This document shows positions 1 through 60,899 of a stretch of 60,899 nt of DNA, one piece after another. This DNA is from a virus. Positions within the stretch are counted from its first letter, which is position 1, and every line of letters begins with the position of its first letter. The notes beneath the pieces were generated by a model, which worked only from the letters and a program-made list of their open reading frames with translations, had not been told where the DNA came from and did no database searches. The translations under genes and the position numbers were made by a program. The DNA lies in the IMG/VR virus record IMGVR_UViG_3300009164_002363, positions 1 through 60,899 of that record; one strand, given 5' to 3'.

Positions 1-336
1 CCCGTGGCTGGCGTTGCTTACATTGGTATTATTGCTGCTAATAAACTCATCGGTCTTAGCAAGTATACCCGCATTGCTCAATGGTGTGCCCGAAGAGGAA
101 CTTTACAAGAAGAACTTTGTAATGATATTGCCCGTGAAATTAGCAAAGCTACTGATTCCAAAAACGTAGCAGTCTATGTGCAGGCAGTGCATGGCTGTTG
201 TGAAAACCGAGGCATTATGGCACACTCTAGTCTAACACAGACTACAGTACTCAAAGGCACATTCAAAGACGATCCTCATACAAAGAAAGAGTTCTTTGAC
301 AACATCAAACTGCAACAAGAGTTTGCACCACGATGA
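1..336 (+). CDS. folE: GTP cyclohydrolase I, C-terminal part (cut by window edge)
   Basis: FolE converts GTP to 7,8-dihydroneopterin triphosphate, the entry step to folate and to 7-deazaguanines such as preQ0. The frame is open from base 1, so the true start lies outside the window. Visible family features are the block GLSKYTRI near the start and HGCCENRGI, which matches the family's zinc/active-site segment (usually H-x-C-M-x-x-R-G), followed by the typical end (LKGTFKDD...KEFF). The stop overlaps the next small gene by ATGA. With QueE about 2.8 kb downstream, a role in making a deazaguanine for phage DNA modification is a reasonable inference, but QueC, QueD and a DNA-inserting enzyme are not in the window. 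Family assignment is firm; the pathway is inference. Confidence 0.9.
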   Translation, partial: PVAGVAYIGIIAANKLIGLSKYTRIAQWCARRGTLQEELCNDIAREISKATDSKNVAVYVQAVHGCCENRGIMAHSSLTQTTVLKGTFKDDPHTKKEFFDNIKLQQEFAPR

Positions 337-446
337 AATACATTACTAACAAGTTTGACAGCGTTCGCTTGCCAGTTGAACCTGGGTTGTTAGAGTGGTT
401 GCAGGAACAATATCCTGCATCAAAATACTTTATTAAGGAAACCTAA
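333..446 (+). CDS. Small hypothetical protein, 37 residues
   Basis: A short frame starts at the ATG inside the ATGA stop overlap with folE and ends one base before the halogenase start. It encodes a soluble-looking 37-residue peptide (starts MKYITNKF, ends FIKET) with several aromatic residues and no membrane segment. The overlapping start and complete filling of the gap between two coupled genes favour a real gene. I recognise no family. Its 3' end carries the AAGGA that can serve as ribosome binding site for the halogenase. A chance frame cannot be excluded at this length. Confidence 0.55.
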   Translation: MKYITNKFDSVRLPVEPGLLEWLQEQYPASKYFIKET

Positions 447-447
447 T

Positions 448-1959
448 ATGGGGCAAGCACATACTGTAACAAAAGTAGTAATTGTCGGCGGTGGGACTAG
501 TGCATGGTTAACTGCTGCCATGTTGTCTCATCGAAAACCACATTATGAAATTGTTGTAGTTGATAAAGAAATTGGGGCGTCTGTCGGAGTAGGTGAAGGT
601 ACAATATTAGGTTTTGCTAATAATATGCATCACTGCGGATTTAATATTGAAGACTGGTTTTTTGAAATTGATGCAACTTATAAATCGGGAATTTTATTTC
701 CCGGATGGACAACCGATAGATCAGATGTATGGCATCCGTTTTTTTATTCTCAGTATCCAGGAATGCCATTATCATCATTTGACTTGTGGTCTCACTATCA
801 AGAGTTAGATATTAAAACTAATGTTTTAAAATTATACAATATTTCAGTCAATTTTAATAAAATTGATAAAGATAATTTATTGCATTATGCATATCATGTT
901 AACTGCGGGAAATTAGTTTCATTTATACAAGAAAAAATTGTTAATGTAAGAAAAGTAACAAGCATTAAATCAGAAGTTATCGATGTACATCGTACAAATA
1001 ATAATATAACTAATCTAATACTAAAAGATGGGCAAGAAATAACCGCAGATCTATTTGTCGATTGTACAGGGTTTAAAGGCATGTTAAATGAAATGCCAGA
1101 TCGAGTAACCCTTGAAAATCGACTATGGTGCGATACTGCCATTGCTGGGCCTGTTCAATATATCGACAAAGATAAAGAAATGCACCCGTATGTAGTTAAC
1201 GAAGTAGTGGACCACGGGTGGCTATGGAAGATTCCTATCCAATCACGCATAGGATCAGGATTAGTATTCAATCGAAGTATAACTAGCGTAGATGAAGCAA
1301 CGGAGTATTTCTGCAAGTATTGGGGTGATCGAATTTCTAAAGAAAATCTAAAAGTTATCGATTGGACTCCTTTTTATAATAGGAATATGTGGCACGGTAA
1401 TGTTGTTAGTATAGGATTAAGTGCCGGGTTTATTGAACCATTAGAAAGTACAGGCATTGCTCTAATTACAAAAGGCATATACGAAATGCTAGACCGATTA
1501 GAGCAAGACTATTATACAGATCAAGATATTGATTTATTCAATTCAAGATTAATAGTGTCATTTGAAGAATCAATTGACTTTGTTAGTATGCACTATATGG
1601 TTGCTGATAAAAACACACCTTTTTGGAATTGGGTTAAAGATACTAGATTTAAATCTGATGCTCAAAAAATATATGAAGATAAACTAGCTAACTCATATCT
1701 ATTACCTTTTGAAGGTAGAGGATCTATATTTGCTGGCTATAATTGGTTTTGTATATTAATACAACTAGGATATACTGTTGGTAAGAAAAATGTTTCACCG
1801 TTGAATAATCTACAAATTAAACAACTATTATCTCTTCATAAAAATGAAGAATTAAACAAAACAAATTCAGTTCTTCATACAGAATACTTAGAATTATTGC
1901 GTAATAAAATTGAACCTTTCTTTTTATTACCTGAGCATCGAATACACAAAGGAGAATAA
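448..1959 (+). CDS. Flavin-dependent (tryptophan-halogenase-type) halogenase
   Basis: Predicted FADH2-dependent halogenase that would chlorinate or brominate an unknown substrate through hypohalous acid. The 503 residues match family length. Seen: FAD-binding GGGTSAW near residues 14-20, GVGEGT at 47-52, a lysine at residue 79 in the YKSGI segment (the position of catalytic Lys79 in PrnA), the WxWxIP motif at 258-263 that separates halogenases from monooxygenases, and EPLESTG around 330-336 containing the conserved Glu-Ser pair. All motifs are intact, so the enzyme is probably active. Phage halogenases of this family are known from marine cyanophages (VirX1). No flavin reductase gene is visible nearby; reduced flavin would come from the host. 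The substrate cannot be read from the sequence. Confidence 0.9.
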   Translation: MGQAHTVTKVVIVGGGTSAWLTAAMLSHRKPHYEIVVVDKEIGASVGVGEGTILGFANNMHHCGFNIEDWFFEIDATYKSGILFPGWTTDRSDVWHPFFYSQYPGMPLSSFDLWSHYQELDIKTNVLKLYNISVNFNKIDKDNLLHYAYHVNCGKLVSFIQEKIVNVRKVTSIKSEVIDVHRTNNNITNLILKDGQEITADLFVDCTGFKGMLNEMPDRVTLENRLWCDTAIAGPVQYIDKDKEMHPYVVNEVVDHGWLWKIPIQSRIGSGLVFNRSITSVDEATEYFCKYWGDRISKENLKVIDWTPFYNRNMWHGNVVSIGLSAGFIEPLESTGIALITKGIYEMLDRLEQDYYTDQDIDLFNSRLIVSFEESIDFVSMHYMVADKNTPFWNWVKDTRFKSDAQKIYEDKLANSYLLPFEGRGSIFAGYNWFCILIQLGYTVGKKNVSPLNNLQIKQLLSLHKNEELNKTNSVLHTEYLELLRNKIEPFFLLPEHRIHKGE

Positions 1960-2135
1960 TGATGAATAAATTTATAGAATGGTTCGAACGTAATCGTAAA
2001 TCAATTGGCTATGTAGTTGGTGGTGCTAACTTAGGGTCAGGTATCGGGCAAATTGCCAAGGGTGATGTTGCTAACGGTGTAATGATGTTAATATTAGGAC
2101 TAGCAATAGTAGTAGACACAAGGATGTTCAAATGA
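1959..2135 (+). CDS. Small membrane protein, 58 residues
   Basis: The start ATG overlaps the halogenase stop (TAATG), preceded by AAAGGAGA. The peptide has a basic, amphipathic start (FIEWFERNRK), a glycine-rich hydrophobic stretch around residues 17-32 and a second hydrophobic stretch (VMMLILGLAIVV) around 41-52, so one or two membrane helices are likely. It ends with an ATGA overlap onto the next gene. Coupled translation on both sides supports it as real. Location in the host inner membrane is inferred; the function is unknown. Confidence 0.7.
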   Translation: MMNKFIEWFERNRKSIGYVVGGANLGSGIGQIAKGDVANGVMMLILGLAIVVDTRMFK

Positions 2136-2629
2136 GTGTATATCTAATTAAACCACTTGAAAAGAAAAGCATTATCTATCATGTAGAGATGTTCCGTGAG
2201 AATTCTGATGGTACTACAAGTTGGTTTAACATTGACGAAACATATCGTTGGGGTCAAGGCTTTATTGAAAAAGATATGGACTGCAATCTTCCTTGGGAAG
2301 GTGATACAGTAGCATACACTAAAACTGATGCAGGTTGGGGTTGTGAGTTTGACGACAGCATTAGCGTTGATTGGGAATTCAGCGATGATATTAGTGAACT
2401 TGAACAACAAGAATTAAAAGAAGCATACTACGAAGGTGGTGCCGGATGGCTCTACGATGGCGAGCATGATTGGCAAGAAGAAGATGCCGCAGTACATATC
2501 ATTGCACCATTCCAGGTCAGCTTATGCGAAGACGATGGCACCGTTATTGAAGAAAACGTAGTATTAAAAGATCGTCCTAAGTTTGAAACAACAAGCACTT
2601 GGCCGTTTCCACCAAAGGAAACAGAATGA
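2132..2629 (+). CDS. Acidic hypothetical protein, 165 residues
   Basis: Unrecognised protein rich in Asp, Glu and Trp, with alternating short beta-like segments and no membrane or signal segment. The start overlaps the preceding small gene by ATGA, and its own stop overlaps the next start in the same way, so it sits in the middle of a translationally coupled run. The high number of tryptophans (for example GWGCEFDD and YEGGAGWLYDGEHDW) suggests a compact folded domain. I do not recognise a family and assign no function. Confidence 0.75.
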   Translation: MSVYLIKPLEKKSIIYHVEMFRENSDGTTSWFNIDETYRWGQGFIEKDMDCNLPWEGDTVAYTKTDAGWGCEFDDSISVDWEFSDDISELEQQELKEAYYEGGAGWLYDGEHDWQEEDAAVHIIAPFQVSLCEDDGTVIEENVVLKDRPKFETTSTWPFPPKETE

Positions 2630-2844
2630 CTACTGCTAAAGAAATAACCGATACATTAATTTATCGTGCAAAAAATATACAAGAATTTGTAGTAGAAAGA
2701 CCTATGCTAAATGTACCCAGAGGTGTTGTTAAATTTAGTTTCCAACACACAGCTGGTGAAAAGTACGCCCGTATTTTTGTACCAGCGTTAACACAAGAAG
2801 AGGCTGAACAGATGGTTGACGAATGGTTCCAGGAGAATGTATAA
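2626..2844 (+). CDS. Hypothetical protein, 72 residues
   Basis: I chose the ATG at 2626, which overlaps the upstream stop by ATGA, over an upstream in-frame GTG at 2599 that would lie deep inside the previous gene. The product begins MTTAKEITDTLIYR and ends in an acidic helix (QEEAEQMVDEWF). The central segment VVKFSFQHTAGEKYARIFVPALT looks like a small beta sheet. No family recognised. The coupling on both sides supports expression as part of the same operon. Confidence 0.7.
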   Translation: MTTAKEITDTLIYRAKNIQEFVVERPMLNVPRGVVKFSFQHTAGEKYARIFVPALTQEEAEQMVDEWFQENV

Positions 2845-2845
2845 T

Positions 2846-3145
2846 ATGAAATGGTTTAAAAAATTAGTAGCCAGTTGGGCACATCAAGGTAATAACTACG
2901 CCGAAGTAGAAAATATGAAAACTAGTAGAGGACTAGTTAGAGGAAACGATGTTGAAGCTGTATGCGGTGACGATCCTGTATTAAACTTCAAAGTCTATTC
3001 GGCAGTAGGTGGCAAGGTTGTAGAGTTTAGACGATATGATCGAAAAAGTGATCGCAATGATTCTACCACTTACATTATAACTAATGATCAAGACTTTGGT
3101 GATCGAATTGCTAAGATTGCAACAATGGAACAAATTAAATTATGA
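2846..3145 (+). CDS. Hypothetical protein, 99 residues
   Basis: The start is set at the ATG at 2846, one base after the upstream stop, rather than an earlier in-frame start inside the preceding gene; AGGAGA lies a little upstream. The protein has a basic start (MKWFKKLVASW) and a body of probable beta strands (VLNFKVYSAVGGKVVEFRRYD). It ends in an ATGA overlap with queE. No family recognised. Its tight coupling to queE does not by itself imply a shared pathway, because every gene in this run is coupled. Confidence 0.7.
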   Translation: MKWFKKLVASWAHQGNNYAEVENMKTSRGLVRGNDVEAVCGDDPVLNFKVYSAVGGKVVEFRRYDRKSDRNDSTTYIITNDQDFGDRIAKIATMEQIKL

Positions 3146-3999
3146 GTAAGATTAAAATTGCAGAGTTATTTTATAGTATACAAGGCGAAGGACGCTATAT
3201 GGGTGTCCCGTCTGTTTTTCTGCGCACATTTGGTTGCAACTTTAAATGTGCCGGCTTTGGTATGCCTCGTGGCGAACTGAGTACAGAAGTTGAAACAATT
3301 TCCTTTGCTCATAGCAATACTCCTTATAAAGACTATAAAGACTTACCACTTGTAAGTACAGGCTGTGATAGCTACGCTAGTTGGCATTCCGACTTTAAAG
3401 ATCTAAGTCCAATGCTTACTACAGAGGCAATTGCAGATCGCATTTGTGAAATTATTCCTTACGGTGAGTGGAAGGATGAACATCTTGTTATTACAGGTGG
3501 TGAGCCATTGTTAGGTTGGCAACGTGCTTATCCCGACTTGTTAGATCATCCTAAAATGGCAGGTCTTAAAGAGATTACGTTTGAAACAAACGGTACTCAG
3601 AAACTTACTCCAGAGTTTAAGCAATATTTAGATACATGGACAGGTTTGCCTAAACAGCGACGTGAGATTACATTTAGTGTTAGTGCCAAACTTCCATGTA
3701 GTGGCGAAAAGTGGGAAGAAGCAATTCTTCCAGAAGTAGTTTGCGAGTACGAAGAAGTCGGTACAGCATACTTGAAGTTTGTCATTGCTACTGAGGATGA
3801 TTTTGATGACGCAGTAACTGCGGTAATTGAGTTCCGCAAGGCAGGGTTTAAAGGACATGTTTATCTAATGCCAGTTGGGGGTGTAGAAAGTGTTTACGCA
3901 CTGAATAATAAGAACGTGGCATTATTGGCAATGAAACATGGATTACGCTATAGTGATCGATTACAAGTGCCGCTATTTAAAAATGAATGGGGTACCTAA
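3142..3999 (+). CDS. queE: QueE-like radical SAM enzyme (7-carboxy-7-deazaguanine synthase)
   Basis: QueE rearranges carboxy-tetrahydropterin to 7-carboxy-7-deazaguanine using S-adenosylmethionine and a 4Fe-4S cluster. Seen: substrate loop SIQGEG at 12-17, FLRTFGC at 26-32, TGGEP at 118-122 and FETNGT near 148. The cluster motif is unusual: Cys32 and Cys36 are spaced as expected, but the usual third cysteine position (39) is Phe, and an insertion of about 35 residues follows, ending near Cys75 in STGCDSYASW. Cys75 may supply the third ligand. Atypical cysteine spacing is known in some QueE proteins. It probably works with FolE (left edge) towards a deazaguanine; the remaining pathway genes are not seen here. 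Starts by ATGA overlap. Confidence 0.85.
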   Translation: MSKIKIAELFYSIQGEGRYMGVPSVFLRTFGCNFKCAGFGMPRGELSTEVETISFAHSNTPYKDYKDLPLVSTGCDSYASWHSDFKDLSPMLTTEAIADRICEIIPYGEWKDEHLVITGGEPLLGWQRAYPDLLDHPKMAGLKEITFETNGTQKLTPEFKQYLDTWTGLPKQRREITFSVSAKLPCSGEKWEEAILPEVVCEYEEVGTAYLKFVIATEDDFDDAVTAVIEFRKAGFKGHVYLMPVGGVESVYALNNKNVALLAMKHGLRYSDRLQVPLFKNEWGT

Positions 4000-4448
4000 T
4001 GAAAAACTTTTTTAAGAAACTTACTGGCTTAGATAAGCTAGAAGAAAAACTTGAGCAAACAAACAATCTTATAGCCGAAACTGAAAAGAAAGCAGAAGAG
4101 GCTGTTAAGGCAGCAGAAGAAGCTAAAGCTGCCGAATTGCTAGCAAAATCAACTCCAAAAGAACGTGCTACTGCCAAAGGCGAACCTTGGGTAAGTGTAT
4201 TGGATACTCACGTTAATAAAGATAATATTCGTAATGGATTTTTTGAGCTTGACTGGAACGACCTGTTTGTGTTACAATTGAAACAAGCAGGATATGGATT
4301 TGACGGAGATCCTGACGAAGAGATTGTAGATCGTTGGTTCAGAGACATAGTCCGAAATATGTTAGCTGAAGAAGGCCAAGATACTACACGAGGTGCAGGT
4401 TATATTAACGTGGTTCCGATCACAAAAGATAAATCAGAGGTTTCATGA
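3999..4448 (+). CDS. Hypothetical protein with N-terminal coiled coil, 149 residues
   Basis: I used the ATG at 3999 that overlaps the queE stop (TAATG); an in-frame ATG four codons earlier lies inside queE. Residues about 10-50 form a charged Ala/Glu/Lys-rich coiled coil (DKLEEKLEQTNNLIAETEKK). The C-terminal domain (VLDTHVNKDNIRNGFFELDWNDLFV) resembles a block I recall from uncharacterised proteins of marine T4-like phages. The stop overlaps the nuclease start (ATGA). The conserved neighbourhood with the 5'-3' nuclease hints at a replication or repair link, but the function is unknown. Confidence 0.75.
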   Translation: MKNFFKKLTGLDKLEEKLEQTNNLIAETEKKAEEAVKAAEEAKAAELLAKSTPKERATAKGEPWVSVLDTHVNKDNIRNGFFELDWNDLFVLQLKQAGYGFDGDPDEEIVDRWFRDIVRNMLAEEGQDTTRGAGYINVVPITKDKSEVS

Positions 4449-5428
4449 CATATATTTTAGTTGATACTGCTAACACGTTTTTTCGTGCTAGACACGTGGT
4501 GCAAGGATCTGCCGATATTAAACTCGGTATGGCATTTCATATTACATTTAACAGTATCAAGAAGGCATGGCAAGACTTTGGTGGTACTCATGTAGTGTTC
4601 TGCCTCGAAGGTAGATCTTGGCGTAAGGACTTTTATAAGCCTTATAAGGCCAATCGTGCTGAAACTCGTAGTGCGATGACTATTAAAGAACAAGAAGAAG
4701 ATAAGTTGTTCTGGGAAGCATTTGATGAGTTTAAAAACTTCATTACTGAAAAAACTAACTGTACAGTATTGCAACATAAACAACTAGAAGCAGACGATTT
4801 AATTGCTGGCTTCATTCAGATGCATCCAGAAGCAAAACATGTTATCATTAGCACAGACGGAGATTTTGCTCAGTTAGTAAGCCCCACTGTTAGTCAGTAT
4901 AACGGTGTAGGTGACCTACACATTACACATGAAGGCATCTTTGATGCAAAAGGTAAACCCGTTAAAGATAAAAAAACAGGAGAACCAAAGCCTGCACAAG
5001 ATCCAGAATGGATGCTGTTCGAAAAATGTATGCGTGGTGATACCAGTGATAATGTCTTCTCGGCGTATCCAGGTGTGCGTACTAAAGGTACAAAAAACAA
5101 AGTTGGTCTTATGGAAGCGTTCGCGGATCGTAACTCCAAAGGATATTCGTGGAACAATCTCATGCTTCAGAGGTGGGTCGACCACAACGGCGATGAACAT
5201 CGTGTACTAGATGACTACCAACGTAACGTACAACTATGCGATCTTACTGCACAGCCGGCAGAGATTAGAAATCTTATTGAAGAAACTATTAATACCAATG
5301 CAGTGCCTAAAACGGTTGACCAAGTTGGTATTCGTATGTTAAAATTTTGTAATACATGGGACATGAAAAAGATTGCTGATAACATTCAGCAATATGCAGT
5401 CCCATTTCAGGCGAGGTATGTAAAATGA
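4445..5428 (+). CDS. T4 RNase H-like 5'-3' exonuclease / flap nuclease
   Basis: Predicted FEN-1/PIN-fold metal-dependent nuclease that removes RNA primers and 5' flaps during phage lagging-strand synthesis, like T4 RNase H. Seen acidic metal-binding positions are Asp7 (ILVDTAN), the EADD cluster at 115-118, STDGDF at 136-141 and GDTSDN at 198-203, the last marking the start of the helix-hairpin-helix-type region. Length (327 residues) is close to T4 RNase H (about 305). The start overlaps the upstream stop (ATGA) and the gene ends in an ATGA overlap with the next. I would expect it to act with the phage polymerase and single-strand binding protein, both outside the window. Confidence 0.88.
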   Translation: MTYILVDTANTFFRARHVVQGSADIKLGMAFHITFNSIKKAWQDFGGTHVVFCLEGRSWRKDFYKPYKANRAETRSAMTIKEQEEDKLFWEAFDEFKNFITEKTNCTVLQHKQLEADDLIAGFIQMHPEAKHVIISTDGDFAQLVSPTVSQYNGVGDLHITHEGIFDAKGKPVKDKKTGEPKPAQDPEWMLFEKCMRGDTSDNVFSAYPGVRTKGTKNKVGLMEAFADRNSKGYSWNNLMLQRWVDHNGDEHRVLDDYQRNVQLCDLTAQPAEIRNLIEETINTNAVPKTVDQVGIRMLKFCNTWDMKKIADNIQQYAVPFQARYVK

Positions 5429-5901
5429 ATTTAAAAGCAAAACCCATTGTTGATGGAAAATTTTGGATTGTAGAAAACGATGGTGAGAAAGTTGCTATCC
5501 TACATAAGAAAGAAAACAACAAGTTTATGTTGAGCTCAAAAGATGGAGAAATATATTTTTCTAAAAAAGATGAGCTAACTAAAAAGTTTGGTAAAGACTT
5601 TTTTCAAATTAGCGACAAAGTTAACATTACTCATGAAGAAGTCCGTGATGTATATGATTACCCGACTAGCTGTAGACCGTATAACCCAGTCTTTAATGTG
5701 CAAAGAAAATTGCCATTGTTTACTAAGAGTCAAGCTAGTAAAAGTTTGTATTGTGCAGGATATTACACAATTAAATTTGACAAAGGTTGGGTTAAAAGTT
5801 TCTGCCCTAAACTAATTACTGTTGAACGATACCCAACTAGAGGCCCGTTTAAAAGTGAACTTGAAATGAAACAGGTGCTGTCAAATGCCAAGTCCGATTA
5901 A
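5425..5901 (+). CDS. Hypothetical protein, 158 residues
   Basis: Unrecognised basic protein starting by ATGA overlap with the nuclease gene. The first half is a run of short beta strands (FWIVENDGEKVAILHKKENNKFML), the second half has a Tyr/Cys-containing core (KSLYCAGYYTIKF, KSFCPKLITVERY). The end (TRGPFKSELEMKQVLSNAKSD) looks helical. No catalytic signature is visible. Overlap of 17 bases with the following gene indicates coupled translation. Its constant place after the nuclease suggests a nucleic-acid context, but I claim no function. Confidence 0.72.
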   Translation: MNLKAKPIVDGKFWIVENDGEKVAILHKKENNKFMLSSKDGEIYFSKKDELTKKFGKDFFQISDKVNITHEEVRDVYDYPTSCRPYNPVFNVQRKLPLFTKSQASKSLYCAGYYTIKFDKGWVKSFCPKLITVERYPTRGPFKSELEMKQVLSNAKSD

Positions 5902-6127
5902 TACAGTTCCTATTCAGCAATTTATACAGCAGGTAAAAGCTGCCGATATGACTCAGCAACGTGAGATTAAAATAGATATAAAAACTGCCAAAGCATTAGC
6001 ATACTGTTTAGGTGAAATTAGTGCTAAATTGCTCGAAGATTACGATACAGTGTTTCGACGATTAGAATCGAGTGCGGGCGGTACTGTTACAGTTCAAATG
6101 GATGGTGGTGGATTTTCTACCAATTAA
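5885..6127 (+). CDS. Hypothetical protein, 80 residues
   Basis: Short helical protein overlapping the previous gene by 17 bases. The core IKIDIKTAKALAYCLGEISAKLLEDYDTVFRRLES looks like two amphipathic helices, followed by a glycine-rich tail (GGTVTVQMDGGGFSTN). It is the last gene before the first late-promoter-like element of the window. No family recognised. The long overlap and sensible amino-acid composition support a real gene. Confidence 0.68.
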   Translation: MPSPINTVPIQQFIQQVKAADMTQQREIKIDIKTAKALAYCLGEISAKLLEDYDTVFRRLESSAGGTVTVQMDGGGFSTN

Positions 6128-6129
6128 TT

Positions 6130-6138
6130 GATAAATAT
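6130..6138 (+). promoter_or_regulatory. Late-promoter-like element GATAAATAT
   Basis: The element resembles the T4 late promoter TATAAATA read by the gp55-containing polymerase; a gp55 gene is present in this window. It lies in the 38-base gap before the gene at 6166, with about 27 bases to the ATG. If start-site spacing is as in T4, transcription would begin near 6143-6146. AT-rich background makes chance matches likely, so confidence rests on the recurrence of the element elsewhere. Confidence 0.45.
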
Positions 6139-6167
6139 ATGCGTACTTAATTTAAGGGCGCATATAT
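6135..6167 (+). promoter_or_regulatory. Stem-loop covering the start codon of the gene at 6166
   Basis: A perfect 9-bp inverted repeat (ATATATGCG at 6135-6143, CGCATATAT at 6159-6167) encloses a 15-base loop. The right arm holds the first two bases of the ATG and the loop holds the AAGGG ribosome binding site. Read-through RNA from upstream can form this hairpin, while RNA started at the overlapping late-type element would lack most or all of the left arm. This resembles the T4 gene e and soc arrangement, in which early transcripts are translationally silent. Confidence 0.5.
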
Positions 6168-6450
6168 GTCAAGACCTAAACCTACTGTTCTATTAGAATA
6201 CATTAACAAAAAGAACTATAAGAGCGAGCAAGTTCTTAACGCAGAGGCTATCTGGGCAGTATTCTATAAACAAGAGCCGTTTAATTTAAAATCAGCAAGT
6301 AGCATTACTAGCTATCCTGGTCCTAAATACAAGAAAGTCTCGTTTAGCAATCCCGGACATGCACACAATCTTGCAAAAAAACTCAATCAAATGTTTAATT
6401 GCAATGACTTTGAAGTAGTTAAACTGACATCCGGCGAAATCATCAAATGA
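6166..6450 (+). CDS. Hypothetical protein, 94 residues
   Basis: Basic small protein with an AAGGG ribosome binding site seven bases before the ATG. The C-terminal half (KKVSFSNPGHAHNLAKKLNQMFNCNDFEVVKLTSGEII) has an alpha/beta look, while the N-terminal part holds Lys-rich helix-like sequence. The start codon lies in a potential hairpin, and a late-type promoter element overlaps the hairpin, suggesting it is expressed late. The end overlaps the next start (ATGA). No family recognised. Confidence 0.72.
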   Translation: MSRPKPTVLLEYINKKNYKSEQVLNAEAIWAVFYKQEPFNLKSASSITSYPGPKYKKVSFSNPGHAHNLAKKLNQMFNCNDFEVVKLTSGEIIK

Positions 6451-6854
6451 TTTCAAAAGAAACTTACACTAAAATTTTCCTGCAACAAAAGGAAAAAAGT
6501 ACAGACAGTGCCAATGTCAAGCATCACATGTACAAATGGTGGCAAAGTCATAGATCAAAAGAATCCGGAGGACTACGATTGAGCGAAGAAGGATTCGAAT
6601 TCTTAACTGAAGAATTGGGTTTGAAAAATTACGAGATTCCGTTTACAGAACCAATCGAACTAAGCCCCCAAACTATTATATTTTTTGATAGATCAATGGA
6701 CGGCCCATATTTTCTCACAAACCAAAGTATTACTGTATTTTCCGAAAAAAAATCTTTTGAGCTGTACATGTTTTCGGACGATATTCGAAAATATGGTCTA
6801 GTAAAAGCAATGAACGCCCAAAACAAAGATAGCCAAACGGACGAAAATTCCTAA
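6447..6854 (+). CDS. Hypothetical protein, 135 residues
   Basis: Unrecognised protein coupled by ATGA overlap to the gene before it. It begins with a helical, charged region (KIFLQQKEKSTDSANVKHHMYKWWQSHRSK), then a likely winged or beta region (GGLRLSEEGFEFLTEELGLKNYEIPF) that loosely recalls small DNA-binding or adaptor folds, and ends in a polar tail. No catalytic residues stand out. A strong promoter follows eight bases after its stop, so it is the last gene of this transcription block. Confidence 0.72.
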   Translation: MISKETYTKIFLQQKEKSTDSANVKHHMYKWWQSHRSKESGGLRLSEEGFEFLTEELGLKNYEIPFTEPIELSPQTIIFFDRSMDGPYFLTNQSITVFSEKKSFELYMFSDDIRKYGLVKAMNAQNKDSQTDENS

Positions 6855-6862
6855 AAAATCAG

Positions 6863-6891
6863 TTGACGAGGTAGCTGTTAGGCAGTATAAT
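6863..6891 (+). promoter_or_regulatory. Strong sigma-70-type promoter for the MoxR-type ATPase gene
   Basis: TTGACG at 6863-6868 and TATAAT at 6886-6891 are separated by exactly 17 bases, one mismatch from full consensus. It lies between the stop at 6854 and the ATG at 6941, giving a leader of about 40 bases with the site CCAGGAG before the start. Host RNA polymerase should use it without phage factors, pointing to early or middle expression. Confidence 0.82.
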
Positions 6892-6940
6892 AGATACATA
6901 GACAGTTAAACTTCAACGCTTTTTTAACCCAGGAGTATTT

Positions 6941-8038
6941 ATGAGCGAGATCCTTTCACGTACAGTTGGCCCTAAAGCCGCTAAGAAATCCCTTCGTCGT
7001 GCTTTTAAAGCCAATCGTCCGTTGTTCCTGTGGGGTCCTCCAGGAATTGGTAAGTCCGATATCGTTAAGCAGATGGGCGAAGAGCTCGAAGCTCACGTCA
7101 TTGACATCCGTTTGAGCTTGTGGGATCCTACAGATATTAAAGGTATTCCATTCTTCAATAGCACTACTAACAAAATGGAATGGGCTCCTCCTACTGAATT
7201 GCCCGATGAAACTATGGCAGCTAAGTACAAGAAAATTATCTTGTTCTTGGATGAAATGAACAGTGCGGCACCTGCTGTACAGGCAGCGGCTTATCAATTG
7301 GTGTTAAACCGTAAAGTTGGTACTTATCGTTTGCCCGACAATGTTTTGATTGTTGCCGCTGGTAATCGTGAAACTGACAAGGGTGTTACATTCCGTATGC
7401 CTGCTCCGTTGGCAAACCGTTTTGTTCACTTGGAAATGAAAGTTGACTGGGACGACTACTTTGGGTGGGCTACAGAAAATCGTATCCACCGTGACGTTGT
7501 TGGCTTTTTGACCTTTAGCAAGAAAGACCTGTACGACTTTGATCCTAAGAGTGCATCACGTGCCTTTGCTACTCCACGTAGCTGGACCTTTGTATCCGAA
7601 TTGTTGTTTGATGACGAAGAAGATACTGACACATTAACTGATTTGATCTCGGGTGCAGTTGGTGAGGGCTTGGCAGTTAAGTTTATGGCTCATCGTAAGA
7701 TTAGCTCAAAGTTGCCAGATCCTACAGATATTTTGGCAGGCAAAGTTAAGAAAATGGACACTAAAGAAATCAGTGCTATGTACTCTTTGACTGTGTCATT
7801 GTGCTATGAATTGAAAGATGCTAGCGACAAAGGCGACAAGAAGTTCAACGATAAAGTTAATTACTTCTTTCAGTTCATGATGGATAATTTTGAAACTGAA
7901 TTGGTTGTTATGGGTACTAAACTTGCACTGACGCAATATCAATTGCCATTGGATCCAGATGAGATCACCTGCTTTGATGACTTCCATACCAAATATGGTA
8001 AGTACATTGCGGCGGCTACAGAAAAGCATTCACGCTAA
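6941..8038 (+). CDS. MoxR-type AAA+ ATPase
   Basis: AAA+ ATPase of the MoxR/CobS type, likely a remodelling chaperone acting with the VWA protein encoded next. Seen: Walker A GPPGIGKS at 32-39, Walker B LFLDEMN at 101-107, then AAYQLVLNRKVG, a sensor-1-like VAAGN and the RMPAPLANRF arginine-finger region. At 365 residues it is a single-module MoxR protein with a C-terminal helical lid. It has its own strong promoter and ribosome binding site. MoxR/VWA pairs such as RavA-ViaA work together in bacteria on metal-cofactor or membrane-complex targets; the phage substrate is unknown. The gene has more conventional codon choice than its AT-rich small neighbours, consistent with high expression (impression, not measured). 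Confidence 0.9.
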   Translation: MSEILSRTVGPKAAKKSLRRAFKANRPLFLWGPPGIGKSDIVKQMGEELEAHVIDIRLSLWDPTDIKGIPFFNSTTNKMEWAPPTELPDETMAAKYKKIILFLDEMNSAAPAVQAAAYQLVLNRKVGTYRLPDNVLIVAAGNRETDKGVTFRMPAPLANRFVHLEMKVDWDDYFGWATENRIHRDVVGFLTFSKKDLYDFDPKSASRAFATPRSWTFVSELLFDDEEDTDTLTDLISGAVGEGLAVKFMAHRKISSKLPDPTDILAGKVKKMDTKEISAMYSLTVSLCYELKDASDKGDKKFNDKVNYFFQFMMDNFETELVVMGTKLALTQYQLPLDPDEITCFDDFHTKYGKYIAAATEKHSR

Positions 8039-8054
8039 TTTGAGCTAGCGCCAG

Positions 8055-8083
8055 TTGACAGGAGCTTCGGCTCCTGTTATAAT
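8055..8083 (+). promoter_or_regulatory. Perfect consensus sigma-70-type promoter for the VWA gene
   Basis: TTGACA at 8055-8060 and TATAAT at 8078-8083 with a 17-base spacer match the full consensus. The gene start is at 8115, with AGGAG at 8105-8109. The whole spacer is part of a perfect inverted repeat (listed separately), so the DNA between the two elements can form a hairpin in the upstream transcript. Confidence 0.88.
8058..8077 (+). terminator. UUCG-loop hairpin inside the promoter spacer, possible terminator
   Basis: ACAGGAGC at 8058-8065 and GCTCCTGT at 8070-8077 form a perfect 8-bp stem closed by TTCG, the tetraloop favoured in T4 terminators. It begins 20 bases after the upstream stop and is followed by TATAATATATA, which gives only a weak U-tract. 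It could end the ATPase transcript while the same bases space the next promoter. Termination strength is uncertain. Confidence 0.6.
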
Positions 8084-8114
8084 ATATACATACAGTAAAT
8101 ATTTAGGAGCAGAA

Positions 8115-9290
8115 ATGACAAGTTATTTAGACCCAATTGTTGACAAAATTGTTGTTGCACGAGTTGGATTGCTGTTGCGCCATCCGTTCTTTGGCAACAT
8201 GGCTACTCGTCTTAAAATTGAAGATGCTACAGAATGGTGTGCTACTGCCGCCACAGACGGACGTCACTTGTATTACAATCGAGACTTTTTTGCAGACTTG
8301 ACTACCAAGCAGGTTGAGTTTGTTGTTGCACACGAAATCCTGCATAACGTTTTTGAGCATATGCTCCGTGTAGAAGGACGTGATCGTAAGATATGGAATA
8401 TTGCCGCTGACTACTCAGTTAACGGTACGTTAGTCCGTGATCGTATCGGCGAGTCTCCTCCAAAGATTAAAATCTTCCACGACACTGCTCACTACGGCAA
8501 AAGTTCAGAACAGATCTATGATGAGATCTATGACACTATGGACGATCAAGAACTCGAAGCTCTTGGTCAATTGCTTGACGAACACATTGATTGGGAGAAG
8601 GAAGGCAAAGGTCGCCCTGCTTACTCAAAAGAAGAACTCAAGCAAATCCGTGATGAGATCAAAGAAGCTATGATGACAGCGGCGCAGGCAGCGGGTGCGG
8701 GAAATGTGCCTGCAGAGATTGGTCGTATGATCAAAGAGCTTACTGAACCTAAGATGAATTGGCGTGAAATTTTGCGTCAGCAAATTCAAAGCACTATTAA
8801 GAACGATTATACTTTCATGCGTCCTAACCGCAAGGCATGGCACATGAGTGCAATTTTGCCAGGCACTAACTATGCTGAGACAATCGATATCTGTATTGGT
8901 ATTGACATGAGCGGTTCAATTGGTGATGATCAAGCTAAGGACTTTATTAGCGAGATCAAAGGCATTATGGAAGAATACAAAGACTACAAAATTAAATTGT
9001 GGTGCTTTGATACTAAAGTCTACAATGAAGCAGATTTTGACGGGTACGGTGAAGACATTATGGAATACGAAGTCAAGGGCGGGGGCGGTACCGAGTTTGA
9101 TGTTAACTGGGATTACATGAAAGCTAATGATATTCAACCTAAGAAGTTTATCATGTTCACAGATGGCTATCCTTGGGGCTCATGGGGCGATGAGAATTAC
9201 TGCGATACTGTATTCATCATCCATGGCAATAATACTATTGTTCCACCTTTTGGTGCTCACGCATACTATGAGTCTAGTGATAAAACTTGA
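8115..9290 (+). CDS. Metallopeptidase-like / VWA-domain protein (MoxR partner)
   Basis: Two-part protein of 391 residues. The N-terminal part resembles the putative metallopeptidase domain found with VWA-like proteins: HEILH at residues 73-77 is a zinc-binding HExxH motif, followed by a DYSVNGTL segment. The C-terminal part is a von Willebrand factor A domain with a MIDAS-type DMSGS at 264-268 and a GGGGTEFD segment that can provide the MIDAS threonine. I use the ATG at 8115 with AGGAG upstream; an earlier TTG falls inside the promoter. With the ATPase upstream it forms a MoxR/VWA pair, so the likely mode is ATPase-driven remodelling or processing of a target bound by the VWA domain. Peptidase activity is inferred from the motif only. 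Confidence 0.88.
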   Translation: MTSYLDPIVDKIVVARVGLLLRHPFFGNMATRLKIEDATEWCATAATDGRHLYYNRDFFADLTTKQVEFVVAHEILHNVFEHMLRVEGRDRKIWNIAADYSVNGTLVRDRIGESPPKIKIFHDTAHYGKSSEQIYDEIYDTMDDQELEALGQLLDEHIDWEKEGKGRPAYSKEELKQIRDEIKEAMMTAAQAAGAGNVPAEIGRMIKELTEPKMNWREILRQQIQSTIKNDYTFMRPNRKAWHMSAILPGTNYAETIDICIGIDMSGSIGDDQAKDFISEIKGIMEEYKDYKIKLWCFDTKVYNEADFDGYGEDIMEYEVKGGGGTEFDVNWDYMKANDIQPKKFIMFTDGYPWGSWGDENYCDTVFIIHGNNTIVPPFGAHAYYESSDKT

Positions 9291-9837
9291 TCCTGACGCA
9301 TTCAGTGCCGGTCAAATTGAAAGTAAGATTTGGGCGGCACGTGAATTAGAAACAGTAGTGGCTCACCTAAAAATTGAGCCACTTCGTATTGCTATCCTAG
9401 GTGGGTGGTATGCCCTACTGCATTTTATTTTGCAATCTAGAGAACGTGTTAATGTTGAATATTGTAGGTCGTACGATATTGACCCGGGGGTGTGCATGGA
9501 TGCAAATCTTATCAATAACACTTGGGAAATTAAAGACTGGCAATTTAGATCATTTCCTAGAGACGCAAATAACGCTACATACGACGATAATGTGAATTTA
9601 GTTGTTAATACATCAACAGAACATTTTATCAGTAGGGAATGGTATAATCGTATTCCTGCTGGTACCCTATGTTTATTTCAAGGTAATGATCTAATCATCG
9701 ATGATCACGTACAACGTCCAGAAAGTTTAGAACATTTTAAATCTCTCTGGCCGCTTAAAGAACTGTATAGTGGCTCACTACATTTTGATTTTAAAGATGC
9801 ACCCTACACTAGACACATGACAATTGGTTACAAATAA
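9268..9837 (+). CDS. Class I methyltransferase-like protein
   Basis: Predicted Rossmann-fold SAM-dependent methyltransferase-like protein, 189 residues. Seen: the glycine motif ILGGWY at 43-48 after a short beta strand, an acidic strand end YDIDP at 69-73, and NTSTEH at 114-119 where such proteins place a substrate-side motif. I chose the ATG at 9268, which overlaps the VWA gene by 23 bases; an in-frame start further upstream would lie deep in that gene. The acceptor is unknown, and DNA, RNA or small molecules are all possible. It ends with a TAATG overlap to the next gene. Family-level assignment is moderately secure. Confidence 0.65.
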   Translation: MSLVIKLDPDAFSAGQIESKIWAARELETVVAHLKIEPLRIAILGGWYALLHFILQSRERVNVEYCRSYDIDPGVCMDANLINNTWEIKDWQFRSFPRDANNATYDDNVNLVVNTSTEHFISREWYNRIPAGTLCLFQGNDLIIDDHVQRPESLEHFKSLWPLKELYSGSLHFDFKDAPYTRHMTIGYK

Positions 9838-10115
9838 TGGCATTAAAAAACGGTAAACCTAATGCGCTTAATGCATTGGATTTAAGAAAAGTAACATTTC
9901 CAGCAAAACATTTTCATTACACCCTATTAGAAAAATATACTCCTACATATCATAAAACAATAGATACGTGGATTTATCAAAATCTTAACAGTCGCTACTA
10001 CGTAGGTCAAGCAGTAGATCTAATAGACAATACAATAGTCTTTGTTACTAAAATTGGATTTGAGCAAGAAAAAGAACTTAGCTTTTTCAAACTTGCCTGC
10101 CCACATTTAAGCTAA
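9837..10115 (+). CDS. Hypothetical protein, 92 residues
   Basis: Small basic protein whose start overlaps the methyltransferase-like stop by one base. The body (FPAKHFHYTLLEKYTPTYHKTIDTWIYQNLNSRYYVGQAVDLIDNTIVFV) mixes helix and strand and ends with FFKLACPHLS. It resembles uncharacterised short proteins of marine T4-like phages that I cannot name. No membrane segment, no catalytic motif. The close coupling suggests co-expression with the preceding gene. Confidence 0.7.
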   Translation: MALKNGKPNALNALDLRKVTFPAKHFHYTLLEKYTPTYHKTIDTWIYQNLNSRYYVGQAVDLIDNTIVFVTKIGFEQEKELSFFKLACPHLS

Positions 10116-10158
10116 CTGCTAATTAATAAGCATATATAATTTATACAAGGAGGTCACT

Positions 10159-10380
10159 ATGACTGAAGAAACAAAAGTAGAACAACCAGCCGAAGCCGCT
10201 GCAACTCAAGAATCGAATGATTTAACAATTAATGATTTAAATGCAATGCGAACTATCATTGATATTGCTAGTTCACGAGGAGCATTTAAACCTAATGAAA
10301 TGGTAGCTGTTGGTCAAACTTATAACAAATTATCGGCATTCTTAGACACTGTAGCAAAAACAGCGAAACCAGGAGTTTAA
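10159..10380 (+). CDS. Conserved small phage protein, 73 residues
   Basis: Preceded by a textbook ribosome binding site (AAGGAGGT, 10147-10154) five bases before the ATG, so it is probably made in quantity. The N-terminal third is acidic and low in complexity; the rest (LNAMRTIIDIASSRGAFKPNEMVAVGQTYNKLSAFLDTV) is two amphipathic helices. Similar small proteins with an IASSRGAFK-type block are, as I recall, common in marine T4-like phages, without known function. The upstream AT-rich gap has a TATAAT but no matching -35. Confidence 0.75.
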   Translation: MTEETKVEQPAEAAATQESNDLTINDLNAMRTIIDIASSRGAFKPNEMVAVGQTYNKLSAFLDTVAKTAKPGV

Positions 10381-10381
10381 T

Positions 10382-11035
10382 ATGCAAACCTTAAAACATG
10401 TAGGTCGTATTAAGTCAACAGGACGCAGATGCCTAGTAGTGTTTAGAACACTACCCGGAGATGCATTTAGCTGCCTGATTATTCAAACAGAAAGCCTTGA
10501 TGCAAGTCAACATGACTCTCTTATTAATTTAGTTGAGTCAAACGCTGCCCAATCAGCGAACGAGTTTAGTGAAGTTTTAGCTAGGGCAGTTTTTGGAGAC
10601 GGCAGTACCATGTTGCCTAGTCTACATGCAAGGGGATTGTTATATAAGTTTCCTACTGATCAAATTGAGATGGTGCCTAATACCCAGGCTGTTATTTTAC
10701 TATCAGAATTAAATCAAATAATTGCACAGCAAGCAGGCGTTAGTGTACAAGATCTTGCTATTCGTCCATCTGCTAAAGAAAATGTTGAAGTGCAAGAACT
10801 AGCAAAAGTAAAAGACATTAGTCCTACTACAGGCAATACTGATCCATTAATGGATCAGTATGATGCAGGTAGAACTACATCAGCTAGTGTAAATGAAGAT
10901 GGTATCATAACTGACGATGTGTTAGCTAAAAAATATCGCAGTGATGCGGACCGACTAAGTAAGGAAGCTGCTCAACTTCGCCGTATGGCTGAAGAATTAG
11001 TACCCACTAAGAAAAAAGCCGCTATTGACGAGTGA
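10382..11035 (+). CDS. Hypothetical protein, 217 residues
   Basis: Unrecognised protein starting one base after the upstream stop. Residues 1-95 look like an alpha/beta domain (RRCLVVFRTLPGDAFSCLII), 95-130 are helical, and the C-terminal third contains a linker (residues about 135-180) and a charged coiled coil (AKKYRSDADRLSKEAAQLRRM). The domain plus linker plus coiled coil design suggests an adaptor that oligomerises. It ends with a GTGA overlap onto the next gene. No function assigned. Confidence 0.73.
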   Translation: MQTLKHVGRIKSTGRRCLVVFRTLPGDAFSCLIIQTESLDASQHDSLINLVESNAAQSANEFSEVLARAVFGDGSTMLPSLHARGLLYKFPTDQIEMVPNTQAVILLSELNQIIAQQAGVSVQDLAIRPSAKENVEVQELAKVKDISPTTGNTDPLMDQYDAGRTTSASVNEDGIITDDVLAKKYRSDADRLSKEAAQLRRMAEELVPTKKKAAIDE

Positions 11036-11352
11036 CTAACGGAAAACCATTTCCTAAAGATGTAGTCGAACATTGGCCCGAGGTATTTGGAGAGATTACC
11101 CTAAACGTAGTACCTCTTAAATATCTCGACTCAGTTACAGTTACATTTAAAAATAAAAAAGTTTGGGAAATTAAAATAGCCAGCCAGCAGGCGCAATCCG
11201 ACTGGGATTCGTTTGAAACAAATCTTAAAGAGATGCTTGCTTCATACGAAAGTGAAATAGAAAATGTAGATTTTAAACTCGATACTGAAAGAGTTAAAAA
11301 AGACATGATTAAGAATACAAATAAATTTTTAAAGAAAAGAAAATTAAAATGA
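11032..11352 (+). CDS. Hypothetical protein, 106 residues, GTG start
   Basis: The start is a GTG that overlaps the upstream stop (GTGA); no ATG occurs near the beginning of this frame. The protein starts TNGKPFPKDVVEHWPEVFGEI, then a beta hairpin-like region and a long basic helix (KKDMIKNTNKFLKKRKLK) that could contact nucleic acid. The order with the preceding gene and thyX is tightly coupled (ATGA at the end). No known family recognised. Confidence 0.72.
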   Translation: MTNGKPFPKDVVEHWPEVFGEITLNVVPLKYLDSVTVTFKNKKVWEIKIASQQAQSDWDSFETNLKEMLASYESEIENVDFKLDTERVKKDMIKNTNKFLKKRKLK

Positions 11353-12032
11353 ATGTTAAATTGATTAGCTATAGTCAACCCACACAAGAATTTGCAGAGT
11401 TAGGTGTTGATAACGCACAAGAACTAATTGCATACTGTGCCCGTGTTAGCAATCCTGCCAATCAACTCAATACAGAAACAAGCGAAAAACTCATCAAATA
11501 TTTGGTCAAGCACCAACATTGGTCACCACTTGAAATGGTAAGTGCTTGTATTGAAATTACAACTACCCGTGACATTGCTCGTCAAATTTTACGTCACCGT
11601 AGTTTTAGTTTCCAAGAATTTAGCCAACGTTATGCTGATCCTACAAAGGATCTTGATTTTGTAACTCGTGAAGCAAGATTGCAGGATCCTAAAAATAGAC
11701 AAAACAGTGTTGCTACCGAAGATGAACAACTCCAGGCAGAATGGGAACTAATTCAACAGGCAGTAATTGGTGCTGCTAAAGAAGCCTATGGATGGGCTAT
11801 TGAAAATGGCATTGCTAAAGAACAAGCCCGTGCTGTATTACCAGAAGGTCTTACAGAAAGTCGTTTATACATGAATGGCACACTGCGTAGTTGGATTCAC
11901 TTTATTGAATTACGTAGTGCTAACGGTACTCAGAAAGAGCACCAGGAAATAGCCGTTGCCTGTGCAAAAGCAATTGCTGCCATCTTTCCAATGGCTACTG
12001 ATCTAGTTACTCAGGACGCATTGGCAACTTAA
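11349..12032 (+). CDS. thyX: Flavin-dependent thymidylate synthase
   Basis: ThyX makes dTMP from dUMP using FAD, NADPH and methylene-tetrahydrofolate, supplying thymidine for phage DNA. The family signature RHR-x7-S is intact at residues 82-92 (RHRSFSFQEFS), followed by QRY. Other expected blocks are ARVSNP near residue 30, HWSPLEM near 58-64, and the C-terminal substrate region ARAVLPEGLTESRLYMNGTLRSW. Length (227) is typical. The start overlaps the upstream stop (ATGA). It is the last plus-strand gene of this block, and its end overlaps the end of the convergent glycosyltransferase gene by 26 bases. FolE at the left edge may support the folate demand, though this is only a suggestion. Confidence 0.96.
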   Translation: MNVKLISYSQPTQEFAELGVDNAQELIAYCARVSNPANQLNTETSEKLIKYLVKHQHWSPLEMVSACIEITTTRDIARQILRHRSFSFQEFSQRYADPTKDLDFVTREARLQDPKNRQNSVATEDEQLQAEWELIQQAVIGAAKEAYGWAIENGIAKEQARAVLPEGLTESRLYMNGTLRSWIHFIELRSANGTQKEHQEIAVACAKAIAAIFPMATDLVTQDALAT

Positions 12033-13077
12033 CGTTAAGTTTAAACTGCTCATACAACCAGGTCCAGTCATTAATCTTACTTAATGCTTCCTGGTTGTTT
12101 TTATTTTCCGTTCCATATTTCATACCGGCATTTGCACCGGGTATTACATATTCACCAAACTTCCTATCAAGACCTTTTGTAGTCCATGCATGTAATCGTT
12201 TAGAGGTTTCATCTTGATTGCTTCGTGCAACCAGCCCACTAGATAATTTAGCTGCTTCTCTAAATCCGCTGCGCCAAGCATTCCACGGACTAGATGCAAA
12301 TCGATTAACACTTGCAACTTTTGGTATAATTTTAAGTTTATTACTAAGACTTGTAGTAATATCAACTCCGTCTTTTGTTACATCAAATAGCATTTTAGGT
12401 AATAGTTTAATAGCACCATTACCATACTCTAAATCGTTTATTTCGTTGCGGCTATGCCAAATATGTACTAGATCAAAATCGTAATCTTCTACATAATAAT
12501 CAAAATCAAACGTGTCCAACACTTCATTGTCTGCATCTACTATCCAAAAATAATCACTAGTAGATTTCTTTGCAGCGTCTTTATGACTCTTATATATATT
12601 TTTCTGACCGGCAATACGTTGAGCTTGGGGAAATCTAGAAGATAGTGTAATCCAATTTTCCCAACTGTTAGGTTCTTTATAAGTTAAAAAGAAAATATCA
12701 TATAGCGTATCTGCTTTAATAACAAAATCATTTATGTATTTTAAATTAACAAAAAATTCTTGATAGTAATCTGTTTTAAATTCTCGGGGAACTAGATAAC
12801 ATTGGAATTTATTAGCATACTCCTGAAACAATTTAAACACATGGACATATTCGTCATCCCATTTTTTAGGTTCAAAATTGATCATAGAATCTAAAAATTC
12901 ATAGCTCGAATCTATTAACCAGAAAAATTTTGTGTTAGTTTGTTTAATGGCTAAAGTTGCAGTATACGCTACTGACCGTGAATACTGTACAAACCTTGCA
13001 TAAGGAAATTTATCCTTTAGAAGTTCTTCTTGAGATTTTTCTAATTCACCTCTATTGTAAAACACTATATCGTACAT
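12007..13077 (-). CDS. GT-A-type glycosyltransferase with duplicated N-terminal half
   Basis: Predicted glycosyltransferase of GT-A fold, 356 residues. The main domain starts near residue 126 (LYDIFFLTYKEP) and has an FWIVDADNEV segment with the metal-binding DAD at 181-183, then YGNG at 218-221 and an NAWRSGFREAAKLSS block. The same blocks in the same order occur in the neighbouring gene, so the two are paralogues. Residues 1-65 repeat the start of the fold in degenerate form (YDIVFYNRG to FFWLIDSSYEFLD), with the catalytic acid pair reduced to LIDSS, suggesting an inactive tandem half. Sugar donor and acceptor are unknown. It is the last gene of a six-gene minus-strand operon, joined by a one-base overlap. 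Confidence 0.7.
   Translation of the reverse strand: MYDIVFYNRGELEKSQEELLKDKFPYARFVQYSRSVAYTATLAIKQTNTKFFWLIDSSYEFLDSMINFEPKKWDDEYVHVFKLFQEYANKFQCYLVPREFKTDYYQEFFVNLKYINDFVIKADTLYDIFFLTYKEPNSWENWITLSSRFPQAQRIAGQKNIYKSHKDAAKKSTSDYFWIVDADNEVLDTFDFDYYVEDYDFDLVHIWHSRNEINDLEYGNGAIKLLPKMLFDVTKDGVDITTSLSNKLKIIPKVASVNRFASSPWNAWRSGFREAAKLSSGLVARSNQDETSKRLHAWTTKGLDRKFGEYVIPGANAGMKYGTENKNNQEALSKINDWTWLYEQFKLNVKLPMRPE
12026..12041. terminator. 16-base palindrome at the convergent gene ends
   Basis: AACTTAACGTTAAGTT is a perfect palindrome covering the thyX stop and the last codons of the convergent minus-strand gene. As RNA it could form a short, weak hairpin in either direction. It may contribute to bidirectional termination, but the AT-rich stem and lack of clear U-tracts make this uncertain. 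Confidence 0.3.
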
Positions 13078-13988
13078 TATTCTTTATCCAAAAATCCACT
13101 ACCCTTACGATACTGGTTAAGATATACTGATTTAAAAAATTTACTAGCATCAGCATCTAATTCTGCTATCTCAAGATCGAGTGCGTTTTTTAAACTATTG
13201 CCATAGGTCTTGATAGAGTCTTCAAGAGTTATATGCTCGACATCACTGTGCCACAACTTGGTCAAATAATCAAAGTCTCTAACCTGTACATAGTCCCAGT
13301 CAGTACAGTTGGTCATATAACATCCGTGACGAGCACCAAGTATTGCCCACAGACCGTTTGTTGAGTCAGCGCCAACATTGAGCCACACACGCAGACGATC
13401 TAAATTTTTCCAGTGTATTTCTTTTTTAAATTCTTTATTAGCAGTCTTAACACCGCGCTCAAGTGACATCTTTACACCTTCACGGAAGCCTGCACGCCAT
13501 GCTTGAAATGGACTAGCATTATTATACACATCACTAAAACAACTATTCATTTGAATGTACTCAGCATCCCAACAAAAATCTACTTGAGCATTAGGATCAT
13601 CAGCAGGTGCGTTTTCATGCGTTTTCATGTCTAATACATACTGCTTAGGCCAAAGTTTTAATCCGCCATTTCCGTACATAAGTCCGTTGACTACATTATA
13701 ACCTGCCCAGCTAATAACACACTTAGACAAGTCTTTGTGTGCATCAAAATCAATTTCTTGATTTAGAAAATCTTCACGTACTGTATTATCACCATCTACT
13801 GTAACAAATCGATCAGTATCACTTAATCGAGCGCAGGCTTTATGTGCTTCATCACTACCTTTAACTCCGTGTACACGTTTTGCCCAAGGCACTTTTTTTA
13901 ACAGATCTGCATAATTTTTTTCAGCGTTCGGTTCATCGTAGCTGAGATAGATAATATCGTAATCTAAAATTTTAACTGTTTGTGTCAT
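13077..13988 (-). CDS. GT-A-type glycosyltransferase
   Basis: Paralogue of the next gene in the operon, 303 residues with a single domain. Seen: beta-strand YDIIYLSYDEP at 10-20, the stretch PWAKRVHGVKGSDEAHKACA typical of the helix before the donor site, FVTVDGDNTV with metal-binding DGD at 65-67, YGNG at 105-108 and AFQ/AWRAGFREGVKMS. It keeps all the features of the family and is probably the active partner. It could glycosylate a virion protein, phage DNA or a host surface sugar; the sequence does not decide. It is coupled by ATGA overlap to the gene before it in the operon. Confidence 0.72.
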   Translation of the reverse strand: MTQTVKILDYDIIYLSYDEPNAEKNYADLLKKVPWAKRVHGVKGSDEAHKACARLSDTDRFVTVDGDNTVREDFLNQEIDFDAHKDLSKCVISWAGYNVVNGLMYGNGGLKLWPKQYVLDMKTHENAPADDPNAQVDFCWDAEYIQMNSCFSDVYNNASPFQAWRAGFREGVKMSLERGVKTANKEFKKEIHWKNLDRLRVWLNVGADSTNGLWAILGARHGCYMTNCTDWDYVQVRDFDYLTKLWHSDVEHITLEDSIKTYGNSLKNALDLEIAELDADASKFFKSVYLNQYRKGSGFLDKE

Positions 13989-14602
13989 GGTATTATATAA
14001 TGTCCAACTGATGAGAAGAATTGTTTAACATACACCACTGTATTATCAATATCACCTTCTTTGTCAGAATGGTAATAAACAATTTCTCTATCTTTTTTAA
14101 TCAATTCATTTATTGAAACTTTAATAGTTCTATAGATAAAATTCATGTTACGTTTGTCGATTACATAAATCTCAAGTGTAGTATTAAGGTTATATTTCTT
14201 TAATATTTCTCGCTGATCGTTACGTATTTGAAATCCCCATTTTTTAAATGTAGGATAATTTTCAATAGTAAACATACTGTCCCAGTTTGTTACTAACGGT
14301 GCTTGAGTTAAAAATACTGCCGTGATATCATCTTCGTACTTAGAAACAATTCTTGGTGTATTTTGATCAATAAAAGTAACTTGAAAATCTTTAAATTGGC
14401 TAACGCCATTTAAAAAGTCTTTAACAATATCAAACTCGAATTCTACAAAGTAGTCATACTGAGTGCTAGCTTCATTTGTAACACTTAAAATATCTCCGGT
14501 ATCTTTATCAAAGTACACTCGATAAGGTGGTACTACAGTACTCAATGCTAACGACTTAGCTATTAGCTCGTAGGGTATAACGTCTTCTTCTGGATTATAC
14601 AT
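13985..14602 (-). CDS. Hypothetical protein in glycosyltransferase operon, 205 residues
   Basis: Unrecognised protein between the two glycosyltransferase pairs. It begins MYNPEEDVIPYELIAK, and most of the chain looks like beta strands (YRVYFDKDTGDILSVTNE, YDYFVEFEFDIVKDFL) ending with an acidic loop and VVYVKQFF. The beta-rich build and position suggest a structural or accessory role linked to the glycosyltransferases or to their acceptor, but no motif supports a specific function. Overlaps of 8 and 4 bases on its two sides show translational coupling. Confidence 0.65.
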   Translation of the reverse strand: MYNPEEDVIPYELIAKSLALSTVVPPYRVYFDKDTGDILSVTNEASTQYDYFVEFEFDIVKDFLNGVSQFKDFQVTFIDQNTPRIVSKYEDDITAVFLTQAPLVTNWDSMFTIENYPTFKKWGFQIRNDQREILKKYNLNTTLEIYVIDKRNMNFIYRTIKVSINELIKKDREIVYYHSDKEGDIDNTVVYVKQFFSSVGHYIIP

Positions 14603-15419
14603 TTAATTTCTTAATGATTTCATCAGTAAGGAATGCATCCTCTACATAATGAAATACTCCTCGTTGTCTAAAATTATTTAGATATAATTCTCTAGAGTCT
14701 GTAAAATTTATCAATAGTTGGCTTAGACAAGATTGTGGGATCGGATCCCAACCTTGTAATGCTGGCTTTAGGTGTGTAAAGGTAAACGGACTATTTTTAT
14801 TTGTAATAATGTCATCGATGCCCATTAACTTAGTAGCAATAGCAACAGATACATCAAAACTATAAAAGTTCTGCATGTTCTTAGGAGCAACTTCACGAAA
14901 AACTCTACTCCAATTATTAGTAATAAATTCTAATAATTTAAAAAAGTCTTCCGCAAGTTGAGATTTTTTAAAATAGCACATTCCAGAATATAAGTTTGGT
15001 AAATCGTTAGCCACAAACATTTTTCTATATGTGTCGTCAACAACAGTACGAGATTTATAATCCGTAACTGATGAAGTAAAAAACAAATCTCGTTCGCTGG
15101 CAAATTTCCAAACATGTTCTATATTATCTAATACTAGCATATCTGCATCTAATACAATAGTTTCATCGTATGGACTTGATCTGTAAAGTTTCCATCTGTT
15201 TTCTACTTTCCATGCGCTGTTTGCAGCCGAGTCTCCAAAGTATATTGGAATAACTTTGTCAAATGCTTTAGAAAATCCTGCTGGCAACGTATCATTAGTA
15301 ATAATGCTAACATTATTAATAGTAGGCTGAGTCGCTTTAATACTTAACGCTAGTGCATATGCTTGACGTACATAGTCAACATCACTATTCTGAGCAAGTA
15401 CTAAAAATCCTTTACTCAT
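14595..15419 (-). CDS. GT8-like glycosyltransferase
   Basis: Predicted retaining glycosyltransferase of the GT8 (glycogenin/LgtC-like) type, 274 residues. The start GFLVLAQNSDVDYVRQAYALALSI is the usual first strand and helix, and the block SSPYDETIVLDADMLVLDN carries the metal-binding DAD at 91-93. NLYSGMCYFKKS matches the conserved glycine-serine acceptor loop of the family, and a HLKP-type end region is seen. Paralogous to the next upstream gene, with the same SPYDET block. Overlaps neighbours by 8 bases each. Substrate unknown; placement in the tail-gene strand makes virion decoration one candidate. Confidence 0.75.
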   Translation of the reverse strand: MSKGFLVLAQNSDVDYVRQAYALALSIKATQPTINNVSIITNDTLPAGFSKAFDKVIPIYFGDSAANSAWKVENRWKLYRSSPYDETIVLDADMLVLDNIEHVWKFASERDLFFTSSVTDYKSRTVVDDTYRKMFVANDLPNLYSGMCYFKKSQLAEDFFKLLEFITNNWSRVFREVAPKNMQNFYSFDVSVAIATKLMGIDDIITNKNSPFTFTHLKPALQGWDPIPQSCLSQLLINFTDSRELYLNNFRQRGVFHYVEDAFLTDEIIKKLNV

Positions 15420-16251
15420 TTACTACTCCGTCAATACAACGAGTAAGACTATATTTGTTCATAACATGTACATCTAGATTGCTGGTCTTAACTGCTGTGT
15501 ATTCTCCGTTAAAATTTTTCCTTTCAACTAAAAATGTTAATTTAGAATTGTCTATATCTAACAAAATATCTCTATCTAAAATGTAGTTCATCTTTCCGGG
15601 CAGGGGAGTTGCAAAATCTTTGCCCATCATGTGTATAGCAATGCTGAACGCAAAGTCATTTCTAAATACTGTAGAGTCTATATTATATAATAATCTATAG
15701 TAGTTCCAATTTAATTTAATGTTTTTAATTAGATCAAAGAACGCCCACGTAGCTGCGGTCTTTTTAAAATAAAATGCAGTGGCCCAATAAAATGGAATGG
15801 AGTGTTGATTTAAATATCTAAAACTACGGTCATCACGCCAGTTAGCTAGATCAAAACTGTCTTTATATATTAAGAAATCGTTTTGATTATCCCATATATT
15901 TTTTAATGTAGGACTGCTAATAATAAAATCACTGTCAATAACTAGCGTCTCATCATAGGGAGACAAAAAACAACAATCAACACGTGATAAGTTTTTCCAT
16001 GTTAACGTTTTTACAGCCAGCGATCCGTCATAGAATTTTTTAGTCTGATGTGTTTCTGTCCATATTTCTATGATTTGATCAAACACTTGTTCGGCATCTG
16101 GCTGACTTTGTTTAAGCCAGCTTGCGCTATCTGTAACTAGACTAACAGGTACTCCTAGATATTCTTTTACTCGTTTGGCGGCAAACAAAGATATCTTTGC
16201 ATAGTCAATCTCTGCATTATTTTGCGCAAATATTAATACGCCACGTGTCAT
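15412..16251 (-). CDS. GT8-like glycosyltransferase, paralogue
   Basis: Second GT8-like protein, 279 residues, aligned with the gene after it by the start GVLIFAQNNAEIDYAKISLFAAKRV and by LSPYDETLVIDSDFII, where the metal motif is DSD at 106-108. The acceptor-side segment is PFYWATAFYFKKT, so the glycine-serine pair of the paralogue (LYSGMCYFKK) is replaced by ATAF; activity or specificity may differ. Coupled by 8-base and 4-base overlaps within the operon. As for the other three enzymes, donor and acceptor cannot be told from sequence. Confidence 0.72.
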   Translation of the reverse strand: MTRGVLIFAQNNAEIDYAKISLFAAKRVKEYLGVPVSLVTDSASWLKQSQPDAEQVFDQIIEIWTETHQTKKFYDGSLAVKTLTWKNLSRVDCCFLSPYDETLVIDSDFIISSPTLKNIWDNQNDFLIYKDSFDLANWRDDRSFRYLNQHSIPFYWATAFYFKKTAATWAFFDLIKNIKLNWNYYRLLYNIDSTVFRNDFAFSIAIHMMGKDFATPLPGKMNYILDRDILLDIDNSKLTFLVERKNFNGEYTAVKTSNLDVHVMNKYSLTRCIDGVVNE

Positions 16252-16595
16252 AGGGCCATTAAATCGCCAACACGGCGTTTGGTTTTAATTTGATTGTACT
16301 TTACCAAATAGTCGTTGGTTGCACTAAAGTAGATAGAAATAATCTCGTCTAAAAATAATTTTAAATCGGGGATTTCTACGGGAATGTTATTATCGTCAAG
16401 TACTACGGCTACTGTAGTTTCACGAGTAACAAGTGTGCCAATAAAGGTAATTAAGTTTCTATCAATTGTGAAACTTGCACCTTGAAAATAATAGATAAGA
16501 CTTTGTTGAAATTCTTCAAAAATAACCTTACGTTGATTGCTCAACGTGGTCATATAATTGGCTGTTTGAAATGCTTTTTCTAATCGTTCGTCCAC
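16248..16595 (-). CDS. Hypothetical protein, first gene of glycosyltransferase operon
   Basis: 115-residue protein starting at a GTG with GGAGGT upstream and a sigma-70-type promoter just before it. N-terminal helix (ERLEKAFQTANYMTTLSNQRKVIFEEFQQSLIYYF), then beta strands (ASFTIDRNLITFIGTLVTRETTVAVVLDDNNIPVEI) and a helical end. It resembles uncharacterised short proteins of marine T4-like phages. Its role is unknown; being first in the operon it sets translation for the chain of overlapping genes that follow. Confidence 0.7.
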   Translation of the reverse strand: MDERLEKAFQTANYMTTLSNQRKVIFEEFQQSLIYYFQGASFTIDRNLITFIGTLVTRETTVAVVLDDNNIPVEIPDLKLFLDEIISIYFSATNDYLVKYNQIKTKRRVGDLMAL

Positions 16596-16614
16596 AGTAA
16601 CCTCCAGAGCTTTT

Positions 16615-16643
16615 ACTATACAGTATAGTAATTAGCTTGTCAA
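16615..16643 (-). promoter_or_regulatory. Sigma-70-type promoter for the glycosyltransferase operon, with inverted repeat over the -10
   Basis: Read on the minus strand, TTGACA (16643-16638) and TATAGT (16620-16615) are separated by 17 bases, one mismatch from consensus. The -10 lies in a perfect 8-bp inverted repeat, TTACTATA-CAG-TATAGTAA (16613-16631), which may be an operator or a mere by-product of AT-rich sequence. The start of the first gene is 20 bases further on. Confidence 0.72.
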
Positions 16644-16654
16644 GAAGTTTGGAG

Positions 16655-17548
16655 TTACGATATTGACTGACTAGCAGTAGGTGCTGTTACTGATACGTTT
16701 GCACCGGACGGACGGTATTGACTGATAACACTGTTTAATGTACCGTCAACATTTTCATCAAAGTTTGGATCGCCAACGTCGTTGTCTTGAAACTGGATTG
16801 TTAAAATCAACTGAGTTGATCCTGCATCTCGACGAGCATAGATGTAGTATCTATTTTCTGCATAAGAACCTGACGGAGCACTTTTTTGTCCAACTAGCTG
16901 ATTTGATGTAGTAAGATCAAACCAACCTATTGCAGAACCCGTTGCTGCACCAGTAAATGTTGTCTGGGTATAATCCATCTGGAATTCGCCCATCTGACTA
17001 AACATAGTGTCCCATGTTGTATTTTTCTGACTTGATGAGCCGCCAGAACGGTTAGCAGATACACGAATCTTGCCGCCAGCATTGAAAAAATATCGCATGT
17101 TATCAGCGGTACTTGAAACTGTAACTGTATGTGTTAATGTACCGTTCCATGCTGAAGAATAAGTTCCAGTAATCAATCCCTCACCAGAATATTGTCCAGC
17201 ACCAATTGAGAATTTATCTGAGGTGATTGTATTTGAAAATAGATTAAATTGATTACGTAATGCTTCTGTAATTGAAGCTCCGCTTGATGGTACTAATAAG
17301 TTTGCTCCATCTGTTGCACTACCTGTACCTACAGATGCACCAGTTTGGTGTTGGCGACACTTTACCATATCATCTCTTAAATAAAGCCATTGTTGGGCGT
17401 ATATTACAGCACCGGCAGTAACTGCTGGCGAAGTAATAGTTTGTCCGTATCCTGTCTGACCTGATCCTGTACCTAAAACTAAATCAACTTTAGCTTTAAT
17501 AGTATCGTAATCAGCTTTTTCAATTATTTGACCTTGCCCTGCTGACAT
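16655..17548 (-). CDS. Virion structural protein, 297 residues
   Basis: Beta-rich protein without signal or membrane segments. Recurrent features are Gly/Ser/Thr-rich strands, a central block RYFFNAGGKIRVSANRSGGSSS, and an Asp-rich YYIYARRD...FQDNDVGDPNFDENVDG segment. Similar proteins with an FNAGG-type block sit among tail fibre genes of marine T4-like phages, and I recall them as structural. It ends the minus-strand tail block, nine bases after the fibre-like gene. The exact site in the virion is unknown; a fibre or baseplate-attached spike is likely. No chaperone domain is evident. Confidence 0.62.
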   Translation of the reverse strand: MSAGQGQIIEKADYDTIKAKVDLVLGTGSGQTGYGQTITSPAVTAGAVIYAQQWLYLRDDMVKCRQHQTGASVGTGSATDGANLLVPSSGASITEALRNQFNLFSNTITSDKFSIGAGQYSGEGLITGTYSSAWNGTLTHTVTVSSTADNMRYFFNAGGKIRVSANRSGGSSSQKNTTWDTMFSQMGEFQMDYTQTTFTGAATGSAIGWFDLTTSNQLVGQKSAPSGSYAENRYYIYARRDAGSTQLILTIQFQDNDVGDPNFDENVDGTLNSVISQYRPSGANVSVTAPTASQSIS

Positions 17549-17557
17549 GTTTTATCC

Positions 17558-19063
17558 TTATAATACTAGTGCTTCGACTAGTTTAATACCAGTGTCGTCA
17601 CTGCTTTCTAATGCAATTGCAAACACATCTGCAGTATTTCCCATGGCTGCTTGAGCAGTGCCGTTTGGGCCAGCAACTAAACGTTGACCTTTAATAACTG
17701 ATCCTGTTACTTTAACTGGGACTCGGCCTTTTAATGCAACTGCTGTGCCGCCTTCTAATTCGCTATTCATTAAATGTGCAGGATTAGCAGATACTGCACC
17801 AATTGCACGGAATCCAACTTGTGCTGCGGTAACTTCTGTTTCGCCGCCTATCATTACAACTGTACCAACTTCATATTCAGCATCAGCTAAGTATTTTTCT
17901 GCCAAGTCAGCATAACGAGCTGCGGTAGCTGTACCATTAAACACATTAGCTGTTAAGTTTCCAGAATTGTCTCGAGCAGCAATTGTGTTAACTCCTGCTG
18001 TAGTTTGGGCTGTATAATAACTTCCTCCGGCAACTTGAAGAGAATCTGCTTGAGTTGCTGGGCCGTTAAAAGATGTTGCATACACTGTTGCATATTTAAA
18101 ACTAGCAGAACCAATATTAGATACACTATCTGCACCTGGCAAAATATTATTAGCAGACAACGTTAGCGGAGTCTTAACCGATCCTGATGTTGTCTGGAAA
18201 GACATCAATGAAGTTGCTGATTTAAATACTGGATTACTCGAAGTAATATTAACTGTTAGAGTATTAACGCCGGCACCACTTGTGCCACCAACGGTAAATC
18301 CGTCACCATTAAATAATACAGGATCAGCTGCTGGTGTAAAATCGTAATTTAAAATAGCAAGAAAATCGTTAGCAGTAACACCGCCAAGTGCCAATGCATT
18401 AGTAGCAGTTCCATGGAAAACTTCAGTTGCTGAAGTGGTTACACCTTCTGCATTGTTAGTATCTTTTAATGTAATACCAGCTTTAATAATTCCAAAACCT
18501 GCAATACTATTTCCAGGAATAGCATCATCAATTACAAACGAAGTTTTAGAAATAATGTATAATGTAGAGTCGTCAACAATAGCTTGGATAATTGGAACAT
18601 ATGCACCACCTGTGCCCACTGTAGCTTTAACACTACGAGATTTCATTTGAGTAGTCCCGCTACCTGAAACTCCTTGAGGACCAACTAGAATAAATTCTGT
18701 TCCGCTCCATGAAAACAGCTGATCGTTGGCAGTATTCCACCAAAAGTCACCTACTGTAGGGCTTGTTGGAGGAGTATCTCCAGTCTCAGCACCACCTGTG
18801 GTTTTCCACCCAGTGGCACCTGTAGCTGTATAATACTGCAATTTCTTAGTTAAATTATTATAGTAAAGTTGTCCAGTAATAGGTCTTGCTGGGAAAGATG
18901 GGCCGGCGAAATTTTCTAGTAAATGTACAAAATTTTCGTTTTGAACTTCACCATAACCAGCATAGTTTTTGCCGATAAGTTTAATATCAAGCGTATTATC
19001 GATGGTACCGTCTTCAACGACGGCAACTGTTGTTCCATTATATCTATCAATGCTGTACGACAT
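17558..19063 (-). CDS. Tail fibre-like structural protein with shared N-terminal module
   Basis: 501 residues. The first 110 residues carry a module shared with the next two genes: LIGKNYAGYGEVQNENFVHLLENFA, then PARPITGQLYYNN, then a PTVGDFWWNTANDQLFSWSG segment. It probably docks the protein to the baseplate. The middle is Gly/Thr/Ala-rich repeat-like beta sequence, and the C-terminal region begins ADLAEKYLADAEYEVGTVV, a domain I know from phage structural proteins of unknown detail. It has a late-promoter-like element 22 bases before the start. Likely a fibre or decoration protein for host contact; receptor unknown. Confidence 0.68.
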   Translation of the reverse strand: MSYSIDRYNGTTVAVVEDGTIDNTLDIKLIGKNYAGYGEVQNENFVHLLENFAGPSFPARPITGQLYYNNLTKKLQYYTATGATGWKTTGGAETGDTPPTSPTVGDFWWNTANDQLFSWSGTEFILVGPQGVSGSGTTQMKSRSVKATVGTGGAYVPIIQAIVDDSTLYIISKTSFVIDDAIPGNSIAGFGIIKAGITLKDTNNAEGVTTSATEVFHGTATNALALGGVTANDFLAILNYDFTPAADPVLFNGDGFTVGGTSGAGVNTLTVNITSSNPVFKSATSLMSFQTTSGSVKTPLTLSANNILPGADSVSNIGSASFKYATVYATSFNGPATQADSLQVAGGSYYTAQTTAGVNTIAARDNSGNLTANVFNGTATAARYADLAEKYLADAEYEVGTVVMIGGETEVTAAQVGFRAIGAVSANPAHLMNSELEGGTAVALKGRVPVKVTGSVIKGQRLVAGPNGTAQAAMGNTADVFAIALESSDDTGIKLVEALVL

Positions 19064-19085
19064 TCGTTCTACCCCTTAACTATTA

Positions 19086-19093
19086 GTATTTAG
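19086..19093 (-). promoter_or_regulatory. Late-promoter-like element CTAAATAC
   Basis: On the minus strand this element sits in the 38-base gap between two fibre-like genes, about 22 bases before the start at 19063. The same octamer is found before the gp6 gene and before the gene at 50850, which argues for function. Confidence 0.45.
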
Positions 19094-19101
19094 TTTAAAA
19101 T

Positions 19102-20208
19102 TCAATTTAGATCTACCCATGTGCCTGCTGCGTATGCTTGAATTTTATCTGTTGTTGTGTTATAAATTAACTCACCATTGTTTTCGCTAGTCATAACTCT
19201 TTCATCACGGTCAAAAGTTGTATATTTTGGAAGCTGAAGTTGTGTAGATGCTCTAAATCCGCCCGTTACATCTAGGGTATACTCTGGGGAAGTGTTAAAA
19301 ATACCAACTTTACTGTCTTGACTGTCTACGTAGATTGCATCTACAAGGCCTCCAGAATTCTTAACTTTAAGTAAAAAATCTTGGAAAGTAGCAGCACACA
19401 CTATTTGAAATGAACTATTATCTACCCTAATCTCTGTTTGAGATCCTGCCCCTAGTATCAGCGGAGTGCTATTTAAAATTGATAATGTGCCAGCGTTATC
19501 ATTAGTTGGATCTGAGGCAATTGTTGAATTACCCAGCGTTGATACAAAGTTTGCGGGTGTTTTACCCATCAATGCATCAGCGTTAGTAGCAGTAACACGA
19601 AATTTCATACCTGCCAATGTGCTTTGATTAAATCCTGGGCCAATTTCGCCAGTAAATCCTCCGAGGCCAGTACTATCCTCACGAGGAGTAAACGCTACGG
19701 GATCTTTACTGAATATACCAAGTAATGCTTGCCCAACATATAGTTTAACAATTACTCTAGGAGCATTGTTAGTATCATATATAGTGTCAACTTCAAATCC
19801 TGATTTCTTCTGACTGTCTTTCCAAATTTTACTAGCAGGGTATTTGTTAGTGCCAGTATAAAAATACAGTTGATTTTCTGCGCTGTCAATCCAAAAATCT
19901 CCCTGGATTGCTGTAGTTGGGGGGATTGTTGATACTATGGGGCCACTGCCGTTTTTAAATCCAAGGCCGTCATATACTTTTAATCTATTCTCACTAGTGT
20001 CAAACCAGATTTGACCCGGTAATGGGTTATTAGGTTGGCTTGTATTTGCAAAGTTTTCAAGAATCTTTACAAAGTTTTCATTGATAAACTCACCGTAACC
20101 TGATACATTCTTACCAATGAGTGTAATATCTGTAGTTGTTTGATCTATTGCACTGTCGATAACTTCAGCAATTAGCGACCCATCTGTTTTATTAATCTTA
20201 TAAGTCAT
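19102..20208 (-). CDS. Tail fibre-like structural protein, 368 residues
   Basis: Second of three paralogous fibre-like proteins. The N-terminal module is clear (TLIGKNVSGYGEFINENFVKILENFANTSQP then PLPGQIWFDTSENRLKVYDG, then GDFWIDSAENQLYFYTG). Its C-terminal half is shorter than in the other two and ends with TDKIQAYAAGTWVDLN, with a VGIFNTSPEYTLDVTGGF segment typical of intramolecular repeat domains of phage fibres. Joined by a one-base overlap to the collar-domain gene. It may form mixed assemblies with the neighbouring fibres; this is inference from the shared module. Confidence 0.68.
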   Translation of the reverse strand: MTYKINKTDGSLIAEVIDSAIDQTTTDITLIGKNVSGYGEFINENFVKILENFANTSQPNNPLPGQIWFDTSENRLKVYDGLGFKNGSGPIVSTIPPTTAIQGDFWIDSAENQLYFYTGTNKYPASKIWKDSQKKSGFEVDTIYDTNNAPRVIVKLYVGQALLGIFSKDPVAFTPREDSTGLGGFTGEIGPGFNQSTLAGMKFRVTATNADALMGKTPANFVSTLGNSTIASDPTNDNAGTLSILNSTPLILGAGSQTEIRVDNSSFQIVCAATFQDFLLKVKNSGGLVDAIYVDSQDSKVGIFNTSPEYTLDVTGGFRASTQLQLPKYTTFDRDERVMTSENNGELIYNTTTDKIQAYAAGTWVDLN

Positions 20209-22313
20209 TATATAATCCTACCAGTAAAGATGATGTAGTTAATTGTCAAGTACGGATTCATTGTATTAAATGGAACTGATTGTGCGCCGGTAGCGTCAAT
20301 TGGGCCACTGTTAGTTAAGTACTGGCCAGCATTAGTAGCTGTAGCTCCCAGACCGCTTGTTGCATCAGTATCGTCAGGGGCGCCAGGTGCATTTCTAAAT
20401 GCATAGTATTGACCGCCAGCATTTCCTTGTAGATTATGTCTGTGTTCTGGAAGATTGTTCACTGTTAATGTCTTATCTTCAGCACCGTTATACATACCAA
20501 CAGTATCTGCAGTTACAGCAGTTACTCTATCTGCTGCTGGAGCAATTGTTGTATTTGACGTTTCACCAGTTGGTAGCAGTGGGACAATAGTACCATTGTT
20601 CATACTGTCTTTTCCTAGAGGAAATCTACCTCTAAGATCAGGAATGCCAAACGTTGATACTCCTAGTATATCCACTAGTGGTTTGTATGTATAGCCGATT
20701 ACAGCAAATAATTCAGGATATGAAGAAATTAGTTGTTCGCTACCATCACATAACAAATAACCGTTAGGAACAGTTGTTCCTGCAAAAGGAAGAATAGTAC
20801 CTGCTGGTATTGTTGCAACATTTGCTAAAAAAGTTTGTTTATTAGTTTTTCTTAACCCTGTACCAATTCTATTAATAATTAATTCGTCGGAACTATTTGA
20901 ATCAAGAACCGCAGTTTTAGTATTGATAAAGTCTGAAGAGATAACTGTAGTAAATGTTGCAACGCCACCTACTTGGGCGCCTGTAAAGCTAATTGGATTG
21001 CTAGTTATATCTCCCTGTAACTGAAATACTGTAGGACTAGTTAGTCTTGTTGCAGTACCAGTAACTGAACCAGATAATTGGCCAACAAATGTTCCGTTAA
21101 ATGTAGTTGCATTAATTGTAGGTGCTGTTATTGCTCCTGATGCAGCAATTGCTCCTGTTACCGTTAATGCACCGGTTGCCGCAGTGCCTACTACAGTTAA
21201 ATTTTGTCCAACTTGTAAATTTTTTGTAACGGCTGCTCCGCCTGCTGTTTGTAAACTACCAGTAATTAAATTAGTTGCATTAGTAGTTCCAGTAATTAAT
21301 ATACTGTCACTGGCTGCAATTGATCCTGTTACATCTAATGCTTGCGCAGGATTAGTTTTATTAACTCCAACACGTGGTCCAGTAACCGTGATAACATCTT
21401 TATCAACGCCACTTTGTTTAATTCTAATAAAAATACTAGAGCCGTCAATCTTATTATATAAAACTGATTCCCCTACTTGACTAGCTGTTAATGATGTTGC
21501 TAAATCTGAACCTACTGTGATACCCAAATTGTTTCTAATTCCTAATCCGTAGTTAGTAACACTGGCAATATCACTTCTTAAAAAGTTTGTTGAAGCAACT
21601 GCTGTATTTCCTACTAATAAATTAGATGCAGTTTCTGCAGTTCCCCATAGTTTGTTAAGAGCAGTACCGTTGCCGTCAAAGTCTTTGGTGGAAATATTAA
21701 TACCTTGCTTGATTGTTGCAAACCCGTCAATTGTTACTTTAGGAGTAAATGCATCCTTGCTGATAATTGCAACAATTTCATCAGCTACAACTAATTTAAT
21801 TACATTATGATTAATAGCGATTGGAGCTGTTGTATCGGGTATTGGATCTCCAACATATGGCCCTGTTTGTGCGCCTGCACTAAACTGTGGGCCTACAAGG
21901 ATCCATTGAGATCCTGACCATAAAGATAATTGTTGGTTTGAAGTATCTACCCATAAATCGCCAAGTGTTGAATTAGTTGGTCGACTAGTTCCTCTGTGAA
22001 CATTACCTGCAGGTACCCAATTTAAAGATTCGTCACATACTAATAATTGCGGCTGCGCCGGGTTAGATGTACGTCCAGTATTATACCATAACTGTCCAGG
22101 AATTGGGGAGCCAGTGTCTGTAGGCTGGCTTCCTGGTGGTGTAGCCCTGGCAAAATTTTCCAGTAGATGTAAAAAGTTTTCTGCAATAAATTGCGAATAT
22201 CCAGTGTAATTCTTTCCTACAAATGTTAAATTTGTTGTCTGATTGAGTTGCTGGTCGTCAACTACTAGTGGAGGGTAATTTACTGAATCTTGGTGATCAA
22301 TATTATATGACAT
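20208..22313 (-). CDS. Short-tail-fibre-like protein with collar domain
   Basis: 701 residues, third fibre paralogue. N-terminal module: TFVGKNYTGYSQFIAENFLHLLENFA, then PIPGQLWYN and GDLWVDTSNQQLSLWSGSQW. A long repetitive Gly/Thr/Ala beta region follows. Near residues 505-560 a phage tail collar domain is evident (ILPFAGTTVPNGYLLCDG, then FGIPDLRGRFPLG), and the end PYLTINYIIFTGRII is the usual finish of such T4 gp12-like proteins, where the receptor-binding head follows. It probably binds host surface sugars. Coupled by single-base overlaps to both neighbours. Assignment as gp12-like rests on the collar and end motifs, not on overall length. Confidence 0.75.
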   Translation of the reverse strand: MSYNIDHQDSVNYPPLVVDDQQLNQTTNLTFVGKNYTGYSQFIAENFLHLLENFARATPPGSQPTDTGSPIPGQLWYNTGRTSNPAQPQLLVCDESLNWVPAGNVHRGTSRPTNSTLGDLWVDTSNQQLSLWSGSQWILVGPQFSAGAQTGPYVGDPIPDTTAPIAINHNVIKLVVADEIVAIISKDAFTPKVTIDGFATIKQGINISTKDFDGNGTALNKLWGTAETASNLLVGNTAVASTNFLRSDIASVTNYGLGIRNNLGITVGSDLATSLTASQVGESVLYNKIDGSSIFIRIKQSGVDKDVITVTGPRVGVNKTNPAQALDVTGSIAASDSILITGTTNATNLITGSLQTAGGAAVTKNLQVGQNLTVVGTAATGALTVTGAIAASGAITAPTINATTFNGTFVGQLSGSVTGTATRLTSPTVFQLQGDITSNPISFTGAQVGGVATFTTVISSDFINTKTAVLDSNSSDELIINRIGTGLRKTNKQTFLANVATIPAGTILPFAGTTVPNGYLLCDGSEQLISSYPELFAVIGYTYKPLVDILGVSTFGIPDLRGRFPLGKDSMNNGTIVPLLPTGETSNTTIAPAADRVTAVTADTVGMYNGAEDKTLTVNNLPEHRHNLQGNAGGQYYAFRNAPGAPDDTDATSGLGATATNAGQYLTNSGPIDATGAQSVPFNTMNPYLTINYIIFTGRII

Positions 22314-22924
22314 TATGCAACCTCACTTAATCCAGTTAAACTCTGGATACGTACAGTATAATCAACTTGAATTAAACGGTTTAAACTTTTCTGTACTGGG
22401 TGAAAAATGACATGTGTTAACAACTTGCCGGTGCCGCTAGTACTGTATGATCGTAGTCCTAACTCATCAAAAACAAAGTCTGCATTGTTGTTAGTAGTAT
22501 TGTCAAATGCATCTTGGCCTTGTGGCTCGCCATAATCTAGCAAACAAGTAACAAAAACGTCAGTATAGTTAGTACCAGTTACGTGACGTGTTTCAATTTT
22601 GTTACGCACAGGATCTAAGTTAGTTACTGATCTATCATCTATAACTTTACTGTAGGTTTCACTGTACAATGTGGCGCTGGTGCCGGTTGAGTTTGGCGTT
22701 AAGTAGGTGATAATACCTGTAGGATCTACAGTTGTACCACCGTTGCCAAACGCAATTTCATAGATAAATCCTTGCCCGGCGTTGGCAATACTTTCTGCCA
22801 ACGCAACGCTCATATTTTCGTAGTGTATAGCATTACGTTTATTAATGAAAACCTCTTGGGTTTTAGGGTCATATATTTTAATATGACCTTCTATATGAAT
22901 TCCTGATAAGTCTTTACCTTGCAT
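22313..22924 (-). CDS. Baseplate-region structural protein, 203 residues
   Basis: Beta-rich protein following the giant gene. Notable segments are the N-terminal GIHIEGHIKIYDPKTQEVFINKRNAIHYENM and FIYEIAFGNGGTTVDPTGIITYLTPN, which I recall from proteins in the baseplate block of marine T4-like phages. By position it may take the place of one of the T4 gp8-gp11 wedge or fibre-attachment proteins, but the sequence is not close enough for me to name one. A late-type element (GATAAATAAT) lies 19 bases before its start. No enzymatic motif. Confidence 0.6.
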   Translation of the reverse strand: MQGKDLSGIHIEGHIKIYDPKTQEVFINKRNAIHYENMSVALAESIANAGQGFIYEIAFGNGGTTVDPTGIITYLTPNSTGTSATLYSETYSKVIDDRSVTNLDPVRNKIETRHVTGTNYTDVFVTCLLDYGEPQGQDAFDNTTNNNADFVFDELGLRSYSTSGTGKLLTHVIFHPVQKSLNRLIQVDYTVRIQSLTGLSEVA

Positions 22925-22942
22925 ATTGATCTCTCATTGTTT

Positions 22943-22952
22943 ATTATTTATC
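22943..22952 (-). promoter_or_regulatory. Late-promoter-like element GATAAATAAT
   Basis: Minus-strand element overlapping the last bases of the giant gene and 19 bases before the start at 22924. Matches the core TAAATA shared by the other candidates. It could restart transcription for the fibre genes after the 13.4-kb giant gene. Confidence 0.4.
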
Positions 22953-25900
22953 GTGGCCAAACAGTTGCGTTTTCTTTCAAAAAATTAGCAATCTTATTGT
23001 TAGAATTTGCCAAACTCTTGCCTTCATCTTCCCATAATTTCAACTCTTTCTTAACAATAACTACCTTTGTTTTCTCAGCGGCAGCAGTTGTCAGTGTGAT
23101 TCCGTTAGTAGTTCCATCTACAGAAAATTCTGCAGGGAATGTACTATCACCCTCTGGACTGTACGGATAAGGACTATTAGGATAATTGTTTGATTCTACA
23201 AACAGATTGTACTCTGCTTTTTTCAACCTGTATCCGTTGACAAATACGTCAACTTCATTTACATCAGTAGGTGTGTACGCTAAGTTACCTAAGTTTGTAG
23301 TCACTCCGTCGCTGACAAATGTATTAACAATAATTGTGTCAGTGTACGGAATAGTTTCAGTTGGTCCAATATCTTGCACAGATTCTCCAGCTGCATGAAC
23401 TACTGGAGTACCTGTACCTAATGTTCCTCGGCGTAACTGACCTAATACATTACCTATTTTAGTAAAATATTCGATACGCTCTCCGTTAATTTCAATAATT
23501 CCCGGTAAGTTAAGAGCTGGGTTAGGTAAAGAAAATACTGCGCCATCTGTTACCGTAATCTCAATATCAGATTGAATTAAATCAACGGCTAATGTAGAAG
23601 CTTTATCTTCACGTAAACGTTTATAATGTACACGATTTAGCATATCTTTAAACTGCATAAATCCAAAGCTAGTAGTTATTGTCTCATCAGAGAACAACAT
23701 TACTTGAACTACATCAGTATTAACTAACCAGTCCTTTAATTTAACAGTTACTCGATCATCTTCTACCACATAGTCAACGCTATGAGTCAATAATGTTCCA
23801 TTTTTAATAACCCAAACAAAATCATCTGACACTGCCGGGCGGCGTAGACTAAATTGTCCACCTAATTTATTAGTAAATTCATAATAGTCAGTTGTACCAG
23901 GAGTTAATATAGTAGATGGAACAAATACATCTGTAGTTCTATCAATATCTAGTAACATATGATTATAGAATGTAATTATTTCTATATCAGTGTTATCTGG
24001 ATACACCGTAGCAAACTCTATAGTTCCATTATTAGTCACTGAATAATCCGAATCTAGATTAACCACTACTGCTAGTTTAGCATTTTCTACATATGATGAT
24101 TGCGCAAGTTCTATTGTGATTCCTAATAAATCAACAATATATTCTACACCTGGTGTTAGCTTATTAGAATCAGAGTATACTTGAATATCTGTAGCATTAA
24201 TGGTATATGTTGCAAATTTATGTGCAGGAATACTATAAGATAATTTGTTATCTAACATTGAAAAGTACATAACTGTAGGCGGACGAAGTATCTCTTGCCC
24301 TTTTCGTACAATAATGTTAGTTTCGTAAGGTTGTAATCTATTTCCTGGCAACAAAGATGAATTTAAATTATCTAAGTTATAACTTGTATCAACTCCGTTA
24401 GTAGTAATAATTTGACTTTTTACAACACTAGAAGTTTGTATAGAAGTGCTAGTATCTATCATGTAATTGATGAGAGTATTTTCTTCCACTGCTTCGCCAA
24501 ATCGTATAGCTACTCTGTTAGGGCTATCGTATGTTGAATCAGTTTTGAATAATTCATAATCGGCTACTACCCCATTAACTAGGACTGTAGAATTTAATGC
24601 TCCTTCAAGCCACGGAGCACGAGTTACATATTCCGTAGTGCTGCCATCAGCTATAAAGTAGTCTAAGTCTAATATATCTTCACCGTTAAATCCTATACTA
24701 ATTACACTAACAACTGAATCAGTAATTGGTGCAGTATCAAATTTTATCAAATTTGACGACCAGTCAATAGTATAGTCTAGCTGATCAATTATTTCATTAC
24801 CAACTTTTACAATTACTGAACGATCAGTAGCAAAGTATTGACCTATAATAAATTCAGTAGTTGTGCCGTTGCCTTTGTAATTCTTAAACAGAATATTCGG
24901 AGCTCCGCCTGCTGGTCTATGATATACTTTAATAGCTACTGCATCTGTTATGTGACCTGGAACGATTTCTTCAGGAGCATGACTAGTTGTTGGTGTTACA
25001 AAATCGTCTCCGTCAATATTAATATCAGCTGGAGCATATCCAGTTGCTGTAGTCAGCGTTGATCCATCAAATGCGCCGCCTTGTAATTGTGTATCATATT
25101 CATTAGGTTGAGGAAGGATACTTCCATCGCTTGTACTCTTACGGAGTATAATTTTATCTTTATTATTAATAGTTAAGTGTGCATCAGGTATAGTAACTAA
25201 ATCAGTTATACCATCGGCTATGATAGATGCCATTACTACAGTTGGTTTGTCAAGCATCGGGTATGTGGTAAAATTTGGATCGTCGAGTCTAATAGGAGCA
25301 CTATACGTATACGCAAATACAGTTCCGGCAGAACCCAAGTCAACTGTTGTATCTAAATTAATTGAAAATACATTTTCAGAAATTACCTGACGAATTCGAT
25401 ATGTACCGTTGTAATTTCCAGCAGTTACTCCTGCTATAGTAACAAACATGTTGGCTGTAAATCCGTGAGGAGCAGATGTAGTAATCCACACAGATTTATC
25501 GCTTAATGCAGATTCAGTTGCTGAGATAATATTAAAGGTTGGGGTTGGAGTATATCTAGAAATATATACATTAATAATTTCACCTGCAGCAGGAACATAC
25601 CCCAATGTATGATCATAGTCACCTGCGGTGTTAACTGTAATAATTCTATCATCGTACTTGGGATCAAATCCGTCCCACTCGTCAGTAAACCACGGAAGGG
25701 CATCCCATCCGCCAGTTGCTCCAAAGCCCATTCCTTGTAATTGAACTCCGTCATAGTCAATGCCGTGCATTAACTGTGATAGATCAACTCCCAACATGCC
25801 AGCAGTGGGTTTGTAGAAAAACTTAATTCTATCAGCAGCTGATAAATGTTCAAAGTTTCTTTCGTAAATAATTCTAATTTTTTCGCCTATAGCCGGAGCT

Positions 25901-28900
25901 GTATCTAATGTTAACAATCCTGAATAGCTAGTATAACCTTTACTGGTAGATTTTTTAGTTGATAGTTTGTATTCACCTCGTAAAATATCAATGCCGGTAA
26001 CTCCCGCTGTGTCAGGATTTATTCCTGCTGGGTAAAGTTTTATAGAAACAGATCCTATTTCTATTCTAGGACTCCACTTTAGTGCAAACTGGACTCGTGA
26101 GCCTGTTCCTAAAAGGTCTTCGGAAACTTTATTAAGTTCCCCGCTTGTGTAATAATCTCGTGTTATTCTATCAAACTTAATAGCAACTTTATTAGCTCTA
26201 ACAACTTCGCTTTCGATAATAGCAACTACTGTTGCAGCAGTGCCTGTCTCTGAAAGACCACCATCAATAATAACTGTCGGCGCTTTAAGATAGCCAGTAC
26301 CGCCAGATATTAAATCAATACGATTAACTTTACCATTTGAAATATATGCTTTTGCTTGGGCGCCTGATCCGAAGCCGCCTTCAATTTTAACTATAGGTTG
26401 AGTAATATAACCACTGCCACCGTCAAAAATTTCTATAGACTGAACAGTAAACCCTACATGATCATACCAATGTTTCCACGGATATGAAAGTATATTATTT
26501 GACCCTGCTGCAATACTGCCGTCGGCCTGCACTGTTACGCTCATAGGAGTAACAGTTAAGTTATCATTAACTAACGGAATTAAATCAAAATCAGTTGTTG
26601 ATTGTCTAGCATAGTCTGTCTTGTTATAAGAGCTAACATATTCTCTAATTTTTGTTCTATAAGGTTTTACTTCATTGATATAATCTTCAAAGTTAGATAA
26701 GTTATCATTGTTATAAGTAACTTTTTCTTTTAACTCGCCAACATTATGAGTTGCTTTTACAAAACTAGTTTTAAATGCCCAGTCAACAAAAATTTGTTCG
26801 TGTAGAACATAACGCAAACTTGCAAAGAATAATTTTAAATAATCTACTCGTAAGTCATCAACTAAGATTTTGTCTTTGATTGTACTAATAATTATTCGTA
26901 ATTCTGCTGCGGCAAAATTATCATATAAAGAAGCATCAAAGAGTTGGTTATCAAATCCCACTGAAGAATTAATAAAGGTGTAAATGCTGCTTGAAAACTG
27001 TATAGTTCCGTCTTGTCTACCTACAACTTTATAATTTTGTGTATAGTCAATAGTTGTTAAATTATTGTATTTCTCTAATAATAACCAACCGCCTGTGCCA
27101 ATATTTTTTACCTTAACTATACTGCCGATGTTTGCAGACAACGTTACAAGATAATAGGTATTATCAACAAGATAGTCAATTTTTGTAAATTGTGTGTAGC
27201 CAGTAGCATACCAATCAGCGTAGTTCCAGAATTTTGTTACATCGTATGATTGGCTTCTTGCTCTATCCCAAACTTTATCTTTACTGTTCCAAGCATAAAT
27301 GCTCCATTTGTCAAAAGAATTAGTATCACTTAGTACTAGAACAGAATAAGATCTTGTTGTTAAAATCGTATCATCAAAATAATTGCGGCCTGCATTTTCT
27401 ATGTGTACATTAATAATCCTGCCAACGGCATCTAAAACTGGTGTTAGTACTGCTCCACTACCAGAGCTTGAAATTTTGATAATAGGAGGATTCTTATAAC
27501 CGTATCCTGGATTATCTATAAGCACGTCTGTTATGACTCCGTTTTCTGTCACGGCCCGTAGTTTTGCATCAACTAATGTTGATGTTCCAACAAATTTTAA
27601 TTCAGTTTCAAAGTCGATTGTAGTATCCCATAGACCCGAAACTGTTGATGGTGCAGGCTCGGACAGCATTAGATCACTTATGTCAAAATCATCGACAATT
27701 AAATGGTCCATTAAAATAGAATTTACATGCTCAATATATTGCTTTAGTGCCTCAACCCTGTTAACAAACATACCCTGACGTGGTCTAAATTCAATACCGT
27801 ATCGATTCTTCAGCGGAAGATTAGTGTCAGGCACAACTCGATCATTGCTGTCTTTACCAATTAAACTGTCTATCCATTTGTTTTCAATATTTTTAGGTAT
27901 AGTAGTATTGACATACTCGCTTATGATTTTCCATTGACTGTGCATGTTAATATCATGATTGTCAATTAACCATGTTTGGAAGTTTAAAACTATGTCATTA
28001 CCTTCTAATAGGTTATTAAAATTAACCAAACTAAAACTACTCGTACCAGTAGGCGCAACACAAGTATAACCATATCCGATTGGGTCAGAAATTAAACTAG
28101 AAATACTTTCAGCTGATAATGTTCGACCAGGAACATTTGGAGTTATTTTTTTATGCTTAACCCAGAAATAATATGTAGGAATTAATTTTTGTCCCACAGT
28201 ATCATACTTGTTTTTAACACTATAAATTGCATCTCCGTAGCGGCTTTGACCGCTGATGCCGGCTGCTAGGCCTTTAGTAGTATCGGCTAACTTGTCCCAT
28301 TCACTTGGTAAGTATTTGGTTTCAACCCACTCATAGATATCAATGCTTGCGGTTTTGTATAACTTATTCCAAGTAGTTGATCTGTAAACTACTTCGCCGC
28401 CTTGGTTATCTAAAAACTTAGCACGAGTTAGGTCCCACCACAACATTCCCACCTGACTCTTTGTCCAGTTTAACCCGCTATCAACATTAACTGCGCTAGT
28501 GCCCGTTGAATAAGTTGCTGGGTCAAAATAAGTTTTGTATCGAATTTCTTGTTCAGCAGGGCCAGGAATTTTACCTTGTATAGGATCAACTACATCAAGA
28601 TATGTTACAATCTTGTTAGTTATTTTATTATACAAGTATGCCTTTTTAACATTAGAAATATTTGGTCTTGGCTGCTCTTGAACTCGCAAAGTCCATGAAC
28701 GTTGTTCTGGATACTTAACGTAAGAGAATACTGCGCCTGCTGATGCTGCTGCATCAGGTGCACCAACTATAATTGTGTTGTTGCCGGCTGCAATAGAAGC
28801 TCCGTAACTAACTGTGGTTGAGCTAACGCTCTCCCCGTATAAAAATTCAGTACCATAAAGATCATAAATGTCTATACGACTAGCACCAGTAGCAAATACT

Positions 28901-31900
28901 ATTAATGTAGAATCATTATTTGCAAATTGCACATATGTTCCAAATTGATCGCCGCTATCTTTTGTTATGCTTGCAATTGTTTGGTATGGCGTACTGGTAT
29001 TATCAGTTTCGTATATGTATACATTGCCGTTGTTATTTCCAACAGCAATATACTGCGACGATTGTGATAAAGAAATACTTTCACCAGCAATGCTAGTAAT
29101 TGTATTTGACAACACGTAGCTAGTTGATATTAATGTATATACTTGTACTTCGTCGTCAGTTGGCACTGCTGCGGCAAACACGCTACCGTCTGCAGATATT
29201 GTAATATTTTCAACATTAGATATTGATAGAGGATCTACATAGTCTGCCCACGGACTACTTGCAGTAGTTTGATAAAAATAAACTGTATCAGCAGCTGACA
29301 CTGCTAGTATATAAGTATTACCTAATTTAGCAAATGCTAGTTTAGATCCAAATAGTTCGGCGGCGGCTGCATCCTGACTTGTAATATAGTTAACAAATGT
29401 ATACCCAATACCTAGTGTTTTATAATATAGAGATACATAACCTTGATTATCATATCCGCTACTATTAACATTACTTGCAGATGGGGCTGCGATTGCTAGC
29501 CACATGCCGTCTGCAGATAATACAGTTTCTACGCCAAATTCTTGACCTGCAATATCGGCAATTGTCGTATCTAATACTATTGATTGATTCTGAATCCAAT
29601 TGTATGTTGGAGCTACATCATACGTTGAAATTGTATTTTTTCTATCTAAGATAATTATCTGATCTGCATCTGTTACAACAGCCGTTGTTCCGTTTTGTGA
29701 TAGTGTAACTTTCTTTCCAAAATTTATTCCAGTAAGATCAGGAATAGTAGCAAGATCAATATTAAAAGAATTGTATACTTTATTATTTTCGTAAACTCCC
29801 CAAGTACCATTACCAGAATCTTTAGTCCACACTAATTCGCTAGGTTTAATACTAGTTGGCAAATTGTCATTTACATCATCAACTGTACTAAACAAACAGG
29901 GAATGAATTGATATAATATTATACCTGGAGGCTCAGGTAACGGCTCCCAACCTGTTGCTACTGCACGAATAACAATCTTACGAGGCGTCGAAGCACTTGG
30001 CGTTCCACCAACACGTTCTACACCAACTGAGTATACTGTGTAAAAACCATCTTTTGGAACAGGAACATTAGTAAGTCCTACTATATCTCCAGCAACTACA
30101 TCAGGAACTATATTGCAAGTAAGAACTATTTCTCCAAGTTTACTAGTAGAGTTATAAAAATATTCTGCCTTAGTTACGTTAAATGCACTTTGCGTAAATC
30201 TGTAGATATTCCATCTTTCTTTAAAACTGTTCAACGTATTTTCAAATGCACACCATACATAGTCGCCTTCGACGAAAGTGCTGATATCATTCTGTAGGGC
30301 ATCGCTTAATACGTCAACGCTTAAATTTACATCGTCATATCTAACAAATCCCGGAGTACGTAGATATTGTTTAGTCCCAGTTACAGTCCATATATTGTTA
30401 TTATATCCTAATGGTTTAATATAGACATCTGAAGGACGTTGTCTATATACAAAATCTACAACAGTAGCATCAATAGTCGATACTAATTCTATAGGTTGTG
30501 GATTGATTTTAAATTGTGATTCGTCTAAAATAAATTCTGTTTCATTAAACGAAGTAACTGCACCGTAATCGCCAACACGAACTGCCCATTCTTCATCAAA
30601 TGTTAAACTTTCCATGCCGTCAGCACTGAGTACATCAAACAATTTGTTAAGCACATTTTGTGTGCCTTTTTCAATGATCATTCCTTGATAAAATTTGTAT
30701 TGACTTACATCGTCTTTGATAATATTTTCAAGGTACTGGCGCTTCTGATAACCAATTAAGTGTTGTGCAAATTTTTGTTGCTCAGCATCAAAGTTATCTG
30801 TATCTAAATCATAGAAGTCAGTAAATTGCTCAGATCGATAATCCCAGTTAGCAACCATTTTTGCTGTGGGCTTGCTATCAAGCATTGCCCAATCAGCAGC
30901 ATTAAATTCTTGGACTCCGGGAAGGGTTGATAATGCAGAATAATAAAATTCTTTGTATTTTACAATATCACCTAACTTGTAATCAGTCCACATAGACCAA
31001 TCATTTATTCTAGCTTGATCAAAAATAAATCCAGGAATATTAAATCCGCCGTTCCAATTTTGACTAACATAGCCGATAACTTTAATACGTTCTTGACGGT
31101 ATCCAGGTTCAAGATCATAAATTACATCATTAAACAATGTTCGATTATCTAAAATCAATACATGTTCTTTCTGTATCATATAAAATACTGCACCATATAT
31201 TCCGTGGGTAGTACTTTTAGGTGTTATTGAAAATTGACTCGTAGCATCATTTCTATAGGTATTAGTAAATTCAGGATCTAATTTTTGACCATCTACTCTA
31301 AATATTTTATAACCAAAGAATGGATCTAATAAATCATTTACTACACTCTTACTAGTTTGTAGTGTTATTCTATTAGCAGCGGGACTTAAAGACAATACTG
31401 CGCCGGCGCCCCAGTTTTGTGTCGTCCAGAACATAAATTCTTTTACAGCAGTTTCCCAGTTGGTAATAGACTTTAATGTAGTATTAAAGTCGTCGAATAT
31501 AAAACCTTGAGCAGTTAAGTAAGATCCGTACCCTTGTAGGAAATCTACTACTTCTTGTACAGTAGCTAGTTTTGTACCGTAACCTAAAGTTAGTGCTACA
31601 GTAGTATCCCATGATTTTCTAATATCAGCATCACGACCGCCCGTAACTGGGAGACTAGCGAGTCTAGAAAATAATGCATTATCAAATGTATCAGTTGCTG
31701 TATGAGTAACATTTACTCTGTAATATCGATTACCATAAAATACAATGCCGCCTGCTACATATTTTTTTCCTGCAGACCAAACTATATAACTTTCAGAAAT
31801 GCCGCCAACATTAATTGTCCTAGCAGATTCTAACCATGGATGATAATTAAAATACGGCTGCTCGTTATAATACCCGCTTATTTCAAAGCCGTCAGCATGT

Positions 31901-34900
31901 TTAGTAATAACTACACCACTATAGGCTACTTTTTTAACTGCTGATGAAGTATTTAAGAAAACAGTATAGTTTTCTTCAGGAATAAAAATGCTGCCGGTAC
32001 TGGTTGGATTCTTACTATCTAATAACAATTTAAATTTATTCTTTGCAGTAAATCCACCTAACTTAATTCCAAGATTATTAGTTAATGTGTCTAAGTCAGT
32101 TTGATATTGATTAATTAAAAACGTTGTATCATTAGTTAGATAGTCAATAATATAATTAATTAGACCAGATGTTAATACTCTTGATGCGCTTGCTGCGGTG
32201 GACGGCAATACAATATCAGTAAGGCGAATACGTAGTCCACTAGTAGAGTATACTAATTGTCCACTAAGATTACGCACAATTCGACTTCTATCTAAACAAG
32301 TACCCAACACTTTATTAGGTTGCATTAACAATGCTGCTTGAATAATTGCAAAAGGATAATGCCCCGAACGTCTCCATGCAGACTCAACTGGGCCAACGTC
32401 ACCAAATGAATAATATCCCTCAGCTGTTGGTTTGATCAAACCGCTTACAAAATTAGAGTTCAGCGGGTCTTGTAACTCACCAGTCTCCGTTACAGGAGTT
32501 CCTTTAGCCAATATTGATTTTGCAAATTTTTCTAATCGTCTAATGGGCTTACTTGGTTCTCTGACTATTCCCTGACGAATATCATCCCACATGATTAAGT
32601 TATTGCTAGTATATGGTGCTGGTCCATAGACTTCTTGCCACCAATGAGGAGGTAAGCTAAATCCCAAACATTCCCATGGATGAGTATGCGGACGATCTGT
32701 ATCTAATAACCAGCGGTATACACCTCTCCAGTATGCAGGAACAGACGAACCATCAGGTGCATAATTACCACGGTAATTAAAAGTAAATGGATTTAGTCTA
32801 TCCCACCATTCGACATTTTGTTTAGTAAAATCTTGTCCAACATAGCTAGTCCATTGATAAAAGAACGTACTTAGTATAGTTTCGTATTCTTCTTTTGAAT
32901 AGACTGTTGCTCTATCATACCCAGGAATATAATCATGGATATTAAAAATGTCAGGATTATATTGTACTTTGATATTATTAAAGATACGTTTTTCTAATTC
33001 TAAAATTAAATCATCTCGGTAATCACCAAAAGCAATTGTTATACTACCGTCGTGCCCTTGTATAACTTCAGTTGGCTCTGTATAGGTAGTATCTAAAAAT
33101 TTTGAAGGAATAAATTTAGGATACAATCCTAATTTAGTAGGAGTAGCTGGGCAAAACGATCCGTCAGTACTTTCGTATTCCACAGCAGTAAGCATGTCTC
33201 CTTCTGCTAGATCAGTTAATATTTCAAAGAATACATCTGTACCAAATATATAATCACGTCCCTCTACAAGTTGTACATCATTAAGATAGATATTGACAGA
33301 TTTGTTTGACAACACTGTTAGATTAAATCCTACCGTTAATGGATATATTTTAGTACGAGGATCTAGTACTGTATATTCAGATATATTTGATGCTGCATAT
33401 CCGTACATGTCTGATAGGTAATACGGACGAGAAGTTGATTTATCTTTTGCTAGCTCTGCTAATACCATATCAACATGACGACGTGCGTCTGTATCAATTC
33501 CAGAACTTGTTGCTGCTACAATAAATGCTCGTTTAAATTTACTGTAGTCATCTCGAGCTTGTTCGAGTGCTTTAAAAACATTAGCAGTCGTTGACCCAAA
33601 ATGGTATAAACTTAAATTTACTGGACCCGAGTGCTGAATAAAACGTGTGCCGTAAGGTGTTACATTTCCAATATCTCGTAAATTACCAGTTCCGGGATAT
33701 GTACCAATAAATGTATCAATGTTATCAATAATAGTATCGACATGATCAATTACTTGACCTAACGTAAATTCTGATAAGTTATTATTCAGCGGATTATTTT
33801 GCAGATTAACCGGGACTTCATAATATCCGTTATCATTTTTTTGCTGCGCTGAAAAACACTTTAATGTAACTACATCCGTTAAAGAAACATTGGTTGTTAA
33901 TACTACATATTTTCTAACAACGTTAGTAGCAATTGTATACTTAGATCTTGCTAGACGTTTACCGTTAATATATACCCTAACTTCCAAATCATCTAAATTA
34001 TCTACCTGAGAATATACGTCTATAGGAAAATTGTTAATTAATCCACTTTCTTTAAAATTTCTAACAATAGGTTGTATATTTTGTATTTGTGTTGTTTTCC
34101 AACCATTAACATAATTAACCGTAGTTAATCCTACAATTAATTTTAAGAATCCAGAATCAGTAGTTGAGGTAATAATGTCAACTACTTTCTTATAGGTAAA
34201 CTTGTCTGCTATTAAATTAAATTCAAAACTAATATCACCAATGTTGTTTATATTTTGATATGCTAATGGAAATCCTAACTCGCTATCAGTAGTTCCTGTG
34301 CCTATCTTATATGAAAATAACTTGTTACCTGCAAAGGTTGTACCATCATATACTAATGCATTTCCATAACTTATTCCATTAGAATCAAATACGTCAAATA
34401 ATGGTGGCTGGTTAACTAGTGTTTTTTTCTGTCCAATTTTCCATGTGGTTCCGTTGTACCAATACATTACGCCTTGATTTACTGAACCCTCTTCAACTAG
34501 AACTGTTTCGTTTTCTAAGGGAAGACTATCATCAGCTTCAACTAAATTAATTTGTCTACGTAGACCAGAGAACACTTCTAATTTATGAACGTCCGAACCT
34601 GTATCAAAAATATTTGCAACAACTGTTAGATTTTTATCATTGTATAATTGTATCTGTGTAGAATTAAGTACTCGTACATAATAGGCTTTTCTGTTAGTCA
34701 ATCCAGCAATACTATCATTTCCGTTATTAAGATATAAAACTTGATTCCCCGTTGTTAGTCCGTGACCAATTGCATTAGTTAACACATTAGTTTCAATAGT
34801 TATAGTATTTGTTTCTGGATCAATTCCGGGCAATGCATAGAAACCTATCTGGCGGCCGGGCACTGTTACATTTACAAAATTGATATTAAAGATTCTGCCT

Positions 34901-36360
34901 TTGACTAATAAGTCGGTATCTGCTGTAAATAATACCCTCATGCCTTCTGCAAGATCTACGCCATCAATATTATACCCCAGCGTGCCTTCAATTGTTGAGA
35001 ATACATCTGTAGTAAATGTATCAATTAATGTAACATTTGTTTTTGCTTGATGGCCAAAATTAAATAATTTTAAGCCAGCATCAAATTCAATAATAGGACG
35101 AATTGCTCGAGCAGATTGATCTAAGGACGGTACTTGGCCAGCGGCTGTAGCTGCTGCAATAATTACATCTTGGTGGAACCAACGGTTATATCGGCTCCAC
35201 GGATTTCTATCTATACTGCCACGGGCAACTAGAATGTAATCTTTTCTCTGCGGGAAAGAAGTTGCTGTACTAAAAGGACTTTGATCAAATGCATCATCAT
35301 CAAACAACAGTGCTTTTTCTTGAGAATAAGAACTAATAATCTCTAAGTCAACTTCGGAAACTAAACGAATAGCAGTGCCAACTCCTTCAACATACCAGTA
35401 TCCAATAGAATAATTTAGAGGGTATATGTTACCTGTAAACTTTACTTTCATACCGTTTGATAGCGGGATTCCACTATTCATAGTATAAGTTTTTTTGCCT
35501 AACACATCAGCTTCAACATTTAAGTAAGTGTTATCGTCAATATCTAATACATGAAATGCGCCGCCGGTATCAGCACCGTTTTCGCTAACATAGTATAATA
35601 CATCAGGGGCATTAACACCAACAGTAAATGTTACTGTACCAAATTCAACTGCTGATGCAGATACCCCAACGGTATATCTTTCAAGATCACCAGCTACTCT
35701 AGAAGTCTTAATACTAAAAGGATTACCTAAGCTATTAATTACAAAAGTATAAGTTTGACCTCTATATAACGTCAACGTAGGATTACGGGTTAGACCGTCA
35801 GGAGAGAATAAAAATGCATAGTTGTCTGACTCGTCAACTGCTTCAACGGTATATGTACTTTCTATAGCTAATTGTTGCCCGGCTATTTCAATAGGAGCTG
35901 GTCCATACGGTAACCAATAGTATTGTTGATAATTAACAAACTTGTCCCAATTAATATGAGGGTTCCACGAATATGATTCTTGGCGGTTTACCCTTTCATG
36001 ATTTTGCACATTGCCGCCAGATACATCAATATGGTTAATATGGTCAATATAATCTTTATAAAAGTTAGTATTACCAAGGTAATCTTGAATAACTGCTGCT
36101 GGTTCTAATTGATAATTTTGGCGAGTAGTATCTGCGGCTGTTACAAAAATATCACTCGAAGTTACTGCCTTTGCATTTTGACGACCAATATATCCGTTAA
36201 CTTTTTTAACCGTGCCCGGTTGAGTTAACTGATCTAAAGTTGCTTGTAAAAACTTTTTATTACTGTCTGTTCTAAAAATTCTTGGCAATAAATTAGCAGA
36301 TTCTCTGCCTTCTGAACTTGTCAAAGGAATGCCTGATTCGTTTTGATCGTTATTTGCCAT
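22948..36360 (-). CDS. Giant baseplate-region structural protein, 4470 residues
   Basis: One uninterrupted frame of 13.4 kb, directly after gp6 (TAATG overlap), where T4 has gp7 (about 1030 residues). The start is a conserved-looking block (GIPLTSSEGRESANLLPRIF, QPGTVKKVNGYIGRQNAKAV). Around 1215-1260 is a segment with DTDRPHTHPWE and YGPAPYT that I recall from giant proteins of marine T4-like phages. Residues about 2207-2548 hold repeats with FGKKVTLS, FGVETVLSADG and FGTYVQFA followed by VAP/VGAP and Y-x-Y, which look like an FG-GAP beta-propeller. Around 2943-2987 and 3317-3367 are GGSGYITQP-type beta repeats. Probably a baseplate wedge or peripheral fibre component. Function is inferred from position. 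No frameshift or internal stop seen. Confidence 0.8.
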   Translation of the reverse strand: MANNDQNESGIPLTSSEGRESANLLPRIFRTDSNKKFLQATLDQLTQPGTVKKVNGYIGRQNAKAVTSSDIFVTAADTTRQNYQLEPAAVIQDYLGNTNFYKDYIDHINHIDVSGGNVQNHERVNRQESYSWNPHINWDKFVNYQQYYWLPYGPAPIEIAGQQLAIESTYTVEAVDESDNYAFLFSPDGLTRNPTLTLYRGQTYTFVINSLGNPFSIKTSRVAGDLERYTVGVSASAVEFGTVTFTVGVNAPDVLYYVSENGADTGGAFHVLDIDDNTYLNVEADVLGKKTYTMNSGIPLSNGMKVKFTGNIYPLNYSIGYWYVEGVGTAIRLVSEVDLEIISSYSQEKALLFDDDAFDQSPFSTATSFPQRKDYILVARGSIDRNPWSRYNRWFHQDVIIAAATAAGQVPSLDQSARAIRPIIEFDAGLKLFNFGHQAKTNVTLIDTFTTDVFSTIEGTLGYNIDGVDLAEGMRVLFTADTDLLVKGRIFNINFVNVTVPGRQIGFYALPGIDPETNTITIETNVLTNAIGHGLTTGNQVLYLNNGNDSIAGLTNRKAYYVRVLNSTQIQLYNDKNLTVVANIFDTGSDVHKLEVFSGLRRQINLVEADDSLPLENETVLVEEGSVNQGVMYWYNGTTWKIGQKKTLVNQPPLFDVFDSNGISYGNALVYDGTTFAGNKLFSYKIGTGTTDSELGFPLAYQNINNIGDISFEFNLIADKFTYKKVVDIITSTTDSGFLKLIVGLTTVNYVNGWKTTQIQNIQPIVRNFKESGLINNFPIDVYSQVDNLDDLEVRVYINGKRLARSKYTIATNVVRKYVVLTTNVSLTDVVTLKCFSAQQKNDNGYYEVPVNLQNNPLNNNLSEFTLGQVIDHVDTIIDNIDTFIGTYPGTGNLRDIGNVTPYGTRFIQHSGPVNLSLYHFGSTTANVFKALEQARDDYSKFKRAFIVAATSSGIDTDARRHVDMVLAELAKDKSTSRPYYLSDMYGYAASNISEYTVLDPRTKIYPLTVGFNLTVLSNKSVNIYLNDVQLVEGRDYIFGTDVFFEILTDLAEGDMLTAVEYESTDGSFCPATPTKLGLYPKFIPSKFLDTTYTEPTEVIQGHDGSITIAFGDYRDDLILELEKRIFNNIKVQYNPDIFNIHDYIPGYDRATVYSKEEYETILSTFFYQWTSYVGQDFTKQNVEWWDRLNPFTFNYRGNYAPDGSSVPAYWRGVYRWLLDTDRPHTHPWECLGFSLPPHWWQEVYGPAPYTSNNLIMWDDIRQGIVREPSKPIRRLEKFAKSILAKGTPVTETGELQDPLNSNFVSGLIKPTAEGYYSFGDVGPVESAWRRSGHYPFAIIQAALLMQPNKVLGTCLDRSRIVRNLSGQLVYSTSGLRIRLTDIVLPSTAASASRVLTSGLINYIIDYLTNDTTFLINQYQTDLDTLTNNLGIKLGGFTAKNKFKLLLDSKNPTSTGSIFIPEENYTVFLNTSSAVKKVAYSGVVITKHADGFEISGYYNEQPYFNYHPWLESARTINVGGISESYIVWSAGKKYVAGGIVFYGNRYYRVNVTHTATDTFDNALFSRLASLPVTGGRDADIRKSWDTTVALTLGYGTKLATVQEVVDFLQGYGSYLTAQGFIFDDFNTTLKSITNWETAVKEFMFWTTQNWGAGAVLSLSPAANRITLQTSKSVVNDLLDPFFGYKIFRVDGQKLDPEFTNTYRNDATSQFSITPKSTTHGIYGAVFYMIQKEHVLILDNRTLFNDVIYDLEPGYRQERIKVIGYVSQNWNGGFNIPGFIFDQARINDWSMWTDYKLGDIVKYKEFYYSALSTLPGVQEFNAADWAMLDSKPTAKMVANWDYRSEQFTDFYDLDTDNFDAEQQKFAQHLIGYQKRQYLENIIKDDVSQYKFYQGMIIEKGTQNVLNKLFDVLSADGMESLTFDEEWAVRVGDYGAVTSFNETEFILDESQFKINPQPIELVSTIDATVVDFVYRQRPSDVYIKPLGYNNNIWTVTGTKQYLRTPGFVRYDDVNLSVDVLSDALQNDISTFVEGDYVWCAFENTLNSFKERWNIYRFTQSAFNVTKAEYFYNSTSKLGEIVLTCNIVPDVVAGDIVGLTNVPVPKDGFYTVYSVGVERVGGTPSASTPRKIVIRAVATGWEPLPEPPGIILYQFIPCLFSTVDDVNDNLPTSIKPSELVWTKDSGNGTWGVYENNKVYNSFNIDLATIPDLTGINFGKKVTLSQNGTTAVVTDADQIIILDRKNTISTYDVAPTYNWIQNQSIVLDTTIADIAGQEFGVETVLSADGMWLAIAAPSASNVNSSGYDNQGYVSLYYKTLGIGYTFVNYITSQDAAAAELFGSKLAFAKLGNTYILAVSAADTVYFYQTTASSPWADYVDPLSISNVENITISADGSVFAAAVPTDDEVQVYTLISTSYVLSNTITSIAGESISLSQSSQYIAVGNNNGNVYIYETDNTSTPYQTIASITKDSGDQFGTYVQFANNDSTLIVFATGASRIDIYDLYGTEFLYGESVSSTTVSYGASIAAGNNTIIVGAPDAAASAGAVFSYVKYPEQRSWTLRVQEQPRPNISNVKKAYLYNKITNKIVTYLDVVDPIQGKIPGPAEQEIRYKTYFDPATYSTGTSAVNVDSGLNWTKSQVGMLWWDLTRAKFLDNQGGEVVYRSTTWNKLYKTASIDIYEWVETKYLPSEWDKLADTTKGLAAGISGQSRYGDAIYSVKNKYDTVGQKLIPTYYFWVKHKKITPNVPGRTLSAESISSLISDPIGYGYTCVAPTGTSSFSLVNFNNLLEGNDIVLNFQTWLIDNHDINMHSQWKIISEYVNTTIPKNIENKWIDSLIGKDSNDRVVPDTNLPLKNRYGIEFRPRQGMFVNRVEALKQYIEHVNSILMDHLIVDDFDISDLMLSEPAPSTVSGLWDTTIDFETELKFVGTSTLVDAKLRAVTENGVITDVLIDNPGYGYKNPPIIKISSSGSGAVLTPVLDAVGRIINVHIENAGRNYFDDTILTTRSYSVLVLSDTNSFDKWSIYAWNSKDKVWDRARSQSYDVTKFWNYADWYATGYTQFTKIDYLVDNTYYLVTLSANIGSIVKVKNIGTGGWLLLEKYNNLTTIDYTQNYKVVGRQDGTIQFSSSIYTFINSSVGFDNQLFDASLYDNFAAAELRIIISTIKDKILVDDLRVDYLKLFFASLRYVLHEQIFVDWAFKTSFVKATHNVGELKEKVTYNNDNLSNFEDYINEVKPYRTKIREYVSSYNKTDYARQSTTDFDLIPLVNDNLTVTPMSVTVQADGSIAAGSNNILSYPWKHWYDHVGFTVQSIEIFDGGSGYITQPIVKIEGGFGSGAQAKAYISNGKVNRIDLISGGTGYLKAPTVIIDGGLSETGTAATVVAIIESEVVRANKVAIKFDRITRDYYTSGELNKVSEDLLGTGSRVQFALKWSPRIEIGSVSIKLYPAGINPDTAGVTGIDILRGEYKLSTKKSTSKGYTSYSGLLTLDTAPAIGEKIRIIYERNFEHLSAADRIKFFYKPTAGMLGVDLSQLMHGIDYDGVQLQGMGFGATGGWDALPWFTDEWDGFDPKYDDRIITVNTAGDYDHTLGYVPAAGEIINVYISRYTPTPTFNIISATESALSDKSVWITTSAPHGFTANMFVTIAGVTAGNYNGTYRIRQVISENVFSINLDTTVDLGSAGTVFAYTYSAPIRLDDPNFTTYPMLDKPTVVMASIIADGITDLVTIPDAHLTINNKDKIILRKSTSDGSILPQPNEYDTQLQGGAFDGSTLTTATGYAPADINIDGDDFVTPTTSHAPEEIVPGHITDAVAIKVYHRPAGGAPNILFKNYKGNGTTTEFIIGQYFATDRSVIVKVGNEIIDQLDYTIDWSSNLIKFDTAPITDSVVSVISIGFNGEDILDLDYFIADGSTTEYVTRAPWLEGALNSTVLVNGVVADYELFKTDSTYDSPNRVAIRFGEAVEENTLINYMIDTSTSIQTSSVVKSQIITTNGVDTSYNLDNLNSSLLPGNRLQPYETNIIVRKGQEILRPPTVMYFSMLDNKLSYSIPAHKFATYTINATDIQVYSDSNKLTPGVEYIVDLLGITIELAQSSYVENAKLAVVVNLDSDYSVTNNGTIEFATVYPDNTDIEIITFYNHMLLDIDRTTDVFVPSTILTPGTTDYYEFTNKLGGQFSLRRPAVSDDFVWVIKNGTLLTHSVDYVVEDDRVTVKLKDWLVNTDVVQVMLFSDETITTSFGFMQFKDMLNRVHYKRLREDKASTLAVDLIQSDIEITVTDGAVFSLPNPALNLPGIIEINGERIEYFTKIGNVLGQLRRGTLGTGTPVVHAAGESVQDIGPTETIPYTDTIIVNTFVSDGVTTNLGNLAYTPTDVNEVDVFVNGYRLKKAEYNLFVESNNYPNSPYPYSPEGDSTFPAEFSVDGTTNGITLTTAAAEKTKVVIVKKELKLWEDEGKSLANSNNKIANFLKENATVWPR

Positions 36361-39300
36361 TAGTAACTCCCACTAGTAATAGACTGTGTACTTAATGTAG
36401 ATGATGTCATAGTTATTGTTCCGCTACTGTTAATCTTACTAGCAGTTACAGCTGATATAATTTCAAGGTTGTCAATGGTTGCACCATTAATAAAAATTTG
36501 ATCTTTTTCTGATCGTATTTCATATAGGCCACCAAACGATAATGTAGTGTCTTTAGGTACTATTAAAAAGTTTACAATGTTAGGAGTTAGTCGACTCATT
36601 ACATAAGATGACAGTTCACTAAAATAAAAACTGTCACCAAAGTCCCAATTTTCAAGTGCAAAAAACTCGTTAATTGCTGATAGTACTCTTGACTTAACAT
36701 CATTATCACTAATAACAATTTCTGAATTTTTTACAATTTTAAAAGTTGCTTGTACATCTAATGATGCTTTTTCTCCAAATAATACTTTATATTTTACTGG
36801 GTGATAAATTAGTTCGTCGCTGATTGATTTAATCTTATTAAGATCAGTAGACAATAATGTATACAAATAGTCAGTACTAGGTGCTAGTGGTTCAGTAGTA
36901 CGAGAACCGGCTAACCACTGACGATATGTTTTATCATACTGTTTGGTTAAAATAAATGTATCTATAATATTTGTTAATCCTGGATCTATACGAGATTCAT
37001 AATCTGCATTATGAATATATTGGAATTTAACATCTTTGCGGCCATTATATACTTTGTAATTTAATGATAGTGTAAAAGATGAATTGCTGTTAAGTTGTTT
37101 AACCACATCTACATCTTTAAAATAAAAATATTGACCATTGTTAAAATTTTGTAGCCCTTCATTAACAGTAGCCAATTCTGAATCTTTAATTAGTACCGTA
37201 CCGTTACTGTTATCAAACAATTTATAATCTTCTTGTCCTTGAGCAATAATATATCTTTCAAGTATTACATATTTTCTATCGTCTGCAACAGGATTTAATA
37301 TATCCATTTGATCAACAATTTCTTCAAACAGCTCAGGATTATCAACTACGCTATCATCATCGGTATCACTAAACGTAATTTGAATTTTCTTTGTGTCAAC
37401 ATATCCGTCTAACCCGGTAAATTCTTCAGTAATCTCCCACTCACGATCGTAGGTAAATGAACTAATAAACGCTGGTGGTGCAGTGTTAATTCCTAATACT
37501 TTAATTTTATCTTTCACAATAGTATTAGTACGTGTATCATAAATCTTATCGCTTGCATCAAAGAAGAATCGAATTTGCTTATCGCTTTCAAAAATATATC
37601 TAATTAATCTCGATTTAACTGTATAAAATTCAGTATTAGTAGTAAACAATATTAACCAACTAGAATCTCTTTGCTGGTTAGAATTATTACCTTGATTAGC
37701 TGTACTAAAATTTTCTAAGGTATTTAAGTTAACTTCAAATACAATTTTCCAAGTGGCTGTTTCAGTATCGTATCGCAGGCCAAATGGCTTATTTGAAAAT
37801 ATCAAATCTACCATTGTGGCAATTACTGTTGGGCTAATAGCTGCCTTCCATGCTGGAATAATTGCAGATAATATTGAAGTCTCTGGGATGATATCGTTTA
37901 GAATTACTGTTCCGGATCCGTCAATAAGTGTACCAGATCCTGCATTCGTACCATCACCTACAACAGATATTACTTTTACCCATAACGAATCTGTTGAGTT
38001 TGCAGCTGGATTTGCAGGGTCAATAGTTTCTAATTTATTGTCATTAGATTTATTAAAATATTTGTTAGCTGGTGCCGTAAATTTTAATAGTGAACCAGCT
38101 GTAACAAATCGTAAATTAGTACTGGTATATGAGCCAAGCATAACGGGAACTCCGGACGTTCTAAGAGATCCAGTTGACTGATTAGTGTCCACAGTGTTAC
38201 TATACCATGTGACATTCTCAATTGTAACTCTAGAAAATTTCGAATAGTAGAAATCACGCAGTTGAGCTGTCTTTAATGTTTCATAAACTTGGTTGTAAAT
38301 TACTGCTTCAATGTCAGTACGAGTAGTATAGTTAAATCTAAAACTACTTGTATATTCTTCTTTATATAAGGCACCGTCATCACCAAACAAATTAGTTTTA
38401 CTATATTTGCCGGTAGGGTCAACTAGGTCAAAGTATCGGCTAATGCCGCTGGCACTTCTATTAACTGCTTTGACTTTTATAACTTCTTGATTAATTCCAA
38501 GCGGACTTAGATTATAATCTTCAGCAGTAATCATCCTATTTTGTGTATAATAGGTAGAAGGTGCATTATTTTTAATGCTAGTGTTAGATTCAGCTTCTGT
38601 AGAATTACTAACTGATGATTGTAAACTTAATGTTAGTGTTAAAGTTTCAGCTTGTCCAAAATTAGACACGTATGGAACTTCAATAACTACGTTTTTAACA
38701 TCACGAGGATTAATTGTATAGCTAATGCCGTTGCTTGCACGATAGTAAACTCTAAATGTGCCTCTTGGTAGGTTACCAAATGTGCCGTCACTAAATGTTA
38801 AACTGATACGATCATTTGAACGAGTAGTAACATTATAGATGTTTTTAATAGACTTGTTTAAGCTATTATAGATGATATTATTACCTTCAAGACTTGGTAC
38901 TTTAGCCCAATATTCTGACTCAACGCCTGTTTGATTTAAGCGATATAACCATACGTCAGTGTTGTTAACATTAACTGCATCAAGGTCAACTGTTTCATTA
39001 GTTGCAGGTTGATCAATTGTAAATGTGCCTTGATTTAAGATTCCTTGTCTAAAATGTAGAAAGAATCCGCTATTGGTACTTCCGGCGCCACGACCGTCAT
39101 TTCTATAGACAAATCCTAATCGATTACCAATTGCAGGTGGCTCTTCGTAAATTTCTTCTGCGCCCTTAAATGTAGTAGATACTACTTCAAAACTCATGTT
39201 TCGTCCGTCAATAGCTTTTGTAAATGCGTAAACTGGTACACTGACATTAGCAGCTTGGAAGCGGTATTGTTCTGTGGGGATGTTGTATATGTCGGCTTTA

Positions 39301-39824
39301 TCGTCAGGATTTCCAAACTGGCGAGTTGCAGGAAGGGCTGCATTTATTATTTTAATAAACTGATCATACCAGTTAGCATTAGCTGGATCGTTCCACCCAA
39401 TTACTTGATTAACTAGGTTTCGACCGTTAGAATCAACCACTGTTTGAGTAGTCTGTACTGCTGTAAATTTTAATAGACCGCTACCGGCTATGTTACGTTT
39501 TGGGTTATAACTAAGCAAGCGGGCAAGGCGTAATACGCTGTCACGACGTTCTGCTAGCTCTAAAAAGTTCTCACGAGCGTTTAAATCTGTGCGGAAACTA
39601 ATGCTTTGGCCAAGGAATGCAATTAGGTCAATAAGGGCTAAGTATTCTGAACTTTCAATGTAATCGTTAAAATCTTCCGGATAGTTTTCACGGATATAAT
39701 TAATCATTACTCTGCGAAGATTTTCAAAGTCGTAGCTTTGGAAATCCGCATTACGAAACGTCTGGTATATACGTTTCCAATCTTCTGCTACCAGTAATCT
39801 ATTTTGTCGATCAGTTGCTGACAT
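36360..39824 (-). CDS. 6: Baseplate wedge protein gp6
   Basis: T4 gp6 forms the dimeric ring that ties the baseplate wedges together; the family is related to Mu/P2 baseplate J. The 1154 residues are longer than T4 gp6 (660). The N-terminal region is clear: DWKRIYQTFRNADFQSYDFENLRRVMINYIRENYPEDFNDYIESSEYLALIDLIAFLGQ, with DLNARENFLELAERRDSVLRLARLLSYNPKRN, a hallmark of gp6. The middle carries an inserted beta-rich region, and the end holds a VLFGEKASLDVQATFKIV domain. It starts after a late-type element 21 bases upstream and ends in a one-base overlap with the giant gene. (N-terminal stretch quoted in parts; positions about 15-110.). Confidence 0.9.
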   Translation of the reverse strand: MSATDRQNRLLVAEDWKRIYQTFRNADFQSYDFENLRRVMINYIRENYPEDFNDYIESSEYLALIDLIAFLGQSISFRTDLNARENFLELAERRDSVLRLARLLSYNPKRNIAGSGLLKFTAVQTTQTVVDSNGRNLVNQVIGWNDPANANWYDQFIKIINAALPATRQFGNPDDKADIYNIPTEQYRFQAANVSVPVYAFTKAIDGRNMSFEVVSTTFKGAEEIYEEPPAIGNRLGFVYRNDGRGAGSTNSGFFLHFRQGILNQGTFTIDQPATNETVDLDAVNVNNTDVWLYRLNQTGVESEYWAKVPSLEGNNIIYNSLNKSIKNIYNVTTRSNDRISLTFSDGTFGNLPRGTFRVYYRASNGISYTINPRDVKNVVIEVPYVSNFGQAETLTLTLSLQSSVSNSTEAESNTSIKNNAPSTYYTQNRMITAEDYNLSPLGINQEVIKVKAVNRSASGISRYFDLVDPTGKYSKTNLFGDDGALYKEEYTSSFRFNYTTRTDIEAVIYNQVYETLKTAQLRDFYYSKFSRVTIENVTWYSNTVDTNQSTGSLRTSGVPVMLGSYTSTNLRFVTAGSLLKFTAPANKYFNKSNDNKLETIDPANPAANSTDSLWVKVISVVGDGTNAGSGTLIDGSGTVILNDIIPETSILSAIIPAWKAAISPTVIATMVDLIFSNKPFGLRYDTETATWKIVFEVNLNTLENFSTANQGNNSNQQRDSSWLILFTTNTEFYTVKSRLIRYIFESDKQIRFFFDASDKIYDTRTNTIVKDKIKVLGINTAPPAFISSFTYDREWEITEEFTGLDGYVDTKKIQITFSDTDDDSVVDNPELFEEIVDQMDILNPVADDRKYVILERYIIAQGQEDYKLFDNSNGTVLIKDSELATVNEGLQNFNNGQYFYFKDVDVVKQLNSNSSFTLSLNYKVYNGRKDVKFQYIHNADYESRIDPGLTNIIDTFILTKQYDKTYRQWLAGSRTTEPLAPSTDYLYTLLSTDLNKIKSISDELIYHPVKYKVLFGEKASLDVQATFKIVKNSEIVISDNDVKSRVLSAINEFFALENWDFGDSFYFSELSSYVMSRLTPNIVNFLIVPKDTTLSFGGLYEIRSEKDQIFINGATIDNLEIISAVTASKINSSGTITMTSSTLSTQSITSGSY

Positions 39825-39844
39825 ACGCCCTTCCCAATTATTGA

Positions 39845-39852
39845 GTATTTAG
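39845..39852 (-). promoter_or_regulatory. Late-promoter-like element CTAAATAC
   Basis: Minus-strand octamer in the 49-base gap between gp25 and gp6, 21 bases before the gp6 start, identical to the element at 19086-19093. Confidence 0.45.
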
Positions 39853-39873
39853 CGTAGTTTATTATGTAGGAGT

Positions 39874-40317
39874 TTAATTCATTAGTCCATTAGCTTGATC
39901 AAATTTCAGCTGTATAGACTCCTGTATGTAGTATGGAAGGTAAGTTAATCTACATTCAATCTGAAGACCACTGTCATACTGTGTAATGATAACTTGGTCA
40001 GCACGGACACGTGGATCATAATTAATTATGTCTTCGACATTCTTTGCCACCAACTGCTTTAGTTCTTCAGTTAGCGGTTCAAATAAAATATCCCAGATCA
40101 CTGTGCCAAATGTTGGATCGTTTAACTTCTCTCCTTGACGTATATGAAAATGATTAAGTATATCCTGTTTGATTAATGCTAGATCGTATAGTGCAAAACT
40201 AGCAGCATCAGGGGAAATCGTGCTGAATCCTTTGTAAGTTTTTGTGCCAGGAACATTCTGTTGTGTCTTAACACCTGGTAAAACAATTTTATCATATAGT
40301 TTAGGATTAGCTGACAT
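39874..40317 (-). CDS. 25: Baseplate wedge protein gp25
   Basis: gp25 is the conserved wedge core protein that initiates sheath assembly; homologous proteins occur in other contractile systems such as type VI secretion (TssE). At 147 residues it is close to T4 gp25 (132). The clearest signature is LYDLALIKQDILNHFHIRQGEKLNDPTFGTVIW, split here as residues about 43-75, followed by FEPLTEELKQLVAKNVEDIINYDPRVR. The start lies eight bases before the end of gp5 reading inwards, and a late-type element overlaps the gap. Gene order gp5-gp25-gp6 is consistent with a baseplate operon. Confidence 0.92.
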   Translation of the reverse strand: MSANPKLYDKIVLPGVKTQQNVPGTKTYKGFSTISPDAASFALYDLALIKQDILNHFHIRQGEKLNDPTFGTVIWDILFEPLTEELKQLVAKNVEDIINYDPRVRADQVIITQYDSGLQIECRLTYLPYYIQESIQLKFDQANGLMN

Positions 40318-40321
40318 AGTA

Positions 40322-40331
40322 ATATTTATTC
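40322..40331 (-). promoter_or_regulatory. Possible late-promoter element GAATAAATAT
   Basis: Minus-strand element overlapping the gp5 stop and only five bases from the gp25 start. The core TAAATA is shared, but transcription from it would leave almost no leader, so it is the weakest of the set. Confidence 0.25.
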
Positions 40332-42110
40332 GCCTGTATTATCATCTTCGGGATCTGCCGGGGTAGCAAGCCTAACAAACGTATCTTCAGCTGTAGAATA
40401 CTGTTTCCATGCGTCTGCAGGAGCAATCATTGTTTCTGAAAAATCTGATTGGTCAGCGGTTTGTTCACCGTCTGTATCTTCATATCTGTCGTCTAGATCT
40501 CTGTCGGTTTCTTCTGGTTTAACTTTTAATGGATCTAAGTTTTCATGGTATGGGTACGGTTCAAACGTTGGCACACGACGCATAATGCTTGGAGGTATGA
40601 CATCTTCTACAAACTCACCAGATTCATCTGACAGCTTGTGCAATTTTAAACGTTGTGGTAATTCTGCTTCACTAGCTTCACTAGCTTCACTTGCTGTAGA
40701 TGCAGTGGGTCCGTTAAAATTAATGTTACCCCCAGATATAGTAGTATTAGCTGCGTTAACTTCTGTATTATCTCCGGAGGTTTGAAAGTTATGACCCCCA
40801 ATATTAAAATCAAAATTTCCACCAACTTTATGTTGGTAGTTGCCGTCAAACACTTTATCTACATTTTCTAATACATGGTGTAGATAGTTTTGATCATACA
40901 ATTTATTAACATCTTGCTTAACATGATGTGTATAATTTTGTTCGTACGTTTTATCAACATCCATCTTTACATGAATTTTTTGATTGCCGTCAACTATTAA
41001 GATTTGGTCTTCTATTACATGTGTGTGTTTTTCACCGCGTACTTTTGTATTAAAATTACGGCCACATTCGATGTTAATATCACGGTCTGCATAGAAATTT
41101 AAATCATTTTGTGTACGTACACTAATGCTGTCTTGCGCATAGATATCTATTTTGCCGTCACTGGTCATTTCAATCCAAGTAGTACCTCGTGCATTGCCAA
41201 TGTAGATCAAATCCTCGGTATTATGCATTAAGATTTGGTGGCCTGTACGGGTTCTAAATCTCATCAACTCATTGTGCAACAGTGTAGGATCGCCATCATC
41301 TTCTTGATTTTCTACTCGCGCATAATCTGGCGGGCCTTCGCTAGCGTTAGTTTTTCTTAACCACTTGTCATCGCCGTCGTCCATGACAAAGCTACTGCCA
41401 CCTAGACGACTAACAAATGTATTTTGATTCCTATATTCTCGTTTACCTACCGCACCTGTCTTAGAACCATCTTGTTTATCAAGTGGGCCAGGTGTTGAAA
41501 TTCCAAAGACCATTGACGGTGTTTCCCTGCGAGCACTGCTTGAGGTAATTCCTCGGATATCATCTTCTAGCAATCCTTGATCATTAAGGACAACTTCTTG
41601 AGGTGTTGCAGGTTTAGTAATAGTAGTTGAGTCAAGAGTTTCAGCACCAATAATTTTATTATATTCTGCAACCGGAACTCTTTCTTTATCTGTAGTCTTA
41701 GATTCATCTACATTGTAGTATGTTGATGCATAACCAGGAGTCATAAAATTCATTTTATCGTCCAGTACACATCCCATCCAGAACCATCCTTGTCCTTCAA
41801 CAAAGATGATCATTACCGTAGATCCTACGTCGGGCGGGATCATCCACATACCATAACTTTTTTGTGTGTTATTATAAGTGTCTTCGGCATCACTTACATA
41901 ATCAACGCTAGTAACTCCGTAAAATGGGCTTAGATACCTTGCTTGAAGAAGTTGCCCTTCTGCCGCATCATCGTTACCAACTTCCCTATATAATTGCACC
42001 TCAAGGATGCCCATATAATTTTTATCATGGTGGCTAATAACTTTGGCCAAGAACGGGCCTGGGTCTGTTTTCCTACCTTCGGATGCGGGGTTTCTTGTAT
42101 CTTCTGCCAT
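40326..42110 (-). CDS. 5: Baseplate hub spike protein gp5, no lysozyme domain seen
   Basis: gp5 is the central spike of the tail tip (VgrG-related). The OB-fold domain is visible at about 15-130 (GPFLAKVISHHDKNYMGILEV, then SYGMWMIPPDVGSTVMIIF and FWMGCVLDDKMNFM). In T4 a lysozyme domain follows; I see no lysozyme motif here. Instead the chain passes to a beta-helix: about residues 370-435 have 16-residue repeats (KMDVDKTYEQNYTHHV, KQDVNKLYDQNYLHHV, LENVDKVFDGNYQHKV) and then GGNFDFNIGG. A linker with three SEA triplets near 473-481 precedes a C-terminal segment with MRRVPTFEPYPYHENLDP. A separate enzyme may degrade the cell wall. Adjacent to the hub gene with a 2-base gap. Confidence 0.88.
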   Translation of the reverse strand: MAEDTRNPASEGRKTDPGPFLAKVISHHDKNYMGILEVQLYREVGNDDAAEGQLLQARYLSPFYGVTSVDYVSDAEDTYNNTQKSYGMWMIPPDVGSTVMIIFVEGQGWFWMGCVLDDKMNFMTPGYASTYYNVDESKTTDKERVPVAEYNKIIGAETLDSTTITKPATPQEVVLNDQGLLEDDIRGITSSSARRETPSMVFGISTPGPLDKQDGSKTGAVGKREYRNQNTFVSRLGGSSFVMDDGDDKWLRKTNASEGPPDYARVENQEDDGDPTLLHNELMRFRTRTGHQILMHNTEDLIYIGNARGTTWIEMTSDGKIDIYAQDSISVRTQNDLNFYADRDINIECGRNFNTKVRGEKHTHVIEDQILIVDGNQKIHVKMDVDKTYEQNYTHHVKQDVNKLYDQNYLHHVLENVDKVFDGNYQHKVGGNFDFNIGGHNFQTSGDNTEVNAANTTISGGNINFNGPTASTASEASEASEAELPQRLKLHKLSDESGEFVEDVIPPSIMRRVPTFEPYPYHENLDPLKVKPEETDRDLDDRYEDTDGEQTADQSDFSETMIAPADAWKQYSTAEDTFVRLATPADPEDDNTGE

Positions 42111-42112
42111 AA

Positions 42113-44572
42113 TTATCCGTCAAATCCTGCAAGATTGTTACTTGCTTGTATTTCTTCTTGTGTTCTTAATTCACCCTCGCCAGTTGCACCATCTGCAACT
42201 GCTGGCTTAACATCTTGTGTATCTTTAATAAGTTTAATTGTGCCACTAGTGTCTGCAGAAGGGTCACTGGTCTGGCCTGCACGTCTAATCAACGTTAATA
42301 CTTGCGTAAATCTTCCTCGATTAAACGTACTTTCAACTCTAGTAACTTGATACAATCCGCTAAACTGATTTACTAATTTTGTTGGGCCAAATTCATACGC
42401 ACCTTTACTCATGTCAAGGTCAATAGGAGTTCTAAAATCTACAGTAATATCAACTTCTCCAGTTTGGTAGTCAATGCTGTAGTCAGCCGTCATATTTTCA
42501 TATTGTGACTTAGGTGCGGTATAATTGCCCATTCCGCTGTCTCCTAGATAATACGGATCGCCTAAAATAGTCAGTGTAGTATTAACCATGTCAAAAGGAT
42601 TGTTTAATACATTATTTTGAAATTCTCTTGCGGCTCTAGTCTCAGGAGTTTCACGGCCACTAGTTCCAGTACCAGTATCTGTTTTAATTACATCACTGCG
42701 TATTTCTTTTGTTGCTTCACCAGCAAGTGGTGCTTTATTTCCAGATTCTGGTGCTACTGATTCTGCATCTTGAGCAGCATTTGCACCAGACGATTCTTTT
42801 GCTCTCTGGGCGCCTTCGTTATTTTTTCCTGCATCTGCAGACATTGCAGAATAGAAGGCCGCTTTAAATTTAATATCAAAATTTATAATATCTAAATTTT
42901 TAGCTGTGTAGATATAGTTGTATGCTTTAACTGCTTGTTTTTTTGCTTGCTTAACTTTAGGGTTAGCAGTGTTTGTTGGCATGAAGCTTGATGCATCAAT
43001 ACCAAATGGTACTACACGATACACAATAAGTTTTGGTTGAACTCCAGTTTTATCTAAATTGTCATCTGATGGAATGGTATATACCTGCGCTTCAATGCGC
43101 CACCATGGAATTTTTCCAGTGTCAGATGTTTGTGTGCTAGTCAGTGCTTGGCGGCCATAGTCGCTCATTAACATGACTTGATTTATAGCATTAGGAATAT
43201 CTGTACCTTGCGAGAATTTAAATGTTCCTTCAGTTGGGTCTATTGCGATGTTTCCTCGGGTGTATACTTTAGCTTTTTCATCGTAGACTAATCCATCTTT
43301 AGCAAAAGATGCATCGCCAATCCTCTCGGGATTAAATCCCATGCTAGCTCGTCCTAACGAATTCATGTCTCCATCTTCTTGTATTAAGGTTCCGTTCCCG
43401 CCTTCGTCTTTAGCCTTTAAGGCTATTTTTAATTTAGTTTGCAGGTCACCGCCTTGTACTGCGCCTGTGCTTGGAGATTGTGTTGCTGACCCACCGTCAT
43501 CTTCATTGTCAGCGGCCGCACCGGACGTTAAGTCACTAGGAAACATAATCAATATTTGATCAGGTACTTTAACAATTCCTTTTTTCTTAGCTGCATCGTT
43601 GAGACGTTCATTTAATACAACTTGTAAACTTCTTTCGCCAGTTTGTAACATCTGTCCAACTGTCTTACCTCTAATTGTGATGTCTGTTTTAAGTTCTAAG
43701 TAACTGCTGGCAAAACCTTTTTCATTCCAAGGAAATGCTGATACATCATATTCAGCACCACGACCGGTTACTTTCATTTCAATAGTGCTTAATTTTAAAG
43801 GAAAGTGCTTTGTTGTTTTTTCTATAGATAATGTATCTGCTGCAATCCCTTGTTGCGCAGAATTTAGATGGCCTTTGAATTCGATTGTTAGCAATAATGG
43901 AACATCCATATAATTCTTATAGCCAGAGGCTTCGGCAGCAATTTGTAAGGATTCAAAAAACAATCCCATGCTATAAATTTCAGTAACTTTAAAATTTATT
44001 TTAGTAGCATTGGTGTTGCCAGTGTCCTTATCTAGGTTGATAACACTTCCGACAGTTAAATTATCCATAAAGAAATCAAATTTACCATATTCAGTCTTTA
44101 CTCGATTATCAGGAGAACCGCTGGCACTTTTAAAAATAATTTGACCCAGTTGTCCTTTCTTGTATGTTTCGTTTGGGAAATTTATGCTTGCGGCATCAAG
44201 TACGCTTAATGTAAAAATATAATTATAACTAGCATAACTGTGTAATATATTTGCCATTGGCAACTCAGTCCTAAGATTTACTGAGGTTGCAGACGAATTA
44301 ATTGACTTACTAAGGTTGCCCAGGTCGACAATGTTTGATATCTGTTGTTGTATTTGCCCAAGTGCGCCGGCGAGGCCTGCAATCTGTCCAGGTATTGCCG
44401 AGGACAGGGCTGTGCCAAGATTACTTATTCCATTGGCTGCTGCTTTTTGTATTCCGCTGATAGCACCGTTGACTGAGCCTAATGCACTGGCCAAGCCAGT
44501 ATTAGATACAATTTTGGTTGCCTGACTAACTGCAGATGTTGCAGAATTAAGTGCCGAATCAAACAATCCCAT
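42113..44572 (-). CDS. Probable baseplate hub protein (gp27-like position), 819 residues
   Basis: Large protein between gp53 and gp5. The first 90 residues are Ala/Gly/Ser-rich and helical (SALNSATSAVSQATKIVSNT...), possibly an amphipathic or membrane-seeking segment. Then come beta-rich domains (YNYIFTLSVLDAASINFPNETYKKG, LLLTIEFKGHL, DWRIE-like VYTIPSDD) and a C-terminal block TTLTILGDPYYLGDSGMGNYTAPK with DYQTGEVDITVDFRTPIDLDMSKG. Place and beta-build fit a hub scaffold that carries gp5, but 819 residues is about twice T4 gp27, and I do not see clear sequence identity. Hub role is inference from the operon order. Confidence 0.6.
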   Translation of the reverse strand: MGLFDSALNSATSAVSQATKIVSNTGLASALGSVNGAISGIQKAAANGISNLGTALSSAIPGQIAGLAGALGQIQQQISNIVDLGNLSKSINSSATSVNLRTELPMANILHSYASYNYIFTLSVLDAASINFPNETYKKGQLGQIIFKSASGSPDNRVKTEYGKFDFFMDNLTVGSVINLDKDTGNTNATKINFKVTEIYSMGLFFESLQIAAEASGYKNYMDVPLLLTIEFKGHLNSAQQGIAADTLSIEKTTKHFPLKLSTIEMKVTGRGAEYDVSAFPWNEKGFASSYLELKTDITIRGKTVGQMLQTGERSLQVVLNERLNDAAKKKGIVKVPDQILIMFPSDLTSGAAADNEDDGGSATQSPSTGAVQGGDLQTKLKIALKAKDEGGNGTLIQEDGDMNSLGRASMGFNPERIGDASFAKDGLVYDEKAKVYTRGNIAIDPTEGTFKFSQGTDIPNAINQVMLMSDYGRQALTSTQTSDTGKIPWWRIEAQVYTIPSDDNLDKTGVQPKLIVYRVVPFGIDASSFMPTNTANPKVKQAKKQAVKAYNYIYTAKNLDIINFDIKFKAAFYSAMSADAGKNNEGAQRAKESSGANAAQDAESVAPESGNKAPLAGEATKEIRSDVIKTDTGTGTSGRETPETRAAREFQNNVLNNPFDMVNTTLTILGDPYYLGDSGMGNYTAPKSQYENMTADYSIDYQTGEVDITVDFRTPIDLDMSKGAYEFGPTKLVNQFSGLYQVTRVESTFNRGRFTQVLTLIRRAGQTSDPSADTSGTIKLIKDTQDVKPAVADGATGEGELRTQEEIQASNNLAGFDG

Positions 44573-44573
44573 A

Positions 44574-44873
44574 TTATAATCCCAATATATCTATTAAACT
44601 TGATTTCTTAGGAAGATAAATTTGAGTCCCGGGGATAAAATCAAAGATAGGATCTTGTAAAATATCTAAATTGCGTTGTATAAAAACCCACCACAACTTG
44701 TTAGTGCCATAAAGGTCGTGTGCCAGTAGATCAGGACGATGGCTATACTGTGGTTCTATTGTGTATATTGCATCATCAGCTTCTGCACTTACTGGTCTTA
44801 TTTTTAAAATATTCAAATAATTATTTGATATAGTAGTGTTTGCCCACGGGCTTGTATTGGAATATGTTGCCAT
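44574..44873 (-). CDS. 53: Baseplate wedge protein gp53
   Basis: gp53 is a wedge core subunit with a LysM-like fold. Although only 99 residues (T4 gp53 is 196), the family signature is clear: YSHRPDLLAHDLYGTNKLWWVFIQRNLD, here split as about residues 43-70, then DPIFDFIPGTQIYLPKK. This pattern (RPDLLA, YG, LWWVF, RN, DPIxDF) recurs in gp53 proteins of T4-like phages. It is one base from the hub gene and overlaps the gp48/54-like gene by one base, in the tail-baseplate operon. Confidence 0.85.
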   Translation of the reverse strand: MATYSNTSPWANTTISNNYLNILKIRPVSAEADDAIYTIEPQYSHRPDLLAHDLYGTNKLWWVFIQRNLDILQDPIFDFIPGTQIYLPKKSSLIDILGL

Positions 44874-45943
44874 TAGATAAATCCGCCTGTGCCGTTAACG
44901 TATCCACCGGTTACAAATTTTTGTAAACTAAATTGTCGAACTGCTTCTCTGCTATAAACTGGTTGTAGAGTAACCGTTAATGTACTCTTATTTGGCACAT
45001 GGGTGTTGCCGCTAGCTGTTGGAAAAGCGCCACCAAGCCCTTGACCTGAACCGCCACTTAATAAGCTAGCAACTCCCCCAATGGCGCCGCCCACAGCTCC
45101 AACTTTACCTAAACTAGTTGCTAGCTTGCCGGCACCTAATGCTCCTGCAACTCCTGCAAGTCCTGAACTTAGTGCTGCAATACCAGAGATGGTTGATGCT
45201 GCGCCGCCTGATGCTGCTCCAAAGCCGCTGAATCCAGCAGTCCCCATTGTTGTAGCAATATAGTTTGCATCAGCTGGAAGGTCAATACTAAAACTAGTAA
45301 TTACTACAGGAACATTTTTAAAAACAAAATCGCCGTAACCGTTTAACGATAGGATAGGAGGAGGACTACCTGCCGAGTCCCCGTCACCTGTGTACATTTT
45401 TGTAGCCGATCTTAAAAAGTGTACGGCAGCAATCCAATACTGTGCTTGGACAGCATCTTCAACGTTAAATGGTCCCGATACAGATATTGCATTTGCTTTA
45501 CTGTTCTGATAAGCCATGAATTGATAATTTTGATGTGTAATTGCAACATCATCGTAACTAGCACTATGAGAAATACTAATTGTTGGAGTGTATGGAAATA
45601 CTAATCCACCTGCACGTTGTAGAGGTGCTAGCACATCACTTGATGCGAAGAAATTTGGAGGGATTGACAAACGTACACGCCAGTCATCTGAATTACCAGG
45701 TCCTGAAAATTGAACTCTTGTTGCTGCGGCTGCTGCGCCCGTGCCTCCACTACCCGGTAAATTGATGCTTCGTAATGCAGAGATCAATCCCGAAGGGTTG
45801 GATAAATTATTAAGGGCACCTGCCAGTTTGCTAGCAGTACCTAACGCACCTTGGATTCCTCCCATTGCGCCGCTGATTGAAGAACCAATAGATTGTGCTT
45901 GGCTAACAACCGACCCAATACTTGAACCTAAGTCAAATCCCAT
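44873..45943 (-). CDS. Baseplate / tail tube initiator-like protein (gp48 or gp54 type)
   Basis: 356 residues. The N-terminus is Ala/Gly/Ser-rich and helical (IGSVVSQAQSIGSSISGAMGGI...), then DWRVRLSIPPNFFASSDVLAPLQRAGGLVFPYTPTISISHSASY and ALNSKANAISVSGPFNVEDAVQAQYWIAAVHFLRSATKMYTG in quoted parts between about 75 and 190. The centre resembles tube-initiator folds related to gp54 and gp48; I cannot tell which of the two. A 45-residue Ala/Gly-rich insert separates it from the last block (TLTVTLQPVYSREAVRQFSLQKF). It is the first gene of the minus-strand baseplate operon, with AAGGAG upstream and a late-type element 20 bases before its start. Confidence 0.65.
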   Translation of the reverse strand: MGFDLGSSIGSVVSQAQSIGSSISGAMGGIQGALGTASKLAGALNNLSNPSGLISALRSINLPGSGGTGAAAAATRVQFSGPGNSDDWRVRLSIPPNFFASSDVLAPLQRAGGLVFPYTPTISISHSASYDDVAITHQNYQFMAYQNSKANAISVSGPFNVEDAVQAQYWIAAVHFLRSATKMYTGDGDSAGSPPPILSLNGYGDFVFKNVPVVITSFSIDLPADANYIATTMGTAGFSGFGAASGGAASTISGIAALSSGLAGVAGALGAGKLATSLGKVGAVGGAIGGVASLLSGGSGQGLGGAFPTASGNTHVPNKSTLTVTLQPVYSREAVRQFSLQKFVTGGYVNGTGGFI

Positions 45944-45962
45944 TATGGACTCCTTTGTTACT

Positions 45963-45970
45963 CTATTTAG
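45963..45970 (-). promoter_or_regulatory. Late-promoter-like element CTAAATAG heading the baseplate operon
   Basis: Minus-strand element 20 bases before the gp48/54-like start, with AAAGGAG between. It abuts the -35 of the divergent plus-strand promoter at 45971, so the two transcription units share a very short control region. Confidence 0.5.
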
Positions 45971-45999
45971 TTGACAAAATTAAGTACATAGTTTATAAT
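45971..45999 (+). promoter_or_regulatory. Perfect consensus sigma-70-type promoter for gp55
   Basis: TTGACA at 45971-45976 and TATAAT at 45994-45999 with a 17-base spacer match the full consensus. It drives the late sigma factor gene (start 46019), so the switch protein is probably made by host polymerase before late genes are turned on. Confidence 0.88.
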
Positions 46000-46018
46000 A
46001 TTATAAAATAGGACTACA

Positions 46019-46840
46019 ATGAAAGTTAATTATCTCAACAACAAAGATCTACTAGAAGAAATACATAAAAGTAAAAATACATTTTGCAGTTTTACTGATC
46101 CTGCTTTTCATCGATATGATCTCATTTTACCCAATATTGATAAAATAAACATTAGAACTGTTGCCGAAGCTAAACGTGCGCGGGCCAAGCGCATCGGGCA
46201 AGAAGAATATCAGCGGCGCAAGGCCCTTGGAGAAAAGGTCAAGCAAGCAGACACCGAAGTTGATTATAAAAAAATTGCCAAGACTGATGTGATTTTTCGC
46301 ATAATGTCCTTTGATCATATTCCGTTGAACGGCACACGCAAGAAAAATCCTAAAACTCTAGCAGATCATAGAGATAAAGTAAATTTTCCCCCGTTCCAGC
46401 ATTGGAAGTTTGATGAAAATGATATTCTAGTGTGTGTTGGCAAAAGCCATTGGAAGGGTGATTTAGAAAAGGGCAAATTTAATAAAGATCACGGGCAGAT
46501 TACTAACACACTAGCCCGTATGTACATTAAATTGTGCGAACGCTATGCTACTCGTGGTAATGTCCGTGGCTATACTTACAATGATGAGATGCGAGGGCAG
46601 GCTATTCTGCAACTTACACAAATTGGGTTACAGTTTGATGAAAGTAAATCAGATAATCCGTTTGCTTACTTTACAGCCGCAGTTACTAACAGTTTTGTAA
46701 GAATTATTAATTTAGAAAAACGTAATCAAAACATCCGCGATGATCTATTAGAAATTAATGGCATGAATCCTAGCTATAGTAGGACTGGCTCAGGTGAACA
46801 TGCAGCCGCTGTCAAACGATTCGACGAAACTACCGATTGA
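46019..46840 (+). CDS. 55: Late transcription sigma factor gp55
   Basis: gp55 is the phage sigma-like subunit that directs host RNA polymerase to late promoters of type TATAAATA, with gp33 and the sliding clamp in T4. The 273 residues exceed T4 gp55 (185); the extra part is mostly a charged N-terminal half (AKRARAKRIGQEEYQRRKALGEKVKQ). The C-terminal half is diagnostic: YATRGNVRGYTYNDEMRGQAILQLTQIGLQFDESKSDNPFAYFTAAVTNSFVRIIN, residues about 170-235, matching the sigma-2-like region of gp55 in other T4-like phages. The strong promoter ahead and the many TAAATA elements elsewhere fit. Its stop overlaps the -35 of the next promoter. (Motif quoted in two natural pieces: YATRGNVRGYTYNDEMRGQA and ILQLTQIGLQFDESK.). 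Confidence 0.93.
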   Translation: MKVNYLNNKDLLEEIHKSKNTFCSFTDPAFHRYDLILPNIDKINIRTVAEAKRARAKRIGQEEYQRRKALGEKVKQADTEVDYKKIAKTDVIFRIMSFDHIPLNGTRKKNPKTLADHRDKVNFPPFQHWKFDENDILVCVGKSHWKGDLEKGKFNKDHGQITNTLARMYIKLCERYATRGNVRGYTYNDEMRGQAILQLTQIGLQFDESKSDNPFAYFTAAVTNSFVRIINLEKRNQNIRDDLLEINGMNPSYSRTGSGEHAAAVKRFDETTD

Positions 46841-46865
46841 CCTGTTGTTCTAGAACAGCTATAAT
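46837..46865 (+). promoter_or_regulatory. Sigma-70-type promoter for gp47-gp46 with palindrome in the spacer
   Basis: TTGACC at 46837-46842 and TATAAT at 46860-46865, 17 bases apart, one mismatch from consensus. The -35 overlaps the gp55 stop codon. The spacer contains the perfect 12-base palindrome TGTTCTAGAACA (46846-46857), which could be a repressor site or RNA hairpin. Confidence 0.82.
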
Positions 46866-46885
46866 GTAATGATGGAGAACGCACA

Positions 46886-47899
46886 TTGAGTAATCTTTTT
46901 AAAAAAGTAGCCTGTTTTACAGACATCCACTTTGGATTAAAGTCTAACAGCCAAGTACATAACCAAGACTGCGAGGATTTCGTAGATTGGTATATTGCCA
47001 AAGCCAAGGAGGAAGGGTGTGATGTTGGAATTTTTATGGGTGATTGGCATCACAATCGCAACAGTCTTAATATCACTACTATGGACTATAGTCTTAGGGC
47101 CCTGGAAAAGCTCGGTAAGGCGTTTGATCAATTTTATTTCTTTCCTGGCAATCATGATCTTTATTACAAAGACAAACGAGATATACACTCTGTCGAGTTC
47201 GGCAAGTATATTCCTGGAATTACTGTTGTTCATGAGCCTACTACCATTGGCGATGTTACACTTTGCCCGTGGCTCGTCGGAGAAGAATGGAAAGCTGTAG
47301 GTAAAAAAGGCGGCAAATATATATTTGGACACTTTGAGTTGCCCAGCTTCTTTATGAATGCTATGATACAGATGCCGGATCACGGTGAGATTCAGCTAGA
47401 TAGCTTTAAAGGATACGAACTAGGATTTAGTGGGCACTTCCACAAACGCCAACAGCAACGTAATATGATCTATATTGGCAATGCATTTCCTCATAACTAT
47501 GCAGATACATGGGATGACGAGCGCGGCATGATGATCCTTGAGTGGGGTGGTCAGCCAGAGTATCACACATGGCCCATGCAACCAACATTCCGCACGGTTA
47601 AACTAAGTCAACTTATTGACGAAGCTGATACAATTATTAAACCTAATCAGCATCTGCGTGTTAGTCTTGATATTGATATCACTTATGAAGAGGCAAGTTT
47701 TGTCAAAGAAGACTTCATGAACAAGTACGACATTCGAGAATTAACACTTATTCCCGAAAAGAAAGAATTAGAAATTAATACTGACATTGACATACAGGCA
47801 TTTGAGAGTGTAGATCAAATTGTTAGTAATCAACTAATCAATATCGAAAGCGATACATTTGATAAAAAAATATTGTTGGAAATTTATAATAGCCTATGA
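46886..47899 (+). CDS. 47: Recombination endonuclease subunit gp47 (Mre11/SbcD type)
   Basis: gp47 with gp46 processes DNA ends for recombination-dependent replication and host DNA breakdown. Seen calcineurin-type phosphoesterase motifs: Asp13 and His15 (FTDIHFG), GDWHHNR at 52-58, GNHD at 88-91 and GHFH at 183-186, all intact. Length (337) matches T4 gp47 (339). The start is a TTG with GGAG upstream (46874-46877); no in-frame ATG lies between the promoter and the first motif. The gene has its own promoter and ends in an ATGA overlap with gp46, a typical subunit pair. Function is well established for the family. Confidence 0.94.
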   Translation: MSNLFKKVACFTDIHFGLKSNSQVHNQDCEDFVDWYIAKAKEEGCDVGIFMGDWHHNRNSLNITTMDYSLRALEKLGKAFDQFYFFPGNHDLYYKDKRDIHSVEFGKYIPGITVVHEPTTIGDVTLCPWLVGEEWKAVGKKGGKYIFGHFELPSFFMNAMIQMPDHGEIQLDSFKGYELGFSGHFHKRQQQRNMIYIGNAFPHNYADTWDDERGMMILEWGGQPEYHTWPMQPTFRTVKLSQLIDEADTIIKPNQHLRVSLDIDITYEEASFVKEDFMNKYDIRELTLIPEKKELEINTDIDIQAFESVDQIVSNQLINIESDTFDKKILLEIYNSL

Positions 47900-49674
47900 T
47901 CAAAATTAAGGATTTAACCGTAAAAAACTTTATGAGTGTGGGTAATCAAACCCAAGCTGTAAATTTTGGACGTGAACAATTAACTCTTGTGCTAGGAGAA
48001 AACTTAGATCAAGGTGGAGATGACAGCGGATCACGCAATGGTACAGGTAAAACTACTATTGTTAATGCATTAAGTTTTGCATTATTTGGTACTGCACTGA
48101 CTAACATCAAGAAAGATAACTTAATCAATAAGATTAATAACAAGAACATGTTAGTTACTTTATCGTTTGAGAAAGACGGTAATAAGTATAAGATTGAACG
48201 TGGTCGTAAACCTACGATTATGAAGTTCTATGTTAATAGTCAAGAGCAAAGTGCAGAGTCTAATGACGACAGTCAGGGCGATATGCGAGAAACGCAGAAA
48301 GATATTGACGAGTTGTTAGGTATGAGCCACGATATGTTCAAGCATATTGTTGCTCTTAATACCTATACAGAACCGTTTCTCAGCTTAAAAGCTAATGAAC
48401 AACGTGAAATTATTGAACAGTTGTTAGGTATTACATTATTAAGTGAAAAAGCTGACTTGCTGAAAGAGCAAATTAGAATTACTAAAGAATCAATCTTTCA
48501 AGAAACTGCTGATATAGAAGCTTCTAAAAAATCTAACGATAAAATACAAGTAAGTATAACTGGTTTAGAAACTAGACAATCAGCTTGGTATGCGCAACAA
48601 AAAACAGATTTCGAAAAAATTGCAAATAGTATTACAGAGCTGCAAAACGTTGATATTGAGCGTGAATTAGAACAACATGCCAAGCTAAAACAATATAATG
48701 AACATGCAGCTAAGATTAAAAGTCTCAATAAAGAGAAAGCAACCTTAGAAACAGCAGTCATACAAGCTGATAAGAGCGTTACTAAGTATACTAAAGAGTT
48801 AGAACAGTTAAAAAATAAGACATGTCCTGCTTGCGAACAGGGATTACATAGTCACAAGCATGAAGAAATGACTTCTAGTGCCGAGAAAAATCTAGCAGAT
48901 GCTATGCTGTATTTGCAAGGTGTTAGTGATAGCTATACTAGCGTATTACAAGAATTAGAAACTATTGGTGACATCAATGGCAGGCCTAACACTTACTATG
49001 ACACTGTAGAAGAAGCATTAAAGCATCAAAACAATCTTACTAGTTTAGAATCTGCTCTAGTAAAAAGAACAGATGAAGTTGACCCGTATCAAGAACAAAT
49101 TGACGATTTAAGGCACACTGCTATCCAAGAAATATCATGGGATAACATTAATCTACTGAATAGTATGAAGGATCATCAAGAGTTTTTGCTCAAACTGCTG
49201 ACTAATAAAGATTCGTTTATTCGTAAGAAGATCATTGATCAAAACCTTGCCTATTTGAATAACAGGCTTACCTACTATCTTGACAAGATGGGATTACCTC
49301 ACCAAGTAAGTTTCCTAAACGATTTAAACGTTGAGATTACTCAGTTAGGACAAGATCTAGACTTTGACAACTTGTCTCGTGGCGAGCGTAATCGTTTAAT
49401 CCTTGGATTGTCGTGGGCATTCCGTGATGTATGGGAAAGTCTGTATCAAAGCATTAATTTATTGTTTGTTGATGAACTTATTGACAACGGATTAGATGCG
49501 AACGGTGTAGAAAATGCTTTAGGCGTACTTAAGAAGATGGCACGTGAACGTAAGAAGAACATTTTCTTAATCTCACACAAAGACGAATTGATAGGTCGTG
49601 TTAATAATGTGCTTAAAGTTATTAAAGAAAACGGCTTTACCAGCTATGCAAACGATATTGAAATAGAAGAATGA
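47896..49674 (+). CDS. 46: Recombination ATPase subunit gp46 (Rad50/SbcC type)
   Basis: gp46 is the SMC-like ATPase partner of gp47. Walker A RNGTGKTT at about 47-54 sits after an N-terminal KDLTVKNFMSVG strand; long coiled-coil arms follow, with a zinc hook CPAC at 310-313; the signature LSRGERNRLILGLSW is near 493-507 and Walker B LLFVDEL near 522-528. Length (592) agrees with T4 gp46 (560). The start overlaps the gp47 stop (ATGA), fitting a 1:1 complex. Nothing in the motifs appears damaged, so the nuclease complex should be functional. Confidence 0.95.
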   Translation: MIKIKDLTVKNFMSVGNQTQAVNFGREQLTLVLGENLDQGGDDSGSRNGTGKTTIVNALSFALFGTALTNIKKDNLINKINNKNMLVTLSFEKDGNKYKIERGRKPTIMKFYVNSQEQSAESNDDSQGDMRETQKDIDELLGMSHDMFKHIVALNTYTEPFLSLKANEQREIIEQLLGITLLSEKADLLKEQIRITKESIFQETADIEASKKSNDKIQVSITGLETRQSAWYAQQKTDFEKIANSITELQNVDIERELEQHAKLKQYNEHAAKIKSLNKEKATLETAVIQADKSVTKYTKELEQLKNKTCPACEQGLHSHKHEEMTSSAEKNLADAMLYLQGVSDSYTSVLQELETIGDINGRPNTYYDTVEEALKHQNNLTSLESALVKRTDEVDPYQEQIDDLRHTAIQEISWDNINLLNSMKDHQEFLLKLLTNKDSFIRKKIIDQNLAYLNNRLTYYLDKMGLPHQVSFLNDLNVEITQLGQDLDFDNLSRGERNRLILGLSWAFRDVWESLYQSINLLFVDELIDNGLDANGVENALGVLKKMARERKKNIFLISHKDELIGRVNNVLKVIKENGFTSYANDIEIEE

Positions 49675-49946
49675 ACTACGAAGAGTTGCACGATCAACTA
49701 ATGAAAGAATTCAGAGCCTACTTTGAAGACTATCAAAATTGGGCAACTACAGAGTCGCATGCCAGTGGTATGCGTACTCGCGCACACTTGTCAGAAATTA
49801 GACGATTTGCCAGCGCATTACGAGTAGAAATACTAGAAACACGTAGAACTAAACCAAAAATTAAATCTCCTGCATATAGGGCTGCAAAGCTCGCAGAACA
49901 ACAGGCTCAGAACCAACAGGCTCACGGGAATGATGATGCTAACTAA
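49671..49946 (+). CDS. Basic hypothetical protein, 91 residues
   Basis: Starts by ATGA overlap with gp46. N-terminal acidic helix (YEELHDQLMKEFRAYFEDYQNW), then Arg/Lys-rich helices (RTRAHLSEIRRFASALRVEILETRRTKPKIKSPAYRAAK) and a Gln/Asn-rich tail. The basic C-terminal part could bind DNA, as in small histone-like phage proteins, but no named family fits. Probably co-expressed with the recombination nuclease. Function unknown. Confidence 0.72.
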   Translation: MNYEELHDQLMKEFRAYFEDYQNWATTESHASGMRTRAHLSEIRRFASALRVEILETRRTKPKIKSPAYRAAKLAEQQAQNQQAHGNDDAN

Positions 49947-49949
49947 AGC

Positions 49950-50378
49950 ATGTCATGGACTTATCAGAATGAAATTATCGAAACACTCCCCGAAGAGTGC
50001 ATCGGATTTGTATATCTTATAACCAATGTCATCTCTGGCAGAAAATATATAGGCAAAAAACTTGCTAAATTCTCTAAGACTACAACTAAAACTGTAAAAT
50101 TAAAGAACGGTACCAAGAAAAAAAAGAAAATTCGCAGTAAGATCGATTCTGACTGGCGCGACTATTATGGTAGTAGCGTAGAATTAACTAAAGACATAGA
50201 CTCACTAGGCAAAGAAAATTTCACAAGAGAAATCTTATATTACTGCAACTCAAAAGCGCAATGCTCTTACATCGAGGCCAGAGAACAATTCTCCCGTAAA
50301 GTATTAGAATCAAACGAGTATTACAACGGACACATACAAGTTCGTGTACACGGCTCACACATTATATTAAAATCTTAG
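49950..50378 (+). CDS. GIY-YIG-type nuclease-domain protein
   Basis: 142 residues with a GIY-YIG-like nuclease core: GFVYLITN at 19-26 (strand with the first Tyr), KYIGKK at 32-37 giving Y33-I34-G35, then a Lys-rich insertion (41-62) and DWRDYYGSS, and YIEAREQF near 111-118 with the acidic residue expected in the family. Such proteins are found next to gp46/gp47 in marine T4-like phages, where they could be homing (Seg-like) or repair endonucleases. It is too small to carry a clear DNA-recognition domain. Homing is therefore less likely than a compact housekeeping nuclease; undecided. It is the last gene before the 470-base gene-free stretch. Confidence 0.62.
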   Translation: MSWTYQNEIIETLPEECIGFVYLITNVISGRKYIGKKLAKFSKTTTKTVKLKNGTKKKKKIRSKIDSDWRDYYGSSVELTKDIDSLGKENFTREILYYCNSKAQCSYIEAREQFSRKVLESNEYYNGHIQVRVHGSHIILKS

Positions 50379-50700
50379 GCTCATCAAGCAGTAATAGCAA
50401 GCGCAAGCTAACATCGTGCGCCCGTATACCTGGATCTCGGATCGCAGGGAAGGAAACTCTAGCTGCTAAGAGTACTTAACCACCATCCTTAACAGGACGA
50501 GGATCGCAAAGCTGCCGCGGTTTGGTTATTTAAAGGAATTAAAGGCAAAAAGAGGGAGAAATACCCACGTTTGCATGTATGTTAGCGTATGCATGTAGGC
50601 CGCCGTCATATAAAGACACAGCTCGAGGTACCGGATGACCGCCTCTGTAATGCTGTAACGCTAGGTGATAAATGTGCAACTCAGATAATGTTGAATTTAT
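50379..50700 (+). ncRNA. Candidate structured non-coding RNA region (strand uncertain)
   Basis: No gene-sized frame occupies this stretch. Its base composition stands out: 66 of 120 bases in 50401-50520 are G or C (55%) and 33 of 60 in 50581-50640, in an otherwise AT-rich genome. Possible helices include GCGCA (50401-50405) with TGCGC (50417-50421), ACTCT with AGAGT around a loop near 50457-50473, and AGGC plus GTCAT at 50597-50610 with ATGAC plus GCCT at 50635-50644. The octamer GGATCGCA occurs twice (50448-50456 region and 50501-50508). I found no tRNA, tmRNA or RNase P signature. The strand and ends are not defined. Confidence 0.45.
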
Positions 50701-50702
50701 TT

Positions 50703-50830
50703 CTTTGCCCGCAAGGGCAAAGTGTGACTGAACAATCTAGATAATATTTAAACTGCTTCGCAGCAGTAATATTAAATACAAAAAGAAAATAGTTCGAGCG
50801 CAAGCGATGAACAGATGTACGCAGTACATC
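50703..50830 (+). repeat. Array of four stem-loops with CGCA-type loops
   Basis: Successive hairpins: CTTTGCCC-GCAA-GGGCAAAG (50703-50722, 8 bp), ACTGCT-TCGC-AGCAGT (50752-50767, 6 bp, with an outer AATATT pair), GTTC...GAAC with a GC-GCAA-GC core (50792-50812), and GATGTAC-GCA-GTACATC (50814-50830, 7 bp). All have CGCA or CGCAAG at the turn. The set lies directly before the gene at 50850. It may be an RNA element or a family of small mobile palindromes. Confidence 0.6.
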
Positions 50831-50835
50831 ATTAA

Positions 50836-50843
50836 CTAAATAC
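50836..50843 (+). promoter_or_regulatory. Late-promoter-like element CTAAATAC
   Basis: Same octamer as before gp6 and the fibre gene, but only six bases from the ATG at 50850. If used, the mRNA would be leaderless or nearly so, and no ribosome binding site is seen. The true start could instead come from read-through of the stem-loop region. Confidence 0.35.
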
Positions 50844-50849
50844 AATATC

Positions 50850-51806
50850 ATGAAAGTATACGACATTATCAGTGAGGCAACACCTCAATATACACCAGGA
50901 GCTCTGGCAAGAAGAAATGCTGCAAGAACACAGACACGTGTTGCACCATCTCAAACAGCGACTCCTACTGCTACACCTGCAAAAACTAGTGGCCCGTCTG
51001 ATCTTCGTAATCAAAGAACTGCTCAGGCTGCGGAACTACGTAGGCAGGGTGGACCTAAATCGTTTCGAAAAGCTGGTGATATAATAAAAAAACATCATGA
51101 GATATGGAAAACAGGTAACGGTGAGGCAGCAAAAGCAGTAGAAAAATCTTTCTACGCTAAACTTGGTACTAGTACTGTATGGTTTCTTAAAGCCTTAGGT
51201 TTTGTATCTGCAGCTGGTGAGTTATGGGTCGACCTCGGCGGCTTAGAAGAACTTTATAATAATAAAGAAATTACTAAAGAAGACTACGAAGCAGAGAGAG
51301 AGTTTGCATTTGGTGTATTTGAAGCGCAAATACTTGTACCAATGATAGCTAGAGCACTAGCAAATAGTCGAATAGTATTAATGATAATTCGCGGTATTAA
51401 AAACATAGTACTTGGTGCCGGCGCAATTGCAGGTGTTACAACTGGGGGAGTAGTATCAGCCGCATCAATTGCTGCTATGATTGCTACTGAAGCTGGCATC
51501 ACTGCATTACAGATGTGGATAGGTAGTGATCAAGGTAAAGATTATATTGCCAGCGGAATAGGCAAATGGTTAAGATACCCCGGTGCAGTTGGTGAAAGCA
51601 TTTGGAACTGGTTAATGAATGGATTTAAAATAAGTACATTCTATGCAGATGCAGAAAAGAAACAAGGCAAGTTTCAAAATCAGAAAGCTCTTAAAGCTGC
51701 CACAACACCTCAAGAAAAACAAGCGGCACAACAGGCAATTGCCGCTGCTGACGCAGACGCAGACGATGAAGCATCTCGAGCCCGTGGCAGAAAAGATTTA
51801 AAGTAA
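50850..51806 (+). CDS. Membrane-associated phage protein with N-terminal MK-x-YDII-SEA signature
   Basis: 318 residues. It begins MKVYDIISEATP, an N-terminal pattern (MK/MR plus two hydrophobic residues, II-x-E) seen on several structural-type proteins of marine T4-like phages; another gene here, at 59169, starts similarly (MILRELFYAD). Residues 15-50 form a Pro/Thr/Gln-rich linker, 60-150 are helical, and 175-225 are hydrophobic (IVLMIIRGIKNIVLGAGAIAG, then VVSAASIAAMIATEAGI), probably membrane helices. The C-terminus is Ala/Asp-rich. It may be a virion or host-membrane protein. It ends nine bases into the convergent frame of the gp26 extension. Function unknown. Confidence 0.62.
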   Translation: MKVYDIISEATPQYTPGALARRNAARTQTRVAPSQTATPTATPAKTSGPSDLRNQRTAQAAELRRQGGPKSFRKAGDIIKKHHEIWKTGNGEAAKAVEKSFYAKLGTSTVWFLKALGFVSAAGELWVDLGGLEELYNNKEITKEDYEAEREFAFGVFEAQILVPMIARALANSRIVLMIIRGIKNIVLGAGAIAGVTTGGVVSAASIAAMIATEAGITALQMWIGSDQGKDYIASGIGKWLRYPGAVGESIWNWLMNGFKISTFYADAEKKQGKFQNQKALKAATTPQEKQAAQQAIAAADADADDEASRARGRKDLK

Positions 51807-52034
51807 CGGCATACCACTTTTCTTAGTGGCTTCTATGTTTTCTTTGATAAGAGAGCTCATAATATTCCTATCTTCATAGGAATACAAATGAAATAAGTCT
51901 TGACTGGTCACTCCGCCACGCATGTACCAACTTATTTTAAATATCTCTTCCTTAACCTCAGCTGCCTGACGATCAAATGTCTTTAAAAAGTCTTCAAGGT
52001 CAGAGTGTTCGACATAGCCTAGGCGGTTACGAAA
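51798..52034 (-). CDS. Start-less frame, predicted -1 frameshift extension of gp26
   Basis: The frame is open for 79 codons, ending in a normal stop, and has a convincing protein-like sequence: RNRLGYVEHSDLEDFLKTFD, then RQAAEVKEEIFKISWYMRGG, then VTSQDLFHLYSYEDRNIMSS and LIKENIEATKKSGMPLL. It contains no ATG, GTG or TTG before its internal Met near residue 37, so it cannot start on its own. It lies in the -1 frame relative to gp26 and overlaps gp26's last codons exactly at a slippery run. I therefore read it as a carboxy-terminal extension produced by a programmed -1 shift, giving a gp26 fusion. Sizes: 276 residues normally, about 350 shifted. This resembles tail-assembly chaperone pairs such as lambda gpG/gpGT. 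Not verified experimentally. Confidence 0.75.
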   Translation of the reverse strand, partial: FRNRLGYVEHSDLEDFLKTFDRQAAEVKEEIFKISWYMRGGVTSQDLFHLYSYEDRNIMSSLIKENIEATKKSGMPLL

Positions 52035-52849
52035 AAATTTGATTGGTCCAAATTAACAGTCACAGCATCTTCAGTACCACACGTAGCACATTTGATCTGA
52101 GATTTAGGCATAGTCCATTTTTCTTTATTTTCTTCTAGCTTTTTCTTAATAGCAGCATACAACTCTCTATCGCTATTTTTAACCCATTCAACAATAAATT
52201 CTTTTTCATTAACAATTCCGTCTGGAACTTGAACACTGTCAATGCTGTTGATAAACAGTTGAGTTTGTACATCTGCTAGATTTTTATACACTAGATCAAC
52301 TTGCACTTGTTGATCTTGCTCGTTTTCCATAGTGCTAACTTGTGCCAACATCTTTTGTAATTTAAAATTTTCTATGTTAATTTCTGTAAGTTCTTTATAA
52401 CTTAGTGGACGCAGAGTAACTATTAGTTCACCTACTTGAATTTTATTATCAAATGTTAAACTGCTGTAGTATTCTAAGAATGTTCGCAAGTCAATATCAA
52501 ATTCATTTTCTGTTCCGCAGTTATTACACGTATGTCTAATACCTAGCAATTCACCAAACGTAGCAATTCTAATAGCAGTAACAATACTATCTACGTCTAG
52601 AGTGGGCATCTTACTAGCGTCTTTGATAAACGGACAACAACTTTCAATAACTTTAACTGTTGCTTCACCAGTAAACAATGCGTCTGGAGTCTTGTACATG
52701 ATTTCATCCATGCCGTTCATACCAAAGATTGGTACATTGTTATAGTCACCGTGAAACGCACCTTCTTCATAGTGTAATCCTTTGCTGGGCAAAGAGATGT
52801 AGATTTTAGGCTGGCGATAGTACTTCTGTAGAGGGTTTAGTGGGTTCAT
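52019..52849 (-). CDS. 26: Baseplate hub assembly protein gp26
   Basis: gp26 belongs to the T4 baseplate protein family needed for hub assembly. 276 residues, longer than T4 gp26 (208). Seen: NPLQKYYRQPKIYISLPSKG at 2-25 in part, GMNGMDEIMYKTPDALF, then IVTAIRIATFGELLGIRHTCNNCG and KCATCG, giving two CxxC pairs, probably a zinc site (C-x2-C in TCNNCGTEN near 108-112 and ATCG near the end). The gene faces the tape measure gene, with back-to-back late-type elements between. The end of the gene overlaps a slippery run and the -1 frame described separately; without the shift the protein ends FFVTA. Confidence 0.82.
   Translation of the reverse strand: MNPLNPLQKYYRQPKIYISLPSKGLHYEEGAFHGDYNNVPIFGMNGMDEIMYKTPDALFTGEATVKVIESCCPFIKDASKMPTLDVDSIVTAIRIATFGELLGIRHTCNNCGTENEFDIDLRTFLEYYSSLTFDNKIQVGELIVTLRPLSYKELTEINIENFKLQKMLAQVSTMENEQDQQVQVDLVYKNLADVQTQLFINSIDSVQVPDGIVNEKEFIVEWVKNSDRELYAAIKKKLEENKEKWTMPKSQIKCATCGTEDAVTVNLDQSNFFVTA
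52034..52040 (-). other. Slippery heptamer A AAT TTT for predicted -1 frameshift
   Basis: Read on the minus strand in gp26 codons, TCA AAT TTT TTC contains A AAT TTT (52040-52034) and T TTT TTC (52037-52031), both of the X XXY YYZ form. The gp26 stop follows 3 codons after TTC. GCCTAGGC (52024-52017), a small palindrome around the stop, lies a few bases downstream and could help. Confidence 0.65.
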
Positions 52850-52859
52850 TTTTACTCCC

Positions 52860-52868
52860 GATAAATAT
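52860..52868 (+). promoter_or_regulatory. Late-promoter-like element GATAAATAT before the tape measure gene
   Basis: Plus-strand element in the 63-base gap between the divergent gp26 and tape measure genes, 45 bases before the ATG at 52913. It is nearly the same as the element at 6130-6138. Confidence 0.45.
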
Positions 52869-52878
52869 AATGTATCCT

Positions 52879-52886
52879 TATTTATA
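52879..52886 (-). promoter_or_regulatory. Late promoter TATAAATA before gp26
   Basis: Exact match on the minus strand to the T4 late promoter octamer, 30 bases before the gp26 start. Together with the plus-strand element it gives a divergent late promoter pair. Confidence 0.6.
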
Positions 52887-52912
52887 TACGCAGTTTTCCG
52901 GGAAAAAATAAT

Positions 52913-55900
52913 ATGTCAATGTCTAAACAAGAACTAGTAGATGCCCTTAAAGAAGCAAGCCGAGCCGGCTATTTTGGAGGCATGGGCGGCGGTGGCGGTG
53001 GCTCTGGTGGCGGCGGTGGCTCTGGTGGCGGTGGAGGCAGTTCAGGCGCCGGACAGTTTGGTAAAGAATTAGGTGCTGCTGGAGATGCCGTTAAAGGATT
53101 AGGCAATGCAGCTCTAGGAGTTGGATCAAAAATTGCTGAGGGTGGTGCAAAATTAGGAGATGTAACTCAGGCATTGTCAGCTGGGTTTTCTGGACTAGGA
53201 GCAAGTGGGTCTGTTCTTGGAGCGTCTCTTGACAAAGGCGCCAAAGCCTTAAACTCACTTGGTCAAAATATTGATCAAAATATTGATACTTGGAGAAAAC
53301 TATCCGACACTGGTTTATCGTTTGGTAACGATATAATGGCTATGAAGGATCAAGCAAGTGCTGCTAGGATGAGCATTGCTGAGATGTCCGAAGTAATGCA
53401 GAAGAATAATTCTTCTATGTTAGGGTTTGGGGCAACTAGTGCTGAAGGCGCTAAAAAGTTCTCTAAAATGGCCGATACGTTTTTTACTAGCGGACTAGGT
53501 GAACAACTACGTGGTATGGGATATACTACAAAAGAACTTAATGATGTTCTAGCAGTTAGTATATCAGGATCAAAACTTAAAGACTTAAAAGACAAAGACG
53601 GACAAGACCGATCTCTTAAAGCCGCAGCAAGCCTAGCTACTGAAATGGATGCAGTAGCTAAGATAACAGGACAAAGTAAACAAGAACAACTTGATGAGTT
53701 AAGACGTAAAGCAACCGACGGACAACGTATGGCTGCTATTGATGAAGCTATAGCCAAAGGTGGCGTTGGCGCAAAAGAAGCGTTTGATGCAATCAGTGCT
53801 AATGGTAAGTTGATGGGTCCGCAGTTTCAGAAACTTGCAGAAGATATGGCTTCTATGGGACGCCCGTCAGAAGGTATGGAAGCAGCCTACGGACTACTAA
53901 GTTCTGATGCTAAGAAATTAATGAGTGAAGCAGGCGAAGCTGCTCGTAGCGGTGACAGAGAACGTGCTGCAATGCTGACAAAACAAGCGGCTGCTGAGCA
54001 AGCCGCTTTTCAAAACACTAGTCAATATCGAACAATGGCTGCTCAAGCAGGCATTAAAGAAACACAAGAAAGTTATGCACAAGGTGCTAAGTTTAGAAAT
54101 GCTCTTGCAGATGCAGGAGGCAATATTAAAAATGTAGAAGCTTCAATGAAAAAACTTGACGATCAAGTTAAATCAGAACAACAAGCTGGAGGCAAAGATG
54201 ATCCAAATGCAACTGCAGGTGCCGGCATTACTAGATTTGCAGTTGATCTTGAAAGCCGAGGACGTGACTTAACCAAAGTACTAAACGATCAAGTTATTCA
54301 ACCGTTAGCAAAAGATATTGCACCATCAATTGTTAAAATGAGTAAAGATCTAAAATTAGGTTCATCGACAGTTGTGCAAACTGAAATTGGTGACCCAATG
54401 AAAAAAGGATACGATAAATCTAGAATTGATCGTACTGTAAAAGAAGAAGCAGATAAATCAGGCGGTGCAATGTCTGATAAATCGCCATTGCATAAAGATC
54501 TAGTTGAATTTAATAAGTTAATTAACGGAAATCAAAAGCAATCTGACACAACTCTCAAAGTGCTTGAAAAGATGGCAGCTGATCAATCTAAGGCAACTGG
54601 TAAAACTGTAACTGCTGAAGATGTAGCTAAGAACGCTACTAACACACCCGGTGCAATGGCGGATATTGTTAAACAAATTAAAGCAGCATTGCCGGCAGAT
54701 GCACAGCTTGATAAAACAGAAGCTGAGAAAACAAAGAAAGATAAGATAACTCATGTATCTGGAGATAAAGCAAAACCGGCTGGCGAATCATTAGGAGCTA
54801 TGGTTGAATTTGCAGGAGGATTGTTTAGGGGAACTCCGGGCAAGGTTGAAATAGTTAACGGTGGTGCTGCTGCACCAGTACCTAAACGTGAAAGCGGTAG
54901 TTTAGATAAAGCCGGTAAAATGTTTGAAGATTGGGGTAAAGGTACTATGGTAGAATTACACGGTATGGAAAGTGTAATGCGACCACAAGACGTATCTAAA
55001 GTCATTGAATCTGCAATGGCCGGTGTAAGAAAAACTATGCCAAAAGTAGATATGGCAGGTGCTGGTGCCAAGTTAGAAATGCCCAAGTTAGAAATGCCCA
55101 AGTTAGAAATGCCCAAGTTAGAAATGCCCAAGTTAGAAATGCCCAAGTTAGAAATGCCTAAATTAGATACTGCTATGGGTAAAGATAAAGAGTTTGCAGC
55201 TCTAGCAGCTGAAATAAGCAAAATGGGCAAAGCAGATATGTCCAAGTTAGATTTGTCTAGTATGACTAAATCAATTAGCACTAGTATTAGTTCAGTAAGT
55301 GGCGGCGGATCTACTACCACTAAACAAGTTCAAAATGACAGCAGTAAGGCTGCTGAAAAAGAATTAGCTTCTGTTAGAGAACAGATGCAAGCTGAAAAGA
55401 TGGCTCTTAGAGAAAAGTTAAAAGCTCAAATAGGTGACGGCAGCAAACTAGGTGGCAATGCAGTTGCTAAAGAAATGCGAGTTGGAGAAGAAGGTAAAGG
55501 AATAGCTGAAAAGTATAAAGCTATAATGGAGCCTTTACAAAAACAAATTGATGCTGGAATTAGTTGGGAAACTACTAAGAAAGCAGCCGCCATTGAAGAA
55601 ACTACTAAGATGGTTAGTGAACAGGTATCTATTACTAAAACTAGTAACAGTACGCTTGCTGACATGTATAAAGATGACAGCAAATCTAAACTAGATCTTG
55701 CTAAGAAAACTAATGCTGATGCATTTAAAGAAGCAGAACTAGCAAAGAGTGTTATTGGTACTTCAGTAAAAGGTATGAGCGACAATATGATTGAATCTAT
55801 GATACCAAAAGGTGCAAAGATTGAAGATTATTACATCGACATGAATGACAAGATACAGAGTAATTCAGCTGACTTTGTTGCAAACATGGAGAAAAATGCC

Positions 55901-57427
55901 AAAGCGTCTACCAGTGTAATTGAAACATATTCAACTACTATATCATCATCTAGTAAAAAAATGGCAGGTGATATTGCTGGCGCATTACCTGGCGCTACAA
56001 CTAAAACACCGGCAGCACCGGCAACCACTCCTGCGCCAATGAGTATGGCATCAATGTCTGTAGGTATGGATAGAGCCATGCTTAAAACAGACGATCAAAA
56101 GAAAGTATTTGATGAGATAATGACTCTCAACGACACAGCTTCAAAGGCAAAAAAATTATCGTTGCAAGAAGAAATGATGGCAGCAACTGCAACAAATAGA
56201 GCCACATCTGAAGCTATTGATCTAATGGAAGAAAAATTAGATGCTGAGGGTAAAGGGTTTAAAGACCTTACAGGCAAACAAAAAGAAGAATACGAAGCTC
56301 TTAGAAAACAACAAAATGAATCTTTTAATGCATCTGACAAAGCAAGAGAAGCAATCAAAGCTGTTGACCGTGCAGAACAAGCTAAACAAAACTTGCAAAA
56401 AATGGGCTACGATGTAGTAGTCAAACAAGAAGAAGATAAAACAAAGATTATTGAAGCTTCTAGTGAAAAGATTAAATCAGATATAGCTGATGCACTGCCT
56501 GTAAAAGAAGTAGCGGCACAACAACAAGAATTTAAATCACAGTTTACAGAGAGCCAACAAAAGATTATTGATGACTATAAAGGCTACAGCGAAGAAAATC
56601 GTTCCTTCCATGCACAAGCAATGGAATCGGGTATTAAAGAAGATACTAAAACTGCAGAGAAAATTGGCAATCGAATTGCCAAAATGAAGGCAGATATTGG
56701 TGATAGACAAGCTACTAAAGAAGAAGAAGCTGCACTTGAAAATGAAACATTGAATAAAGCAATGTTTGAAAAGCAAGTAGAAAAGAAAAAAGAAATGCTA
56801 GATGTTATGCAAAATCTAGGCGAATACAGTGCTAAACGTGAATTAGAACTTAAACAAAAAGCAGCAGACGAAGCAAAAACAGTAGCAATTGAAGATAAAA
56901 AAACTGATGCAATTACTGCAGAACTACCAGTTAATGGTGTAGCAATGGGTCCTCAACCCGAAGTAAGTGACCAAGAGGCAAAACAGAAAGTAGCAGACGA
57001 AGCTAAATCAGAATTAGCAAGAGAAAGTCGAAGAAGCACCCCACAGGATGCACCAAAAAGCAAAGCTATGAGCATATCAGATATGATGTCTGGCGGCATG
57101 ACCATGGGCGCAAATGGTATGCCAATTATGAAGAAAATTGATACTGCTAAAAATAGTATACCAGCTAAACCTGCAGATGCAGATGCAGATAGAGAAAATG
57201 CAAAATTCAAAAGACAAGCAGAAGAGAAAAAAGCAGAAGCTGCTAAAATAGCTGAGAAAAAGCCCGATGCCAAAGCAGCAACTAAAGAATCTACTCTCTC
57301 TGACGTGGTATCGGCGCTGAATACGTTAAATAAACAGATGGGCCAACTAATAGCAGTTAGTGAAGAAGGCCACAAATCTACAACCAAAGCTGCGAAGAGT
57401 GGTGCTAGTAACATATACGCGAGATAA
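52913..57427 (+). CDS. Probable tail tape measure protein, 1504 residues
   Basis: Long Ala/Lys/Met-rich, mainly helical protein directly before the portal gene. The N-terminus has a Gly-rich stretch at about 22-46 (runs of five glycines divided by Ser), then alternating Gly and Ala helices and a compact region with WRKLSDTGLSFGNDIMAMKDQASAARMS, followed by long coiled-coil segments (residues about 780-1400) and a C-terminal heptad region. A six-copy pentapeptide KLEMP array occupies residues 720-749. The composition and length fit a tape measure protein such as T4 gp29 (590 residues), which also sets tail length. At about 0.15 nm per residue this would suggest a tail near 225 nm, an inference. 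It could also be an internal virion protein. Confidence 0.6.
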   Translation: MSMSKQELVDALKEASRAGYFGGMGGGGGGSGGGGGSGGGGGSSGAGQFGKELGAAGDAVKGLGNAALGVGSKIAEGGAKLGDVTQALSAGFSGLGASGSVLGASLDKGAKALNSLGQNIDQNIDTWRKLSDTGLSFGNDIMAMKDQASAARMSIAEMSEVMQKNNSSMLGFGATSAEGAKKFSKMADTFFTSGLGEQLRGMGYTTKELNDVLAVSISGSKLKDLKDKDGQDRSLKAAASLATEMDAVAKITGQSKQEQLDELRRKATDGQRMAAIDEAIAKGGVGAKEAFDAISANGKLMGPQFQKLAEDMASMGRPSEGMEAAYGLLSSDAKKLMSEAGEAARSGDRERAAMLTKQAAAEQAAFQNTSQYRTMAAQAGIKETQESYAQGAKFRNALADAGGNIKNVEASMKKLDDQVKSEQQAGGKDDPNATAGAGITRFAVDLESRGRDLTKVLNDQVIQPLAKDIAPSIVKMSKDLKLGSSTVVQTEIGDPMKKGYDKSRIDRTVKEEADKSGGAMSDKSPLHKDLVEFNKLINGNQKQSDTTLKVLEKMAADQSKATGKTVTAEDVAKNATNTPGAMADIVKQIKAALPADAQLDKTEAEKTKKDKITHVSGDKAKPAGESLGAMVEFAGGLFRGTPGKVEIVNGGAAAPVPKRESGSLDKAGKMFEDWGKGTMVELHGMESVMRPQDVSKVIESAMAGVRKTMPKVDMAGAGAKLEMPKLEMPKLEMPKLEMPKLEMPKLEMPKLDTAMGKDKEFAALAAEISKMGKADMSKLDLSSMTKSISTSISSVSGGGSTTTKQVQNDSSKAAEKELASVREQMQAEKMALREKLKAQIGDGSKLGGNAVAKEMRVGEEGKGIAEKYKAIMEPLQKQIDAGISWETTKKAAAIEETTKMVSEQVSITKTSNSTLADMYKDDSKSKLDLAKKTNADAFKEAELAKSVIGTSVKGMSDNMIESMIPKGAKIEDYYIDMNDKIQSNSADFVANMEKNAKASTSVIETYSTTISSSSKKMAGDIAGALPGATTKTPAAPATTPAPMSMASMSVGMDRAMLKTDDQKKVFDEIMTLNDTASKAKKLSLQEEMMAATATNRATSEAIDLMEEKLDAEGKGFKDLTGKQKEEYEALRKQQNESFNASDKAREAIKAVDRAEQAKQNLQKMGYDVVVKQEEDKTKIIEASSEKIKSDIADALPVKEVAAQQQEFKSQFTESQQKIIDDYKGYSEENRSFHAQAMESGIKEDTKTAEKIGNRIAKMKADIGDRQATKEEEAALENETLNKAMFEKQVEKKKEMLDVMQNLGEYSAKRELELKQKAADEAKTVAIEDKKTDAITAELPVNGVAMGPQPEVSDQEAKQKVADEAKSELARESRRSTPQDAPKSKAMSISDMMSGGMTMGANGMPIMKKIDTAKNSIPAKPADADADRENAKFKRQAEEKKAEAAKIAEKKPDAKAATKESTLSDVVSALNTLNKQMGQLIAVSEEGHKSTTKAAKSGASNIYAR
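55070..55159 (+). repeat. Six-copy 15-base repeat encoding KLEMP
   Basis: Unit AAGTTAGAAATGCCC, five identical copies plus a last copy ending CCT, all in frame, followed by a decayed half-unit (KLDT). Codons are identical between copies, so the array looks recent and unstable. A change by one copy adds or removes five residues without a frameshift. It lies in the putative tape measure gene. Confidence 0.95.
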
Positions 57428-57432
57428 CAAAC

Positions 57433-59160
57433 ATGTCATGGAAGAAATACTTTACCCCAGCATCAGTAAATTCTGAATCTGGAAACTATAGTCCAATTGG
57501 AAACGGTTCGTCTCGCCCAGGCCCGGCTCAAGCAAACTACTCTAGTTTCTTGCCAGATGTGTATACCGGCGCCCCAAATCGTATTGATCGTTATTTGCAA
57601 TATGATACAATGGACATGGACAACGAAGTTAACGCAGCATTAGATATTCTAGCAGAATTCTGTAGTCAAAAGAACAGAGAAAATCAAACTCCATTTAGTT
57701 TATTCTATAGAAATAAAGCAACTAACAGCGAAATAGCTATCCTTCGCGAGTACTTACAACAGTGGTGTAAACTACAAAAATTTGAAACTAGAATCTTCCG
57801 TATCGTGCGTAACGTGTTCAAATATGGTGATGCGTTCTTTGTTCGTGATCCAGAAAACAAAAAATGGACCTACATTGATACCGGTAAGATTACTAAGATT
57901 ATTGTTAACGAAAGTGACGGCAAAGCGCCGGAGCAGTATGTTATTCGTGACTTAAATCCTAATTTCCAGCATTTGGTTGTTACACAGATCAATCCTAATT
58001 CTAACAACACTAACAATCGCGGAACATCGTTTGTTGCAGGCGGAGCAGCCGCTCGAGGCCAGCCAGGAGCATTTCCAACTTCGGCTGGCACACGCTTTAG
58101 TAACAGTCAAAATGAAGTTGCAGTGGATGCAAAACATGTTATACATTTAAGTTTATCAGAAGGCCTTGACAACAACTATCCGTTTGGTAACAGTTTGTTA
58201 GAAAGCATTTTTAAAGTTTATAAACAGAAAGAATTGCTCGAAGATGCTATCATTATCTATCGTATACAACGTGCTCCGGAACGTAGAATCTTCTATATTG
58301 ACGTGGGTAACATGCCAAGTCACTTGGCTATGAGCTTCGTTGAGCGTGTTAAAAACGAAATTCATCAACGTCGTATTCCTAGTGCTACAGGTGGCGGAAA
58401 TAATGTTGTTGACAGTGCTTATAATCCGTTAAGTATCAACGAAGACTACTTTTTCCCGCAGACGGCAGAAGGTCGCGGAAGTAAAGTTGAAACACTTCCA
58501 GGCGGTACAAATCTTGGTGAGATTGATGACTTAAAGTATTTTACTAACAAGTTATTCCGTGGATTGCGTATTCCAAGTAGCTATTTGCCAACTGGTGCAG
58601 ACGACAGTCAAGCACAATATAATGACGGTCGCGTTGGTACTGCATACATTCAAGAACTACGTTTTAACAACTATTGCCAACGCTTGCAAAGCCTAATGCA
58701 GGACATTTTTGATCAAGAATTTAAACTATATCTAAACGATCGCGGAGTTAATATTGACAGCAGTTTGTTTGAAGTGCAGTTCCAAGCACCACAGAACTTT
58801 GCCACGTACCGTCAAGCAGAGCTAGATGGACAGCGTGTGCCGCAGTTCCAAACTATGAGTCAGATTCCGTTTATGAGCAAGCGATTTGCTATGAAACGCT
58901 TCTTAGGTATGAGTGATGAAGAGATGGCAGAAAATGAACGCATGTGGGCCGAAGAGAATGGTAAGGGCAAGGCTATTCCTACTGACAGCTCAGGCGAACT
59001 ACGTGGAGCAGGTATTAGTTCAGCAGGTATTGAAAGCGATCTAAGTGACTTGTCTGATGATACTGCTCCTCCTGAAGTTGGGGGAGCTGATATGGCAGGT
59101 GGTGCAATACCTGCTGCAGGTGGAACTCCAGCACCAGTTGCAACTCCGCCGGCAGCATAA
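57433..59160 (+). CDS. 20: Portal vertex protein gp20
   Basis: gp20 forms the dodecameric DNA entry ring at one vertex of the head and initiates prohead assembly. 575 residues (T4 gp20, 524). Key sequence: NRIDRYLQYDTMDMDNEVNAALDILAEFCSQKN around 51-83 in part, FRIVRNVFKYGDAFFV, LSLSEGLDNNYPFGNSLLES, and FRGLRIPSSYLPTGADDS, which is a typical gp20 feature. A low-complexity segment at about 188-225 (NPNSNNTNNRG, AAARGQPGAFPTSAG) inserts into a loop, and the C-terminus is Ala/Pro/Gly-rich. It follows the tape measure gene by five bases and is followed by a small core gene. The identification is firm. Confidence 0.94.
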   Translation: MSWKKYFTPASVNSESGNYSPIGNGSSRPGPAQANYSSFLPDVYTGAPNRIDRYLQYDTMDMDNEVNAALDILAEFCSQKNRENQTPFSLFYRNKATNSEIAILREYLQQWCKLQKFETRIFRIVRNVFKYGDAFFVRDPENKKWTYIDTGKITKIIVNESDGKAPEQYVIRDLNPNFQHLVVTQINPNSNNTNNRGTSFVAGGAAARGQPGAFPTSAGTRFSNSQNEVAVDAKHVIHLSLSEGLDNNYPFGNSLLESIFKVYKQKELLEDAIIIYRIQRAPERRIFYIDVGNMPSHLAMSFVERVKNEIHQRRIPSATGGGNNVVDSAYNPLSINEDYFFPQTAEGRGSKVETLPGGTNLGEIDDLKYFTNKLFRGLRIPSSYLPTGADDSQAQYNDGRVGTAYIQELRFNNYCQRLQSLMQDIFDQEFKLYLNDRGVNIDSSLFEVQFQAPQNFATYRQAELDGQRVPQFQTMSQIPFMSKRFAMKRFLGMSDEEMAENERMWAEENGKGKAIPTDSSGELRGAGISSAGIESDLSDLSDDTAPPEVGGADMAGGAIPAAGGTPAPVATPPAA

Positions 59161-59168
59161 ATACTAGT

Positions 59169-59408
59169 ATGATACTTAGAGAATTGTTTTATGCTGATAA
59201 AGATATGCAGGCCATTTCAAATGACCTGCAATATTCTGCTAGCCACGACGATAGTCCGTTAACACGAAAAGATACTCGCAAGACTAGACTGACTCTAAGA
59301 CAAATTAATGAGCTTAGAAAAGCATCAGAGAGCCACATCTTAGAACAAGAAAAAGATTTAGAATTAGTACATCAAATGTACACGACACCGGCAGCACCTG
59401 CCGCGTAA
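59169..59408 (+). CDS. Small prohead-region protein, 79 residues
   Basis: Starts MILRELFYADKD, similar in style to the gene at 50850. The body is acidic and basic helix (TRKDTRKTRLTLRQINELRKASESHILEQEKDLELVHQMY), ending in a Pro/Ala tail (TTPAAPAA). In marine T4-like phages a small gene at this place after gp20 is common; T4 itself has gp67 and gp68 core proteins between gp20 and gp21. I infer a head core role from position only. A TAAATA element overlaps the gp20 stop (59156-59164), very close to this start. Confidence 0.7.
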   Translation: MILRELFYADKDMQAISNDLQYSASHDDSPLTRKDTRKTRLTLRQINELRKASESHILEQEKDLELVHQMYTTPAAPAA

Positions 59409-59422
59409 TAAATAACTTATCG

Positions 59423-59442
59423 GGCATTTTATTAAAAATGCC
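59423..59442. other. Stem-loop in the gap before the acidic core gene
   Basis: GGCATTTT (59423-59430) and AAAATGCC (59435-59442) form a perfect 8-bp stem with an ATTA loop, 15 bases after the upstream stop. No U-tract follows on the plus strand, so a terminator function is doubtful; it may stabilise the 3' end. Confidence 0.45.
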
Positions 59443-59482
59443 TTAAAAAACCACCATTATAACGTTTATATTACATTTAAGT

Positions 59483-59490
59483 GTAAATAT
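59483..59490 (+). promoter_or_regulatory. Late-promoter-like element GTAAATAT
   Basis: Plus-strand element in the 116-base gap before 59525, 34 bases before the ATG, with TTAGGAGA as ribosome binding site between. The flanking sequence is AT-rich, so this is one of the weaker matches. Confidence 0.35.
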
Positions 59491-59524
59491 ATCGACAGCC
59501 TTACAATCTAATTAGGAGACAAAC

Positions 59525-60382
59525 ATGACTGATCGTTCAAAGTTCGAACAGATGCTAGAGCATCTTGTTAATGAAGAAACTGACAAAGCCAAAGAGCTTT
59601 TCCACCAACTAGTAGTTGAAAAATCTCGCGAAATCTATGAAACTATTTTAGCAGAAGACTTCACAACCGAAGAAGAAGCTGAAGAAGATGAAGAAGATCT
59701 TGACGAAGCTAAAGACGAAGATGAAGAAATGGACGAGAGTTTTGGCTTTGCCGAAGCTGGCGACGAAATGGACAGCGATGAAGGCGACATTGGCGGTGAC
59801 GCTAGTGACGACTTTGTAAGCGACATTGATGCTGGCGGTGACGAAGGTGATGAAGAAGGCATGGGCGGCGAAGGCGATATTGAAGATCGCGTAGTTGACC
59901 TAGAAGATGCACTTGACGACCTACGTGCAGAGTTTGAAGCACTAATGGGCGACGAAGCTGGTGAAGGACACGACGACATGGGCGGTGACGACATGGGCGG
60001 AATGGACGACATGGGCGGTGAAGAAGAAGAATTAGAAGACAGCTTTATGCGTGAATACGTAGAGAAAGTTGGCAATCCAAAGCATGGTGACAACGGTGCA
60101 AACACCAAGTCAGTTATGGCAAAAGCAAACAATATGGGCGGTACAACTGCTAATATCGTAAAAGGTGGAGAAAGCACAACAGGCGGCACAAAAGGCGGTT
60201 TGTTAAATCCATCTACTAAAGAAGAAAACTTTGGTAACGTTAATGTCCCAGGCGGTAACGCAGGTAAGACAGCGTTTAAAAAGAAAGAACCAGGACACGG
60301 CGCTGAGAAAAAAGCATCTGGCGACAATGGCGACAGAAGTGCTGATAGCCCGTTAAATGGCGCTCCTAAAAGAGCAAAATAA
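59525..60382 (+). CDS. Acidic prohead core/scaffold-like protein, 285 residues
   Basis: Highly acidic protein (Asp/Glu-rich from about residue 47 to 180) with glycine and Asp repeats such as GDDMGG and DDMGGMDDMGG. The N-terminal 45 residues are a helix (MTDRSKFEQMLEHLVNEETDKAKELFHQLVVEK), residues about 120-140 look like a coiled coil (EDRVVDLEDALDDLRAEFEAL), and the C-terminus is basic and polar (NVNVPGGNAGKTAFKKKEPGHG). Head core and scaffold proteins of T4-like phages are typically charged and helical and are removed by gp21. Position directly before gp21 supports this. I cannot align it to T4 gp22. Confidence 0.65.
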   Translation: MTDRSKFEQMLEHLVNEETDKAKELFHQLVVEKSREIYETILAEDFTTEEEAEEDEEDLDEAKDEDEEMDESFGFAEAGDEMDSDEGDIGGDASDDFVSDIDAGGDEGDEEGMGGEGDIEDRVVDLEDALDDLRAEFEALMGDEAGEGHDDMGGDDMGGMDDMGGEEEELEDSFMREYVEKVGNPKHGDNGANTKSVMAKANNMGGTTANIVKGGESTTGGTKGGLLNPSTKEENFGNVNVPGGNAGKTAFKKKEPGHGAEKKASGDNGDRSADSPLNGAPKRAK

Positions 60383-60392
60383 GTAGATAACG

Positions 60393-60899
60393 ATGAACTA
60401 TCTTCGAGAAAACCTGAGTTTCGACCAAGCGAGAGTGGTCGTTGAATCCGATGGCGAGAATGGAAAGAACCTTTATATGAAAGGTATTTTCATTCAAGGC
60501 GACAAGAGGAATCAGAATCAGCGTGTTTATCCTGGAAGAGAGATTGCCAGGGCTGTCAAAACCCTGAACGATCAAATTGCAGGTGGGTACTCAGTACTTG
60601 GCGAAGTAGATCATCCAGATGACTTAAGAATCAACCTTGACCGTGTGAGCCATATGATCACAGAAATGTGGATGGATGGCGCAGACGGTTATGGAAAATT
60701 AAAAATCCTTCCAACACCCATGGGACAACTAGTGAAAACTATGTTAGAAGCTGGTGTGAAGTTAGGAGTATCAAGCCGCGGATCCGGGAATGTCAGCGAT
60801 GGCAGTTCCGGTGAAGTATCAGATTTTGAGATTATCACAGTTGATGTGGTAGCTCAACCTAGTGCCCCTGGCGCATACCCTACACCAATTTATGAACAC
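60393..60899 (+). CDS. 21: Prohead core protease gp21 (cut by window edge)
   Basis: T4 gp21 is the serine protease (family S80) that processes the prohead and is itself cleaved. The first 169 residues are present: NYLRENLSFDQARVVVESDG, KNQ/NQRVYPGREIARAV, GEVDHPDD with the catalytic-type His, NLDRVSHMITEM, and GVSSRGSG with a probable catalytic Ser, followed by DFEIITVDVVAQPSAPGAYP. The start is the ATG at 60393, ten bases after the upstream stop. The frame runs off the right end of the window without a stop. Identification is strong from the HPDD...SSRG pattern and the gene order. Confidence 0.9.
   Translation, partial: MNYLRENLSFDQARVVVESDGENGKNLYMKGIFIQGDKRNQNQRVYPGREIARAVKTLNDQIAGGYSVLGEVDHPDDLRINLDRVSHMITEMWMDGADGYGKLKILPTPMGQLVKTMLEAGVKLGVSSRGSGNVSDGSSGEVSDFEIITVDVVAQPSAPGAYPTPIYEH

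Follow-up and report, generated by a model that had tools for sequence, protein, structure and literature searches.

A conserved slippery heptamer in gp26 points to short and long tail-assembly chaperone forms in relatives of phage T4

The window, meaning the whole stretch of viral DNA that was analysed, is a 60.9-kb virus contig (60,899 nucleotides). On its minus strand it carries a gp26 gene whose 3' end overlaps a second open frame, and a large open reading frame diverges from this gene on the plus strand.

52019-52849 (minus strand): gp26 homologue of 276 residues, the putative short chaperone form (TAC-N); PF12322 and phrog_150; four invariant cysteines (C108, C111, C254 and C257) and an invariant Phe-Phe at the slip site
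52031-52037 (minus strand): putative slippery heptamer T_TTT_TTC in the gp26 frame, conserved across loci
51801-52037 (minus strand): extension in the -1 frame, 79 residues (FFRNRLGYVEHSDL...WYMRGG...MPLL), the putative TAC-C; stop at 51800-51798; predicted to be all-helical, with a mean pLDDT of 91
52913-57427 (plus strand): divergent open reading frame of 1504 residues, a tape measure candidate with a partial match to the tail length tape measure family phrog_33360 (E 8e-8)

The gp26 reading frame runs from 52849 to 52019 and ends with the residues S N F F V T A and a stop, encoded as TCA AAT TTT TTC GTA ACC GCC TAG. Profile searches revealed that its product belongs to the T4 gp26 family, with 62.2 bits against PF12322 (T4_baseplate) at a curated cut-off of 24.5, a match to phrog_150, labelled 'baseplate hub' in PHROGs, and an hhalign probability of 99 against cyanophage gp26. 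The protein models well (mean pLDDT 92). The viral models closest to its predicted structure are gp26-type baseplate proteins, and no solved-structure tail-assembly chaperone, such as HK97 gp13 (2OB9), is among the listed Foldseek or VIA-align matches of the model. In the same neighbourhood, window positions 50396-50531 (plus strand) match the Rfam orphan Polynucleobacter-1 RNA (RF01718, 104 bits). At loci L062 and L068, and likewise in 15 of 15 IMG/VR relatives examined, this RNA is encoded on the strand opposite gp26, 1.2-1.6 kb downstream of it; it is absent from the three isolate loci tested (L001, L003 and L005). Given its recurrence near gp26, it looks like a conserved phage RNA.

An earlier note, made from the window's sequence, had claimed that gp26 is followed by a start-less frame in the -1 phase, and this was confirmed. 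The frame is uninterrupted from 52052 to 51801, which amounts to 84 codons, or 79 if counted from the slip codons, and holds no ATG, GTG or TTG until 51923, the Met within WYMRGG. The extension is thus a short C-terminal domain in the -1 frame with no usable start of its own. Likewise, the first ATG falls within the conserved WYMRGG in 82 of 95 loci of the window's clade. All 92 clade loci with equal extension length have an open -1 frame and stops in both other frames, and pairwise dN/dS among them has a median of 0.28 for the -1 frame and of 0.88 and 1.69 for the other two. Judged by these ratios, purifying selection acts on the extension in the window's clade, and does so in the -1 frame alone. 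The conserved -1 reading starts at the slip codons (FFR). Searching with the extension alone by tblastn recovered the homologous place in phages Atu_ph07 (4e-8) and Phosso (3e-5). The window extension matched no family in Pfam or PHROGs, and the fold search with its model returned no significant match; weak viral fold matches (E 3.6 to 9.8), among them small proteins of PAK_P1 and PaP1 and one 'baseplate hub assembly catalyst', are suggestive only.

The expectation that annotation would miss the extension was borne out as well. None of the GenBank regions examined contains a joined gp26-extension coding sequence; the extension is either unannotated or entered as a small hypothetical or separate small gene, as in several jumbo phages and cyanophages, so that in these records it is missing or labelled as an unrelated small gene. 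From a single window alone, a sequencing error or the decayed 3' end of a longer gene could not be excluded as the origin of such a frame. More than 200 loci, complete-genome isolates among them, share this arrangement, and such conservation refutes an artefact, to which we assign a negligible probability.

At the junction of the two frames, the earlier note had named two heptamers, A_AAT_TTT and T_TTT_TTC. Both are present, but only the latter is conserved. The codon preceding Phe-Phe varies among loci (AAT, AGT, CAT, GAT, CGT, TCT, GCT or GGT), so A_AAT_TTT appears incidental and was rejected as the shift site. A tblastn search with gp26 matched 61 phage records, mainly from jumbo phages that share 24-30% identity with it. 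Eight of these phages, Atu_ph07, Munch, GAP32, 121Q, Phosso, RaK2, PA5oct and SCTP-2, carry TTTTTTC in the same phase at the end of gp26, and in all eight the -1 frame after gp26 stays open for about 70-80 codons. Across the whole survey, T_TTT_TTC occurs in the gp26 frame near the gene end at 211 of 215 gp26 loci, a few of which share one contig: 111 of 114 in the jumbo-type and window clades, IMG/VR relatives included, and 100 of 101 of the cyanophage type. The four others are Xanthomonas phage XacN1 and Stenotrophomonas phage RAS14, both with T_TTT_TTT, Pseudomonas phage Cygsa01, with no slip site, and a fragment (L215), which was excluded.

Clustering by sequence yielded 88 clusters, 86 of them evaluable. 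The pattern NNT-TTT-TT(C/T) is present in 86/86 (TTT TTC in 84, TTT TTT in 2), counts that are not independent trials because of shared ancestry. As controls, Phe-Phe pairs at other places in the same genes are written TTTTTC in 7 of 32 cases, and codons of the residues usual before Phe-Phe end in T in 31-71%. The synonymous sites of the heptamer are retained although the proteins have less than 30% identity to each other. Measured against these controls, the conservation of T_TTT_TTC far exceeds chance. Furthermore, the base 3' of the heptamer is nearly always G, which lets the gp26 residue vary (V, A, G or E) but makes the -1 frame residue nearly always Arg. The programmed -1 shift proposed in the earlier note is therefore backed by the slip site across loci and clusters and by the low dN/dS of the -1 frame, and the comparison with related genomes that it had called for found the conserved frame together with the slippery run in jumbo-type, window-clade and cyanophage-type loci. 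On this comparative evidence, we consider programmed -1 frameshifting highly probable.

In cyanophages and related phages, the gene annotated as gp51, 'baseplate hub assembly catalyst', is the -1 frame of gp26 behind T_TTT_TTC. An ATG at +2 from the gp26 stop gives it a start of its own, yet the slip site is retained. Since this ATG sits at the gp26 stop, separate initiation of gp51 is possible in cyanophages. In Cygsa01 (L034), which lacks the slip site, gp51 begins at an overlapping ATG, and on its sequence this phage is a natural unlinked variant. Such cases, together with the separate open reading frames in GenBank for cyanophages and several jumbo phages, speak for the extension being a small gene of its own, whose translation would begin past the gp26 stop by re-initiation or coupling, with the T run merely reflecting a conserved Phe-Phe. 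We regard that explanation as improbable, because most window-clade loci have no ATG ahead of WYMRGG (the 82 of 95 above), the conserved reading begins at FFR rather than downstream, and every evaluable cluster keeps the heptamer's synonymous sites fixed. The homologues with a normal start for the extension, which the earlier note would count as contrary evidence, do exist in cyanophages, yet these keep the slip site anyway, and the window's clade is mostly without such starts.

The relationship to T4 supports a pair of short and long products. The T4 gp26 gene ends with TTC TTT and lacks a slip site; gene 25, which comes next, starts at an ATG of its own. Residues 1-201 of T4 gp51 match PF12322 at 4e-52, and the C terminus matches phrog_634. 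The cyanophage extension was aligned to T4 gp51 200-243, at the C terminus, with an E-value of 1.7e-5, and the window-clade extension matches the cyanophage extension moderately (hhalign probability 64, E 6.5e-5). These matches indicate that T4 gp51 is a gp26 paralogue fused to the extension domain, that is, a long form in one frame, which T4 would thus encode as a separate gene (51); by sequence, it looks like a frozen long form. The suggestion that T4-type phages use frameshifting is supported for the relatives but not for T4 itself. Cyanophage gp51 has been described as only about 20% of the length of T4 gp51 and alike at the C terminus (Sullivan et al. 2010, PMC3037559). T4 gp26 and gp51 are classed as hub assembly chaperones, gp51 being required but absent from the particle (PMC3004832). 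The parts of the window pair are homologous to this genetically required pair, and the alignments strongly support gp26 and gp26-extension as a short and long pair homologous to T4 gp26/gp51. Of the earlier claim of a chaperone pair, the homology stands, and the tail-assembly role drawn from it is likely.

Candidate stimulators of the shift were found in two groups of relatives. In the sister subclade (L062-L114, 32 cluster representatives), an 11-bp hairpin begins 6 nt 3' of the heptamer, for example at L068 3301-3365, and in most members the gp26 stop codon sits within its 5' arm. In the alignment 96.9% of cells pair, and both sides change in five pairs, which is compensatory. None of 500 column shuffles attained the observed values, and resampling of synonymous codons gave 241 +/- 6 paired cells against the 341 observed (z = 16). 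The Arg codon of the 3' arm is AGG in 30/30, a codon very rare in the same gp26 genes (4 uses). Searching IMG/VR for the hairpin pattern with a free loop length gave at least 80 loci; among the matches listed, all share the identical 65-nt register, follow an open frame in the gp26 phase and form 9-11 of the 11 pairs. This recurrence is only partly independent, as many of the contigs are training ones.

In cyanophages (L033, L115-L194), a Shine-Dalgarno-like element of the TTGGAGGG type lies about 10 nt upstream of TTTTTTC, and in 9 of 11 representatives it falls below the 5th percentile of control positions. At about 25 nt from the gp51 ATG, it is too distant to serve as the gp51 ribosome site. 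A Shine-Dalgarno element stimulates the -1 shift in dnaX, and the cyanophage spacing is close to that of dnaX. By their coordinates, the hairpin and the Shine-Dalgarno-like element are located where ribosomal stimulators sit, and both seem to be candidate frameshift stimulators. Transcriptional rather than ribosomal slippage on the run of six or seven T would yield the same protein. Six bases are short for polymerase slippage; moreover, the heptamer keeps strictly to the in-frame XXXYYYZ phase and the relatives' signals occupy ribosomal stimulator positions, so we hold slippage of the polymerase to be very improbable.

The window's own site differs. No stable RNA structure was found near its slip site (z +0.3 to +0.4), the sister-clade hairpin model gave only a short, low-scoring match on the window (17.7 bits, 25 nt), and a Shine-Dalgarno-like element near the slip site is weak: its -3.0 kcal/mol does not drop under the 5th percentile of controls. 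Two features of the extension are constrained at the nucleotide level among close relatives and in the clade.

51894-51944 (minus strand): nucleotide-level constraint among close relatives, 17 invariant extension codons, 15 of them degenerate; gp26 has no such run longer than 6
52002-52004 (minus strand): Ser codon TCT within CTCTGA; TCT in 26 of 28 clade Ser codons at this site versus about 18% TCT usage among Ser codons

A run as long as the 15 invariant degenerate codons at 51944-51894 arose in 0 of 10,000 shuffles, and the 42-nt core of the block occurs in only 12 IMG/VR contigs, all of them surveyed gp26 loci. A hairpin can be drawn within the block; it was rejected, being no better than in shuffled sequence.

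Taken together, we propose that the tail-assembly chaperone of this phage has a short form, gp26 (TAC-N), and a long form, gp26-plus-extension (TAC-NC), a reading to which we assign a probability of about 0.88. In this model, the majority of ribosomes would stop at the TAG that closes gp26. When tRNA-Phe occupies UUU and UUC within U_UUU_UUC, a minority would slip back by one base, re-pair on UUU UUU, and then read CGN (Arg) and about 77 more residues, which belong to a helical C-terminal domain. If the pair works like lambda gpG/gpGT, the tape measure protein would be coated by the abundant short form, and the scarce long form would bring in tail tube subunits; both would then depart. The slip site, the -1 frame, the selection on it, the homology to T4 gp26 and gp51 and the candidate stimulators in relatives are read from sequence, whereas slippage itself, its rate and the chaperone role are inferred. 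The partial match at 52913-57427 (plus strand) provides a tape measure neighbour, a divergent gene rather than a downstream one; this open reading frame also contains tandem KLEMP repeats. On the wider history, we lean towards one ancient T_TTT_TTC kept across the T4 superfamily, jumbo phages included. Its stimulators may have been swapped between lineages (the sister-clade hairpin, the cyanophage Shine-Dalgarno-like element and the nucleotide constraint in the window's subclade), and T4 may have resolved the shift into two genes.

Vladimirov, Gautam and Davidson (Virology 566:9-15) reportedly found frameshifting conserved in several T4-like groups, T4 having separate genes 26 and 51. The core idea of chaperone frameshifting in T4-type phages was already proposed there (Vladimirov, Gautam and Davidson 2022) and is not new. 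The slip site is present in most of the gp26 genes surveyed in the T4 superfamily, in line with the 2022 proposal, which is thereby extended to jumbo phages. In the open-licence literature, we found no earlier report of the jumbo-phage extension, the sister-clade hairpin or the cyanophage Shine-Dalgarno-like element; the latter two are clean, testable stimulator candidates.

Among known systems, lambda gpG/gpGT resembles the window in having a short protein and a rare -1 extended form and in adjoining the tape measure gene; the lambda slip sequence is G_GGA_AAG, unlike T_TTT_TTC. P2 gpE/E+E' and the tail-assembly chaperone of Pakpunavirus (Adele) belong to contractile tails and, like the window, have a -1 shift at a T-rich site, although the slip sequence differs. 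The Adele paper (PMC12846349) names poly-T sequences as signals for the -1 shift in the TAC-N genes of T4-like phages and gives a conserved GTTTTT motif for the Adele chaperone. T4 is a named exception to this frameshifting in long-tailed phages (Atkins et al. 2016 review, PMC5009743). The T4-like chaperone genes 26/51 have the same gp26 family (PF12322) and the same C-terminal domain as the window pair, with two genes in T4 versus one gene and a putative shift in the window's clade. Finally, cyanophage gp51, like the window extension, occupies the -1 frame of gp26 behind T_TTT_TTC, whereas annotation treats it as a separate gene starting at an ATG of its own, and it has an upstream Shine-Dalgarno-like element, which the window is without.
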